From: Terebella lapidaria
Lineage: Eukaryota; Annelida; Polychaeta; Terebellida; Terebellidae
Assembly (NCBI GenBank): GCA_949152475.1
Contig: OX424561.1
Coordinates: 20,702,481-20,766,480, forward strand
Reading direction: 5' to 3'
Length of the DNA stretch: 64,000 nucleotides
A program made the position numbers and the translations under genes. Positions 1 to 64,000 of this stretch are shown in pieces (position 1 is the first letter of the stretch; each line of letters begins with the position of its first letter). Under the pieces are notes generated by a model. That model had not been told where the DNA came from, searched no databases, and saw only the letters and a program-made list of their open reading frames with translations.

Positions 1-165
1 TGACATGGTCCGAAACTGAACAATCATTTGCCGGATGAATAAGATATCACATATCAAAGGTTTTCATGGATATCTAAACTCTCAGAATTTTATCGCCACA
101 TATCATTATGAGAGATCAAGCAAAGCAATGCAGTTGATCATACAAGCGCTGGCCTCAGGGTACTG

Positions 166-629
166 AGATTGACCTGGTCATGATATATGCAAATTACCAA
201 TTGTTGTTGGACACATATTAATACAGTTTGGACCTCTGGGTACCATCAACTGTTGGCTGGTGGCACAAGGGTAGAGCTAGCAAGAAAATATATATAAGCT
301 TACTGTCAAGGAACCCATAGGTGACATGTTTCAAGGATGGACTGAATCGAGAACATAAAAATGTGAAATGTGTGTTAGTACAATCATTTGTTATCCACTG
401 ATCAGGAATTAACTAGTTTGAAAACGAAATATGGCAAAGAAATATGCAAGTGACCTAAAGTATGAACCTTACTTCAAATAAACGTGTGTCTTGCAACACA
501 ACTCTCCAACACTATTGACAATGATCATACCAGTGGTAAAACTACTGATACCACATGAATACGGATTTGGAGAACACCCGAATGAAATGTGTGTTTGAGT
601 TGAAGAGTCGCAATAGATATTGTAATATT
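166..629 (+). repeat. Family E dispersed repeat, partial copy
   Basis: The stretch matches other places in the window near 15.65, 21.36 and, inverted, 40.5 kb. Shared landmarks are a 'tatatgcaaattacca..ttgttg' segment, then 'cctctgggtacc', then 'tttgagt..gagtcgca'. It runs into a reverse transcriptase fossil at about 630. No coding capacity is seen. Family E is an unclassified repeat of at least 1.1 kb and this copy is diverged and internally shortened. Confidence 0.6.
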
Positions 630-1035
630 TCTAAGCAGCAACATTCCTATGTCACCGGCATATGGTGTGTTTGTTTCTCAACTTATACGCTATTCCAGAG
701 CTAGTTGCAAATATGAGGACTTTGTCTATCGAAGTGCCCAGCTAGTCTCTAAACTGCTGCGACAAGGATATGTTTTACCAAGACTTATAGCTGCGTTTAA
801 GAAACTCTATGGATGTCATCATGATCTGGTTGATAAATACAGCAAATCCATGTCTGCCATGCAACTAGATCTATTTTCATGTTAATTTTGGGGAATTCAT
901 GACGGGTGCCACTAGTGGGGCAGGAAATGCTCACTCTTTCCGGAACACCTGATTTCACCTCCTAATGGCCATTTTTGGGGGTTCATGAGTTTCCCTGTCA
1001 TTTTTGTTTTCTCTCACTTCGTATGCCTGATATGA
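630..1035 (+). pseudogene. Reverse transcriptase element fossil, C-terminal end and 3' flank
   Basis: About 85 residues resemble the end of an RT-encoding element family that I recall from marine invertebrate genomes, with the order SPAYGVFVSQLIRYSRA, then KLLRQGY, then YGCHHDLVDKYS. The stop at 883-885 is where I would expect the family's end. The next ~140 bases (GGGTGCCACTAGTGGGGCAG, then a 'cacctgatttcacctcc' segment) look like the 3' non-coding part I associate with this family. Only the terminal portion is present, so it is a dead fragment. Two other fossils here (50.8-51.3 and 57.9 kb) appear to be other parts of the same family. I cannot place it with certainty; a Penelope-like or related RT group is possible. 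Confidence 0.7.
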
Positions 1036-1171
1036 CTTTCTGTCCCCGGACTATGAGATTGGATAACAGACCCTGTTTTGTTTGCTCGGAATACTTAATA
1101 CTGGGTATTGATTCCACGTCTATTAGTCAGAGGCCCATAGACCGAGGAACGTCTTATTTATCAGAACTTTG

Positions 1172-1340
1172 TTCCAAAATGGCAGCCATTTTGGACGGAA
1201 AGTGGCCAATTTAGGACTTCTGCGGCCATTTTCTCAACAACTACCTGATCAGTTTTGAGATTTTAATTTCAAAAGATTCACCTCATGTACCTCTATTATG
1301 TGTATAAGTTTCGTTGCTGTGAATCGCCGGTCTGCACGTA
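1172..1340 (+). repeat. Family A fragment
   Basis: This piece matches the leader of family A near 26.65 and 37.82 kb: a 'caaaatggc.gccattttt' block, 'ggccaattt.ggactt', then 'tgtataagtttc.ttgc' and 'tgaatcgc'. The minisatellite part of family A is absent here. It adjoins a family B copy. Confidence 0.6.
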
Positions 1341-1344
1341 AAAT

Positions 1345-2262
1345 TACATGTTACGTGACATTTTTTTTGTGGTGATGTTATTTTTAGTTATGTAAACTTC
1401 TCGAAGTACTGAAGATTACATGACACACATTCCCTAAACGGGTAATTTGCATCTGAGATTTATCTGATTTAGGGAAATTAGTCTATAGCAAGAGTACATA
1501 TTTTGCAAGTGCATGTTTTCATTTGGTGCAGAACTCCAGGGCTGTACATGTAATTTGGTTATTATTGTGAGATAAGTCTTTCAGGAAGATCTATGACACA
1601 AATACCACAATATTTTGACGATACCAATAAAAATTCAAAAGACAAATTCTTTGGAATAGAAACGCAACCCAACCAAATCCAACGACAAACTGGCGTCTCG
1701 TGGTGTTGCCGCTTGAAAAACTACAAACTAATGACATTATGTACTTCATGGATGTGATAAACACGTCGAGGTCGTGAATCCCTCGTAATGCACGGACCTT
1801 AACCGCACGGACATGTGATGAATATCACTGACAAGCCACATGACAGATCTGATGCATCTCTGTTACTGACGTGAACACCGGTAATTACTAATTACTGAGA
1901 TTCTCTCAATTACGGGAATGTGTCAGTAAAACGTTTAGATTGATAACTGCTCGCCACCGAACCACGCAGGTTTTTCCCATTTTGCAAAAAAATGCATTTT
2001 GTAAAAATGAAATGTAAACTGGTTCATTTTTAGTAAACGCGTTCTTAATAATACCTATTTCATGTACAACATTTTCATGCCGAAACAATATGATCATAAT
2101 ATCATACTATTTTGGTTAGTTCGGCTCTCCAGGCAAACCTTGTTTTCATTGTATGTTTTCAACGGATGATCATATTCACAGGGAAAACCTTGAAGTGCAT
2201 TTTCTTACTCATGACATTTGATGTTTATTCACCTTTTGTACACAAGTAGAAATAAATGGATA
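1345..2262 (+). repeat. Family B dispersed repeat, long copy
   Basis: This is matched in inverted orientation at 28.05-28.88 kb and in the same orientation at 36.5-37.2 kb. Landmarks are 'cttctcgaagtactgaagat', 'attttgacgataccaat', 'acacgtcgaggt.gtgaat', and 'gatctgatgcatctc'. The end is sharp at a 'caccttttgtacacaagtag' block. No TIR or protein is recognised. The short minus-strand frame across 1906-2097 recurs, altered, in the 28-kb copy, which fits repeat sequence rather than a gene. Confidence 0.7.
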
Positions 2263-2269
2263 CCGACAA

Positions 2270-2905
2270 ACATACAAATCTATACACGAATTTTACATAT
2301 CAGTTTAAATGGTCAAATCCGAGTGACACCAAAGACACCCACCCAATAAAAACAAGGACAACCAGCCAGCTGAGTGTGCGATCATGTGCTCCAGAAGAGT
2401 GAGCATACATACCCACACTGGCATATTGAGATGCAAATATATGTACGAAACTATAAGGATGATATCTTCCATCATATGTGTGACGGGCTAGGCGTGACCT
2501 TCAATCATACCATAGTGACGACCATAAAACTTCTTGAATGCCAACCTCAGTCTGGGCTACGTATCCCTGTTTGAGAAGTTCGATAGTCAAATCATGTGCT
2601 CTGACTATGAATTCCTGGTAAGATGAACATGCTCTAGCATAACGGATTAACTGGAACATGCGGATGTGTAGGCTGGTGATGCTAGGATATTACTACTCAA
2701 GACAGGAAAATTTATAATATATGGGAAAAAATCGTCACGTGTGTCAAATAACCTTCATACAATTTGCCTTTATGTTCAATTTCAAATTTAATGTGAAGAT
2801 AAGAAGCCTACACTGGGGAATGTGTTGTTTATCTGATTTCCAGTTCGTCTGGATATATCTCATGTTGGCATGAAGTGGCACTGTATTGAATCTGTCCATG
2901 CATTA
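2270..2905. other. Unassigned AT-rich DNA
   Basis: I see no coding, RNA or repeat signature here. The 66-codon frame at 2374-2574 has no recognisable domain and no neighbouring exon-like signal. Confidence 0.4.
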
Positions 2906-2907
2906 GA

Positions 2908-3040
2908 CAAATATCTTTTACAACCTGGCAATAAAGCACGCAGTCACATTTTATTGTTCGTTCCAGTAAGTTACTTCGAGATTGTCTAAGGCCCAGTCAA
3001 CCAGTTAACAGCTCTGATATATCACCTTAAACAGGGAGAA
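2908..3040 (+). repeat. Family N short repeat
   Basis: It shares 'ctggcaataaagcacgca', 'cattttatt.gttcgttcca' and 'ctaaggcccagtca.ccagtt' with 39365-39500 (+) and, inverted, 17060-17195. The copies are clearly homologous but diverged. The class is unknown. Confidence 0.6.
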
Positions 3041-4104
3041 GTACATGCATTTCCTCGTGAGATTATTTGTGTTCCCCAGCTTGTAATTAATTTGATATTT
3101 TTCTGTTATTTTCGTTGATGGAGGCTTCTGTGTCGAACTTGATAATTATTCGCTATTGCATGGTCATTTCTGGTGCGTCGTGAAAATGGTTTGAAAACAA
3201 AAGCTAATCACTTCCTTTATGGAATGTATTATGGAATGCCTGTATATATGCATGCCTATAAGCTGCTGAACATCAAAAGACTGACAACGTCCATTCCAAT
3301 GGTGGAGATATAAATTAAGATCTGTATCACCTGCTCGGACAGCCACATAGAATTTACAAATTTATTTAGAAATTGGAATCATAATACCATTGAAACTAAG
3401 TATATAGATGTGTATTTATCTTACTACTAGACCTGGTTGTATTGACTGTGTTGAATATGGCATGTTTGCATTGTGCATAGCAGACCAATGAATGTCCAAA
3501 ATTGTGCAAAAAGCACTGAACTCCACATATACAAGAGTTGGGGAGATGAATTACCGTGTTTTTGTTTCCGAAGAACAATACGAATATATCAGCTCCATCA
3601 GTTTAATTGTATCCCCCGAACGAAGTTCGGCGGATACTATGGATTTGTCTCCGTCGCGCCGCGTCCGCCGTAGAGATTATCTTGTGAACACTCTACAGGT
3701 TGCAAATCTTAACCGATTCTGATAATTTTTTTATACAGACACATCTTATGGTAAGATCCCGACACCAATCGATTTTGGTTGCAATAGCAACCAAATTGGC
3801 CGATTGGCGACACTTTTTGTGCTCAAATTACCCTGTTTAACTTGTGAACGCTCTACGAGTGGGAGTTTTCGATGAATGATGACGAAATCGCACTGGCTCA
3901 ATGAGAAAGACCGTCACACGAAACCTATTGTTTTTCAGAATTATTGAATAAATATTGATTAGTTAATGGACTAACTTATTACAACCAATAAAATACCCAC
4001 TTTGACATCTGTGATCACTCCATTACCATGTACTATGAAAGCAAATGGCACTGGATTCTTTTTTCAGAATGGAAAACTGATGTTTTTGGTGAAAACAGAA
4101 CAAT

Positions 4105-4740
4105 ATTATTGAATAAGTTAACTTTAGTTTTACTAAAGTTTTAGTTTTAGTTTGACCACAATAAAAATTTATTTATTATTAAGCTCAACAGGGAAAATGT
4201 TTTGTCCAGTACATATTCCATGGGTGTAACCAAATAAGTTAACATTATTTTTACTAGCTAAGTCTATTTTTGACCTCAATAAAAATAGTTAAGACAAGAA
4301 ACATTTATTATTGAGCTCAACAAGGTAGAGGTTTTGTCCAGTACAGATTCTATGGGTGTAACTGATTAAGTTAACATTATTTTTACTAGTTAAGTCTATT
4401 ATTGACCACAATAAAAATAGTTAAGACAAGAAATCTTTATTATGGGGCTCAACAAGGTAAAGGTTCCGTCCAGTAGAGATTTTATGGCTGTAACCAAATA
4501 AGTTAACATTATTTCTGCAAGTTAAGTCTATTATTGACCTCAATGAAAATGTTTAAGACGAGAAATACTTATTATTGGGCTCAACAAGGTGAAGGTTCTG
4601 TCCAGTAGAGATTTTGTGACTGTAACCAAATAAGTTAACATTATTTTTAGCCAGTTTAGTCTATTATTGATCACAGTAAATATATTCAAGACGGAAAACA
4701 TTTACCTGGTATTATTGAGCTCAACCAGGTAATGGAATTT
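4105..4740 (+). repeat. Minisatellite inside the Helitron-like element, ~120-bp unit
   Basis: About five imperfect units carry 'aaataagttaacattattt', 'taagtctatt.ttgacc', 'caataaaaat' and 'attgagctcaacaaggta'. Later units are more diverged. Internal tandem arrays are common in non-autonomous Helitrons. Confidence 0.8.
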
Positions 4741-4744
4741 CACA

Positions 4745-5300
4745 TTCGAACCTAAATTGGAACATATTTGGGGTAAAATTTTTTTTGTAATAAAAAAGCT
4801 TTTTGTGAAAACATTGATCTTGCTCGAATTTTGTCATCTGAAATGCAGTTTTGGTCAACTTTTACTTCAAATTTAAATATGAAACCACGTTTGGCAGATG
4901 TTATGAGTTAAAATATAACTTATGGTGAAGAGTTCGATCTGGCTCCAATTTCGTCATGCTGAAATGCAGTTTTGGTCAACTTTTACTTTGTAATTCAACT
5001 TGAAACCATGTTTGGTACATATTATGAATTAAAATTTAACTTATGGTGAAAAGTTCGATGTGGCTACAATTTCATCATCTTGAAATGCAGTTTTGGTCAA
5101 CTTTTACCTTGAATTTAAACTTGAAACCACGTTTGGTACATAGTATGAGTCAAAATTTAACTTATGGTGGAAAGTTCGATCTGGCTCCAATTGCTTCATC
5201 TTGAAATGCAGTTTTGGTCAATTTTTACTTTGAATTTCAACTTGGAACAAAGTTTGTCAAATATTCTGAGTTGAAAAGTCTGATCTGGCTGTAATTTGGT
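4745..5300 (+). repeat. Second minisatellite inside the Helitron-like element, ~122-bp unit
   Basis: About four units share 'gaaatgcagttttggtcaac', 'ttttactttgaattt', 'gaaacca.gtttgg' and 'gatctggctccaattt'. The consensus is unrelated to the preceding array, so two different tandem arrays lie side by side in one element. Confidence 0.8.
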
Positions 5301-5528
5301 TATTTTATCGATCATGTCGAAATGGAAATTCATATGCAATGATTTCAGTGATGATCTTGAATTCGACCTTCAATAAATGCAGCAATTTTGGTGAGAAAAA
5401 AAAGTAGTTATGGCGTAAGTTTTTAGATTTCTCTGGTAATCTTTTTTAGCCCTTGATCTAGTTTTTCACACTATCAGTAATATTTTTGGGGCAACAGGGA
5501 TGATAGGGCTATGGGGGGTACACGCAAG

Positions 5529-5555
5529 CGGTCGTAGGCGACCGGAAGCGTCTAG
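5529..5555 (+). other. Helitron-type 3' terminus: hairpin plus CTAG
   Basis: A six-base perfect stem with a four-base TAGG loop is followed by GAAGCGT and then CTAG, with T as the first flanking base. This arrangement is the expected termination signal of a rolling-circle transposon. Confidence 0.75.
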
Positions 5556-6051
5556 TTGACAGGTGCATTTGTCAAACGTCAGTGTCGCTAGCTCACTTGT
5601 ACAGTTTGATCAACACGAGGTGTCTCGGATAGTGCACGCAATGATTACAGCTACTGCGACTCATCTACTCAAACGGACATATTATCTGGGACATTCCGCA
5701 AGTCTGTGTCATGTATCAAATGTTCACATTATATTATGAGATATATAACCAGTATCGTAATCCTTATCAATATTATTGGAGGGATGCATTGCAGGACCAT
5801 TACAGGCCATTGATTAAAATGAAACCTGCAGGCTGAAATAATAGAAACATACGAAGTGGAAGAGCAAGTCTATAAAATACCTGAAGAGATTCATATATCA
5901 ATGGAACCCATTGGTCGTTTTTGCCACATTCACTTCCCCAACTGTGGACACTTATAACTGTAATAACACTGGTATGCCACGTTTATCAATAAATGAATAC
6001 ATATTGCAAATAAATGACTCTTTCAGGAATATTCTCGAATCAATACTTACC

Positions 6052-6125
6052 TACGGAGCCGCTGAAAGGACATGAGAGAAATATTTCTTGGCATATCGTT
6101 ATTGCGTTCCCTCGCATTCAATGCT
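6052..6125 (+). repeat. Family K short repeat
   Basis: It carries TACGGAGCCGCTGAAAGGAC, then 'agaaatattt.ttgg', then 'cgttattgcgttccctcgca'. The same order is seen at 37247-37383, where the last part is amplified. It abuts the end of the minus-strand E copy. Confidence 0.65.
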
Positions 6126-6299
6126 AAATTTGGCTGATTTTGAAATTGATACTAACTTTAAATGTTTTTAAATACGCATGGGAAAAATGATGGAATGCGA
6201 ATAATAACACAACTAAGGTGCAATATGATTGGTGAATCTGTGTTATTTATTGAACATCAGTTTCATTGCAACCAGTTATCTTGATGTGCTTCACCAAAG

Positions 6300-6870
6300 T
6301 AACACGAACTCGTGATATATAAAAATATATGTTACATCTCGATATTTTTGTAACTTGTTTACACCGGTTTTTGACGATAGTTTTTGCGATCTAAATGTTA
6401 TCGTTCTATACTTGGCATACTTCACATGGGAGTCAAACGGCAATTTTTTAAAACAAATTTCAGAAATTGAAGAAGTTGGCAATCTATCTCAATGTTAAAT
6501 TTCCGCCCAAAACGGGATCTCGAGAATCTGAGCATATTCGAGGATGTGGTCCTGTTAACATTCATCAGGTTTCGAAATATTATTGTAGCTTTGGACTAGA
6601 AAACAGATTGAGGGTGTATTCTACACAAAACACGTTGATTTTGAAAGAAATCAGAAATTGAATGACATGGTTAAATTTAACATTGGGTCAGATAGGCTAT
6701 TTTTTTCAATTTTCGAGATAGAAATATGGAATTCGGTAGAGAATTGCCGTTTGACTCCGAGGTGAAGTATGCCAAGTTATAGAATGATACCTTCTAACAT
6801 CGCAAAAATATCAGCGCAAAACAGTGTAAACGAGTTAGAAAAATCAGAGTATAATTATCAGATATCGATG
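6300..6870. repeat. Family I foldback repeat with ~130-bp inverted arms
   Basis: The left arm (about 6330-6455) and right arm (about 6735-6870) are imperfect reverse complements. Each has 'cttggcatacttcac', 'gagtcaaacggcaat', 'gttta.ac.g' and 'tttttgcgat'. A related copy, with one arm in direct rather than inverted order, lies at 19150-19930 and a fragment at 17330-17400. No protein is encoded. It may be an internally deleted DNA transposon, but I could not identify termini or a target duplication. Confidence 0.6.
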
Positions 6871-6969
6871 TTGCAATTGTATAAACAGATTTGTAATCCC
6901 ATCTCGTGCAAAACAGTTGAAATATATTTAAAAGGACTAATGCATTTACAATGTACATATTTATATCTG

Positions 6970-7030
6970 CTAAGCTGGATTCGTTCACTCTTCAACTTCA
7001 CCTCGATTTGATCCTGGTGATTTACAAAAT
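6970..7030 (+). repeat. Family M fragment
   Basis: Here 'ttcgttcactcttcaactt.acctcgatttga..ctggtgatttacaaa' matches the longer M copies near 29.55 kb (+) and, inverted, 35.6 and 43.98 kb. Only the end of the family is present. Confidence 0.5.
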
Positions 7031-7158
7031 GTGATTGTTCTTGGTATTTGTGGTAAAAAATGCTTATCACAGTGTGGATTTTGTAGCAACGACAAGCGCC
7101 CTGCCATTGTCCTGTTCATGTCTGCATATGTCTCACTCTTACAGCAACCTCCCGTTGA

Positions 7159-7695
7159 AGCAGCTGACTTCGAAACCAGTCAATATTATTTGAGAACTGT
7201 ATTTCATATTAATCATGCTAAACTAACTGAATGAAACATAATCACATCAAATGTAATGAAAATAACCAGTCCTCAGGGAAATTTTGCTCATTTGAACAGG
7301 CGGTTCTCGCGTAAATACAGGAATGTATCCATCACACGCAGATGTAAACAAAGCATAGAAGTGCGAGATAGACTGACAATTCCACTCACATCATGGTATA
7401 TCACTGATTATTTTCTCACAACTACACTGTATATGCACATACGAACTGGAAAATGTACTCGATGTGGACTTTAAGCGCGATTTGAGCATTTGTTTACATT
7501 CGGGTGTGATGGATACACTTCGTTTGTTTATTTACAAAACAGGTACAAAATGGGCACTAAAACGGATGAAAAGACAACTTGGTCGGACTGTAATCGTCAA
7601 AATCATTGAGCACACCTTTTCTCATATTGCATTAGATGTGTCTAACAAAAAAATGGTTTTGAGAAAAATATTGCATACATTCGAAGGCAGCAGCT
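7159..7695 (+). mobile_element. Family D MITE, TTAA-type, copy 1
   Basis: This is the first of three full copies of ~510-540 bp in the window, all in the same orientation (others at 43297 and 60925). The ends are imperfect inverted repeats of the type AGCAGCTGCCTTCGA..., continuing into 'caatat..ttt..gaaaac'. Flanks are TTGA on the left and TTAA on the right, close to a TTAA duplication. That is typical of piggyBac and Kolobok elements, and the AG start favours Kolobok, but this is inference. There is no transposase. Frames 7256-7474 and 7464-7742 lie inside it and are not conserved as reading frames in the other copies. Confidence 0.7.
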
Positions 7696-7739
7696 TTAAT
7701 AAGTTTACAAACACCACATACACGTGTTCATTTCTGGTC

Positions 7740-8060
7740 TAAAACAGAAAAGTTCCATTATACCCAGTGCACTGTACCATAACAAAATCCAAGAACGTCA
7801 TGAATAATATAATATCCTGTATGCCACTATCCCTTCTATCATGCCACATTCCGCTCAAGTGGTCTTGAAAGTAATGGCTCCCATAAAAAGTAGCAAGAGA
7901 GGAGATCTATCTTGCTCGTGCAAACTACAGATTGGGTATCATGGTAGAAAATATGGAGGAAAGTGAGGTAATTTGGCTGTGTCACAAATCTTTGAAGTAT
8001 CAAGCATAACGATTGAGTTAGGCATAATAGTTTTTAAGGTCACGTGATTCTTAAATGCAG
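7740..8060 (+). repeat. Family C/F, C part
   Basis: It contains 'atgccacattccgctcaagt', 'ggtcttgaaagtaatg.ctcccat', 'gcaagagagga' and 'gattgagttaggcataatag', shared with 8500, 13550, 29850, 31560 and 53100 and, inverted, 35.2, 51.8 and 60.4 kb. C/F is the most frequent repeat of the window. This copy stops just before the signal-peptide-like frame at 8062. Confidence 0.7.
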
Positions 8061-8061
8061 A

Positions 8062-8250
8062 ATGTTTAATTGGAAATTGATTATCTGGACGACATTGGTT
8101 GCGTTGATCGTATGCTTGCGTTCCCTTTCATCATATGCTGCTTTGGATGATGATACAGGTAACACAGTGAACAACAAACTGGTCCAAAAATCAAGCATTC
8201 CCATGACAATATATACCAACGGTTACATTTACATTTCATTCACAACATAA
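8062..8250 (+). CDS. Signal-peptide-like frame, possible first exon (weak)
   Basis: The ATG has A at -3. The first ~25 residues look like a secretory signal: MFNWK, then a hydrophobic core (LIIWTTLVALIVCL), then a polar end SLSSYA that would suit signal peptidase, then ALDDDTG. A possible donor (ACAG|GTAACA) follows residue 31; otherwise the frame ends at 8250. No downstream exon, domain or similarity is recognised, and the region sits between transposon fragments, so chance is a serious alternative. Confidence 0.15.
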   Translation: MFNWKLIIWTTLVALIVCLRSLSSYAALDDDTGNTVNNKLVQKSSIPMTIYTNGYIYISFTT

Positions 8251-8284
8251 ATACTTGGCGAAGTGCAATAAATATGTAATTCAG

Positions 8285-9100
8285 GTACTTGAAAGAAAAG
8301 CCTATCAGTGTTGGTTAGAGAGTAAAATGATGTGTTTGGTATGTTTCACATGCACTCTGTTTTGTCTTGTCCTTGGTTGCATGTGTTCGTTCTTCTAGCC
8401 AACTTTTGTGAATAACTACATTCACGTTTCCTTCAAACAGTGGAATACGTCATGACCAAAGGCAAGAATTCCATCCAGCATCTAATTTCCCATCAGAGTG
8501 TTATCGTTTATAACATTTAATATTCTGCTTGAGTGTTTTTGGAGTATTGGCTCCCATGTGAAGTCTGCACCAGCAAAGGACAGTAATGCTGGTGTAAATT
8601 ACATATGCATAATTCTTTGTCTTTCATGGCAGCGAGGTCACAGATTGAGTAAGATGGTAAGAAACATGAAAAGACGTTGCGGGCTATTTTGCTGTGGTAT
8701 TTTCATGTGGAATACATATTTGATACGTGAATATTTGTATAGTGATTAAGTCAGGCACGATAATATTGAATATCACATATTTGTAATAAGAAACGGAGTA
8801 TTCTCATAACATTCGTTGCATTTATTGAGGAACATGGTACATTGTGATTCAAAAATCAAAAAAAAATCGAAGTAACCCGAGATACTTTTGAACCGCCCTT
8901 TTAACATCACTGCTCTAAACATAGCTCATTTACAAAACTCATGTCATTATCCAAAGAGCACGACATAAAGAGAAAAAAATATCTCTGGTAATATCTAGCC
9001 CACAGCACGGACTGGATAGGCGAGTTTTCATGCTCAGTGATATAAAGATTTCTTTACTGATTTCTAATTTCGGGAATATAAGTAGCATGATGAACACGCG
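8285..9100 (+). repeat. Family C/F copy, near full length
   Basis: The order 'ttctagccaacttttgtgaa', 'aagtctgcacca.gcaaagga', 'catgtggaatacatatttga', 'gcacgacat.aa' and 'ggactggataggcgag' matches the copies at 13.3-14.06 and 31.34-31.98 kb. The last part corresponds to the F portion seen alone at 18.2 and 59.9 kb. No inverted termini or protein are recognised. Confidence 0.65.
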
Positions 9101-9372
9101 TCAAATTCCATTTCGATCCTTCTGTTTTGTGGCTGCCTAGCATTATAATGTATTGGAAATTCAAAAGAAAAAGACGATAATATGTATATTATTGTAGTCA
9201 GTTGAAAGATTGTAGTCAGTATTATTCATGAAGTGATATACATTTATCGGGATATCCAATATTATACACACCTATACATATGCCACCCACCCCTTCGGAA
9301 TAAAGGAAAGAATGACATCGAATTTACGATGAACGGTCATCAATGACCATGTATACTATAATCAAAAGAAGG

Positions 9373-9620
9373 AAGAAACATATATTCGTATACTGGTACC
9401 ATCAACAATTCAGATGTCAAAATCCTGATTTTGGGAAGGATATGGGTAATATTCATATCGGCATTGACCCAGTTATAACTCGATGTCTCTCGTCGACCGC
9501 CTCTATCAATTATATACGTATTCACATAATGATCGTTGTGCTTCAGGCGCCTTCAATTTGCACTTATATACCTGCGATAAATGTGTTGTTTGTGGTGTTG
9601 CTCTGAGGATGACATTCGTC
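9373..9620 (+). repeat. Family H repeat, copy 1
   Basis: It is homologous to 54436-54690 (+) and to the reverse complement of 63395-63735. Shared order is 'tcaaaatcctgattt', 'tgacccagtta.aactc', 'ccgc.t..attaagtattcac', 'gcgcttcaaactccttc' (consensus by eye) and 'gcgacaaatg'. Several short frames on both strands cover it in all three copies, but their sequences differ, which points to a decaying repeat rather than a gene. Confidence 0.6.
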
Positions 9621-9624
9621 GTGA

Positions 9625-10610
9625 AAAACAGACAAAGCTATTCCTCGGAGGAAAACACCAAACAGAAGATTGTTAGATCTATATTTCGTGTCATAATTCA
9701 ACATGTTCAATGGTTGTTCACCTCGACAATTTCTGGTATGAGAGTACATGAGTCTCCAACTAAAATCCCACTATTATAGATTGAGCTTGGACTCTAAAGA
9801 ACTATAAGTAGGTTTCGTTGAGAGAACCCGATTCTACTAATCTTCAAAATGCACACAAATTCATGGAATGTTATTTGATACTTTCATATTGATTTCCTTC
9901 AAAATGCAAAGCAAAATGCATAGCAATTAAAGATTTCCCTTTACTCAAGTGCAATACAGTTTGATGTAGTACAACTTAATTGATTTTTTGGCAAGCTAGT
10001 CATTTTCTCGTTGCTTGTGATGTTGAGTACACCAGAACTTTCAATACCAGAAACTACTGGTGAGATTCTGTCAGGTAACTGTCAGGATTTCATATTACGA
10101 TGACGAATTATTATTATTATTCTTTTATGACACACGGTGTGTCACGACATTGTCATAATAAAATATATGCAAATAAACGCCGAGCATCTTTGTTTGGATG
10201 CAAACAATACTCGTGTTGTGCATTAAATACGATAAGTACGCGAAAATCAGCTATATAGTGGACGATTAATTACTTAATATTTTATATGATGTTCTATCTA
10301 CCACTTTTGTTATTTTTTTATGATTAGTTACCTAGTGTGGCAAAGGATGCAATCAGACACCCATGAATAGTTGACTCGCGAGCATATATTTCTTTTGTGT
10401 GTCATAGTGTTAACTGTTCATTTATTATTCATGATATAAGTATCGAGTAATAATAGTTACCAGCTGTGACAGCAGGTTTCATTTCTCGAAAATCCATGAA
10501 TAGCTATAATCAAACGTGCGTGGAAATGAGCTAGATAGAATACACAACCATTATGGAATAGTTGATTCGCAATAGAATGTACATTAAATGTACATGGTAA
10601 ATGTTCTGGT
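9625..10610. other. Unassigned AT-rich DNA
   Basis: There is a short ATT microsatellite near 10107-10123. Two segments around 10370-10450 and 10500-10570 share 'agttga.tcgc' and similar phrases, suggesting an old internal duplication. Nothing else is recognised. Confidence 0.35.
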
Positions 10611-10614
10611 ATAT

Positions 10615-11565
10615 CTTTGATTACAGAAATGATGTTCAGGAATCAGGAGTAATTGTATCAGCAATTCATGTGGCAGGTGTGATTCATAATGTACGGATAG
10701 CCCGCTGCTTTTCAACGGAAACATTAGTAATTCAACTGGCAGAGAGGATAACGCAAGATTATAGGGAATGTTCTCCTGGTGCCCTTTAGATTTTATTAGC
10801 TGTCATCACGCAGCGCGAGTGAAGCGATAGTCGAACATCTTGTGAGAGGATGGTCATGCAATACAGGAGAGGCAATCAAAGTTTGGCTGGGAAAAGGCTC
10901 ACGGGATATCTTACTGCATAATACAACTTGCCAATTTCATGAGAAGAGCTTAGTGGCGTGTTTGCTCGCCCTGCTTAATACAACTTTTTGCCAGTTCTTA
11001 TGTGGCGAAAAATAAGTTTGACAATTTTCTTTGCTGTATACTGTTGGATTTCAATATAATCACAGTGAATAGTACAGAATGAATACACTGTTTTGAGTTT
11101 TAATTTGTAGTGGATATTCGGATACCTTTATGTCTTGAATCGTGACTGGAGACGGATGTCCTATTCCTACCATGCCACTGCAATCAACACGACCATGTCA
11201 TTATACAAACACCAAAAATACCTAGGCCTTGTCTGATAAGGTGGGAAATTCTGGTTTTGAATTCCGCTTTTGCCATACAAAACAACCAAAAATATAGATG
11301 CATGTAGATCATATCGATTCAGGAAGTGTCATTAATATCGAATATACCAGCTCCCTGGGTGATGATTATATTTTGGGCAGTGGATTAGTCAAGATTACAG
11401 TGAATAGTACGGTCGTGGTGCCCTCGAGGTAATATTGGCAGTCATCTCTCAACAGCTCAAGTGACTCGATTTTCCAGAGCTATGATCTGTTTGTGTGTCC
11501 CTGGCAATAACCGAGTATTAGTCTACGGCTGTTGTCGGCATGAGTCAGATCTGAGAAAACTGTCT
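10615..11565 (+). repeat. Family G dispersed repeat, long copy
   Basis: The order 'ttcaggaatcaggagtaatt', 'caactggcagagagga', 'gcaagattatagggaat', 'atgcaatacaggagaggcaa', 'gggatatcttactg', 'agatgcatgtagatcatat' and 'accagctccctgggtgatga' is repeated at 31.98-32.99 and 54.99-56.07 kb. Its reverse complement is seen in part at 47.08, 49.65, 58.29, 59.15 and 62.70 kb. The frame at 10601-10789 is not preserved in the other copies. The class is unknown. Confidence 0.7.
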
Positions 11566-11569
11566 GAAG

Positions 11570-13030
11570 AAACCAGTAAAAGTCAAGACAAGAGGACAAT
11601 ACACATGGAATACACAGGATAAACATGCCTCCCCCCATATCCCATGATCCATGATGTATCTACGCGCATACGGTTTTCATCGATTATTATGAAGTTTACA
11701 TCAACGGAATGGACATACATTATTTTTGGATAACTTACACAACCACACAATCACAAGCACCGTTCAGTGGGCAACACGGAAATAGAATGGAAAAAATAGC
11801 ATCTTATGAATTTAAGGATTGATTGCATGTGATGGTCATGAACCTGGCGTTGACCAGCTGTCCATTCACTTATAATGTAAATATAAAGGTAACAAATTCA
11901 TGAATTTACACACTTCCAATCAACGTGAAACTTTGCCTTTCTGATCGTTAGCCATCAAGGATTACTAACCGAGACTCTGTTTCTTACTAAGCAATGTTAA
12001 ATTTGTTAAATTCATCATTTTTATATGTCATTTTCCGACCTATTTCTCAGTCTACAAAATACACTCACAACAGGGCGAGCGAAAGGATTATGCTGTGCAG
12101 CAAATAGCTAGTGAGGCCAGTAAAACTCACAGGTGATTTGCACTCGGGTGCACCGATGTGTTTGGGATTATGAATGATCAGCTCATTGTATTCATCTCAC
12201 AGAAAGTATAGCCCTAGATATTCTCATTATTGTGACGACAACAAGGAATAAATATATGCAACAGCCAGTGCTTGTCAAGCAGAACACTCGAATCTTCGTT
12301 TTGGTGAAACGTATAAAATGATTTATCTAATCATCAAATAGCACAGCTTTCGTGATATCATTTATGAAACCATGTCTCGGTTCATCATCCATGAGTATAT
12401 GTATGTGTGCTAGCCAAGTTTTAGGTCAGGGAATTGTATTGTTTGGTGATTTTGTTACCTTTACTTTCACATTATAAGTCAATGGAAAAGTGTCTCAGTG
12501 CAGTCACCGGTAAGTTACGTGCAATCACACCTTAACGTGTAATTCAACGTCGCAAGATTTGATAGTTTTTGTGGGGGCGGAACAGACATGGAACCAATAC
12601 CCACGCACAAGATATTACGAGCGAGCAAAACCGAGTCCGTACTGATTATGTTCGCAACTCGAGAACACTAGCCGGCTGTTTAGGGGTGAAAGATCAATTT
12701 GATACATGTACAAGGTCAGCTGTATGACTAGTTGTCGGTAACATGTGATGATGTTCAACTGTGACTCAGTTATGCATGGATACAGTCACTTGTTATGTGA
12801 TACGTGTTTGGTTGATTTCGTGTTGGATTTAGCGCTATCTCCACTACATCTTGCCCTCATCAGTTCGATCAAGCATATGTACACAAACATGTAGAATATT
12901 GGTAAACAACCGAAGGTAATAGCTGGTAACTACACATACAGAGCCACGACTTGTCAGCAATTTGTGTCTGGATAGAACCTTCACTAAATCATTCTTTTCT
13001 CACAGACACATGATACTACTGAAGTTTGTT
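11570..13030. other. Unassigned DNA
   Basis: I see no gene, RNA or clear repeat. A phrase near 12585-12650 ('gaaccaatacccacgcacaa', 'cgagcgagcaaaacc.agtc') recurs in part at 14690-14735, a weak sign of another dispersed repeat. Confidence 0.35.
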
Positions 13031-13034
13031 TTTC

Positions 13035-13165
13035 TCTAGAAGTGACCATCCATCCCTCCATCCATCTTCATCATGGTGTCATAACGCACCTCATTTCCTG
13101 CTTTCAACCGGGTCAACTCAACTCATAGCATGGTATTGTTGTCAAATAAACTATCGTGATACTGA
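13035..13165 (+). repeat. Family J short repeat
   Basis: 'cttcatcatggtgtcataa.gcacctcatttcctgctttc' and the following bases are the reverse complement of 17790-17870 and 42945-42995, and resemble 52690-52790 (+). Confidence 0.55.
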
Positions 13166-13299
13166 ATTAAATATGTGAGTGGATTCTAATGGCATGACTA
13201 GAACCCCCTGACCACTGTTTATTCGTTTCCGGGTAGAAGAAAAACTATCCACTGCACAATCCAATCCAATCCATTGCAAACATAAGCGGGAACATTGAG

Positions 13300-14060
13300 G
13301 TACTTGAAAGTGATGCTCATCATAGCGTTTGTTTACTAGTAGTTATTGTGTACTTGGTTTGCTTCACAGTCTGTCTTTCGTTCGATGTGTGTCAATCTTG
13401 AAGTCAACTCTTGTGCATAGCGTTAGACACTACATTTACGTGTTCACTCCTGGTCTACAAAAGAGAACCCACATTGAAAAGTGCACTTTATCGTATTAAG
13501 ACCAAGAATGACTTGCATAATCTGATATCCTGTCACGTCACTATCCTGTCTGTCATGCCATATCCCGCTCAAGTGGTTTTGAAAGTAATGACTCTCATGC
13601 ACAGCAAGAGAGAGAGAGAGAGAGCAATATTATTCGTTCGTGCAAATTACATTTACATAATGGTCTGTTTCTAATGGAAGCGACGTTACAGATTGAGTAA
13701 CATGGCAACAAATACGGAGGGTGTCTGAGCGGGCCATTTTGCTGTGGTATCTTTCTGTGGTACAGCTCTTTGATAAATTAAGAGTCGTAGTCAAAAACTA
13801 TTCAAATTTAGGAAGCCGAAATGATTTGCTCCTCAAGTCGAATTTCGATATTCACAGCCCGCCCCAAACACAATTCAATTGCAACATAGCCAGAGCACAG
13901 GGCAGAGACTGGATAGTCGAATTGTCACGTTAATTAATGTAGTTTTGACATTTTCTCAGTGTTCTAGTGTGTTTGGAGTGTACCACGGAGGGTAGCATGT
14001 GTATCCTGAAAATAGTTATTGAAGCCTAAAATTCGAAAATTCCCACGATTTTAATATCGA
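13300..14060 (+). repeat. Family C/F copy
   Basis: It runs from 'cttgaagtcaactcttgtg' through 'cctggtctacaaaa', 'atcccgctcaagtggttttg', a GA-rich run at 13604-13624, 'gagtaacatggcaacaaata', 'actggatag.cgaattgtcacgtt' and 'ccacggagggtagcatgtgtatcctg'. The final block is the reverse complement of 41270-41310, so it shows how the F end continues. The frames at 13411-13674 and 13721-13933 are repeat-derived. Confidence 0.65.
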
Positions 14061-14064
14061 TAAA

Positions 14065-15595
14065 ATGTGGTGAATATATGTACATGTTATATTATGACAT
14101 AATAGTTATAATATAATAGTCCTTCAGATAGAACATTATGGCAGCAAAGCAAATGACATCAAACTATTATTCCAAGAATCTCTATGGCTAGTCATGTATG
14201 AATATTCACTGCAAATAGTCAATTGGTAAAAACTACTGCATAGAGGTCGGGCTGTACAGTATATTCACAAGAGAAATTATTTTTTCTTGAAACAATTATA
14301 ACAATCTACTATTCACTTGGCAGTCTCTGAGGATATTTTAAATCTTCAGAATGCTCTACTATTCACTTAGCATTCTCTGAGGATATTTTAATTCTTTAGA
14401 ATGCATAAATTAATCTTCACTTCAGAATATACTGTAAATCTTTTTTCTAGGAATTCGAGAAATATACTTACCAAGTAGGAATACTTTGACATAAGAATTT
14501 TTTTCTTGGCAGTGAGAAAATTTGTATATATCCTGAAATGAAGAGATACGCGTTCCAATGCTTTCCTTAATAGAACTTTGATTAGAGAACGCCATTCAAT
14601 AAATCCAAAACATACATGTTTATATGAGGCTATTTGTGTCTACCTAATTCCATATTGACCACTTTTCCGTGTGATTTTTTTCACACGGAACCAATAATCA
14701 AGTATCAGATATTCCGAGCGAACAAAACCCAGTCGTTTAATATCCAATCTGGTATGAGGCAAAATCCCATAATGTAGCAAATTCTGAAACACAGATATCA
14801 AGCATATCATTTTCACAGATTTCTTTCTGTGAATTTATATTTTTGTGAGCTGGCCATGTTCTTGTTGTTTGAAATGTGGAGTAAGTACATCAGCACCTTC
14901 AACATGAGTTAGCCAGGTTTCTTACGGAAAAATTCTGTCAGTTAAGGTCCAGGGTTGTGTTTTCTTATGTCATTAGATATCCTTTTCACGATATTAGGTA
15001 TGCGAAACAAATTCTATGAATTTCTATTCTATCTATGAATGCATAATTACACTACTCTGACAACAGTATTGTATGTATGGATGGATATCTGTTACATAGA
15101 GTATGTTCCATATTTTGCCTTACACTGGAGGTCGAATACCAGACTCGGTTTTGATCACTAAGAATACTCCGGACTTGGTAATGGTTCCATATCTATTTGA
15201 ATTGTGCATTTTTTTTCGGATAAAACTGTTGCCGTGCAGAAAAAATAACACCACTAACCCAGTTATAGAACAGTTACAGAATTATTTAGGTGAATTTTGT
15301 CATTCTTGGATTTATGTGCATGTTCTCTTTTTTCTTTTTGATAACAATTACCAGCAAATTCCATGATATAATGAAACTGTCATTATATTAATTCCCATTT
15401 CATCCTTGTTATGGCATTGTCCGAAAGCGAACATACATTTGGATAAATCAGGCAGCACAAATAAGGTTTTTTTGTAGATATCTAAATTTGACAATAACAG
15501 TGTCATTGAACATATCACATACCATTTTAACATACTAAAAAGGCGTCACAACACAATTGGTGATAATAAACAGATACATACATTTTTTACTCTTG
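14065..15595. other. Unassigned AT-rich DNA with a 50-bp tandem duplication and one hairpin
   Basis: Two units of 50 bases begin at 14306 and 14356 (each starts 'ctactattcactt' and contains 'ctctgaggatatttta'). A perfect 10-base stem, TTCCGTGTGA and TCACACGGAA, flanks a T6 loop at 14665-14690. I see no coding signal; the 87-codon frame at 15103-15366 has no recognisable feature. Confidence 0.5.
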
Positions 15596-15599
15596 CAGT

Positions 15600-16400
15600 T
15601 ACTTCGTAGAAACACTTGCATCAGTGAACAGCATCCGAGATTAAACAGAACCTGGTATATGCAAATTACCACTTGTTGTTTGGCACATGTGCCTCACAAA
15701 TTTATACCTCTGGGTACCCTCAATTGTGGGCTGACGGCACGAGAAGCCACAAGAGATGGAATAGGGGATGCTGCAAAGGTAAACCACATTTGACAGGTTC
15801 AAGAAAGTACTGAATCCAGAATATTTCCGAGGAAATGAATCAAGAATGAATCGTTTGTTCATGATGTGAATACCGGTGTTATTACAATTGGTTGTTACCA
15901 AGTAGTCAGAAAGGAATTATTGTGAAGAAATTGTTTGCCAAAATTTCGACCTGATATATAATTCTTGAGATCTGTGTTGACAACACACAATGTTCGTAGT
16001 AATAATATTGATCTGCAGCTTTCATTCCACCATGACCAACGTTAAACTTGTGTCATGCAACACAATCAATACTATCAGAAACAGTTGCAATACCATTGGG
16101 TTGATTATTGATATCGCCTGATAATATGTACAACCAATTGAAGGCTGAACACAAAATGTAAAAATTTGGGATTCCCTAGATATGATGTATGTTTGCCTAA
16201 ATGACCGTTTACATACAGTAGACATGACACCGGATTCATCGTAGATGTAATCATTGGGTGCACCATCCGAAACACGTCTTGTTTGTCAAAACTGGACATG
16301 TGAGCTAGCGATACGGATGTTTGACAAATACACCTGTCAAATAAACTGATGGGTCTTATGTTTTCCTGTCAGTCTGCAGAAATAAGAAATGGTAACTCAT
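15600..16400 (+). repeat. Family E copy
   Basis: It contains 'acctggtatatgcaaattac', 'ttgttg', 'cctctgggtaccctcaattg', 'gaatatttccgaggaaatga' and 'tgtaatcattgggtgcacca'. It ends with 'gagctagcgatacgg.tgtttgacaaata.acctgtcaaa' and 'aaactgatgg'. This copy is uninterrupted at the place where the Helitron-like element sits in the 3.3-6.05 kb copy. Confidence 0.7.
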
Positions 16401-17055
16401 TTCCTTGTTAATAACTCCTTGCTTTTTTATCTACTCTTAATATTCATTGTTCTGTTTGAGAACAGAAGAGCAGAAAACGATCAAGCCATATAACATCGAA
16501 AGCATAAATAAGCTAAACATACCTTTGTAAACTTCAATTACATTTTCTAAATTATCATATTCGGCGTTATTGCTATATGATCAACACATATCTCCGGATG
16601 CTCCGTAGACGCCACACTGAGGATATATGTCCGAGTCACACGTCTTTTTCTATTACCATTGCACTTTAATTGATTTAACACCAATTGATTACTGAAATGG
16701 AACGCATCCGTTTCCAAGTTTGGCATAGTTATACACAAAAAATCATAATTTTCCAAAGGGAATAGTTGATTTCAGACCTTTTCCCAGTTGCAATCCATTA
16801 AAACATTACACCTTCTTTATAAACATAACTGCAAAATAAAACACACATTAGCTCAGTTCATAAGTTAACACAACGATATTGCATTATTGACCACAACAGA
16901 ACCGACCATTCAACAATAAGCAATTACTAAGCACGAAGCATATGGCTCTGTCGACAAAAATATCAACTGAAACTCTTTCCGAATTGATTACTAATTTCAT
17001 CAAGAGCAAATGCATATACCCAATCAGTTCTCGGAACATTCTTTGCGATGATCGT
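16400..17055. other. Unassigned AT-rich DNA
   Basis: No recognised features. The first part may be the diverged continuation of family E ('aaatggtaactcatttcctt' resembles the 22.17-kb copy). Confidence 0.35.
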
Positions 17056-17059
17056 AGTT

Positions 17060-17195
17060 TTTCTGATCTCGTAGTATAGGGTGCTGATAACTGAACGACT
17101 GTGCCTTAGACAACCCAGAGTTTACGAACCAGAACAACTAATGAAATGCGTGGGTTTTATTGCAAGGTTATGAAGATTGTTGGTCCAAGGAATGG
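17060..17195 (-). repeat. Family N short repeat
   Basis: This is the reverse complement of the copies at 2.91 and 39.37 kb: 'tgccttagacaacccagagt', 'gcgtgggttttattgcaaggt'. Confidence 0.55.
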
Positions 17196-17514
17196 ACAAA
17201 TTCAATAGATTGTCACCCTTCGCTTGACCGGCAACACGAACGTTTACAATAAACAATCTTAACTGGCCACATTATTTCAACAATAATCGTTCAAACTGAC
17301 AACCTTGAACAATAAACGTTGATGAAATTGTATGAGAATATCAGCGAAAAACATTGTAAACGAGTTAGAAAAATCAAAGTATAACGTCCATAATACAAAT
17401 ATACCAGTTTCTAGTTTTCTTTCTCTCTCAAAACAGTTATGAATAGTAACAGAGAAAATGTCACTGGCAGACACAACCGTGATTTGGTGGGGAGCAGCTA
17501 ATGCCAGCTATCAA

Positions 17515-17770
17515 TGTAGATAGAAAGAGATAATCTCAGTAATTAACATTAATGTTTACATCGGTATCATGAGTGAGGTGGCCGCCCGGGCGGAACTCAA
17601 GAGATGCATCAGGTCTGCCAGGCGATTTGACAATGTCATTCATCACATGTCCGAACAGTTGAGCTCCATGCAAACAGAAGGATTCACACCTCGACGTGTT
17701 AATCACTGTTATTAACGGTGGCTCTTCTCTACGGCGGCTGATGTATTTTATTTGTTTCCCATTCACGGCG
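17515..17770 (-). repeat. Family B fragment
   Basis: It matches 28.40-28.56 kb in the same orientation and 1.74-1.90 and 37.03-37.21 kb inverted: 'ggtatcatgag.gaggtggccg', 'gagatgcatcagg.ctg', 'cattcatcacatgtccg', 'acacctcgacgtgtt'. Confidence 0.65.
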
Positions 17771-17995
17771 TGAAGTATGGTTAGGTCCGATCACCGAGAG
17801 ATGGCACAATTGAAAGCAGGAGATGGTGTACATTATGATGAAGAGCCATGGATAAATGATTGGTCGCGGCTATATCATGTATTGAACTTTCTAGAAACAC
17901 GAAGGCTATTGATCAATCACTGTTGTACCTGTTTGCAGCTATTTCGTTTTAGCGGTTTGACATACACCCTGAATAGACTAAGGCATATATGAGAA
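17771..17995 (-). repeat. Family J copy
   Basis: 'gaaagcaggagatggtgtacattatgatgaag' (spread over 17813-17844) through 'ttgatcaatc' and 'gcagctatt' is homologous to 42950-43130 in the same orientation and, inverted, to 13.04 kb. The 71-codon frame here is not preserved there. Confidence 0.55.
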
Positions 17996-18199
17996 ATATA
18001 ATGAAATGTAATCATGCATATTTGAGTCACAGTGAAACACGATCACATGATATTGACAACTAACCATATATGCTGACCATGTACACGTAGGCCCTATCAC
18101 ATTGGTCTTACATGGCTAAAACATTCGCCTACTGCTCTTGAGTTGAACTTATTGATTGTAATTATATTATTTTACATATTCGGTTCAACGTCACGGGTA

Positions 18200-18420
18200 G
18201 AAAATAATTAATCAAAAAGTATTCAGTAGGGAAATGTGGACTTTACTGAACGTAACAGTTCGCCTATCAAGTGTGAGTCGTGTGCTATGGCAATGACGAA
18301 GGATCTCCATCTTACGTTGTGCCCTTTGGGTATTGTAATGACTGTTGCAAATGAACTGTGCGTGAGGTAACACTATTGATGGTGGACATGTTTTTAAAAG
18401 TGCACATTTCCCTAATGTAC
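18200..18420 (-). repeat. Family C/F, F part only
   Basis: 'gggaaatgtggactttactgaacgt', 'cgcctatc', 'gccctttgggtattgtaatgac.gttgcaaatgaactgt' and 'gtggacat' match 34.17-34.36, 51.34-51.50 and 59.93-60.08 kb. Confidence 0.65.
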
Positions 18421-18431
18421 TATAGTACTAT

Positions 18432-18621
18432 CCCCTAAGAGGACAAACCTGTGAGTGAAAAAGTTTTCATATTCGAACGCAATATTTTCACGTTCCCTCG
18501 CGATAGCCTTGATGTGCTGATGCCCATGACTTGTGAGATTGTCGAGTTTGATCTTCGCATTCGAATGCAAAAAGATTGAGAGGGAACGCTATTTTTTTTT
18601 TCTTTCTTGTCTTCTTAGGGG
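18432..18621. mobile_element. Small MITE with CCCCTAAGARGACAA termini
   Basis: The left end CCCCTAAGAGGACAA and the right end (reverse complement CCCCTAAGAAGACAA) form a ~15-base TIR with one mismatch. Inside are opposed 'attcgaa.gcaa' and 'gttccctc' blocks, so the 190-bp unit can fold on itself. No clear target duplication is visible. It lies immediately before a family E copy and may have been inserted at its edge. Confidence 0.5.
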
Positions 18622-19149
18622 TTCCTTTTTATAACATGATCCAAAAGTAAACTAATGTCGGTATGAACACTGGGTGTAAACCTGGTGTAGGTAACTAAGT
18701 TACCTACATCCTAAGATGGCCACGGGATAGAACGCTTCAAATTACTATTGGCGATTACAGATTATTTACGAGGCACTGGTTGAAGAACTGTGTGTAATTA
18801 CATAAAACTGGTTATCGTTCTTGATATACAACGGTCGTTGTTCATTTTTTAGGCTGGAAATGTGCGTTTAGAGCGATTGTTTTTTTCGGAGGGATGTAGG
18901 TAACGGAAAGGTTCGCTAACAAGAAGTTGTAGGTAACGTGTGTGGTAAGATGTATGTAAGGGATTATTCACAAGGTGAATATATTGAGCAATAATTTCAA
19001 TACACGCCGGTGTACTACTGATTACTTCCTTCTCACATTAGCTGGTTAGACGACATCGGCGATGGAGGTCAAGATTGAGGTATTAGACAATCATTTGTTA
19101 TTGAACAGTGCATTTGACACATTTTTTGCAAGGTAATGCAAGTAAAACT

Positions 19150-19194
19150 ATGTGTATAAGTAAGCCTATACTCGGATTTCAACCCGTTTACACC

Positions 19195-19226
<32 letters not shown>

Positions 19227-19930
19227 GGCGGGAACTCTGCATGCTTTCATACATGTATTTTTTAATTTGGCATAAATTTCACATGGGAGTCATGCGGTAA
19301 TTTTCTACCAAATTCAGAGTTCAATTGCGAAAGTGGGAAAAGTTGGCAATCTACCCATTTTTAAATTTCAGCCTAAAACGGGATCTCATTAATCTGATCA
19401 GATTGCCGTGTTTGGTCATGTGTACATCCACCAGGAATGGAAGTATTATAATTTTGGACCAGAAGACTTTTGGGTGTATTCAACACGAATAAGCTGCTCT
19501 CAAAAATCAAGCTAATGCACAAAATCTTGTGCGGGTCTCGAAATTCTTTGGCCCATGTAGCACACTGCACTCTACTAATACCACTCACCCACTGCAAGAA
19601 TGTCATATTTAATCCGTCTGATACATTTTCAATCTACACATGTGGAATTTACTCTGAAAAGATTGCATGTCAATAAGTGAATTAATAGGATGCAATTTGG
19701 GATGAACAGGCATACTATGATTTTTCTAACTCGTTTACATCGTTTTACGACGATGAATGGTATCGTATTATCACTTGGCATATATGTTCTTCATCTGGAA
19801 CTCAAACAGTAATCTCCTACAACGTTTTTATACATTTAGCTCGAAAACATGAAAAGTTTGCAGTATACCTCACGTTGAATTTAGCCCAATCAAAGCATTG
19901 TATGTAGAGCGCTGTATAATACTACTCACA
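19150..19930 (+). repeat. Family I copies inside the 2.5-kb element
   Basis: 19150-19500 matches 6330-6620 ('cacatgggagtcatgcggtaattt', 'agttggcaatctac', 'aaaacgggatctc', 'gggtgtattcaacac'). 19710-19910 repeats the arm again in direct order ('ttctaactcgtttacat', 'cttggcatata', 'ctcaaacagtaat'). The frames at 19373-19676 on both strands are repeat-derived. Confidence 0.55.
19196..19228 (+). repeat. T10G23 homopolymer pair
   Basis: Ten T are followed by 23 G. In other copies of family I the corresponding place reads 'caccggtttttgacg', so the G run arose in this copy. It would be G-quadruplex prone and difficult to sequence; its length is uncertain. Confidence 0.85.
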
Positions 19931-20127
19931 ATTAGGAAGGAATGCAATGAAATTCATGGAAAATTCAAAATGGTTCGACGGATCAAATATGACATTCATC
20001 CTGTGAGGTTATATTGATAGAGGACAGTTCGCTACATGGGCTGGTGTTCGAGCTATAATTTCGAACGATTTGCGCTCAACGGTGCTCACACCTCTCAATG
20101 TAGAACACATGGATGAATTCCTAGGTT

Positions 20128-20390
20128 GCCCGGTTAGCTCAGTTCGTAAGTGGGCTGACTTCTCACCAATGCAGTTGGTTTAGGCGCGGGTTCGATCCCC
20201 GGCCTCGGCAGTATGTGAGGTGGTATGTGGTCGTCAAACCGGGCAAGTGGGTTTTCACCAGGTTCTCTGGTTTCCTCTCACACTAATGACCACCCTTACG
20301 CCAAGATCCGAGCCAACAAGAGATGTTAATATAAGCTGATGCTTGTTCATCAATTGTTGTAAAATAAATAAAGTTTAAAGTTAAAGATTT
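20128..20390 (+). mobile_element. tRNA-derived SINE
   Basis: The 5' ~83 bases resemble a tRNA, with A box TAGCTCAGTTCG (20135-20146) and B box GGTTCGATCCC (20189-20199), but the cloverleaf is imperfect and continues into a body, so this is a SINE head and not a tRNA gene. The body has a central 'gggttttcaccaggttctct', 'ggtttcctctcacactaatg' block, like the conserved cores known in invertebrate SINEs. The tail (TTAATATAAGCT ... TAAAGTTTA, then 'ttaaag' repeats) resembles the 3' end of the LINE at 26.36-26.40 kb. It is nested in the 2.5-kb DNA element. Confidence 0.85.
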
Positions 20391-21948
20391 GAAGTCAAAG
20401 AATTAGGAACTATCCCGATCATATGTTTGATAATCGCACCGTTTTGCTATATACTGCGGAGTGCATAAAAACTATACAATGTGAGTGAGACATGAAAACA
20501 GCATTGTTTTTTTTTTCGCCATTATTTCGTCAATAATTCATGTAGATCTATTTCGATGAAACATTGGCAAGAGTGTATCAAGGTTTTAATTTTCGTAGTG
20601 ATTTCTATGTGAATGAACAGTTAGCCTATTTGGTCTGTACATAACGAAATAGGAAAATGATCATGGCAGGTCCGCTGTCCATTTCACCAGAAGTTTACTA
20701 TGCTCGAGACAGGCCAACTTTTCTATTTTGCATTCAATCTTCTTGAAAATATATCCCTAGTTTGGCGGTTATGAGGTAGAATTATACCTATCAAAATTCC
20801 ATCTGGGTTTCAGTGTATTCAGTGTTTCAGTGTTTTTAGTGCATTTTCAGTGTTTTAATTTTCAGCCAGAGCACATGTACAACAACCGTTACCTACACCA
20901 TTAAACTTTGTCCGAGTACCGTTACCTACATCCTGTCATTACCGTTACCTACATCCCTTCGGAAAATAAAATCGCTCTAAACGCACGTTTCCAGCCTAAT
21001 GAACGAGCAGAGACGATTGTATGCCAAGAAATATTACCAGTACTATGTAATTATACACAGTTCTTAAACCAAAACCTCGTAAATCATCTGTATCACCAAT
21101 TGCAATTTGAAGTGTTCTTGCCCGTGGTCATCTTGGGATGTAGGTAACTTAGTTACCTACATCAGGTTTACACCCAGTGATGAATAAGATACCACAAATA
21201 GGAGTTATTAGAGGATGCGCTTTGGAAATATAGCTGCCAATGGATTACCACATACCATCATAACCCATCAATGAACATACCACAACACACGACACAGAAT
21301 GCATTTATTTTGTAGGAGCGTTGAACTCAGAAAACAGTGTCTGCGATTAGCCAGGTCCTGATATATAGATGCAGATTACTACTTGTTGTGGTGCCCATGA
21401 CGCCGCACAAGTTTGTACCTCTGGGTATCGTCAGTTTCCAGTACAGGGGCTGTTGAAAAGACACAGGTGACATGGTTCAGGTGAGAAATGATTCGAGAAT
21501 ATTCCTGAAAGAGTCATTCATTTGTAATCTTTATTCATTTATTGATAACATGGCAGTCTTATTATAGTTACATGTGTCCACAGGGAAGTAACTCGTTTGG
21601 TGACAGAATGTGGCAAAAAAAGACCATTAGGTTCCATGGATATGAAACTTTTCAGGTATTTTATAGACTTGCTCTTTCATTTCATATGTTTCTGTTGTTT
21701 CAGCCTGCAGGTTTCATTCTATTCAATGGCCTAGAGTGGCCCTGCAATGCAACCCTTCAATGATATTGATAAGGGTTTCAATACTGGTCGTATATTTCAA
21801 GATATAACGTGAACATTTGATACATGGATACAGACTTGTGGAATGTCCCAGACTATATGTCCGTTTGAGTAGATGAGTCGCAGTAGCTGTAATCATTGCG
21901 TGCACTATCCGAGAAAGGTCGTGCTGATAAAACCTGTACAAAAGTCAA

Positions 21949-22075
21949 TGTAAGTATCTATCTATTACCACTAATACAGTCAGATTTTGATGATGCCAAG
22001 AACAAACGTAAAATACAACATTTTGCAATAGAAACGAAGCTCAACCAAATAGTTAATCCAAAGACACACTGGTGT
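21949..22075 (+). repeat. Family S module
   Basis: 'aatgtaagtatc', 'ctattaccac.aatacag.cag', 'ttttgatgatgccaa.aacaaacgtaaaatacaacattttgcaatagaaac' (in pieces) and 'cacactggtgtcat'. Copies also lie at 23.63, 45.39, 47.92 and 60.48 kb (+) and 34.45, 37.44, 56.27, 56.49 and 56.75 kb (-). It is about 125-180 bp with no TIR that I can define. The frame through it is not kept in other copies. Confidence 0.75.
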
Positions 22076-22461
22076 CATAAAAGTGAGCTAGCGACACTGA
22101 CGTTTGACAAATATACCTGTCAAAGAAACTGATGGAGCTGAGATATTCGCATTTTTCTCTGGAAACTAAAACATGGTAATTCATCTCCTTATCTCTTGTA
22201 TATGTGGAGTTCAGTGCTTTTATGCACAACTTTTGACATTCATTTGTCTGTCATGCACAATGCAAACACAACATATTTAACACAGAGGCATACAATCAGG
22301 TCTAGTAGTAAGAAAAATACACTTCTATATACTTAGTTTCAATGGTAATATGATTCCAATTTCCAAATATGTTTGTAAATTCTATGTAGCTGTCCATGTA
22401 GGTGATACAGACGAATTTATGTATTGTTGTGCACATCCAAATGATAACATTTATTATTGAG

Positions 22462-23082
22462 GAGACTACCAGTCATAAACATGTTGGCCTAACGTTCACT
22501 AGGGATCTTTCTTGGAGTAACCACATATCAGACCTTGCGTCTAAAGCTACTAAGGTATGGAATGTTATCAAGCCAATCAAATTTAAAATGGACATATTAT
22601 CTTTGGAACGTTCATATATTTCCTGCATTAGACCTATTATGGAGTATGCAGATGTTGTTTGGGCTGGGGGCCAATTTAACGGATTTATCAAAACTTGACA
22701 AAGTTCAAAAGGAAGCCGCTAGTCTAGTAACCGGCACCACTGCCCGCTGTAATTCAGCGGCGTTAAAGGCTGAATTAAATTGGATTCCTCTCTCCGAGAG
22801 AAGAACACGTCAATGGTCATTGTCCACAATATTTGATTGAATGCTTGCCGGAATCTGTAGGCCGAAGATCAGCTTATGCTTGCCATCTCGACATAAGTAT
22901 ATGGCATCCTCATTTTTTTCCGTCTACGATTGCGTTTTGGAACGCATTGCCCATAGACGTGCGTAATGCTACTAACAGAAGGATCTTCACTCACAATCTT
23001 TCCACTATTGATACTATGCGCAACCCCCTGTATTATAGGGGTGATCTTTGCCAATGTTCATTCAGCCCGTATGAGAATTATA
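22462..23082 (+). pseudogene. LINE reverse transcriptase C-terminal fragment, unit 1
   Basis: Translated pieces show HKHVGLTFTRDLSWSNHIS, then SYISCIRPIMEYADVVW, then LDKVQKEAASLVTGTT and LNWIPLSERR, then FFPSTIAFWNALPIDVRN. This is the usual order after the catalytic core in CR1/Jockey/I-like LINE ORF2. Reading moves between three frames, with shifts near 22670 and near 22840, so it is dead. The catalytic YxDD part and the endonuclease are absent; the copy starts inside the RT domain next to family E and is cut off at the duplication junction. Confidence 0.8.
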
Positions 23083-24750
23083 CGGGCAAAAAACGACCAT
23101 TGGGTTCCATGGATATGAAACTTTTCAGGTATTTTATAGACTTGCTCTTTCATTTCATATGTTTCTGTTGTTTCAGCCTGCGGGTTTCATTTTATTCAAT
23201 GGCCTAGAGTGGCCCTGCAATGCAACCCTTCAATAATATTGATAAGGGGTTCAATACTGGTCATATATCTCAAGATAAAACGTGAACATTTGATACATGC
23301 ATACAGACTTGCGGAATGTCCCAGACAATATGTCCGTTTGAGTAGATGCACAGTGCGCAATCAGTTTGAAGATTTGGTCACTGGAGGTGGTCCTTTTCTG
23401 CAAATTTCATGGAAAACAGGCAAGTCCAATTTTAGGCTGTTGAGTTTGGTGATGCAAATGCATACTCAATCCGGAGAACTAATCAATAGAATACTGTAGT
23501 TACGTTCAATATACTCAAAACGGATTGTCAGCGGGTCAAACTGATTGCGCACTCTGAGATGAGTCGCAGTAGCTGTAATCATTGGGTGCACTATCCGAGA
23601 AAGGCCGTGCTGATAAAACCTGTACAATGTAAGTATCTATTACCACTAATACAGTCAGATTTTGATGATGCCAAGAACAAACGTAAAATACAACATTTTG
23701 CAATAGAAACGAAGCTCAACCAAATAGTTAATCCAAAGACACACTGGTGTCATAAAAGTGAGCTAGCGACACTGACGTTTGACAAATATACCTGTCAAAG
23801 AAACTGATGGAGCTGAGATATTCGCATTTTTCTCTGGAAACTAAAACATGGTAATTCATCTCCTTATCTCTTGTATATGTGGAGTTCAGTGCTTTTATGC
23901 ACAACTTTTGACATTCATTTGTCTGTCATGCACAATGCAAACACAACATATTTAACACAGAGGCATATAATCAGGTCTAGTAGTAAGAAAAATACACTTC
24001 TATATACTTAGTTTCAATGGTAATATGATTCCAATTTCCAAATATGTTTGTAAATTCTATGTAGCTGTCCATGTAGGTGATACAGACGAATTTATGTATT
24101 GTTGTGCACATCCAAATGATAACATTTATTATTGAGGAGACTACCAGTCATAAACATGTTGGCCTAACGTTCACTAGGGATCTTTCTTGGAGTAACCACA
24201 TATCAGACCTTGCGTCTAAAGCTACTAAGGTATGGAATGTTATCAAGCCAATCAAATTTAAAATGGACATATCTTCGGAACGTTCATATATTTCCTGCAT
24301 TAGACCTATTATGGAGTATGCAGATGTTGTTTGGGCTGGGGGCCAATTTAATGGATTTATCAAAACTTGACAAAGTTCAAAAGGAAGCCGCTAGTCTAGT
24401 AACCGGCACCACTGCCCACTGTAATTCAGCGGCGTTAAAGGCTGAATTAAATTGGATTCCTCTCTCCGAGAGAAGAACACGTCAATGGTCATTGTCCACA
24501 ATATTTGATTGAATGCTTGCCGGAATCTGTAGGCCGAAGATCAGCTTATGCTTGCCATCTCGACATAAGTATATGGCATCCTCATTTTTTCCGTCTACGA
24601 TTGCGTTTTGGAACGCATTGCCCATAGACGTGCGTAATGCTACTAACAGAAGGATCTTCACTCACAATATTTCCACTATTGATACTATGCGCAACCCCCT
24701 GTATTATAGGGGTGATCTTTGCCAATGTTCATTCAGCCCGTATGAGAATT
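23083..24750 (+). repeat. Tandem duplication of an E+LINE segment, unit 2
   Basis: This is the second unit of the duplication, carrying the same E part, family S module (23628-23752) and LINE fragment as unit 1, plus the 208-bp insertion. At its end the LINE sequence continues into the true 3' part of the element, so unit 2 retains the original context and unit 1 is the truncated duplicate. Confidence 0.85.
23349..23556. mobile_element. 208-bp MITE with RSS-like CACAGTG end and 5-bp target duplication
   Basis: The left end is CACAGTGCGCAATCAG... and the right end, read inward, is CAGAGTGCGCAATCAG...; the TIR is 21 bases with one mismatch. AGATG is duplicated at 23344-23348 and 23557-23561. 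Unit 1 of the tandem duplication shows the same site unoccupied with a single AGATG at 21871-21875. The 5-bp duplication together with a CAC start fits Transib/ProtoRAG-type transposition; hAT elements start CAG but duplicate 8 bp. No protein is encoded. The internal 'ggtcactggaggtgg' portion is unique here. Confidence 0.85.
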
Positions 24751-25194
24751 GGCTGCAATACTTTTGAATGATCACTTACATACTAATTTACATGTGGTGG
24801 ATAGCGCAGCTTGCCGATGTGGCTATGTGAAGGACGACCCAGACCATTATTTTTTTTCATCATGTCCACTTTTCAATGACGAAAGACAAATGCTATTCGA
24901 TAGATTGGGTAATATACAACACAGTTCATCTGACATCTTGATGCATGGAAGCAGATATTATGATCACGCGTCGAATATACTTATCGTTGACACGGCTCTA
25001 GATTTTATTGGGCGAACTAAAAGATTTGAAGTCGCGAGGCGAGTCCCTAATATCTAAAAACCTGGATATCATAATATAATTGGTATTTCTAAACATATTC
25101 AACTCATAAATCGATCCTTAAGTAGGTTACTATCTTGATACAGGTGTCACCTTTAGTACGGAAGCGTATTAGGTCCACATGAGTTTTTTTTATT

Positions 25195-25500
25195 CAATTC
25201 GACTTATTATCTCGATAAATCGACATAATATCTCGATAAATCGAGATAATATCCTGATAAATCGACTTATTAACTCGATAAATCGACTTGTTATCTCGTA
25301 AATCGAGATATTAGCTCGATAAATCGAGATATTATCTCGATAAATCGACTTATTATCTCGATAAATCGAGTTATTATCTCGATAAATCGAGTTAGTTATC
25401 TCGATAAATAGACTTATTACCTCTATTTATCGAGATATTATCTCGATAAATCGAATTAATATCTCGATAAATCGAGTTAATTATCTCGATAAATCGACTT
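25195..25500 (+). repeat. Left TCGATAAATCGA array, 14 units
   Basis: The unit is TTATCTCGATAAATCGA(C/G)... of 21-22 bases; one unit near 25425 is flipped to the TTT form. Arms ATCTCGAT and ATCGAGAT around AA allow small hairpins, and the whole array can pair with the right array. Confidence 0.9.
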
Positions 25501-25994
25501 ATGTCCTGGGCATTTAAAGTGTAAGTAAAATGGAAAAATGTTTCGAGTCACATTATTCATATTGAACACTATGTTGAATAGGCTTATATGATGGACCATT
25601 ATAACGTTAAATATTGAATAATACAGACCAAACTACCGAATTAAAACTATAGTGAAGTTACTATATCACTATCTCTTAGAAAGATGCAACATGTTCATGA
25701 ATGAAATTGGTATAATTGTTTTGTTTTTTAAAAATTATTTAGCTATTAAACATGGAAAGAGGTATATTCGTAAAGTGATAAATCTGTATGGCTTCTTCAA
25801 TTGGATAGTTTGGTATTATTTCAGAGATTAATGTAATGACAGTTAATCATATACTCCATATAGTTTTCAATATGAGTGATCGGTATATTTTCTTTGTCCT
25901 ATTGTTGCCAAGGAAACCAATGAAATGGTATTGTTCGCCTATATTATGGTCGATGCATATTCATTTTACTTGTACTTTAAATGTCTGAGTCTTA

Positions 25995-26175
25995 TAAGTC
26001 GATTTATCGAGATACTATCTCGATTTATCGAGATGATTAACTCGATTTATCGAGATATTAAGTCGATTCATCGAGATAATATCTCGATTTATCGAGATAA
26101 TATCTCGATTTATCGAGATGTTAAGTCGTTTATCGCGATAACTAACTCGATTTATCGAGATGAAAAGTCGACAAA
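25995..26175 (-). repeat. Right TCGATTTATCGA array, 8 units
   Basis: This is the same unit in the opposite sense to the left array, including diverged units with TCGATTCATCGA and TCGTTTATCGCG. Confidence 0.9.
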
Positions 26176-26484
26176 TTGAATTTTAAAAAAAACTCATGTG
26201 GCCCTAATACGCTTCTGTAGCTTTTGTGCTTTTGACAGCGATCATATTTAGCTCATATTTTTGTCATAGAACGATAATAAAATGATGATTTTATATTGTG
26301 TCACTTTGTGTACATATTATGTTAGTTCCTGTTTTTTGTTCGTTATGTTGAGACCCATTAATATAAGCTTTTGCGTGTTTGGGGATCCTTAAGTAAAGTT
26401 TATATAAAAAAAAAAAATGATAAAAAAATACCTGGTTTTTGCATGCATGTCTCAGGATTCAAGACCTGGCTTTATTGGTCAGTC

Positions 26485-28050
26485 AACACAATTCCGTGGT
26501 CCTTTGGTCCGATAACCTATTGCCGTGGCGTTGCGTTACATTTTTATCTTTAAAGTTTACAATCGAATCTTTCTGAAATTTTACACAAAAATGCCCAAAA
26601 ATATTTCGAGAGGGAGGAATTTTTATTTTTTTTAACTTTTACAATTTTTTCAAAATGGCGGCCATTTTTGACGAAAAACGGCCAATTTTGGACTTCGACG
26701 GTCGTTTTCTCAAAATGTGTTCAGTAACTTCTTTACTTATTGATACGTAACACTCCTCATATGTACCCCTGTGACATGTATAAGTTTCTTTGCCCATGAA
26801 TCGCTCGAAGTGGGCCATTTTGGACCCGAACTCGGCCCAAATGCGACTTTCTCATGTTAAATTCTCCTATGTTTTATAATAGTTTGATAATGATCTACGT
26901 TTAATAATAAATCTCCTATGCACATTTGTCCAAATATCTCACTTGATGTTGAGATTAGAGACTTGGAATCAAATGTGGACATATAGGAAATGATATATGT
27001 TGAATATTCTCGTGACCTCGAATTTGACCTCTGGCCTCATTTCCAAGGTCGAAGCGCGAAATGGCTAATATCTCATTTAATATCGACTTTACAGCTTAGG
27101 AATCAATTGTGAACATATGGGAAACTATATATTCTGAATATTGTCGTGACCTTGAATTTGACCTTTGACCTAATTTTCAAGGTCACAGGACAAAATGGCT
27201 AACATATCGCTTATTATCGATTATACAGCTTAGGAATCAATTACGAACATAAGGAAATGATATATACAGATTCTGGTGACCTTGAATTTGATTTTTGACC
27301 TAAATTTTAGGTCACAGGACAAGATGACTAATATCACGCTTATTATGGACTTTACAGCTCAGGAATCAATTGTGAACATATAGGAAATGATATATTCTGA
27401 ATATTATCGTGACCTTGAATTTGACCTTTGACCTAATTTTCAAGGTCACAGGACAAAATGGCTAATATCTCGCTTATTATCGATTTTACAGCTTAGGAAT
27501 CGATTATGAACATATAGGAAATGATATATACAGATTAGTCTGGTAACCTTGAATTTGACTTTTGACCTAAATTTCAAGGTCACCGGACAAAATGACTAAT
27601 ATCACGTTTATTATCGAATTTACAGCTTAGGAATCATTGTGAACATATAGAGAATGATATATGCTGAAGATTACCATGACCTTGAATTAACCTTTGACCT
27701 CATTTTCAAGGTCAAAGGACAAAATGGCTAAAATCTCACTCACTTATTATCGACTTTACAGCTTAGGAATGAATTGCGAACATAGAGGAAATGATATGTG
27801 CTGAATATTCTCATGACATTGAATTAGACCTTTGACCTCATTTTCAAGGTCAGATCATGAAGTGGCTAATATCTCGCTTATTATCGACTTTACAGCTTAG
27901 GAATCAATTGTGGACATACTAGAAATGGTATATGCTGAATATTCCCGTGAAGTTGAATTGACCAATGACCTTATTTTCAAGGTCACTGGACAAAAGGCTA
28001 ATATCTAAGATATATATTGTCAGGTAACCTTTCTTAGCCCTTGGGCTAAT
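26485..28050 (+). repeat. Family A element, longest copy
   Basis: The 5' part begins 'cctttggtccgataacctattgccgtggcg', continues with 'tctttaaagttta', 'caaaatggcggcca' and the 134-bp minisatellite, and ends 'ggtaacctttcttagccctt', 'gggctaatttt'. Other copies are at 37665-38800 (+), 30213-30870 (-), 44165-44988 (-) and 47395-47515 (-), with a piece at 1172. The end phrase 'ggtaa.ctttttagcccttg' is also found inside the Helitron-like element near 5435, so the families may be related. No transposase is encoded. Confidence 0.7.
26985..28010 (+). repeat. 134-bp minisatellite with nuclear-receptor-like half sites, ~8 units
   Basis: The anchor 'acagcttaggaatcaatt' recurs at about 27091, 27225, 27354, 27488, 27622, 27758 and 27892, that is every 129-136 bases. 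Good units hold TGACCTTGAA, then TGACCTTTGACCT, then TTCAAGGTCA, e.g. 27147-27185 and 27410-27448. The first and last boxes form a perfect 10-11-base stem. The middle box is a direct repeat of the half site AGGTCA with one spacer base on the other strand. Confidence 0.9.
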
Positions 28051-28900
28051 TTTGTTTCTACTTGTGTACAAAAGGTGAATAAACATCGAATGTCACTAGT
28101 AAGAAAACATACTGCAACATTGTCCCTGTCAATATGATCATCCGTTGAAAACATACAATGAAAACAAGGTTTGCCTTGAGAGCTGAACTAACAAAAAATA
28201 GTATGATATTACGATCATATCGTTTCGTCATGAAAATGTTGTACATGAAATAGGTATTATTATGAACGCTTTTACCAAAAGTGAACCACTACATTTTTTT
28301 TTACAAAATGCGTCCTAGGGACAAAAACTGCGTGGTTCGATGGCGAGCAGATATCAATCTATACGTTTTACTGACACATTCGTGTAGTTGAGAGAATCTC
28401 AGTAATTACCTCCGGTGTTCACGTCAGTATCATGAGCATGGTGGCCGCTCGGTGGAGATTAAAAGAGAGATGCATCAGATCTGTCATGTGGCTTGTCAGT
28501 GATATTCATCACATGTCCGTGCGGTTAAGGTCCGTGCATTACGAGAGATTCACAACCTCGACGTGTTCATCACATCCATGATTTACATAATGCCATTGAT
28601 CAGTTGGTAGTTTATCAAGTGGCAACATGAGACGCTAGTTTGTCTTTGGATTTGGTTGGGTTGCGTTTCTATTCCAAAGGAATTGTCTTTTGAATTTGTT
28701 ATTAGTATCGCCATAAAATTGTGGTATTTCTGTCATAGAGCTTCCTGCAAGACTTATCTCACAAACATAATCAAATTACAACCATGAAATGATGCACCAA
28801 ATGTCATCTCCACTACTTCGAGAAGTTTGCATGATTTAAAAAAAACATCACCACAAAAAAATAGTCACTTACACTTACATGACCAAAACTAGCATTCTGC
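28050..28900 (-). repeat. Family B long copy, minus strand
   Basis: This is the reverse complement of 1345-2262 over almost its whole length, beginning 'ctacttgtgtacaaaaggtg' directly after the end of family A and ending near 'ttcgagaagtttgcatga' and 'caccacaaaaaaa'. The 62-codon minus frame corresponds to the one in the first copy with differences. Confidence 0.75.
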
Positions 28901-28904
28901 CATA

Positions 28905-29285
28905 AATCTGGCGTGTTTAAATTCGGCAGTGCTTGAAGCACAGTATTTCAGACCACAGTTGAAACAACACGGAGACTACCTGTTATATTTTCTTATTTGT
29001 GTTGATGGATTTTAAACATAATTTGTTGAACCAGCAGGAAATTTTCTCATTCAAAGATGTCTGTGATCATTTGATTATCATTCAGCTATACCAAAACAAC
29101 AAATATAATTAAGCATATACCAAAACAAATGTATTAAGCATATATTGATAATACTAATCAGTATCAACAGTACCATTCCTCATTTTATAATATTGTGACA
29201 CGTCTACTCATATAGTAATCTGCTGCTACTAAATGAGTATTCAGGACGATTTCCTTCTGATGCAACTAAAATTTTAGCAACAGAT
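28905..29285. other. Unassigned AT-rich DNA
   Basis: Apart from a local near-duplication ('ataccaaaacaa.tgtattaagcatata' around 29090-29145) nothing is recognised. Confidence 0.35.
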
Positions 29286-29289
29286 AGCC

Positions 29290-29610
29290 ACCAGATGACA
29301 CCATGTTACTGATATACTATTTTCGAGTATCACTATTCAGGCGACGATCATGATTATTCACATATCAGTTTGTCCTTTGACATGACAGACACTTCCTAAT
29401 GTCACATAACGAAGAATATTATGGTAGTCAGATCTCCTTGTATATGATAATGGAACAGCCTAATGGCAGAAACCTGTGCTGATAGTAGGAGATCCGAGAT
29501 GGGGTGAATATATCAGAAGCAGGGATCGGCTAAATTGAATTCGTTCAATCTTCAACTCTACTTTGATGTGACAGAGGTGATTTACAGAGCCCATCAGTTC
29601 TGAAGAACAT
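29290..29610 (+). repeat. Family M copy
   Basis: It is the reverse complement of 35575-35860 and, with more divergence, 43935-44170: 'cagtttgtcctttgacatgaca', 'gtagtcagatctccttgtatatgataatggaacagcctaatggcagaaac' (in pieces), 'cttcaactctactttgatgtga' and 'gtgatttacaga'. The class is unknown. Confidence 0.7.
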
Positions 29611-29799
29611 ATATAATAACATCACAAGACCTGAGTCATTACGGTATGTCATTATCATGTTTGCCTATATCAGAGAAGGTACATGCAACTGATGTAAAAA
29701 AGATATACATTTTTAGTTTTAGAGATTATGTTTTACTTTATATTTTGGTAGTTTCTCAGCATTGAACATCTCCTCAACTTTCTCTCAATATCATTACAA

Positions 29800-30212
29800 T
29801 CATAACAACAACCAAGAACGTCATGCATAATCTAATATCCTTTTTCTGTGGTTTTGAAAATGATGACTCCCATGTGAAGTCTGTACAGCAAGAGAGGACA
29901 CTAATGTTTTCTCGCGTGAATTACATTTGCATAATAGTTTTTCTTTAAATGTAGCCTGATGACAGATTGTGTAACATGGTAACAAATATGAAGGGAAGTG
30001 AGGTTATATGAAGGCAATTTGGCTATGTTCGACTGGTTGCTTCAGTCATATGTCTGATGTGTTCACATGCAGCTCATACTGCTTTTGGATGAGTAACATA
30101 ATTCCAGAAGTAGAGAGAAGAGATAATTTACTTTTCAAAACATGTCTGGCATTAGCATCGCTACCTGAAGTACAGTTCGCAGCGGTCATTCTATTTCCTG
30201 ATGGGCACAAAA
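29800..30212 (+). repeat. Family C/F copy
   Basis: 'aagaacgtcatgcataatctaatatcc', 'gatgactcccatgtgaagtct', 'agcaagagaggacacta', 'acatggtaacaaatatgaag' and 'gcatcgctacctgaagtacagtt' place it in C/F. It runs into a minus-strand family A copy at about 30213 ('agcccaaaggctaag'). Confidence 0.65.
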
Positions 30213-30870
30213 AAAATAGCCCAAAGGCTAAGACAATATATATTTTATATATTAAATATTAGCCATTTTGTCCCGTTACCTTGAAAATAAGGTCCACAAT
30301 TGGTTCCCAAGCTATGAAGTCGATAAGCAACATATTAACCATTTTGTTCTGTGACTTTGAAAATGAGGGCGAAGGTTGAATTAGAGTAATCTGTACATAT
30401 AATTTCCTATATGTTCATAATTGATTCTAAGCTTATTAAAAGTCAGTAAGAAAGAGGTATGAGCCCTTTTGTCCTGTGACCTTGAAAATGAGGTCAAAGG
30501 TCAAATTCAAGTCCATGACAATATTCAGTATTTATATCATTTCCTATATGTTCACATTTGATTCCTAAGCTGTGAAGTCGATAATGAGCGAGATATTTAG
30601 CCATTTTGTCCTGTGACCTTGGACATAGGTCAAAGGTCAAATTCAAGGTCACGACAATATTCGGAATATATCATTTTATATATGTTCACAATATCTCTGA
30701 TCTCAATATTAAGTGAGATATTTGGAAAAATGTGCCCCATTATAAAGCATACATATAGGATATTTAGACATGGCGAAGTCACACAGGGGTACAAATGAGG
30801 AGTGTTATCAATAATAAGAAGAGTTACTACACAGATTTGGAGAAAACAACCGTCAAAATTCGGTCTGGTT
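30213..30870 (-). repeat. Family A element, minus strand
   Basis: It starts with the reverse complement of the A end ('agcccaaaggctaag') and contains about 3-4 diverged 134-bp minisatellite units. AGGTCAAAGGTCA is exact at 30491-30503 and 30627-30639, and TCAAGGTCA at 30643-30651. It ends in the 'aaaacaaccgtcaaaattc' leader. The frame at 30613-30798 is in the repeat. Confidence 0.7.
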
Positions 30871-30999
30871 GACTTACCGGAGAAATGTTCAACATGAACT
30901 ATAAAGCCATAAAACTGTTCTGTTCACTAAAATTGCCTTGATCTTTCAAGGTCATTGACGATCAAGTTCAAAGTCATCACTGAAATCGCCATGTATGAA

Positions 31000-31335
31000 C
31001 TATTTGAGTATAGTCATATCTTGAACTTCATAGTTTGTAGTTTCTCTACTCTATACAGCACCAATTATTGTGATAAAAAAAGTGAATACATATTTCTCCA
31101 CAATGCGTGTCCCTGATGACAGCATTGTGGTTTTGTATGTAATCATTATGGCATACCTTCATGTTGATATTACTATTCTGAATATTTTCAGAAAAGAGTA
31201 TTAGGTCGTAATTTGTACCTTGTGAAATATGTCCGATCTAAATAGCAAACGTTTAAGAATATAGAGCTATTAGTATATGAACATTTCACGTGTAACATAA
31301 AGAGTATCCAAAGTACATGGTGATTGAGATAGACT
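31000..31335. other. Unassigned AT-rich DNA
   Basis: No feature is recognised. The preceding bases 30935-30995 ('ttcaaggtcattgacgatca', 'caaagtcatcactgaaatcgcc') resemble the start of the family A relative at 44.39-44.44 kb. Confidence 0.35.
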
Positions 31336-31339
31336 GAGA

Positions 31340-31978
31340 AGACTGTTTGAAAGAGAAACATTTGGTAACTTTCTCACGCACTCGCTGCATGTGTCTCTTT
31401 CTTCAAGCCAACTTCTATGAATAGCAGTAGAGACGCTACATTTACAAGTTGAATACTGACTAAAACCAAGAAGTTACTTTAAATTAAACAGTAGACTGTA
31501 TAATAACAAAATCAGGAATTCCATGCATAATATATGATCCTGTCATGGCGTTATCCTTTCTATCATGTCATATTCTGCTCAAGTGGTCTTGGAAGTAATG
31601 ACTCCCGTGTGAAGCCTGCACATCAGCAAAGGACACTAATGTTTGCTGGTGCAAATGACATTTGCATAATATTCTGTCTTTAATTGCAGCGAGATGACAG
31701 ATTGATTGAGAAGTGAGGAGGCTGTTTTGCTGCGGCGATTTTCTGTGGCACAACTAGTTCATACGTGAATATTAGTTTGATGATTGAGCTAGGTATATTA
31801 GTCACAAAGATCACATATTTGGAATGCGAAACTGAGTATTCACATAACATTTTGCAGTTATTCAGGAACACACTACAAGCTAGTTCGGAAAGAAGAAACC
31901 CAAGATGATTTACTTTGCAATGTCGGCCCTTCACATCACTGCTCCAAGCACAACTCATTTGCAACACTCATTTATCTT
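31340..31978 (+). repeat. Family C/F copy
   Basis: 'cttcaagccaacttctatga', 'gctcaagtggtcttggaagt', 'gcaaaggacactaatgtttg', 'gattgagctaggtatattag', and 'cccttcacatcactgctcca' give the order seen in the other C/F copies. It passes directly into a family G copy, the only place where these two families are contiguous. Confidence 0.65.
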
Positions 31979-31979
31979 G

Positions 31980-32990
31980 CCATGATATTCAGGAATCAAG
32001 AGTGATTGTATGAGAAATCGGTGTGGCTAGTGTCGCTGCTTTTCACCGAAAACATTAGTACTTCAACTGGCAGAGAGGTTTTTGCAAGATTCTAGAGAAT
32101 ATTGTCCTAGTGCCCTGAAAATTTTATTAGCTGCCATCACGAAACAGAAGAGATATGATTTTCTAGCATCGCGATCGGCCTGCTGCAAGTAAATGTACTC
32201 CGTGGTTGCATTCAATATCTGAAAAGACGGTCATGCAATACATCAGGGGCAATTACATGCTTGCTGGGATAAGGCTCGTGGGATATCTTACAGTATAATA
32301 CAAGATGGGGAGTTCATAAAAAAAGTTGAGTGACTTGACATACAGTTGACGTGTTTGCTAATTCTGTTTGAAATTTAAACGTTATTTGCCAGATTGACAT
32401 CGACTTCGAAGTTGGAGTGGAATACGAGCTGGTAGTACCTATTCTGGTAGTACCTATTCTGACCTTTATTAATGTTCCCATGTGCCGGAAAATTAGCTTG
32501 ATATATTTGTTTGCAGTTGCCTTTACTTTGTCAGGTTATTATCACAGTAATATTGCATATAACGAAATATATAACAGAATGTGTTTAATTCTACTTTGTA
32601 GGGGAATTGATAGTTGTATGTCTTTCTATTTCGAATTCACCTGATTTGACACGAATGTTTCTTCCCATCATGCGAATGCAATCACTGTGGTCATACCACT
32701 AAACGAACACAATAATTACCTAGTCTGTTAGGGAAACACTTTCTCTTCTTAATCTTGGTGTTGTCATATAAAGATGCATTGTAGATCATATTGAATCAAG
32801 AAATTAATGCCTCTTTTTATGGATTGATGCAGCAAACAAAAGTTCACTAGATATAGTTAGATTATTTCCGGTCCACACCCAACCAATATCCGGCCTACAA
32901 GATGGTGGTAAATAAAGCAAATACAAGCTCCCTCGTTGTTGTTCACATTCTGGTCGATGGATTAGGCAGGATTCAAGTAATCCTATGTTG
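31980..32990 (+). repeat. Family G copy
   Basis: 'tattcaggaatcaagagtgatt', 'cttcaactggcagagagg', 'gggatatcttacagtataat', 'tagatcatattgaatcaaga' and 'tacaagctccctcgttgttg' match 10.6-11.5 and 55.0-56.0 kb. A 15-base phrase 'ggtagtacctattct' is doubled at 32430-32461. The frame at 32417-32644 has hydrophobic stretches but no recognisable family. Confidence 0.65.
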
Positions 32991-33059
32991 ATATGGTGTC
33001 GCAGAAGAATCCTATCGATTATGGGGTCAATCCCTCAAACGACCTTTGACCCAGGGGCC

Positions 33060-33870
33060 GAAAACAATTTTGGTGAGTCATCCTTGATGCTCATTGCATA
33101 TCTCGGAAACGGTGCATCGTAGAACGAAACGGACGTTATTTTCGGACTCGTGACACTAGACAAACATCTCTTAGGGGTATGTTAGGTGAACAAAGCCCTG
33201 GGCCAAATTTTTTTTGTTGAGTCGGCGTTTTTCATTTTAGGAATCTCGGAAACAGTACGCCGTAGAGCGAAACGGACGTTATTTTCGGACTCGTGACACT
33301 AGACAAACATGTCTTTGGGGTATGTTGGGTGAACTTGGCCCTGGGCCAAATTTTTTTTCGCTGAGTCGGTGCTTTTCATTTTCGGCCAAATCTCGGAAAC
33401 GGTGCGTCGTACAGCGAAACGGACGTTATATATATATTTTCTTGCCATGACTCGTGACACTAGACAAATATGTCTTAGGTATCTTGGGTAAACTTGGTCC
33501 TGGGCCAAATTTTTTTTTGTTGAGTCGGCGTTTTTCATTTTCGGCCATATCTCGGAAATGGTGCGTCGTGGAGCAAAATGGACGTTATTTTCGGGCTAAT
33601 GGTACTAGACGAACATGTCTGAGGGGGTGTCTTGGGTGAACTTGGCTCTGGGCCAAAATTGTTTTTGCTGACTTGACATTTTTCATTTTTGGCCATATCT
33701 CGGAAACGATGCGTCGTAAATGAAACGGATGTTATTTTGGACTCGTGGTACTAGACAAACATGTCTTAGGGGTATGTTGGGTGAACTTGTCCCTGGGCCA
33801 AATCTTTTTTCTGCTGAGTCGGCATTTTTCATATCTCAGAAACGGGGCATTGTAGAGTGAAACAGATGTT
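33060..33870 (+). repeat. Minisatellite, ~6 units of 140-158 bp
   Basis: The anchor 'tctcggaaacggtgcgtcgt' recurs at about 33103, 33244, 33392, 33550, 33699 and 33835. Units also share 'gcgaaacggacgttatttt', 'actcgtgacactagacaaac', 'tgggtgaacttggccctggg' and 'tttttcattttcggcca'. One unit carries an extra 'tatatatat' expansion near 33430. The frames at 33299-33538 and 33454-33639 read through it and are not genes. Confidence 0.9.
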
Positions 33871-34139
33871 ACCTATGAATTTCAGTCGAAATGCCCCAAG
33901 GCATCTTCAGGTCTTGACGTGTAGTTACTATTTGCAGCAATAGGGCTATACCCAAAGGAGTGGCATATGGTTTTAAGTGTACATATATGCATCAATAATA
34001 ATAATGATTCTCGCCCGTTCGCACAAATCACATCAAAGTGTACGAACTTTAAATAAGTAGACTGCGATGCATCCATAAATGGCATGAATGAAGCAGAGAG
34101 TCCAACGCCCATTAAATGGAAGGAAAGTCAAACGTGTTC

Positions 34140-35480
34140 GTTGCAATACTTATTACAGTCCCGGAAACTAGAATAAGAAAATCTGGACATTACTGAACGT
34201 GACAACTCGCCTATCGATAGTCTCGGCTGTGTGCGGTGCAAGAACAACAGATATTTTTATTCTTTATTTCGTGCCCTCTGGGTAATGGAATAACCGTTGC
34301 AAATGAACTGTACTAGATGTAACGATGCTAACGGTAGACATTTTTTGAAAAAATTTCCTATTTTAGGAATTATGTTCAATATTCCTTACTATAGTGTTGT
34401 GCAAACTTTGTAAACCACAACAGGTGTACAGTAAAAGCTATACCATTTCATACACTGTCTGCCCCTGATGATGCCAGTGTGGGCTTTGTTTCCATTGCAA
34501 AATGTTGTATTTTACGTTTGCTATTGTTATCAAAATCTAGTTGTATTGGTGGTAATAGGTGGATACTTACATTGTAACGATTTTAGACGGATGAAAGGGA
34601 CTTATATATACATATATTAATATAGAACGGACAGACCCAAGGACCCGTGTACCCTGCATTATGCAAATACATGCGACCTGAGAACTTGGACTGATCAGCC
34701 TGTTCAATAGAAACCTCCAGAACTGGAACGATAGCGTTAATTATAAAGATGACACGACGCCAGTATCGGATGAACGGACTCTCATGAATTATATCATGAT
34801 AGGTTGTTTAATTAAATCAAGAGACGTGAATTGCAGTCGTGATTCCTTGTGATGTATGTGCGTGAACGAATGAAGTACACGAAAATCGGTACACAGTGAC
34901 AATACATGGCTCACACATCCCATTGACAGTCACGTAATCGACCACCCGAGGTTCTTAATTGTCCCGGGCTCATAGGCCGAAAATGTGTCTACAATATGAT
35001 GCAAGTGAACACATCAGATATAATGATTAATGCGACCAATTTCGTGTGGATACTCAATGTCCTATTATAATTACATTCAAGATCTACACGAGCTTTGTCC
35101 CATACCCAAATAACCTTACTTCCTTTCATATTTGTTACCATATTACACAATCTGTCATCCGGCTGCAATAAAAGAAAGACTATTATGCAAATGTAATTTG
35201 CACGAGCAAACATTAGTGTCCTGTCTTGCTATGCAGACGTTACATGGGAGTCATTACTTTCAAGACCACTTTAGCGGAATGTGGCATGATAGAAAGGATA
35301 GTGGCGTGACAGGATATTAGATTATGCCTGACTTCTTTGGTTTTGTGATGATATAGTATCCTGGTTAATATAACTTCTCTATTTCAGACCAGTAAACATG
35401 TAAATATAGCTTCTGTAATGTTATTAACAAGAGTTGGCTGTGAGAATGAGACAGACAAATATAGACAAGACAAAGTGCTT
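34140..35480 (-). repeat. Family C/F copy, minus strand, with a family S insertion
   Basis: F part 34140-34420 ('actgaacgtgacaactcgcc', 'gccctctgggtaatggaata'), family S module 34440-34580, a 34580-34980 interval of unclear origin, then C part 34980-35480 ('cctatcacagattatttgta'-like end, 'gaacattagtgtcctgtcttgct', 'atgacaggatattag'). The last phrase 'agaccagtaaacatgtaa' is the opposite end of the family. Confidence 0.6.
34440..34580 (-). repeat. Family S module
   Basis: 'cactgtctgcccctgatgatgccagtgtg', 'gctttgtttccattgcaaaa', 'ttgtattttacgtttg' and 'ggtggtaatag.tggatacttacatt' match 56485-56665 in the same orientation. Confidence 0.75.
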
Positions 35481-35574
35481 GAGGAACATAACAACTGCGT
35501 CCTTTTTGAACCGACCAAATTATGATAATTTTTTTAACCAAATAATGACCCAGGTTTTGTGACGTTATTATACG

Positions 35575-35865
35575 TGAGTTTTAGAAGTGATGGGGTCTGT
35601 AAATCACCAGTATTACATCAAAGTAGAGTTGAAGATTGAACGAAATGAATTTAGCAGATTCATTTCTCTGATATATACATCCCTCTGAGATCCCCTACAC
35701 TCAGTACATGTTTCTGCCATTAGGCTGTTCCATTATCGTATACAAGGAGATCTGACTGCCATAATATTGCTCGTTACGTAACATTAGGAATTGACTGTTA
35801 TGTCACAGGACAAACCTACCTGCAAGTAATCACGATTGTCGTCTGTATATGAATACCTGAAAAGA
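35575..35865 (-). repeat. Family M copy
   Basis: This is the reverse complement of 29.29-29.61 kb, placed between C/F and B exactly as there. Confidence 0.7.
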
Positions 35866-35874
35866 ATATATCAG

Positions 35875-36525
35875 CAGTGACGTAAATCCCATTTAGAGGC
35901 TGTCCGATGCTGCACATATGGATTGATTTTTTTTCTTCCATTCAAGTTTCCATGGGAACAGATCCTGGAACTTATCCAGTAGCACTAGATAACTACACTG
36001 AAAATATTGCCCAATCAGAGGTTTGTCAAAATATAGTCAGAAACTTGTTTTTCTGACAAGTTTGCAATCGTCGAGTTCGTGACCAGTTTTGGACTCACAG
36101 CAGCTGGATCATTTCGTCAAAACCTAATCATGCCTTTGTCAGAAATTGATATTCGGTTAGTCGCAATTGATGTCACAAGTGATTACAACCATAACAACAC
36201 CATCCAAATGACAAATGGATGCTTTGTACTCTTTTGTGAGAAATTGATTTTATATCGTTGAAAATCACTGTACTGGTCGGTAATCTGTACAAGTAGAATA
36301 GTGTTTTAGCAAATATCAACATTATAGGGCATTGTGATGAAGTAAGTATAAGCTAAAACGTTTTAGGTGGAGCTGGATTGCGATCTTAGATAGGCATACT
36401 GGCCGGGTATGCATGTAAATGCTAATAATTCTACATTGTCTCAGAGAACATTCCCTGTTGGTTCAACGAATTTTGTTTGAAATCGTGCACACAAATTGCA
36501 TAATAGCAGGTGATGTCTTGTTTCA
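35875..36525. other. Unassigned DNA
   Basis: No feature is recognised. The 60-codon frame at 36079-36261 has no supporting signal. A short direct repeat 'ggtgatgtcttgtttcaact' occurs at 36510-36529 and 36531-36550. Confidence 0.35.
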
Positions 36526-36529
36526 ACTA

Positions 36530-37215
36530 TGGGTGATGTCTTGTTTCAACTGTGAGCTAAAATACACGTGTCCCAAGTACTGATGAATTCCACACGCCCG
36601 ACTGATAGCAGAAAGATAGCTTTTGTCATGCAAGTCTATGTGATTATTCATACTGGTGGCAGCGTACACGGCATTTACGTGTGTCAATGTCTTTTTAGCT
36701 ATGGAAACTTCTTGAAGTACTGAAGATGACATGACACAAATTACAAAAAAAACCCCGAGGAGTTCACGTTTGTGATTTACCTGTTTCAGGTAAATGTAGT
36801 CAATAGTAATTGTACATTTTCTCACAACTTTTCATTCGTAAGAAACATCTCGTGGTTGTAATTTGGTTATTATACATATTATACATATTCACTATTGCCA
36901 GTCAATCTATGAATAGATGAATGTGATAATTTTATACCACGAAATTTTGACAATACCAATGAGAAACTTGAAAGACAAACTTTCTGGGATAGGGATGAAG
37001 CCCTAGTTGCACTAGAGTAAAAAGTACCATTGATTAGTGTGCATCATGGATGTTTTAAACACGTCGAGGTTGTGAATCTCTCTTTTTGCACGGAGCTTAA
37101 CGGTACGGACGTGTGATGAATATCATTGTCAAAGCGCCTGGCAGCCCTGATGCATCTCATTCTTAATCTCCACCGAGCAGCCACCATGCTCATGATATCG
37201 ATATGAACACCAGGT
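36530..37215 (+). repeat. Family B copy
   Basis: 'atggaaacttcttgaagtac', 'attttgacaataccaatgag', 'acacgtcgaggttgtgaatc', 'tgatgcatctcattct' and 'gcagccaccatgctcatgat' are shared with the copies at 1.35 kb and, inverted, 28.05 kb. Confidence 0.7.
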
Positions 37216-37229
37216 TTTATTATCTAGAT

Positions 37230-37392
37230 TCTCTCCGTACACGCTCGTGTACGGAGCCGCTGAAAGGACATGGAAGAAATATTTTTTTGGACATATCGTT
37301 AATGCGTTCCCTTGCATTATTATTGCGTTCCCTGGCAATATTATTGCGTTCCTTTGCGATGTTATTGCGTTCCCTCGCATTCCCGATCAAAT
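37230..37392 (+). repeat. Family K copy with hairpin and GCGTTCCCTCGCA tandem
   Basis: A perfect 11-base inverted pair CTCCGTACACG / CGTGTACGGAG separated by two bases lies at 37232-37255. It is followed by 'gccgctgaaaggacatg' and then five ~20-base repeats of 'attattgcgttccct.gca'. The three overlapping frames here read the tandem. Confidence 0.75.
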
Positions 37393-37439
37393 TGAACAAG
37401 GAACTGGAATACTTTTAGTGATGATCGTATAAAAATAAA

Positions 37440-37585
37440 AACACTTTGACGCCAGTGTGGCTTCAGATATGAATGTTTGGTTGGGCTTTGTTTCTATTCT
37501 GAAAGTTTTTGATATTAGGTTTTTCATTGGCATCATCAAAATTTGGTTAACAGCAGTAATAGGTTGATACATACATTTGATATAT
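37440..37585 (-). repeat. Family S module
   Basis: 'tgacgccagtgtggct', 'gggctttgtttctattctga', 'ggcatcatcaaaatttggtt' and 'taataggttgatacatacat' mark it as S. Confidence 0.7.
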
Positions 37586-37664
37586 GTTTGTGCAACATCT
37601 CGGTAACGGGACAATATCTTCCGAAATCAGACATCAGACATGAGTTTTTCGTGTGAGGTTGGTT

Positions 37665-38800
37665 ACCAGACCTTTGGTCCGAAAACCTATTGCTGTGGCG
37701 TTGTGTCCGTCGTTGTCAATCTACATCTTTAAAGTTCACGTGCGAATCGACTTTCGCACGAAACTGTCTAAAAATATTTCAAGAGGAAGGTAGTTTTTTT
37801 ATTTTCACATTTTTGCCAATATGGTCTTCATTTTTGTCGAAAAACGGTCAATTTTGGTCTTGGGCGGCCATTTTCTCAAAAATTTTCTGAATAGATTTGA
37901 GATTTTTGTTTCAAAAGATTCCCCTCATACACCTCTGTGACGTCTATAAGTTCCGTTGCCCTTGAATTGCCAGTCTGCGTGTGACAGCCATTTTGATTTT
38001 TCGACGGGTCCTGATTGGCACTTTCTCCTATGCTTTATAATTGGACACATTATTCCTTATATATCATATTTATCCTAATCTGTCACTCAATATTGAGATT
38101 AGAAATTAGGAATCAATTGTGGACATATAAGAAATGATATATGCTGAATATTCTCGTGACCTTGAATTTGAACTTTGACATCATTTTCTAGGTCATAGAT
38201 CAGAATGGCTAATATCTCACTTAGGCTTAGAAATAAGCTTTGAAATTAATTGTGAACATATAAGAAATGATAAATGCTGAATATTTTCATGACCTTGAAG
38301 TTGACCTTTGACGTTATTTTCAAGGTCAGAGCACAAAATGACTAAGATCTTGCTTATTATCGACTCTACAATTTGGGAATAGATTGTGTACATATATAAT
38401 ATAGTATATTGATATGATATAATTGAAATGATATCAGCTGAATTTTCTCATGACTAACTTAACTTCACCTTTGACTTTATTTTCAAAGTTGGAGCACAAA
38501 ATGGCTAATATCTCGTTTGCTATCAACTTTATGGCTTAGGAATCAATTGTCAACACATGAAATGATGTATCGTGAGTATTGTTATACCCTCGAATTTGAC
38601 CTCACTTTAATGAGAGATATATGGAGTAAACTCATAGAACACTTCAAGAGAGAGCTTGAATATTAGCAGTATCAAATGGGAAATCATATATTGCAGTTGT
38701 TGACCTTAAATTTGATCTTGATAAGTCATTACGGCAATTTTGATGAAAAAATTATGGTTTACAACTAAACATTTTCCGGTAACCTTTCTTAGCCCTTGGG
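37665..38800 (+). repeat. Family A element with diverged minisatellite
   Basis: It begins 'ggttaccagacctttggtcc', 'gaaaacctattgctgtggcg' and ends 'ggtaacctttcttagcccttggg', giving both A boundaries. Between are about 3-4 units with 'gaccttgaatttgaactttgac' and 'ttcaaggtcagagcacaaaatg'. Both boundaries carry GGTTACC when read inward, a possible short inverted terminus. Confidence 0.7.
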
Positions 38801-38804
38801 TACT

Positions 38805-39360
38805 TTGTTTCAATAAACACGCACTGAAAGTAAGGTCATTATCTGCGATTTCAGACATCGAAATTCATTGCACAATATACACATTTGTAAAACAAAGCAT
38901 GCGTGGCCATTTTCAGTGGGAAAACATGCAATTTCATTCTATGCAAACTATTCCTTAAAGACTCACTATTCCTTGAAGACTTATCCGTTATTGAAAGAAC
39001 GGATATGCAGTTCATTCGCCCCGACTGATGAAATTGCATTCTTCTTTAATCATTAATATGCAAAGATTACTTTGTTTTAAATACATTTCAACTATTGATC
39101 ACGAGTTATTCGGAGTTACATTTTTATTATACAATTTCACCTTCGATTTTTAATAACTAGATCGTGATAATTGCTACTGAATGTTTTCTCTCTCGCTCTC
39201 TCTCTCTTGTTGTATTTACTCTTTGTTGGTAGGGAGTCAATAAAAATGTTTCAATTTATCAGTATGAACGGATACTGCTGTTTTAATGTGACCAGTTATG
39301 ATTGTTTATTGTGTAAACAGTCGTCATGCTGGTCAAGCGATGTGTGATACTCTACTGAAT
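38805..39360. other. Unassigned AT-rich DNA with a CT microsatellite
   Basis: A CT-rich run lies at about 39187-39208. The overlapping frames 38740-39056 on both strands have no recognisable product. Confidence 0.4.
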
Positions 39361-39364
39361 CTCT

Positions 39365-39500
39365 TCATTCTTTAGACGGACAATCTTTATAACGTGGCAA
39401 TAAAACCCACGCATTTTATTAGTTGTTCCAGGCCGTTAACTCGGGATTGACTAAGGCCCAGTCATCCAGTTGGCATCTTTGATATATCACCACAATATCA
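39365..39500 (+). repeat. Family N short repeat
   Basis: 'gtggcaataaaacccacgca', 'gttgttccaggccgttaact' and 'ctaaggcccagtcatccagt' match 2.91 kb and, inverted, 17.06 kb. Confidence 0.6.
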
Positions 39501-39784
39501 CAGGAAAAACTCGGACTTTTGTCTGAATCACTTCAATGATTTTCGCGAAGAACTGTCGATAACTGATGAGCACATTCACTTGATGAAACTAGTAATTAAT
39601 TCCCCAAGAACGATCTTCTGTTGATTGTTTTGTTGACGGATGTTTTTGTCCATATCTTAACTACTGAAAAATATTATACATGCTCCTGTATTCATACTTG
39701 TACTGTGGTACATGTATTATAGGTTTCACATCCAGGAACAGCTATACGTGAAATGACCAAGCGTATTTAAGATCGTGTTATTAT

Positions 39785-40740
39785 CAAAATTAAGTGTGTT
39801 GATATGTATATAATGCTTGTTTGCATTTTTCATATTATATTATCACTTTATCTGGCATGACATTGTTGATAAACACATCATGTCTGGGATAATGTACCCA
39901 ATGATTACATCTACTGCGGCTCAATCTACTCAAACGGACATTTCATCTGTGCGTTTCACCAGTCTGTATTCGTATGTCATTTGGTTGTTCACGCTATATT
40001 ATGCGATATCGACATTTTAACAACTAATATTGCGAACATTATCAACAATATTTGATGGTTGTGTTGCAGGACATGGGTTCAGCAAGATTCATATCTAAAG
40101 CTTTTGGCTCTTCTTTGATGAATAAAAGCTGCAGGTCAATCCAATAGAACATTATTGAATGACATAGTTGTCGATAAAACAATTGGAAATATGCATACAT
40201 TGAAGGAACCACATTTTGTTTCCAGACTAGTTATTTATTGAATAGCAGGTAATAGTTATAATTGTACTTATACTGATCTTTCATATCAACAAGGATTATG
40301 ATTAAAATTGCAATATAATGGACTCCCTCAAAAATACTCTCAATTCAGTATTTTCCTGAAACCCGTGTTTTCCTTCCAAACGACCCTGCATCACCTCCAG
40401 CTACTTCTCCCCTTGCGCTGGAAACCCACAATTGATGATACCCAGAGGTACAAGATTGTGCGGCGTCCTGGGCCCGACAACAAGTGGTAATCTGCATATA
40501 TCAGGACCTGACTAATTTCGGACACTGCTTCTACGACATATCTGCAAGAGTCAGAACTGTGTGTATCCATCTATTATCACAACATTTTGTGTAGTGTGTT
40601 GTTGTATGTTGATTTAACGGGTTATAATGCTATGTGATATTCCATTGGCAGTTTTATTCCCAAAGTTTATATATCCTCGATTAACACATATTTGTGGTAC
40701 CGATGTTTGTTTACTTTCAGACCATGTAATAAAAAGGATA
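39785..40740 (-). repeat. Family E copy, minus strand, uninterrupted
   Basis: It contains the reverse complement of all E landmarks, from 'cccaatgattacatctactgcgg' to 'ggtacaagattgtgcggcgt', 'taatctgcatatatcaggac' and 'ggtaccgatgtttgtttact'. The last phrase is the target in which the 2.5-kb element sits in the 18.6-22.4 kb copy, so this copy is an empty site for it. Confidence 0.7.
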
Positions 40741-40843
40741 TAAGGTGCATTACTAACAGCATAATAATAGCATAATAATATTCAACAAGTGATCATTTTT
40801 TTCATTATTTTTTTTTTCATTTTTTTCAATTAAATAAAGATTA

Positions 40844-40945
40844 ATTTACGTAATCCAAGGAATAAAACTATCTCAGAAAAAATGGCTAGTAAATATTTAC
40901 GTAATCCAAGGAATAAAACTATCTCAGAAAAAATGGCTAGTAAAT
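40844..40945 (+). repeat. Exact 51-bp tandem duplication
   Basis: The unit from 'atttacgtaatccaaggaat' to 'aatggctagtaaat' occurs twice without differences, after a T-rich tract. Confidence 0.9.
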
Positions 40946-41223
40946 AATATCTTGTTATAACTTTTCAACAACAACAAAAGATTTCTGATGTAAAACTTTC
41001 GTACATGTGGATCGGCATGCAGTATTATGAGCAATTGAGGATTCTATGTGAATAATATAATACTGATTATTCCATACAAGGCTATCGATGGAGGTTCATT
41101 GATTCTACGAGGAGGCTCTACGATTGAGGTGAATGATAATTTGCTGTCCTTATTTTTGTTGCGGCAATGTTCTATCTGCGTGTATTCATTACATGTACAT
41201 ATATTAACCAAAGTGTACGTATA

Positions 41224-41480
41224 TTAATACACATAAAATCGTGGGGTAATCCAGGATACACGGGTGATATTTTTCCAGGATACACATGCTACCATCCGTG
41301 GTGCAAAGTGTTCAAATTTCGAATACATTAGACTGCTAGAATTCCAAATAATACTTGTGGTTCCGGAAACTAGAAAACAGTAAGGAAATGTGGACGCTAC
41401 TGAACGTGATAATTTGTCTATCCAGTTTCTGACGTATTCTGTTACAATAACGAGTAGAGGCAAAGCCGCCACTTACCTAC
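41224..41480 (-). repeat. Family C/F, F end
   Basis: 'aggatacacatgctaccatccgtggtgcaaa' (in pieces), 'ttccggaaactagaaaacag' and 'aaatgtggacgctactgaacgtga' match the F end near 13.99, 34.15, 59.78 and 63.94 kb. The minus-strand frame here is inside the repeat. Confidence 0.6.
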
Positions 41481-41484
41481 CTAC

Positions 41485-42860
41485 ACATATTCACTAAAAG
41501 CTGATCCATCGGATTCACTTGTTGTCCAGACCTGTATAAATGATGCCATTCACGTACATTAATATGCCTTCTGGAGAAATGAAAGATGGAAGACAGAAAT
41601 TGTAAAACGTTGTGCGCAACTGTATCAGATAAAAATAAATGGATAGAGGTGTCTTCTCCTTGTACAATTTGAGATTTTTGTTTTTGTTTTCACAAACATG
41701 TCTGTATTTTCTCCAGGCCTGGGTTCTGTGTATGGAGTTGGACAACACCGATGTGGTCAGCTTGAAATCAAATCCAAAATTAGGTTTATTGAAAGCCTTG
41801 TGGGCATATAGATACCCAAGAAGCACACCGACTGAAACACGGAAAGTAAATTGAAGCCAAATATCCCTGTACTCTTAAGAACAACAGACTGAAATCGCGA
41901 ACCCCTGGTGGGACTTATTATCCTAATCAGGATCTAGCACAGCAGGGTACGCAGTCGGATATTATGAAATCATCTTTACATGAAACGCAGACGACTCTTC
42001 CTGATCACATGTTCTGATAACACTATAATTAACAAACATACTTAAACTGAGTTAATAACTATAATGTGCATCTTACATCCTATTCACCCTATGTGTTGTA
42101 TTCGTGTAATCATGCTCTTGCTTACCTGCATTTGTGTAGATTTTGGACTCTTTTTGGTAGGCTAATTAATATATTCACACAATATACATGAGCATATGAA
42201 TATCAACACAAAAAATATATTATTATTTCAAATATGGAAACACACGCACAAACACAAATTTATGTCACCCATACCACACGTTGATTGCACCTAGTGTCAT
42301 TTAATAAAACATAGGCGAGATACTCCTAGTACTCAGCCATTATACAATCGGACTTTGTACCATTAGTAAATAGGTTAGGCGAATCGCCTAACATATCATG
42401 CAATTGGTGCACAGCCATCTTAACATGCGCAGCAGAATCGTTTAACATGACTTTTGATAGTGATTTATGGGCAATTGCTAGAGGTTGTGGGTGAATGCAT
42501 TTCCTGCCATGGTGTAGGGCAGTGGCGGATCAAGGCGGGGGGCCACGCACAGTTCTTATGTAGGAAAAGTCAGTGTGTTCATGCATCACGTGGTTGCCAT
42601 GACAAGAGTCTCATATTCAAAGGATTTCGAAACAATTAGTGGTATTCACTGTTCATGTCCCAGAATCACCTTTGTACACAACATACGACCTAAGTGGAAA
42701 CAAACTTCTGGATAGTGACAAAGCTTGACAAAACCGCTCTCTCCAAATCTTCTGTGACATCATCAGGGCACAATAATGGACGTTCCTAATGTTCAGCAGA
42801 ATTTCATGTACGTTTTTTTCTCAACCAGGCTACAGATAAAGAGTGGCTGTCGATTGTTTC
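41485..42860. other. Unassigned DNA
   Basis: The 103-codon minus-strand frame at 41515-41826 and the opposing 71-codon frame overlap and neither shows a domain. 'cagtggcggatcaaggcggg' near 42530 is a phrase often found in transposon termini but I find no partner here. Confidence 0.35.
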
Positions 42861-42864
42861 CAGT

Positions 42865-43150
42865 CAGGTTAGTAGAATCCACTCAATTCAGTATGGCTAT
42901 AGCTTGATTGACTACAATCTGATGCGATGATTAGAGCTGACACATATAAAAGCAGGAGATGAGGTGCATTATGACATTATGATGAAGATGGATTGATGGT
43001 CAAAAAAACGTTCGGCATAATGTTATGGGGGAATATAGAACTATAGGTACAGATCTATTCAGACTCAGGTTGTTGATAAGTCGTTGATGTATCTGGCTGC
43101 TTTACGGCTTGTTGTTTGACATAAATCTTATATGTACTTGGAAAGATACC
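42865..43150 (-). repeat. Family J copy
   Basis: 'gatgattagagctgacac', 'aaaagcaggagatgaggtgc', 'attatgatgaagatggattga' and 'ggctgctttacggctt' are homologous to 17.77-17.99 kb and, inverted, to 13.04 and 52.69 kb. Confidence 0.55.
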
Positions 43151-43296
43151 ACATTGTGTACATACATATAGGTTTGGTAGTGGTAATGAGGGTAAGATTT
43201 AGACTACACCCTCATAAATCTACTAAAAGGTTAATAACCACACGAGGACTGTTTTCATGTACAATTGAGTCAAAGTAATACATAATCACCTCTTAA

Positions 43297-43805
43297 AGCA
43301 GCTGCCTTCGAAACAGGCAATATCTTTCGAAAACTATATTTCATACTAAACATGTGAAATTACCTGAATGACACGTACTCACATCAAATGTTATGACTAC
43401 AACCAAGTCTTTTGGGGGAATTTTGCTCATTTGAGCAGGTGGTTCACGCGTCAATACAGGAACTGTATCCATCACACGCAGATGTAAACAAAGCATAAAA
43501 GTGCGAAATGGACTGGCAATTCCACGCACACCATATCATTGATTATTTTGTCAGAACTACACTATATATGCAGATACAAACTGAAAGATGTGCTCGATTT
43601 GGACTTTTAAAGGCACTTTGAACATTTGTTTACATTCGGGCTTGATGGATACATCTCGTTTGTTTATATACAAACCTGAAATAAAATGTGTGTTAAAACG
43701 GACGGAAAACCGACTCGGACGGGCTGTAATCGTCAAAATCAATGTGCATATTTGTATTGAAATTTAGTTTTGAAAAAAATATTGTATACATCGAAGGCAG
43801 CTGCT
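43297..43805 (+). mobile_element. Family D MITE, copy 2
   Basis: Left TIR AGCAGCTGCCTTCGA and right TIR (inward AGCAGCTGCCTTCGA) are the best preserved of the three copies. Flanks are TTAA (43293-43296) and TCAA. The length is 509 bp. Confidence 0.75.
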
Positions 43806-43934
43806 TCAATGACAAATGACCATATTACTGATTCTTTTACATGCAACATTCTGAGCTCGCATCGATAATAATTCTGAGTTGACCACACATGGTCGGTTCC
43901 CAATATGAACTGCTATCGAATCGTGTGTCATTAT

Positions 43935-44170
43935 TATACAGTTGCTTTAGAAGTAATATGGTCCCGTAAATCACCACTATCACATCGAAATATAATTGAA
44001 GAATGATCTATTTCGAGTCAGTAAATTCCTGCCTCTGGTAAATGCATTCAGTTTGAATCTATTACACTAAGTACATGTTTCTGCGATACGTTTCTTTCGT
44101 AATCAAATACTAGATCTGACTGCCGTAATACTCCTCGTTATGTGACACTGGGTTAGGTGACCGGACAATT
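43935..44170 (-). repeat. Family M copy, diverged
   Basis: 'tgctttagaagtaatatggtcc', 'gtaaatcaccactatcacatcg', 'gtacatgtttctgcgatacg' and 'gatctgactgccgtaatactcctcgtta' (in pieces) correspond to 35.58-35.80 kb. Confidence 0.6.
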
Positions 44171-44174
44171 TTGG

Positions 44175-44988
44175 TTTCAACATTGCAGGTACATATGACC
44201 TTGAAATTGACCAATCAAGGTAATCTTTGTGAACTTCGATGTCAATCATTAGGTGTGATGTATATGACTTTCTATATGTTCATAATACAAACACATAAGT
44301 TCTGTCAACAAGTATTCCACATTTCACGTCTATCTACAAGCATTTTATCTGTAGAAGCATATTTGGGCATTTTGACCCCAAAATAGCTCATCAAGGTCAT
44401 GAAGGTTAATTTTAAGGTCACCACACAAATCGCCATATATGACTTCCTTTTGAAGATGCCAATATCTAAGCTCTATTTTCAGGCGTTCCATAAGTACAGT
44501 AGTGGCAGCTCCCATTATGAAGGAAAAAGTGGCGACAATGTTCTTCAAAATGTGAACAATTTTTTTTTGTCAAGAAATGGCCCCAAAAAAGATAGTTATG
44601 CAGTGTTGGGCCAAACAAAATTTGTAACTGACCCATCAAAAAGGCCACCCTCGGTGACCGGCGATTCAATAGCAACCAACCAAACCAAATACACATGGCA
44701 AAGATACACGAGAGGAATCTTTTGAAACAAAAATCTCAAAACTGTCCGAATTGTTTTTGAGAAAATGGCCATTAAAGTCCAAAATTGGGCATTTTTCACC
44801 AAAAATGGCTTCCATTTTGAAAAGATGCGATAATCAAAAAACGAAAAAAAGTCTTTCTTGCGAATATTTTAAGGTATTTTTATGCAAAGTTTCAGAAAAT
44901 TCGAGTGTAAACTTTGAAGATAGAAATGTGAACACGGACGCAACGTCACGCCAATACGTTATAGGATCAAAGGTCCGGTAACCTGAAA
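44175..44988 (-). repeat. Family A relative, minus strand
   Basis: The end 'ggatcaaaggtccggtaacc' is the reverse complement of the A start, and 'cattttgaaaagatgcg', 'ttttgagaaaatggccatta' are its leader. Half-site phrases 'atgaccttgaaattgacc' and 'tcaaggtcatgaaggtt' remain. The 108-codon plus frame at 44399-44725 and the antisense frames lie in the repeat. Confidence 0.65.
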
Positions 44989-45387
44989 TTGTCTAGCATG
45001 TCACAGGACAGACCAAAATTTGAATAATTTGAATTTGATTGTCTTGTATATAGAAAACACACTGTGTGATATGAATATATGGTGGTGCAATCAGTAGATA
45101 CAATTTTGAGGTCGAAGGCTGAATATATTCCTTTCCGTTGAGATGAAATGGAAATTTGACTATGAAAAATTTGTTAAATTTGACTATGAAAAATTTATTG
45201 AATAGAAGACTCAAATAATCACTAGTACAATGCTTTGTGTGGTCAAACGTTACTATTAAATTCATTACACAGGTCAGAATCAGGGGTTGAATTTGGTTTG
45301 GAAGTCATGCACAAAATTACGTTCTTTATGAACAAACTGTGTTGAATGCAAATACAATTCCCCATTCCTTGATTGAAGTCATGAATG

Positions 45388-45515
45388 TAAGTATCAATCT
45401 ATTACCATCCATACAGCCAGGTTTTGATGATGCCAAAAACAAACGTAGAATACAACAGTTTGCAATAGAAACAGAGTCCGACCAAATAGTTGATCCAAAG
45501 ACACACTGGTGTCAA
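45388..45515 (+). repeat. Family S module (unit 1 of the duplication)
   Basis: 'gaatgtaagtatcaatctat', 'ggttttgatgatgccaaaaa', 'ttgcaatagaaacagagtcc', 'cacactggtgtca'. The twin is at 47918-48045. Confidence 0.8.
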
Positions 45516-45519
45516 TGTA

Positions 45520-46255
45520 TAACAATTTCTCAGTCATTAGTATGGTTGACATGGTAAATAATTTTATGTAGTTTTGTATCTATATGGAGTTGTGTATCAA
45601 TCAAATCTCTATGTCTTGTAAATTTGGTTCAAAATGAGTGCGCGCTTATTACATCACGTTTGTGTGACACAACTTTAAATATTGGGTCATGAGGTGTCAA
45701 TGTCTTTCCATTCCGCTTTGCTCACTGACGGTAATTCACAAATGTAAAATTCTGTCGCCCAAGCTGAAAGCACATAGGAACATTTCTGATTATTATTTCC
45801 AATTATTTACTGATGAAGTCAAAATATTGATTACTAATGGTGTACATTATATCCTCTGTAGCATTCACGGTGTTGTACATAGTATATCTAGCCCATATTT
45901 TGCTGTCTGTCAGTTCAATGAGCACTTAAGGTATACTAGTACATAAAGAGTCGTACAAGTTTATTGATATATATGTCATTCTGTAAATATGATGTTTACA
46001 TGTCAATTCCCTTGACGTAAATTTTTTTTTTTTTGAGTGTTCTCAAATATTCTCCAAGGTATTCCGTCAAAGATTCAGACGGTTAACGGTTAAAGAGAGT
46101 ATTCCTGAACTGTACATGTGTTGATTCGTCAAAAAAGTTAAGAACGGTTACATATTACTAGTATTAAAGAGGTGGTCCGGCTCAGAACTTAGTATGTTTT
46201 TAGACGGTTGAGACGGAACCGCCGGACACCCTCTCGGTTAAGTCAGTGATCGATC
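45520..46255. other. Unclassified part of the duplicated unit
   Basis: An 85-codon frame (45689-45946, identical protein at 48219-48476) opens with ATG after 'gggtcatgaggtgtcaa'. Identity between units reflects the recent duplication, not selection. No domain is recognised and the sequence is not hydrophobic enough for a secreted peptide. Confidence 0.3.
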
Positions 46256-46284
46256 TCAGATTCGGTTTAAAATGTGACGTGGCA

Positions 46285-46531
46285 GCCACTGATTGGTTTA
46301 AGCATGTTTTCTAAAACCCAGGAAAAATTCAGTGTGTGTCCTATCTGTGACGTCACAATGAGTCGGTCACGTGACACCAAGTTCCGTGTGTATGAAAGCC
46401 CTCGGATTCGGGAGTTCAGTGAAGCTGGTGTTCTGACGTCGATCAGTGCAGACCCATCTTTCAGAACAGAGTACTCCAAAAAACGGCTATTGGTTATGCA
46501 GATTATTACAAATTATATCTCCCGGCTGTAG
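46285..46531 (+). CDS. Small CxxC-containing frame under a CRE/E-box cluster (doubtful), unit 1
   Basis: From the ATG at 46304, 75 codons read MFSKTQEKFSVCPICDVTMS..., charged and fairly GC-rich for this window, with CPIC as a possible half zinc site. The twin at 48841-49068 differs by two residues. The upstream DNA has ATTGG and TGACGT elements. No homologue is recognised and two cysteines alone do not make a finger. It could be a first exon of a transposon or host gene, or chance. Confidence 0.2.
46353..46375. promoter_or_regulatory. CRE palindrome and E-box palindrome, unit 1
   Basis: GTGACGTCAC is followed after eight bases by GTCACGTGAC. The first is a full CREB/ATF site, the second a CACGTG E-box of USF/Myc type. 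A further TGACGTC lies ~90 bases downstream and an inverted CCAAT box (ATTGG) ~60 bases upstream. The sites are repeated in unit 2 near 48890-48915. Confidence 0.5.
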
Positions 46532-47394
46532 AGTTATTTTTCCGTTTTCCTGAAGTAACCTGAAAAGTGACAAAGTATTGGTAAGGCAGAGTAAAGAGAA
46601 ACAAAAAGATAGAAAAGTTAACAGTCGGTTAAGATAAAGCTGATACCGTCTGAAGGTGATCCAGAACCCAGTTTATCATAGAAGAAGACGAAGACGGACG
46701 GAGATGTAAACGATGGAGTGAATGTATAGATGGAAGCGGAAACGCGGCTGAGTTCTACATTTCAGGTGCAGTTGCAGAGTGCAGACGGTGACGGCTAGAG
46801 GTCCGTTCCAGACCACGCTACCAACCCTCAGAGATCTGACAAACAGTAGCGGAGAATCTTCCGTCAGCTCCGGCTGACCCCCAGATCCGTTACAAATCAA
46901 TGAAAACTTCATGCGCGTAAATACTATCATGTAGATCATGGGACACGAGCCATGTTTGTGTTATGTTATATCCATGTGTCATGTACACTTGACTCCCCGA
47001 GATTGCTTCGGCTTTCGCAGATCTGACTCGATTTCCGTCAAAAGCCGCAGACCGATAAACGTTTATTGCCAGCAGCATTCAATCAGATCACAGCGCTGGA
47101 AAAACCCAGTCACTTGTGTTGTTGAGAGATGGCAGCCAATATTATCTTGAGGGGACCACGATCGTTCCACTCACCGTAATCTTGCCTAATCCACCGACCA
47201 GAATATAATCATCACCCAGGGAGCTTTTGTACTCGATATCAATCCCATCTATGGATTGGAATGGACCGGATGTTATCTAGCTATATCTAGTGAATTTCTC
47301 TTTGCAAAAGTCACTCAGTAAAACGAGACCTTAATTTTCTGAATTAATATTATCTACATGCATCTGTAGTTACGGCACAAAAATTCAAAAAAAT

Positions 47395-49957
47395 ATTTTA
47401 AGGTATTTTTATGCAAAGTTTCAGAAAAATTCGAGTGTAAACTTTGAAGATAGAAATGTGAACACGGACGCAACGTCACGCCAATACGTTATAGGATCAA
47501 AGGTCCGGTAACCTGAAATTGTCTAGCATGTCACAGGACAGACCAAAATTTGAATAATTTGAATTTGATTGTCTTGTATATAGAAAACACACTGTGTGAT
47601 ATGAATATATGGTGGTGCAATCAGTAGATACAATTTTGAGGTCGAAGGCTGAATATATTCCTTTCCGTTGAGATGAAATGGAAATTTGACTATGAAAAAT
47701 TTGTTAAATTTGACTATGAAAAATTTATTGAATAGAAGACTCAAATAATCACTAGTACAATGCTTTGTGTGGTCAAACGTTACTATTAAATTCATTACAC
47801 AGGTCAGAATCAGGGGTTGAATTTGGTTTGGAAGTCATGCACAAAATTACGTTCTTTATGAACAAACTGTGTTGAATGCAAATACAATTCCCCATTCCTT
47901 GATTGAAGTCATGAATGTAAGTATCAATCTATTACCATCCATACAGCCAGGTTTTGATGATGCCAAAAACAAACGTAGAATACAACATTTTGCAATAGAA
48001 ACAGAGTCCGACCAAACAGTTGATCCAAAGACACACTGGTGTCAATGTATAACAATTTCTCAGTCATTAGTATGGTTGACATGGTCAATAATTTTATGTA
48101 GTTTTGTATCTATATGGAGTTGTGTATCAATCAAATCTCTATGTCTTGTAAATTTGGTTCAAAATGAGTGCGCGCTTATTACATCACGTTTGTGTGACAC
48201 AACTTTAAATATTGGGTCATGAGGTGTCAATGTCTTTCCATTCCGCTTTGCTCACTGACGGTAATTCACAAATGTAAAATTCTGTCGCCCAAGCTGAAAG
48301 CACATAGGAACATTTCTGATTATTATTTCCAATTATTTACTGATGAAGTCAAAATATTGATTACTAATGGTGTACATTATATCCTCTGTAGCATTCACGG
48401 TGTTGTACATAGTATATCTAGCCCATATTTTGCTGTCTGTCAGTTCAATGAGCACTTAAGGTATACTAGTACATAAAGAGTCGTACAAGTTTATTGATAT
48501 ATATGTCATTCTGTAAATATGATGTTTACATGTCAATTCCCTTGACGTAAATTTTCTAACAATCTGTAACGGAGTGTTCTCAAATATTCTCCAAGGTATT
48601 CCGTCAAGGATTCAGACGGTTAACGGTTAAAGAGAGTATTCCTGAACTGTACATGTGTTGTTTCGTCAAAAAAGTTAAGAACGGTTACATATTAATAGTA
48701 TTAAAGAGGTGGTCCGGCTCAGAACTTAGTATGTTTTTAGACGGTTGAGACGGAACCGCCGGACACCCTCTCGGTTAAGTCAGTGATCGATCTCAGATTC
48801 GGTTTAAAATGTGACGTAACAGCCACTGATTGGTTTAAGCATGTTTTCTAAAACCCCGGAAAAATTCAGTGTGTGTCCTATCTGTGACGTCACAATGAGT
48901 CGGTCACGTGACACCAAGTTCCGTGTGTATGAAAGCCCTCGGATTCGGGAGTTCAGTGAAGCTGGTGTTCTGACGTCGATCAGTGCAGACCCATCTTTCA
49001 GAACAGAGTACTCCAAAAAACGGCTATTGGTTATGCAGATTATTACAAATTATATCTTCCGGCTGTAGACTTAGAAAATAAAGCTGAAAACGTTATCCGA
49101 GTTATTTTTCCGTTTTCCTGAAGTAACCTGAAAAGTGACAAAGTATTGGTAAGGCAGAGTAAAGAGAAACAAAAAGATAGAAAAGTTAACAGTCGGTTAA
49201 GATAAAGCTGATACCGTCTGAAGGTGATCCAGAACCCAGTTTATCATAGAAGAAGACGAAGACGGACGGAGATGTAAACGATGGAGTGAATGTATAGATG
49301 GAAGCGGAAACGCGGCTGAGTTCTACATTTCAGGTGCAGTTGCAGAGTGCAGACGGTGACGGCTAGAGGTCCGTTCCAGACCACGCTACCAACCCTCAGA
49401 GATCTGACAAGCAGTAGCGGAGAATCTTCCGTCAGCTCCGGCTGACCCCCAGATCCGTTACAAATCAATGAAAACTTCATGCGCGTAAATACTATCATGT
49501 AGATCATGGGACACGAGCCATGTTTGTGTTATGTTATATCCATGTGTCATGTACACTTGACTCCCCGAGATTGCTTCGGCTTTCGCAGATCTGACTCGAT
49601 TTCCGTCAAAAGCCGCAGACCGATAAACGTTTATTGCCAGCAGCATTCAATCAGATCACAGCGTTGGAAAAACCCAGTCACTTGTGTTGTTGAGAGATGG
49701 CAGCCAATATTATCTTGAGGGGACCACGATCGTTCCACTCACCGTAATCTTGCCTAATCCACCGACCAGAATATAATCATCACCCAGGGAGCTTTTGTAC
49801 TCGATATCAATCCCATCAATGGATTGGAATGGACCGGATGTTATCTAGCTATATCTAGTGAATTTCTCTTTGCAAAAGTCACTCAGTAAAACGAGACCTT
49901 AATTTTCTGAATTAATATGATCTACATGCATCTGTAGTTACGGCACAAAAATTCAAA
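47395..49957 (+). repeat. 2.5-kb tandem duplication, unit 2
   Basis: This is the second unit, with the same order of contents. It looks like the less altered unit: it keeps 'cttagaaaataaagctgaaa' at 49070 and a normal sequence where unit 1 has the T run. Scattered single differences are few, so the duplication is recent or has been homogenised. Confidence 0.9.
48841..49068 (+). CDS. Small CxxC-containing frame (doubtful), unit 2
   Basis: This twin of the unit 1 frame reads MFSKTPEKFSVCPICDVTMS... The cautions given for unit 1 apply. The stop is at 49066-49068, and the 31 bases that unit 1 lacks begin right after it. Confidence 0.2.
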   Translation: MFSKTPEKFSVCPICDVTMSRSRDTKFRVYESPRIREFSEAGVLTSISADPSFRTEYSKKRLLVMQIITNYIFRL

Positions 49958-50066
49958 ATCACAAGTGTTTTTCCTATCAGATTAGGTATACGAAATATCT
50001 TGATAATGGCATGATCACATTGATTACAGTCGCCTGATGAATAAGACCAGAACTGAATGTCTCTTT

Positions 50067-50377
50067 GGGTGTGTTTTTTTGTGTACAGATCACAAACCTG
50101 ATCCCGGATCACAAAACCTGATCCCACACGAAGCGTACGGATCTGGGATCAGAAACATCATGCAGATCGGAGAGATCTAATAAACCTCCTCGGCATTTGC
50201 ACTGTTCCTTTCATTCTGGAAATGATTCGTATTGCATTTGCTATGTTTTTACCAAGCAACTATAATACATGTACAAAATGATCACATTTTAAGGTTAGAA
50301 GTGTTTTTCGGGTACGGATCAGAAACCTGATCCTGATCCGGGATCAAGTTTGTGATCCGTACGCAAAAAACGCACCC
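50067..50377. mobile_element. MITE with GGGTGYGTTTTTT termini and GATC-rich palindromes
   Basis: The left end GGGTGTGTTTTTTTGTGTAC and the right end (inward GGGTGCGTTTTTTGCGTAC) continue with 'gatcacaaac.tgatcccgg', a TIR of about 40 bases. The right part 50315-50365 is also internally palindromic (GTACGGATCA ... TGATCCGTAC). TTT stands on both sides as a possible 3-bp duplication. PIF/Harbinger is possible from the GGG start and 3-bp site; this is inference. Confidence 0.7.
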
Positions 50378-50744
50378 TTTATGTACTAGTATACACTAAG
50401 AGTGCTCAATGAACTAACAGCAATATATGGGCTAGATATAATATGTACAACAACGTGCACCATGATATGTACACCCCTCGGGAGAGATATGTTTGCAAAT
50501 GCTGACAGTTTCTAGCCATATTAGGCCCTGATAGCAAAGCATTTATGGACATTCTCATGCACTACAAAAACAAAAACTTTTTTTTCATCAGCGCACGAAT
50601 CTGTAATAGTCAAAAGTCCGTCGGTTGCCATGCGCGACACAGGTCAATATGAAGGAAGTCAATACCGCAATATATCGGACCGATTGCACTCTGTGTAATC
50701 CAATGTAAAATATTCGTAGGCATATAATAATGCTGCATACTGGT

Positions 50745-51305
50745 GACAGATTTTCTGTACTTATCAACCAGGTTGTGATAAATGTATTGAAAGCAGCTAT
50801 TAGTCTTGGTAAAACATTATTATTGGTCTTGGTAAAACATTTCCTTATCGCATCAGTTTAGAGACTAGCTGGGAACTTCGGAGAACAAAGTCCTCATATC
50901 TGCAACTAGCTCTGGAATGGCGTTTGAGTTGTGAGACAACGCTTGGGATGCTGTTTAGAAATGGGAAATTAACTATGGAAAAGTTTAAATCATCACGCTT
51001 GTTATATAATCTAGTGGACAAGTTAGAATCGTTACAAATCTCCAATCTTAGATCTAAATAGCTGGAAAATTTAGAGGAGTCTATAGTATCTTTAATTTCA
51101 AGTTCCTTATATGATATATGACAACCAAATAATCATCAAGCCTAGGATTTTTCAATGACAATATATCATCTATGTATCGGAAAGTGAAATCAAAGTCACT
51201 GGTTTGCTTCTGAAATTCTCCTCTTTGTAGATGTTGGATGAAATTTGATTCATTGTATGGAACCCATACACCTTTTGCAATGCAAAGTGTTTGGATATTT
51301 ATCAC
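50745..51305 (-). pseudogene. Reverse transcriptase element fossil
   Basis: On the minus strand, FRYIDDILSLKNPRLDDYL (51121-51180) is the catalytic YxDD block of an RT. Further along are KRDDLNFSIVNFPFLNS and HSRASCRYEDF followed by QLVSKLMR. This order matches the family seen at 630-885. The fragment is badly broken, in several places, and lacks its N-terminal half and its far end. It is an old copy. Confidence 0.75.
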
Positions 51306-51600
51306 ATTAGAATGCTAGACTTCCATAGAATGGAATAGTAAGGAAATGCCTACATTATTGAAACTTGCCTATCCAGTCCTTGCTGTGTGCTGGTTAATAC
51401 TAAATACTATATCCTTTTCACTTTATATCTCACCCTTTGGGTATGAAATGTTGCACATGAGCTGTGCTTGAAGTAGTGCTGCAAAGGGCGGACTTTGAAA
51501 AGTAAACCTCGGATCACTTATTTATTAATTACAATGTACGGTGTTCCTGAAAACAAATACAACAAATGTTATTTGAATAATCGCATTTCTATCACAAATA
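51306..51600 (-). repeat. Family C/F, F part
   Basis: 'gaatgctagacttccatagaatgga', 'aggaaatgcctacattattgaaacttgcctatcca', 'caccctttgggtatgaaatgt' mark the F part next to the RT fossil. It leads into the duplicated C part. Confidence 0.6.
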
Positions 51601-51610
51601 TTTGTTCCTT

Positions 51611-52272
51611 ATAACAAGCATGCCTAGTATTCATCAAATTGAAATAATTGTCAAATGGTTGTCCCCAATAAAAATGCCAAAGCAAAGTAGCCTGCTCACT
51701 TCCGTCATATTTGTTGTCTGCTCACTTCCCTTCTTATTTGTTGTCATGTTAAGCAATCAGACATTTCTCTGCAATTAAAAAAATACTACTATGCAAATGT
51801 AATTTGCACGAGCAAACATTAGTGTCCTCTCTTGCTGTGCAGACATTACATGGGAGTCATTACTTTTAAGACCACTTGAGCGGAATGTGGCATGAGAGAA
51901 ACGTGGCGTGACAGGATATTAGATTATGCATGGTGTTCTTTATAACAAGCATGCCTAGTATTCATCAAATTGAAATAATTGTCAAATGGTTGTCCCCAAT
52001 AAAAATGCCAAAGCAAAGTAGCCTGCTCACTTCCGTCATATTTGTTGTCTGCTCACTTCCCTTCTTATTTGTTGTCATGTTAAGCAATCAGACATTTCTC
52101 TGCAATTAAAAAAATACTACTATGCAAATGTAATTTGCACGAGCAAACATTAGTGTCCTCTCTTGCTGTGCAGACATTACATGGGAGTCATTACTTTTAA
52201 GACCACTTGAGCGGAATGTGGCATGAGAGAAACGTGGCGTGACAGGATATTAGATTATGCATGGTGTTCTTG
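51611..52272 (-). repeat. Perfect 331-bp tandem duplication of a family C segment
   Basis: Units 51611-51941 and 51942-52272 appear identical by eye, from 'ataacaagcatgcctagtat' to 'gattatgcatggtgttctt'. Each holds the C phrases 'tgcaaatgtaatttgcacga', 'gagcaaacattagtgtcctc' and 'ccacttgagcggaatgtggc', plus a smaller internal doubling of 'tgctcacttcc'. A very recent duplication or an assembly artefact are both possible. Confidence 0.85.
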
Positions 52273-52689
52273 TATTTTGTTATGATATGCATATAGTGCA
52301 CGGGTTAATGTAAGTTATGTGTTTTAGACCAGTAGTGTGTATCTTCTGTAATGTTATTCGCTGTAGGAATGAGACATATGCACCCATTGACATTGCACAG
52401 GACTTGTGAGTTTTAGGATGAAGTTTTAAGAGAAATTCGAGGGCCTGAAATATACAATATATATTTACATCTCAACACAACATATGAATCATTGTATCAC
52501 CGAAAGTACATGTAGGATATCAGATGTTGAACAAAATGCATAAGCCATATATTAACCATATACAACAACGACTTATCAAATATCTGGATCTGGGAAGATC
52601 TGATAAAATGGTCAAGCAACTACTCATAAAAAAATTGGGTCTGGGAAGATTTTAGTCTAAATACATACTACCAAACGTTCTTGACAATG

Positions 52690-52790
52690 CAGTGACCATC
52701 CTTTTTCCTCATGATATCATGATGCACCTCATTGCATTCAATTGTGTCAGCTCTGATCATCGCATGATTTTGTATTCAAACGAACAATCA
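52690..52790 (+). repeat. Family J fragment
   Basis: 'tgaccatcctttttcctcat', 'gatgcacctcattgcattca' and 'gtcagctctgatcatcgcat' match the other J copies. Confidence 0.5.
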
Positions 52791-53079
52791 TTATATTTAA
52801 AATGGATGTGAACAAGCCGACTCAAGATCTCAATCAATGGCCACTAATATAATGGCATTATACGTCAATCCACTGAACATTAGAAATGTCCAACCACAGA
52901 ATGGAATTATATGTCACAACTTGCTAATCCAAAATTTAATTCATTATTCTTTTTGGGGGGTAAAGATGACAATATCAAGCCATAACCTTCATTTGGCAGA
53001 GAGATATGGACACTATGTCGACGTGTTTAGTAGTGACTGGAAACAGGTAAGTTGAACACGGTACTATAGCATAACAACA

Positions 53080-54230
53080 ACGCCATACATAATATAATAT
53101 CCCATCACGTCGCCATGCTTTCTTTAGTGTTCTTGAATGTTTGTATATCTGAAGCCAGAACAGAAGCGGAGGACACTCATGTGGTGCTCGTGCAAGTTGC
53201 ATTTAATTATATGTTTCAAATCGCATAGTAACAAATCACAGTAACGGAGGCAGTATGAGCATTCTGTTTTTTTTTTTTTTTGCTGTGGAATACCGAGGTG
53301 ATATTTGATGTGGTAGACGTAATGTTTCAGTTTCTTATATATCATTCGTGCCGTTCTGTTTAGGTTGTAGCTGAACACTTGATTCGACCGAAAATTCAGA
53401 TCACATTTCTGTTGCTCACGAATGTGACTGTTTCTGAGAGCTCTGCACGCATTCATGACATACTGGGAACAATGATGGTGCTGTGAGGGTTCGCGACATT
53501 GTTACCGAACACAGATGGAATATAGCGAAAGTGTTTTCACCGCTGTTATTTGTGTAGTGTTACAATTGTGAAGTGCTATGGAAATTTCCTGTATAATCTT
53601 GCTGCTCAGAAGCAATAATATCAGAAGCAATATAATCAGAAGCAATGAGAATATGGAATATGGACTGTTCTGATAGTGAATGAGAAAGAAACTGGCTACT
53701 CTAGAAGCATCTGATCTATAGATAAAGGCTTCATACATGGGACAGATGTTATTCATAATCCCGCACCTAGATGATAAAATTGAAACGAACATATTCAGGA
53801 TCTGTTCGGTAGCACACTCTTTTAGAGATGGGAGGGGCTATCCTCAGGTAAAAAAGATCATTTTGAGAATACAAACCTAATGTTGAAAGTTGAATTGTAA
53901 TTGAAAAGTGAGTTTCATGCAATATTGGTTGCATACACCTGATCGTGGTAACTTGAATCATATGCTTCTGTTGTTGCTAACATTATTCATACATGCGCAC
54001 CACACCAGTAGGAGCAATGTGAAATGTAATTCAAACGTAGAAAGTGTCACTTTCACAGCGCTGCCTGAAGTACAGTTTCATTTCATTACCCAAAAGACAC
54101 AACATGAAATATGAAAACATCCTTCGTTACAGCCCTAGCACACAACAGAGACTCGGTACATACATGTGAATTGTTACGTGCAGCAATGTTCACATTCTTA
54201 CCGTTTTAAAGTTCATAGTATGTGACTCCT
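53080..54230 (+). repeat. Family C/F copy, diverged
   Basis: 'cataatataatatcccatcacgtcgccatgctttct' (in pieces), 'ctgaagccagaacagaagcgg', 'gctcgtgcaagttgcattt' and later 'ctgcctgaagtacagtttcatttcattacccaaaagacac' (in pieces) give C then F. About 53400-53990 between them is not found in other copies. A T15-like run lies at 53266-53281. The 110-codon minus frame at 53124-53456 has no recognised domain. Confidence 0.55.
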
Positions 54231-54435
54231 GGAAACAGATTAGGGCGATGTTGTTGACCTGCACGATTTCGTGTGTATAAAATGAATGACATTAGGAAAT
54301 GTGCATATATTATATATATCCGTTTTTTTAGCCCCAATACAATGGAAATAAAGCTTATAGTTAATGATTAAAATAATATTCCATTTTACTGGTGATTTTT
54401 GTAAAATAATTGGCATCTTCACAGCAACTTGTAGA

Positions 54436-54690
54436 TGTAATGAATACTGTATATATGCATTAATGTCCTGTCAAAAACCTGATTTCGAAATGGATTCCGG
54501 TGACGTACTTATCTACGGATCCAGTTACAACTCAATTCCTCTTGTCTACCGCCGCTTTCAATTAAGTATTCACCTGATGCTCGTTGCCCTTCAAACTCCT
54601 TCGATCCGCACTTACTGGCGACAAATGCATCGATTGCACCAAAACATTTATGGCACAAATATGTAAGAACAACGTTCCTGTCTGTGGTTG
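54436..54690 (+). repeat. Family H repeat, copy 2
   Basis: 'aaaacctgatttcgaaatgga', 'atccagttacaactcaattcctcttgtctaccgccgctttcaatta' (in pieces) and 'ggcgacaaatgcatcgattgcacc' are shared with 9.4 kb and, inverted, with 63.4-63.7 kb. Confidence 0.65.
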
Positions 54691-54989
54691 CACTCCTTTT
54701 TTTCTGTATAATTTGGAACAGTATTTCAATGTGTTTAGGAACAGGAGGCATTTGAATCAAATACTTTTTATATGATTATTGTGTTATAATAATAGGGCAA
54801 AAGATACCATTAATCAGATATCCAAAAATAGTAATATTGACACGCTAAGAAGACTACTCAACGAAAGAAACGTGCGCTGCCACATAGAATACAAAATTGT
54901 CGAATTCAGTTGCCTTGCAATAGAATGTGTTGTCGTGTTATATGCATTTATAAAAAAACTGCGAGAAAATACATGTGGCTGGTGTGATA

Positions 54990-56070
54990 AATAATTTACG
55001 AATACCTCGCTGGTTTCCAACAAAAAAGAGTAATGTTTCAACTGGCAGAGAGGATTACGCAAGATTACAGGGAATACAGTCCTAGTGCCCTAGAGCTGTC
55101 ACTGGTTGTCATATTGCAACATAAGTGATGCGATTATCGAGCATCGTGACCAGACTGCTGCAAGCAAATGAACGACGTGGCGACGTTCATCATAACATAA
55201 GACGGCCATGCAATACAGCAGAGGCAATCGCAGATTGGCTGGGAGAAGGCACATGGGATATCTTACTGTATATTACGACAAGGGGATTTTACCAAACCGA
55301 GCCAGTGGCTTTGTTAAAGTAGATGTTTGCTCATAATGAATTGTACCTTTTGCACTAAGCACGGAGTGTATTACCGTCAGCCTTGAGAAAAATTGGCAAT
55401 ACCGTCAATGTTGTTTACATATGGTGAAAAATGTGATAAACTATTTCCTTTTCCCACAGTCTGTAGCATCATAGTAATATTAAAAAACCCAATAAAAATA
55501 TAGTTTACATATATTGTAATTTGTTGTGACATTGAGCCTGGAAAATTCCTTTTCAAGTCGCATGTCTCCTATCATATCAATGTAATCGAAATAATCATGC
55601 CACTGAACAAACAGCAGAAATATTATACACCAAGATCAGCAGGGAAGCAACTTAGTTCGTTTCTAAATCTTGGTGTTGTCACAGAAAACAACCACAGGAT
55701 ACAAATGCATGTAGATCATATTGATTCAGGAAATTGATGTCTCGTTTTATTGAATGATACCTCGAAGAAAATAAACTGAATAGTCTGATAACATCCGGTC
55801 CCATCGAATCCATAGATGGTGGTAAATATCGAATGTACCAGCTCCCTGGGTGGTGATTATATTCGGGTCGGTGGATTAGGCAAGATTACAGTGGGTAGAA
55901 CGATCGTGGTGCCCTCGAGGTAGTATTGGCTTCCATCTCTCAGCCACATAAGTGACGCGATTTTCCCAGCATTGTGATCTTATTGAGTGCGATTAGCAAT
56001 AAAAGTCTGTCCGTTTAGCCGCCCACGGTTGTTGATGGGAATTGAGTCATTTCAGAGAAACTTGGAGCAA
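54990..56070 (+). repeat. Family G copy
   Basis: 'caactggcagagaggattac', 'gcatcgtgaccagactgctg', 'catgcaatacagcagaggca', 'gggatatcttactgtatatt', 'gatcatattgattcaggaaa', 'accagctccctgggtggtga' and 'tggattaggcaagattaca' are the G landmarks in order; this is the best preserved copy. The frame at 55125-55322 is not kept in the other copies. Confidence 0.7.
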
Positions 56071-56264
56071 TCACTAAGTAAGGCGGGCAGGATCAACCAG
56101 ATAAAACACCAGATGAAATTGATGGCATGACCCGATCTTGAAAGATAAATTTGTCTGTTTGTCGGTACCAATTTGTGCTTCTATATCGTTTCCACCCGCA
56201 AATATTTGTTCATTGAAAAACAATAGAAATAACTGTAAATGATCGACGCACTTCAAAATTTGGC

Positions 56265-56860
56265 TGCATTGGTGGTAATAGATCGAAACTTACATTCATA
56301 AAACTGAGCCGGTGTCACTGCTGGTGGACGTTAAGTCTGTCCCCGAGGGTACCATAAACTCAGTAGCCTTTTGGCTTGTGATTAGGTACTTATGTACTTG
56401 TCATATATCTATTCCATGAGGTTTGTTTCGGATTTCTAAACTATTTTCATAGGTTGTTGGGCAGTTGTATACTAATTCCATCAGGTGTACAGTAGAAACA
56501 ACTACATTTACCACACTGTCTGCCCCTGATGACGCCAGTGTGTCTTTTGATAAACTATTTGGTCGGGCTTTGTTTCTATTGCAAAATACTGTATTTTTCG
56601 TTTGTTATTGGCATCATCAAAATCTCACTGTATTGGTGGTAATAGATTGATACTTGCATTTAGCACGTATGTCTTGTCAACTGTTTGCTCAAGTGTTCAC
56701 AATTAATTAAGTATATAATTGCAATTTGTTTGGAATTGGTTTTGTGTAAAGTAATTGGTCGGGTTTTGTTTCTATTGCAAAACGTTGTATGCTTGTTATT
56801 GGGATTATCAAAATTTGGCTGTATTTGTGGTAATAGATTGATACTTACATTCTTACGGTT
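56265..56860 (-). repeat. Three family S modules around a family L inverted-repeat partner
   Basis: S pieces lie at 56265-56305 (end only), 56485-56665 (fullest copy, starting 'gtacagtagaaac') and 56745-56858. Between the first two, 56345-56475 is the reverse complement of 61735-61900 ('aactcagtagccttttggct', 'tgattaggtacttatgtact'). The frames at 56465-56650 and 56685-56873 read S antisense and are repeat-derived. Confidence 0.7.
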
Positions 56861-56864
56861 ATTG

Positions 56865-57835
56865 TGTTTTTGAACAGAGGATGAAGGAACAAGGTTCTTC
56901 CTTTAGAATGGCACAAATCTCAACAAATTAATACATCTTTGTGGTATAACTACAGTGATAGCATCAATGCATATTGCAAATAACGCTGAAATATTTGCCA
57001 TATATATATTGTATTTCATTTACCAATTCACACAATTGGTGTATGGTATATTGCGTAGAATATCCAACATTTAATTCAATAATGTGAAGTGTACGAACCT
57101 CACAACCAATTGAGACCGAAAATATAATTGTCCTTCCTTGATGGTATGACCTTAGTTGTTTCCCAGTCATGGTTATGAAGGAGCATGTGATTAAACACAT
57201 AATGGAGACTATATTCATGACCATTGTATCACGGAATCGTTTAGATGCAGCACATTTATTTTCATAGACCATTGCAACCACGATACAGTATTTTACTGCT
57301 CACAAATATTGAAATATATAGATATTGATAAGACCTCTTGCACAACCCACACTCCTGCAATTCTTCACTCATACACAAACCATTTGGGTATTTGCTTGAA
57401 ACAATCAGTGGTCCTGGATTATATCCCAGTTTTTGATCATTTAGCACATGATTTGTTGTCATTCAGCCTGGAATTTAGTATTTCAAACAGGACATCACCA
57501 TATATACACATAATCTAATCACATGTCTGTATGTATTCTTTTGTAATCATTATTCCAGATAATGATTACACAAAAAGAAATACAAAGATATATTTCAGGT
57601 TGGGCATGATGTTCCACTCAATCACTCTTCAAACTAATGTTAAACTCTTTTAAATGAAAGAGTGGAATAAATCAAAGGTAGATTCCAAATCGTCGTTGGA
57701 ATATCCACTCATATATAACCACTTTAAAATAATACTATATATCATCATTCTAAATATTATCGTCCACAAAAACCGGCGATTTTTGACTCTGAATACCACG
57801 ATAAATGATTCCGATTTGGCTTCAGCTACAAAAGC
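56865..57835. other. Unassigned AT-rich DNA
   Basis: The 105-codon minus-strand frame at 56964-57281 is among the longest of the window, but it is rich in Cys/Met/Ile without a pattern I recognise and has no repeat partner. The 57309-57518 frame overlaps an antisense frame. I make no call. Confidence 0.3.
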
Positions 57836-57839
57836 TCAC

Positions 57840-58010
57840 TGACAATACCCTTTCATCGAAGAAGGGACAAATACGATATCAGTGTATATATCAATAGAAT
57901 TCTTTGGTTGAATATTTCAAGAAATTTGGATGGTGTTCTGAAGGGTTCAAACTGTGCACCATTATTGGCAAACCTGTTTTACCATGTTGCTGGACTGGAA
58001 ATTGGCAACG
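57840..58010 (+). pseudogene. Reverse transcriptase element fossil, short
   Basis: The translated stretch around 57944-57979 reads GSNCAPLLANLF, the well-known RT block that precedes the YxDD block (usual form GTNCAPLLADLF). It appears to be another part of the family seen at 630 and 50.8-51.3 kb. Only this piece is recognisable, so it is an old, heavily decayed copy. Confidence 0.6.
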
Positions 58011-58264
58011 GACTTGCTTTTGGTTGTTCAGAATCCTGCACAATTGGCATTGGTTCTATCACATTATCCATGTGTTCTGTCTACTTCACTAAATGACTGC
58101 TTCAGGGACCCAGGCAGGTTTTCGTATATTCATTAAAACTGAATGGTGCCAGACGAATTACAGGGTTTGTTTTCAATAGTTGAGCAGTATTTCGGGACAG
58201 TACAACCTACGTGGGTCGTTTCAGTTTTCCCAGAAATTACTCAATTCCGGACAACTGCCGTGCG

Positions 58265-58525
58265 GTCGGAATGGGTTTGGACAGAGGTTTATTGCCAGCA
58301 GCACTCAGTGAGATCCAGCGCTGAAGAAATTGCATCACTTTTGCTGCTGATATACAGCAGTCAATAATGCACGGAAGAAAGCCCGACTACACTTACTGTA
58401 ATCTTGCCTAATCCGCCGACCAGAGCGTTCATCACCAGAGCTTGTATATTCGATATTTATCACCATCAATGGATTGATGGCAAGCTGGATGCTATCTGGG
58501 TATCTCATCAACTGTTTTTTGCAGT
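58265..58525 (-). repeat. Family G fragment, minus strand
   Basis: 'ttattgccagcagcactcag', 'gtaatcttgcctaatccgcc', 'ccatcaatggattgatgg' are the reverse complement of the second half of family G and match 47.06 and 49.64 kb. Confidence 0.65.
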
Positions 58526-58529
58526 ATCA

Positions 58530-59125
58530 CTCAACAAATCGATACATCAATTTCTTGCGTCAATATGACATGTTTGCTCATGAAATTTGTTGTTGGTTCA
58601 GGAACACCCTAAGTGCTTTCCGTTCTAGATTACACGTATGATTACACGTACATTGAATACAGGAGCGTGGCAGAAACAAGACATACAACTCGGGGCTTCT
58701 AGTAACGTTGGTTCAGAACATCACGGCATACAAATAGGTTTATTGAAATAATTTCACAAAAGTAACTCATAACCAATATTTTTCGTTAAAACCAACTGAT
58801 AATCACGAACAAAATTTACAAGCTAATTTCCGACCTCATGTATACTGAATAAACCATAATAAATGGCTAGGGGAAAAGAAAACACTGAAATATTACTAGG
58901 GCTACTTATAAGATCGACTGTAATAAGCCCCATCCTAGGACTACTAAGTGCAATAGCAATTATCCACTATTATTATATTCCACATCAACATCAAAATGTT
59001 CTTTTTTCTGGCAAAGCGGATGCGTAATTTTTCATGGAAAGCAGAATGAGCAAACAAGTGTATGGTCACAAAGTCACTCTCCGGTCTTGTAAAATGATCA
59101 TTTCGTTAATCGCCTACCAAATAAA
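58530..59125. other. Unassigned AT-rich DNA
   Basis: No gene, RNA or repeat is recognised. A short tandem of 'gattacacgta' occurs at 58628-58650. Confidence 0.35.
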
Positions 59126-59149
59126 ATTGTCAGTCAATCTGCTGTATCG

Positions 59150-59295
59150 CTCGGCATTTTTCGGAGATGCTGAATGTAGCCCTGAAGTATATCGCCAGCA
59201 GCATTCTGGTCACGATGCTTGAAAATGGCATCACGTGTGTTGTAAGATGACAGCCAATAATATTTCTAGGGCCTGAAACTATATTTCCCGTAATC
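59150..59295 (-). repeat. Family G fragment, minus strand
   Basis: 'cgccagcagcattctggtca', 'cgatgcttgaaaatggcatcacg' and 'gatgacagccaataatattt' are the reverse complement of 55.09-55.16 kb. Confidence 0.6.
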
Positions 59296-59769
59296 CTGTA
59301 CATTTTTCCTTGCCAGCTGAGGTACTAATATTTCCACTGAAAACCAACAAGATATTCTTTATGTGTTTTAACACACCAGCCACATCTAGATGTTTTCATT
59401 ATCTTCTTTCAGTTCCTGAACATAATGAAGTGAACTGGTATAATAATAATACTCAATGATTTATCGAGCGCATATCCATATGTTCTATGAGGTTAATTAA
59501 CATGAAAAAGAGCATAGCATAAAGCAAAATGTTGACTTTTGGTGAGGTGAATGTGTCAACTGGTGAAATATATATCAACTCGATCAGTCAGAGGTAGTGT
59601 GTTTAACCATCAGCTCTCTACTTTACATGTGCACGCAACCAGGCAGTTTCATTTATCTTCAAAATACAACCAACTTTGACCAGTAGAGCTCTGAGGTGGC
59701 AAACGCGGAGTTATCGTAAATCCATAGTATCCGCCAACCTTAGTTCTAGGGATACAATAATATCGCCGA

Positions 59770-60475
59770 TAAACATGCTAACATCTGTGGTGAAAACTCC
59801 AGAAAGTTCTACACCAGAATGTTAGACTTCCAAATGGAGGAAATATTACTGGAATTTGAACGTGTAAATTACAATACTTGCCGCTGGGGCACGGGGCATT
59901 CAGTCCGAGAGAATATAAAACAGCAAGAACATGTGGACATTACTGAACGTGACAATTTGCCTATCTAATCTCCGCTGTGCGCTGGGGCAATAACAAAAAT
60001 ATTTCCTTTTCATGCCGTGTCCTTTGGGTAATGTGATGACCATTGCAGATGAACTGTACTTGAGGAGGGCATGTCTTGAAAAATAAATTATCTCCGCTTT
60101 GTATTCTGGATATAATTTCAACACGTTCTTCATTGTTGTGTTGTATTGTGCAAACTATGTAAATCACGATGTCGCCCACAGAAACATATCAATGCAAGTT
60201 AACCCACCAGACATGTAATTGAAATTACAACGCTGTCAGACTTTGACATAATTTCCATAATAGGTATACCTGACACTATCATTATGAATAACATATCAAC
60301 CGTTTGTAACATAGTAAAATAGCATGCCCTCTAACCTTGTTACTCAATAGGTCATCTCGCTGTAATTAAAGGCCGATATTTTGCAAATTTATTTCACACT
60401 AGCAAACATTAGTTTCCTCTCTTGCTGTGCAGACTTCACTCTCAAGACCATTTAGGCGTAATAAGGTAAGATAGA
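59770..60475 (-). repeat. Family C/F copy, minus strand
   Basis: F part 59770-60100 ('gctaacatctgtggtgaaaa', 'acattactgaacgtgacaat', 'tcctttgggtaatgtgatga') then C part 60350-60475 ('actagcaaacattagtttcctctcttgctgtg'). A family S piece follows at 60476-60545. Confidence 0.6.
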
Positions 60476-60924
60476 ATGCAAGTATCAACCTGTCACCACC
60501 AATTCAACTAGATTTTGATGATGACAATATATTAAACAAAATATAAAACAATATTTTGGATATAAGGCCAAAAATAAATTCTATGTTTCTGATTACAATG
60601 GTTTTCAAAAAATGATACGGTGATGCGAATTTTTTTTCCCCCTAAATCGGCGCGAGTCGTGCTCGCCGAAGCCATGGAAGCTACATTGCCTATTATGTGC
60701 ATAGAACATCCTACTGTTTGTTATATTCTAAACAAAACATTTGTATTCTTTGATAAACATTTTATTAACTAAGCCTTATGTGGCCCAGATGCTTTGTAGC
60801 ATTATGCATGTTTTGTACATATGGTTGTCCAAGTTGCTTCCGTGTTTCATTATTTCCTTTCGTCCATATTCATACCAATTTGCATCTGCATTTCATTCAT
60901 CCCATGGGTGTGATAACAGGTTAA

Positions 60925-61453
60925 AGCACCTGCCTTCGAAAACAGGCAATAATTTTTTGAAAACTATATTTCATAATAGACATGTGAAATTAACTGAATG
61001 AGACGTACTCACATCAAATTTTATGGCTACAACCAGTCTTTTTTTTTTGGGGGGGGGGGGGGGGGATTTGCTCATTTGATCAGGTGGTTCAAGCGTCAAT
61101 ACAGGAACTGTATTCATCACACGCAGATGTAAACAAAGCATAAAAGTGCAAAATGGACTGACAATTCCACGCACACCACCGAATATCACTGATTATTTTC
61201 TCATATCTACACTATATATGCAGATACAAACGATTTTGACTTTTAAAGGCAATTTGGATATTTGTTTATATTCGGGCTTGATGGATACATTTCTTTTGTT
61301 TATATACAAACCTGGCATAAAATGTTTGTTAACACGGATGGAAAAACGACTCGGACGAGCTGTAATCGTCAAAATCAATGTGCATATTAGATGATTTAAT
61401 CTGAAATTTAGTTTTGAAAAAAAAAATATTGCATACATTCGAAGGCAGCTGCT
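60925..61453 (+). mobile_element. Family D MITE, copy 3
   Basis: Left end AGCACCTGCCTTCGA and right end (inward AGCAGCTGCCTTCGA) are flanked by TTAA (60921-60924) and TTTA. It contains a T10G17 tract at 61039-61065 where copy 2 reads 'aagtcttttgggggaat', so the homopolymer grew from a short T-G run. Confidence 0.75.
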
Positions 61454-61734
61454 TTTACACATATCATATGTGTTTACACATATCATAGAACTAGATGACA
61501 TATAGTGTGGATTATTTGGCAACAGAAAGTCATCACCCTATTAAATTTATTGAGTATTATGCAGTGAATGTTTTTCTTTTCACTTATAATGAACAATTCA
61601 CATATTGTGATTTGAAAGTATGGTATTATGCTTGTCAGCAACAACTTTCCAAACTCCGAGCCTTAGAATCCACCATATAGAATTTATAGGTCGTCGGCTT
61701 CTGTCAGTCTACCCAACTGCGTCCCCTCTTATAG

Positions 61735-61903
61735 GAAATTTTGTATCCACCCCTGACAACTGCCCAACAACCCATGAAAACACATAATTTAGAAATCCAA
61801 AACGAACCCCGTGGAATAGATATATGATAATATATATATATTCCTTATGACAAGTACATAAGCACCTAATCACAAACCAAAAGGCTACTGAGCTCATAGT
61901 ATA
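61735..61903. repeat. Family L, inverted partner of 56.35-56.48 kb
   Basis: 'caactgcccaacaacccatg', 'gaaccccgtggaatagatat' and 'aagcacctaatcacaaacca' are the reverse complement of the earlier copy. The termini are unknown. Confidence 0.65.
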
Positions 61904-61904
61904 G

Positions 61905-62695
61905 AAAGAACAGTAACGTGACAGGATACTGGCTTGTGCATGACGTAGCTCATTGTAACTTGTCTGTTTTCAAAATATCACTCAAGCAATCAATTTTTCA
62001 TCAAAATTTGATTTGTACGAATTATTCTTAGAGATGTTATTTTGAAGTTGTGAAAGGCGTTCGCTTTTAAATAGTACGCTCCAAACAGTGAGGTAACGAA
62101 GGGTCAAAATTTCAAAGTTATTCCTTGAATATGATCTCTTGAAAATGAATTATTTCATACAGAACTGATCAGCAGCCTAACACTGAAAAGAAAAAAGGGG
62201 GGGGGGGGGCGTACTGGTTTTTAATTATTCGATCAAAATCACGAACATATCTAAATTTACATATTCTTTGGCTTTTGTTTGCACATTTTTTTGTTCATAT
62301 TCACATTTGGCATCATGTTTTACATGCGAACGGATACAGTGCCCCCTATTTTCCTTTCAGTTTTAGGATGGTAATCAGTTACTCTATAAAATATGTCACT
62401 TTGAAGTTGTAGATTATGTTCATACAGTTACAATGTATTTATTTTTTTAAAAACAAATATTGACCCCTATTTACCTCACTGTTTGGAGCGGACTACCTTA
62501 AAGTGACAGTCACCTATTTGAATATGAAGTTTACCACCTTATTTGTTCTCTGACCTCAGCATATACGGGAATAGCAACCAACCTCAAAAACAACGTTGAT
62601 CGCTCAGAATTGGCATTGGCATTGTTCCCATGTCTAGTACAGTTACAGTGCGTCTTCTCCACGGAAATATGTGATTGTCTCTGCTATTTTGTATG
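61905..62695. other. Unassigned AT-rich DNA with a G13 tract
   Basis: 61908-61945 is a small C-family remnant ('acgtgacaggatact', 'tgcatgacgt'). A6G13 lies at 62191-62209. Two short near-inverted segments, 'tacgctccaaacagtgaggta' (62077) and 'ctcactgtttggagcggact' (62475), enclose about 400 bp and could be TIRs of a small element. Confidence 0.45.
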
Positions 62696-62699
62696 GCCA

Positions 62700-62830
62700 T
62701 CTTCTCTGGTGCTGAACGCTGCTGCGGAGTTCATTTCTTTGCAGCAGTCTGGTCACGATGCTCGATAATCGCATCATTTGTACTGCAAGATGACAGCCAA
62801 TGATGGTGGTGGTGGTGTTTTATGTAATAT
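62700..62830 (-). repeat. Family G fragment, minus strand
   Basis: 'gcagcagtctggtcacgatg', 'ctcgataatcgcatcatttg' and 'aagatgacagccaatgatgg' are the reverse complement of 55.09-55.16 kb. Confidence 0.6.
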
Positions 62831-63394
62831 TTCATATTCCTCCCTGCCACTTGGAGTACTAATATTTTCGTTGAATACCAAACGTTACACACAAGTAGCA
62901 TACACCACCATTCAATCATTTTTATCTCCTAGTTCCTGAATATCATAATTGTAATGAATGTATATATTAGAACAGAGTGAATCCTTATTTATCCATCAAA
63001 CGTAACTTACTATGGAGTAACGTATTTCACCAGATTCAAGTGAAAAATCACTGAGCCTTTGTCTCACAACTAAGAATATATAATCAATCTTTGATTATGG
63101 AAATGATTTTTGCACAAATAGTATCATAATAAGAAGAGTTGGTCATCATCATAGCAAAAAAAAAGAACATAAACCTGAAGGTTTGGTCAATTTTACTGGG
63201 AAAACCGCATGAGAAAGTGCTGGTGAACCCACATTCCAAACAACAAGAAGGTCAGTGGTTTGCATCAATCATGACTAGCTTACTCCAATCAATTGAACAT
63301 TTCCTATAACTATCAACATACATAGCACTGAGTTAAAGAGGACACCGGTAAGAAAAAGCTATGCTTGAGGCTACTTCAGTTGAAATCCCAAGCA

Positions 63395-63735
63395 AAAATG
63401 GAGGTGAATATTATTTTCGGTGAGTTTGACAGTAAACCTAACGATTTTTTGTGTGATGTGAGTGTTTGCGTCTTTATGATAAGCCATCTTCAGAGCACCA
63501 CTTAAAAAGGATAACATCAATCTTAGAATATTTGTGCAATGAATATCCAGGGTGCAATCGACACATTTGTCGCCAATGATTGCCAATCGGAGGAGCTTGA
63601 AGCACAACGAGCATCAGATGAATACTTTATTGAAAGCGATTGCAGACAAAAGGAATTGAGATCAATGGTATTCATTGCACCGATCACTTTCCAAGATTCG
63701 GATTTCAGCATAGAAGTTGCTGATGGTAAAATTAT
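63395..63735 (-). repeat. Family H repeat, copy 3
   Basis: This is the reverse complement of the H copies at 9.4 and 54.4 kb: 'gtgcaatcgacacatttgtcgcc', 'gaagcacaacgagcatcaga', 'aagattcggatttcagca'. Frames on both strands (63371-63822) come from the repeat; none is shared as a protein by the three copies. Confidence 0.6.
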
Positions 63736-63929
63736 AAGAATATTATGAAGATATAAGATTATAAAATAGTTATGCCATCTTACGGTTTGTTGTGAAATTT
63801 TGATTATTTCATACAGAACCATCCATCAACACTTATGCAAAATTGATTTAGAATGATAATTTGATGTCATTCTTTTAGCCTAGTGGCATATTACCTAATA
63901 TTTTGACACATGAAATCGTGATCAATAAT

Positions 63930-64000
63930 ATTTACTTGCTACCATCTGTGGTGCAAACTATAACTGAATACATCAGAATGCCACATTTCCATGAAATGGA
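63930..64000 (-). repeat. Family C/F, F end, cut by the window edge
   Basis: 'cttgctaccatctgtggtgcaaact', 'gaatacatcagaatgccacatttccatgaaatgga' (in pieces) resemble 41.29-41.35, 51.30-51.34 and 59.77-59.84 kb. Confidence 0.55.

Follow-up and report, generated by a model that had tools for sequence, protein, structure and literature searches.

Transib transposons have ends that follow a CACWRTG rule, and 5-bp target duplications are also made by a subgroup of the hAT elements and are found in non-autonomous families for which no enzyme is known. According to the available part of PMC7204232, 5-bp duplications and CAC tips are common to Transib, RAG and RAG1L-RAG2L (RAGL) transposition, protostome RAGL ends have the consensus CACTWMCAAACKTYKBB, and non-autonomous RAGL elements have been reported, in small numbers, from P. 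imbricata and several deuterostomes. The excerpted text of PMC8289069 gives CACAGTG as the consensus RSS heptamer and describes changes in the CAC triplet as critical for ProtoRAG activity.

The window analysed here, a stretch of 64,000 nucleotides from Terebella lapidaria, contains a non-autonomous element of 208 bp at 23349..23556 (unstranded; delimited by empty-site comparison and family alignment), which confirms the insertion and the 21-base TIR with one mismatch that had been predicted from the letters alone. Comparison of copies places the left TIR, with the tip CACAGTG in its family state, at 23349..23369 (plus strand) and the right TIR, with the tip CAGAGTG, at 23536..23556 (minus strand); the ends read CACAGTGCGCAATCAGTTTGA on the left and, reverse-complemented, CAGAGTGCGCAATCAGTTTGA on the right, with one mismatch in 21. 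Copies of the 5-bp target duplication AGATG lie at 23344..23348 and 23557..23561, and the corresponding empty site, a single AGATG, was found at 21871..21875 in the neighbouring duplicate (all three unstranded, from the empty-site comparison), as had also been claimed. In the self-alignment of the window, the tandem-duplication unit without the insertion spans 21612..23079 and the unit with it 23085..24750 (both unstranded), 21612-21875 being 95.5% identical to 23085-23348 over 264 bp and 21871-23079 being 98.2% identical to 23557-24750 over 1209 bp. Both alignments end precisely at the AGATG copies. Given this exact break and the single AGATG in the other unit, the element inserted after the tandem duplication and is younger than it, in agreement with its supposed youth relative to its surroundings.

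The element belongs to a dispersed family (family 1) with ends of the CACAGTGCGCAATC type, which we searched for in the 761.6-Mb assembly of 438 contigs. When up to 2 mismatches are allowed, the 21-base end occurs 164 times in the genome (78 and 86 per strand), whereas its reversed pattern, used as the control, does not occur at all, so that a chance origin is excluded. A DNA search with the window element returned 41 matches on many contigs (the best 40 of 173 candidates were scored), namely the window itself, a single short piece and 39 others that are 91-95% identical to the element across its first 184-186 bp. In the family alignment the window copy consists of arm positions 1-186 fused to the final 22 bp of family 1, which makes it a short member with an internal deletion. 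The usual arm near base 166 reads TCAAAACTGATT, close to the terminal TCAAACTGATT, and the internal deletion may have exploited this likeness. Among the family-1 ends examined for tips and duplications, a CAG tip was found only in the window copy; with one CAC triplet mutated in this way, its right end is probably disabled and the copy now fixed in place.

We examined 29 distinct two-ended copies, out of at most ~80 implied by the 164 end matches. The first 20 end pairs fetched all showed CACAGTGCGCAATCAGTTTGA with a CACAGTG tip on both sides and enclosed 566 to 2758 bp, the common form (9/20 copies) being 1.84-1.96 kb long with inverted arms of ~665-707 bp. Longer copies of 2.7-3.4 kb (L080, L085 and L089) have a separate repeat inside; the additional stretch in L085, found also in L073, L080 and L089, is a separate repeat of high abundance, with 1761 initial candidates, 40 of which were scored. 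Copies of the tip, 31-43 bp long, are present as units in L077, L079 and L080.

A perfect 5-bp duplication flanks 28 of the 29 copies: all 20 pairs fetched first and eight of nine further distinct copies, the window copy included, L050 being retained as the one miss. From this count we left out L022, L029, L032, L066 and L067, which are the same insertions as, or lie on a duplicate contig of, L081, L087 and L076, as well as L049, whose flanks are the same as those of L048. When duplication lengths of 2 to 12 were tried in 21 copies, a length of 5 fitted all 21, a length of 2 fitted one and no other length fitted any. The duplications are rich in A and T, and their central base is one of these two in 27 of 28. 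All 43 aligned arms (the window left arm included, the window right arm left out) start with CACAGTG, in a set chosen for near-exact ends, which favours this start. The departures seen are the CAG of the window right end, TAC in L048/L049 and GAC in L050. Thus both of the predicted tips are indeed present in the window, but CAGAGTG is a private C-to-G change of this copy and not a feature of the family, whose other members normally carry CACAGTG twice. The search for further copies with 5-bp duplications, proposed as a check in the original prediction, gave a positive answer, and of the outcomes named there as adverse, neither 8-bp duplications (in the 21 copies tried) nor the lack of a multi-copy family occurred.

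Divergence within family 1 rises inward from the ends. Mismatch to the consensus in 35 arms is 1.7% at positions 22-41 and 4.3-6.8% at 42 to 295; positions 1-21 were not counted, having formed part of the selection of copies, and eight of the 43 arms were omitted (seven with large insertions or short shared repeats, plus the window left arm). From this gradient, which would be expected if each end were under selection for transposition, and from the 31-43-bp tip units we infer a functional end of ~41 bp. Pairwise differences among the same 35 arms average 8%, and the 28 duplications show 0 mismatches over 140 positions, which suggests that family 1 was recently mobile and inserted from already diverse copies, with the caveat that selecting copies by near-exact ends favours young ones.

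We consider it somewhat probable that family 1 is a recently mobile, non-autonomous family of Transib type whose helper is missing from the assembly, and that the window copy is its deletion derivative. The ends would be bound in trans by a DDE transposase belonging to the RAG1/Transib clade, with a Transib as the likeliest candidate. This enzyme would cut 5' of CAC and join the element to target bonds with a 5-bp stagger, A or T being favoured at the centre; the transposase may have been lost, may be unassembled or may be carried by other individuals. Judged from these features, the element is real and non-autonomous and appears to work like a substrate of the Transib/RAG clade. With Transib and its non-autonomous derivatives it has in common the 5-bp duplication and a CACAGTG tip, of the CACWRTG type, at both ends, but it differs in its symmetric tips, in the arms near 690 bp of the common 1.85-kb form, and in that no Transib transposase was detected in the assembly. 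Of the predicted identity as a non-autonomous Transib/RAG-like element, the tips, the duplications and the lack of autonomy hold, but a matching autonomous partner was not found. Since searches did not find the enzyme, membership of Transib is not established, and "RAG-like" applies to the tip and the duplication length, not to a demonstrated enzyme.

These searches used C-terminal pieces of the transposase in entry 6pqn (DNA-mediated transposase), which we take to be the solved Helicoverpa zea-type Transib, together with a motif, on this assembly and without a positive control in a Transib-bearing genome. Only RAG1-like genes were matched in the genome, with 6 hits for a 47-residue piece and 8 for a 76-residue piece, because the assembly carries complete RAGL transposons. 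The degenerate DNA motif for EEAxEARNK gave one genomic site, which is unrelated and does not encode the motif. A RAG1-family match at C1:66168521 was considered as a Transib and rejected, since it is a broken RAG1L read as separate frames. No transposase was recognised in the family-1 copies read. The longest stop-to-stop frames in the first 20 fetched copies, of 204 aa (L078) and 184 aa (L072), matched 0 Pfam families, one zinc-finger model remaining below the cut-off at E 0.013, and a 134-aa frame of L089, whose longest frame is 151 aa, had no Pfam match even with a limit of E 0.1. By eye, no transposase was recognised in 13 single-ended loci, 12 of which depart from the known family sequence; two single-ended loci, L010 and L011, have reverse-transcriptase-like frames, also by eye. 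A tblastn search with RAG1L and a Transib piece found neither in the fetched loci other than the RAG-bearing L090-L094. For comparison, the bivalve transposon survey PMC10294476 reports one Transib.

The absence of a partner enzyme from these searches, for a family that moved recently, would also fit an undescribed or unrelated transposase that makes 5-bp duplications and to which the CAC tips are coincidental, and enzyme-less non-autonomous families with 5-bp duplications do exist. We regard this as unlikely, given that the whole 7-base tip is identical to CACAGTG, the consensus RSS heptamer in PMC8289069, and that this tip and a 5-bp duplication are paired in two unrelated families, the second being represented by one copy. 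The ends of that second family (family 2), CACAGTGCTTACACAGATTAAGG, have 217 genome matches against 0 in the control. The one copy assembled, at C1:3711957-3714238 (L006/L007), is 2282 bp long with 236-bp arms and the duplication ATGAG. Palindromic GGTACC motifs lie near the family-2 ends, and a row of 11 evenly spaced copies occupies C2:49211782-49228410; long copies of this family are found at C3:29638162-29641927 and C7:34895513-34899329. Families 1 and 2 agree at 16/23 end positions and, past the heptamer, at 9/16 (reached by 238 of 20000 shuffles, as one of 15 pairs tested in what is a weak test), which hints at a single enzyme with a preference for CACAGTGC tips serving both; family 2 may thus share the helper of family 1.

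The genome also encodes transposases of the RAG1 clade. The RAG1 Pfam model has 18 matches (best E 6e-87), among them open frames of 1046, 1058, 1022, 979 and 682 aa. Adjoining the 1046- and 1058-aa RAG1L frames is a convergent frame of 494 aa, with Kelch repeats above the Pfam cut-off and PHD and RAG2 matches below it, that is similar to RAG2L in entry 6b40 (E 5e-34). RAG1L and convergent RAG2L frames were read at L090, L091, L093, L094, L096-L100 and L104-L106 (on C7, C9, C3, C14 and C1). Complete RAGL transposons are present, and three of 9.4-9.6 kb, the copies with both junctions read, have perfect 5-bp duplications: C7:27373894-27383469 (AAAAG), C14:19996041-20005424 (TAACA) and, on the minus strand, C1:85232550-85242172 (CACAG). 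Two RAGL copies are 98.8% identical over 6.8 kb. The elements of this first RAGL family begin with CACATAGAAACGTCCC and have the reversed end CACATAGAAACGTTGTG, with 13-bp inverted ends CACATAGAAACGT on both sides, and each of the six genomic sites that match the 21-base 5' end exactly has a RAG1 match no more than ~4.5 kb away. A TTAA break was considered as the right end and rejected: the C9 copy departs there, and more copies place the true end further on. A second RAGL family is found at C1:81375670-81379568, with RAG1L in two open pieces and an open RAG2L of 500 aa, 51% identical to the first; a second RAG2L, roughly 52% identical, lies at C12:27913816.

The RAGL transposase of this genome might be what moves family 1 in trans, with recognition relaxed beyond CAC. 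Its genes are the sole RAG1-clade transposases found, several of them with long open frames, its complete transposons make duplications of the same length, and the intact duplications of family 1 point to recent movement, albeit in a selection that favours young copies. The two kinds of element are alike in CAC tip, 5-bp duplication and host genome, and past the heptamer family 1 and the RAGL 5' end are identical at 7/16 positions, a level that 1850 of 20000 shuffles reach. Such direct similarity is a weak test, because RAGL's own two ends agree with each other at just 6/16 (3817 of 20000 shuffles). Against the protostome consensus past the heptamer, as excerpted from PMC7204232, the local RAGL ends agree at 8/10 and 10/10 positions, but family 1 at 4/10 and family 2 at 2/10; within the heptamer of that consensus, all ends compared fit just CAC plus one or two bases. 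Positions 8-10 read CGC in family 1 and not AAA as in RAGL ends, and the AAACGT core common to the local RAGL ends and two other high-copy repeats is absent from it. Moreover, family 1 and the RAGL pieces examined share no DNA, and among the 100 listed of its 164 end matches none has any of the 18 RAG1 matches within 200 kb. The RAG1-like element with the same TIR that the original prediction proposed to look for, as an alternative to a Transib, did not emerge either, the first RAGL family's ends, which were those compared, being different. We therefore do not favour mobilisation by the RAGL transposase, which is likewise unlikely.

More broadly, it is rather doubtful that the RAG1L-RAG2L transposase mobilises families with the exact RSS heptamer CACAGTG that are without the usual RAGL core. 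If it did, many separate short elements would offer a natural case in which RSS-like heptamers are used in trans by a RAG-like enzyme, as has been proposed for the way in which split antigen-receptor genes arose. The likeness of family 1 to vertebrate RSS is confined to the heptamer, which is identical to the consensus in the excerpt of PMC8289069; inspection of the family-1 consensus end showed no nonamer at a spacing of 12 or 23 bases, bases 20-28 (GAAGATTTG) and 31-39 (CACTGGAGG) matching the RSS nonamer ACAAAAACC at 2/9 and 1/9, in agreement with the original prediction, which saw none.

Repeats with RAGL-type ends are numerous in this genome and, by its end sequence, family 1 is not among them. 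The RAGL 5' end has 136 genome matches with up to 3 mismatches (20 in the control), and ~80 of the 100 listed carry the tip of a 255-bp element (family 3), whose RAGL-type ends read CACAATGAAACGTT (CACAGTGAAACGTT at one L103 end). Its three copies read, at 102-356 of L101 (reverse complement), 101-355 of L102 and 101-355 of L103, have the 5-bp duplications CAGAC, TGATG and CAGCA, and its two ends agree with the excerpted RAGL consensus past the heptamer at 8/10 and 10/10 positions. Family 3 also has the AAA at positions 8-10 and the AAACGT core of the local RAGL ends. The RAGL 3' end has 80 genome matches with up to 2 mismatches (0 in the control), of which 70 read CACAATGAAACGTTGTGCATTGC, one of them ~1 kb from the second RAG2L at C12:27913816. 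A further repeat, in L102 from 935, starts with CACAATGAAACGTTGTGCATTGC, nearly the RAGL 3' end, and has 70 genome sites; no target duplication was found for it. As a small DNA transposon that is non-autonomous and has a clean empty site, the window insertion itself is nothing unusual, and the genomic context is more useful: complete RAGL transposons, high-copy repeats with matching ends and two CACAGTG families without a visible enzyme are found in one genome, where end recognition by a RAG-like transposase could be tested with natural matched and mismatched substrates.

Returning to family 1 as a Transib-type family, a hAT-type element of the 5-bp subgroup would account for the CAGAGTG of the window right tip, and is very improbable given the uniform CAC start of the aligned arms (chosen, as noted, for near-exact ends), the confinement of CAG to the window copy among the ends examined, and the complete lack of 8-bp duplications (0/21 copies). 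A chance or duplication-born inverted repeat without any transposon insertion, to which the position of the element within a tandem duplication might point, is already refuted by the exact empty site, the target duplication and the dispersal of the family on many contigs.

Inverted repeats by themselves would not be decisive evidence for insertion. Inverted repeats of 21 bases that lie within 400 bp and differ at no more than 1 position turned up in 13 rows, from 4 places in the window, and the empty-site comparison was made for the 208-bp element alone. A further short element with inverted repeats occupies 50073-50380 of the window; its ends are GGGTGTGTTTTTT-like, its subterminal repeats are rich in GATC, and judged by eye it is apparently of another kind.
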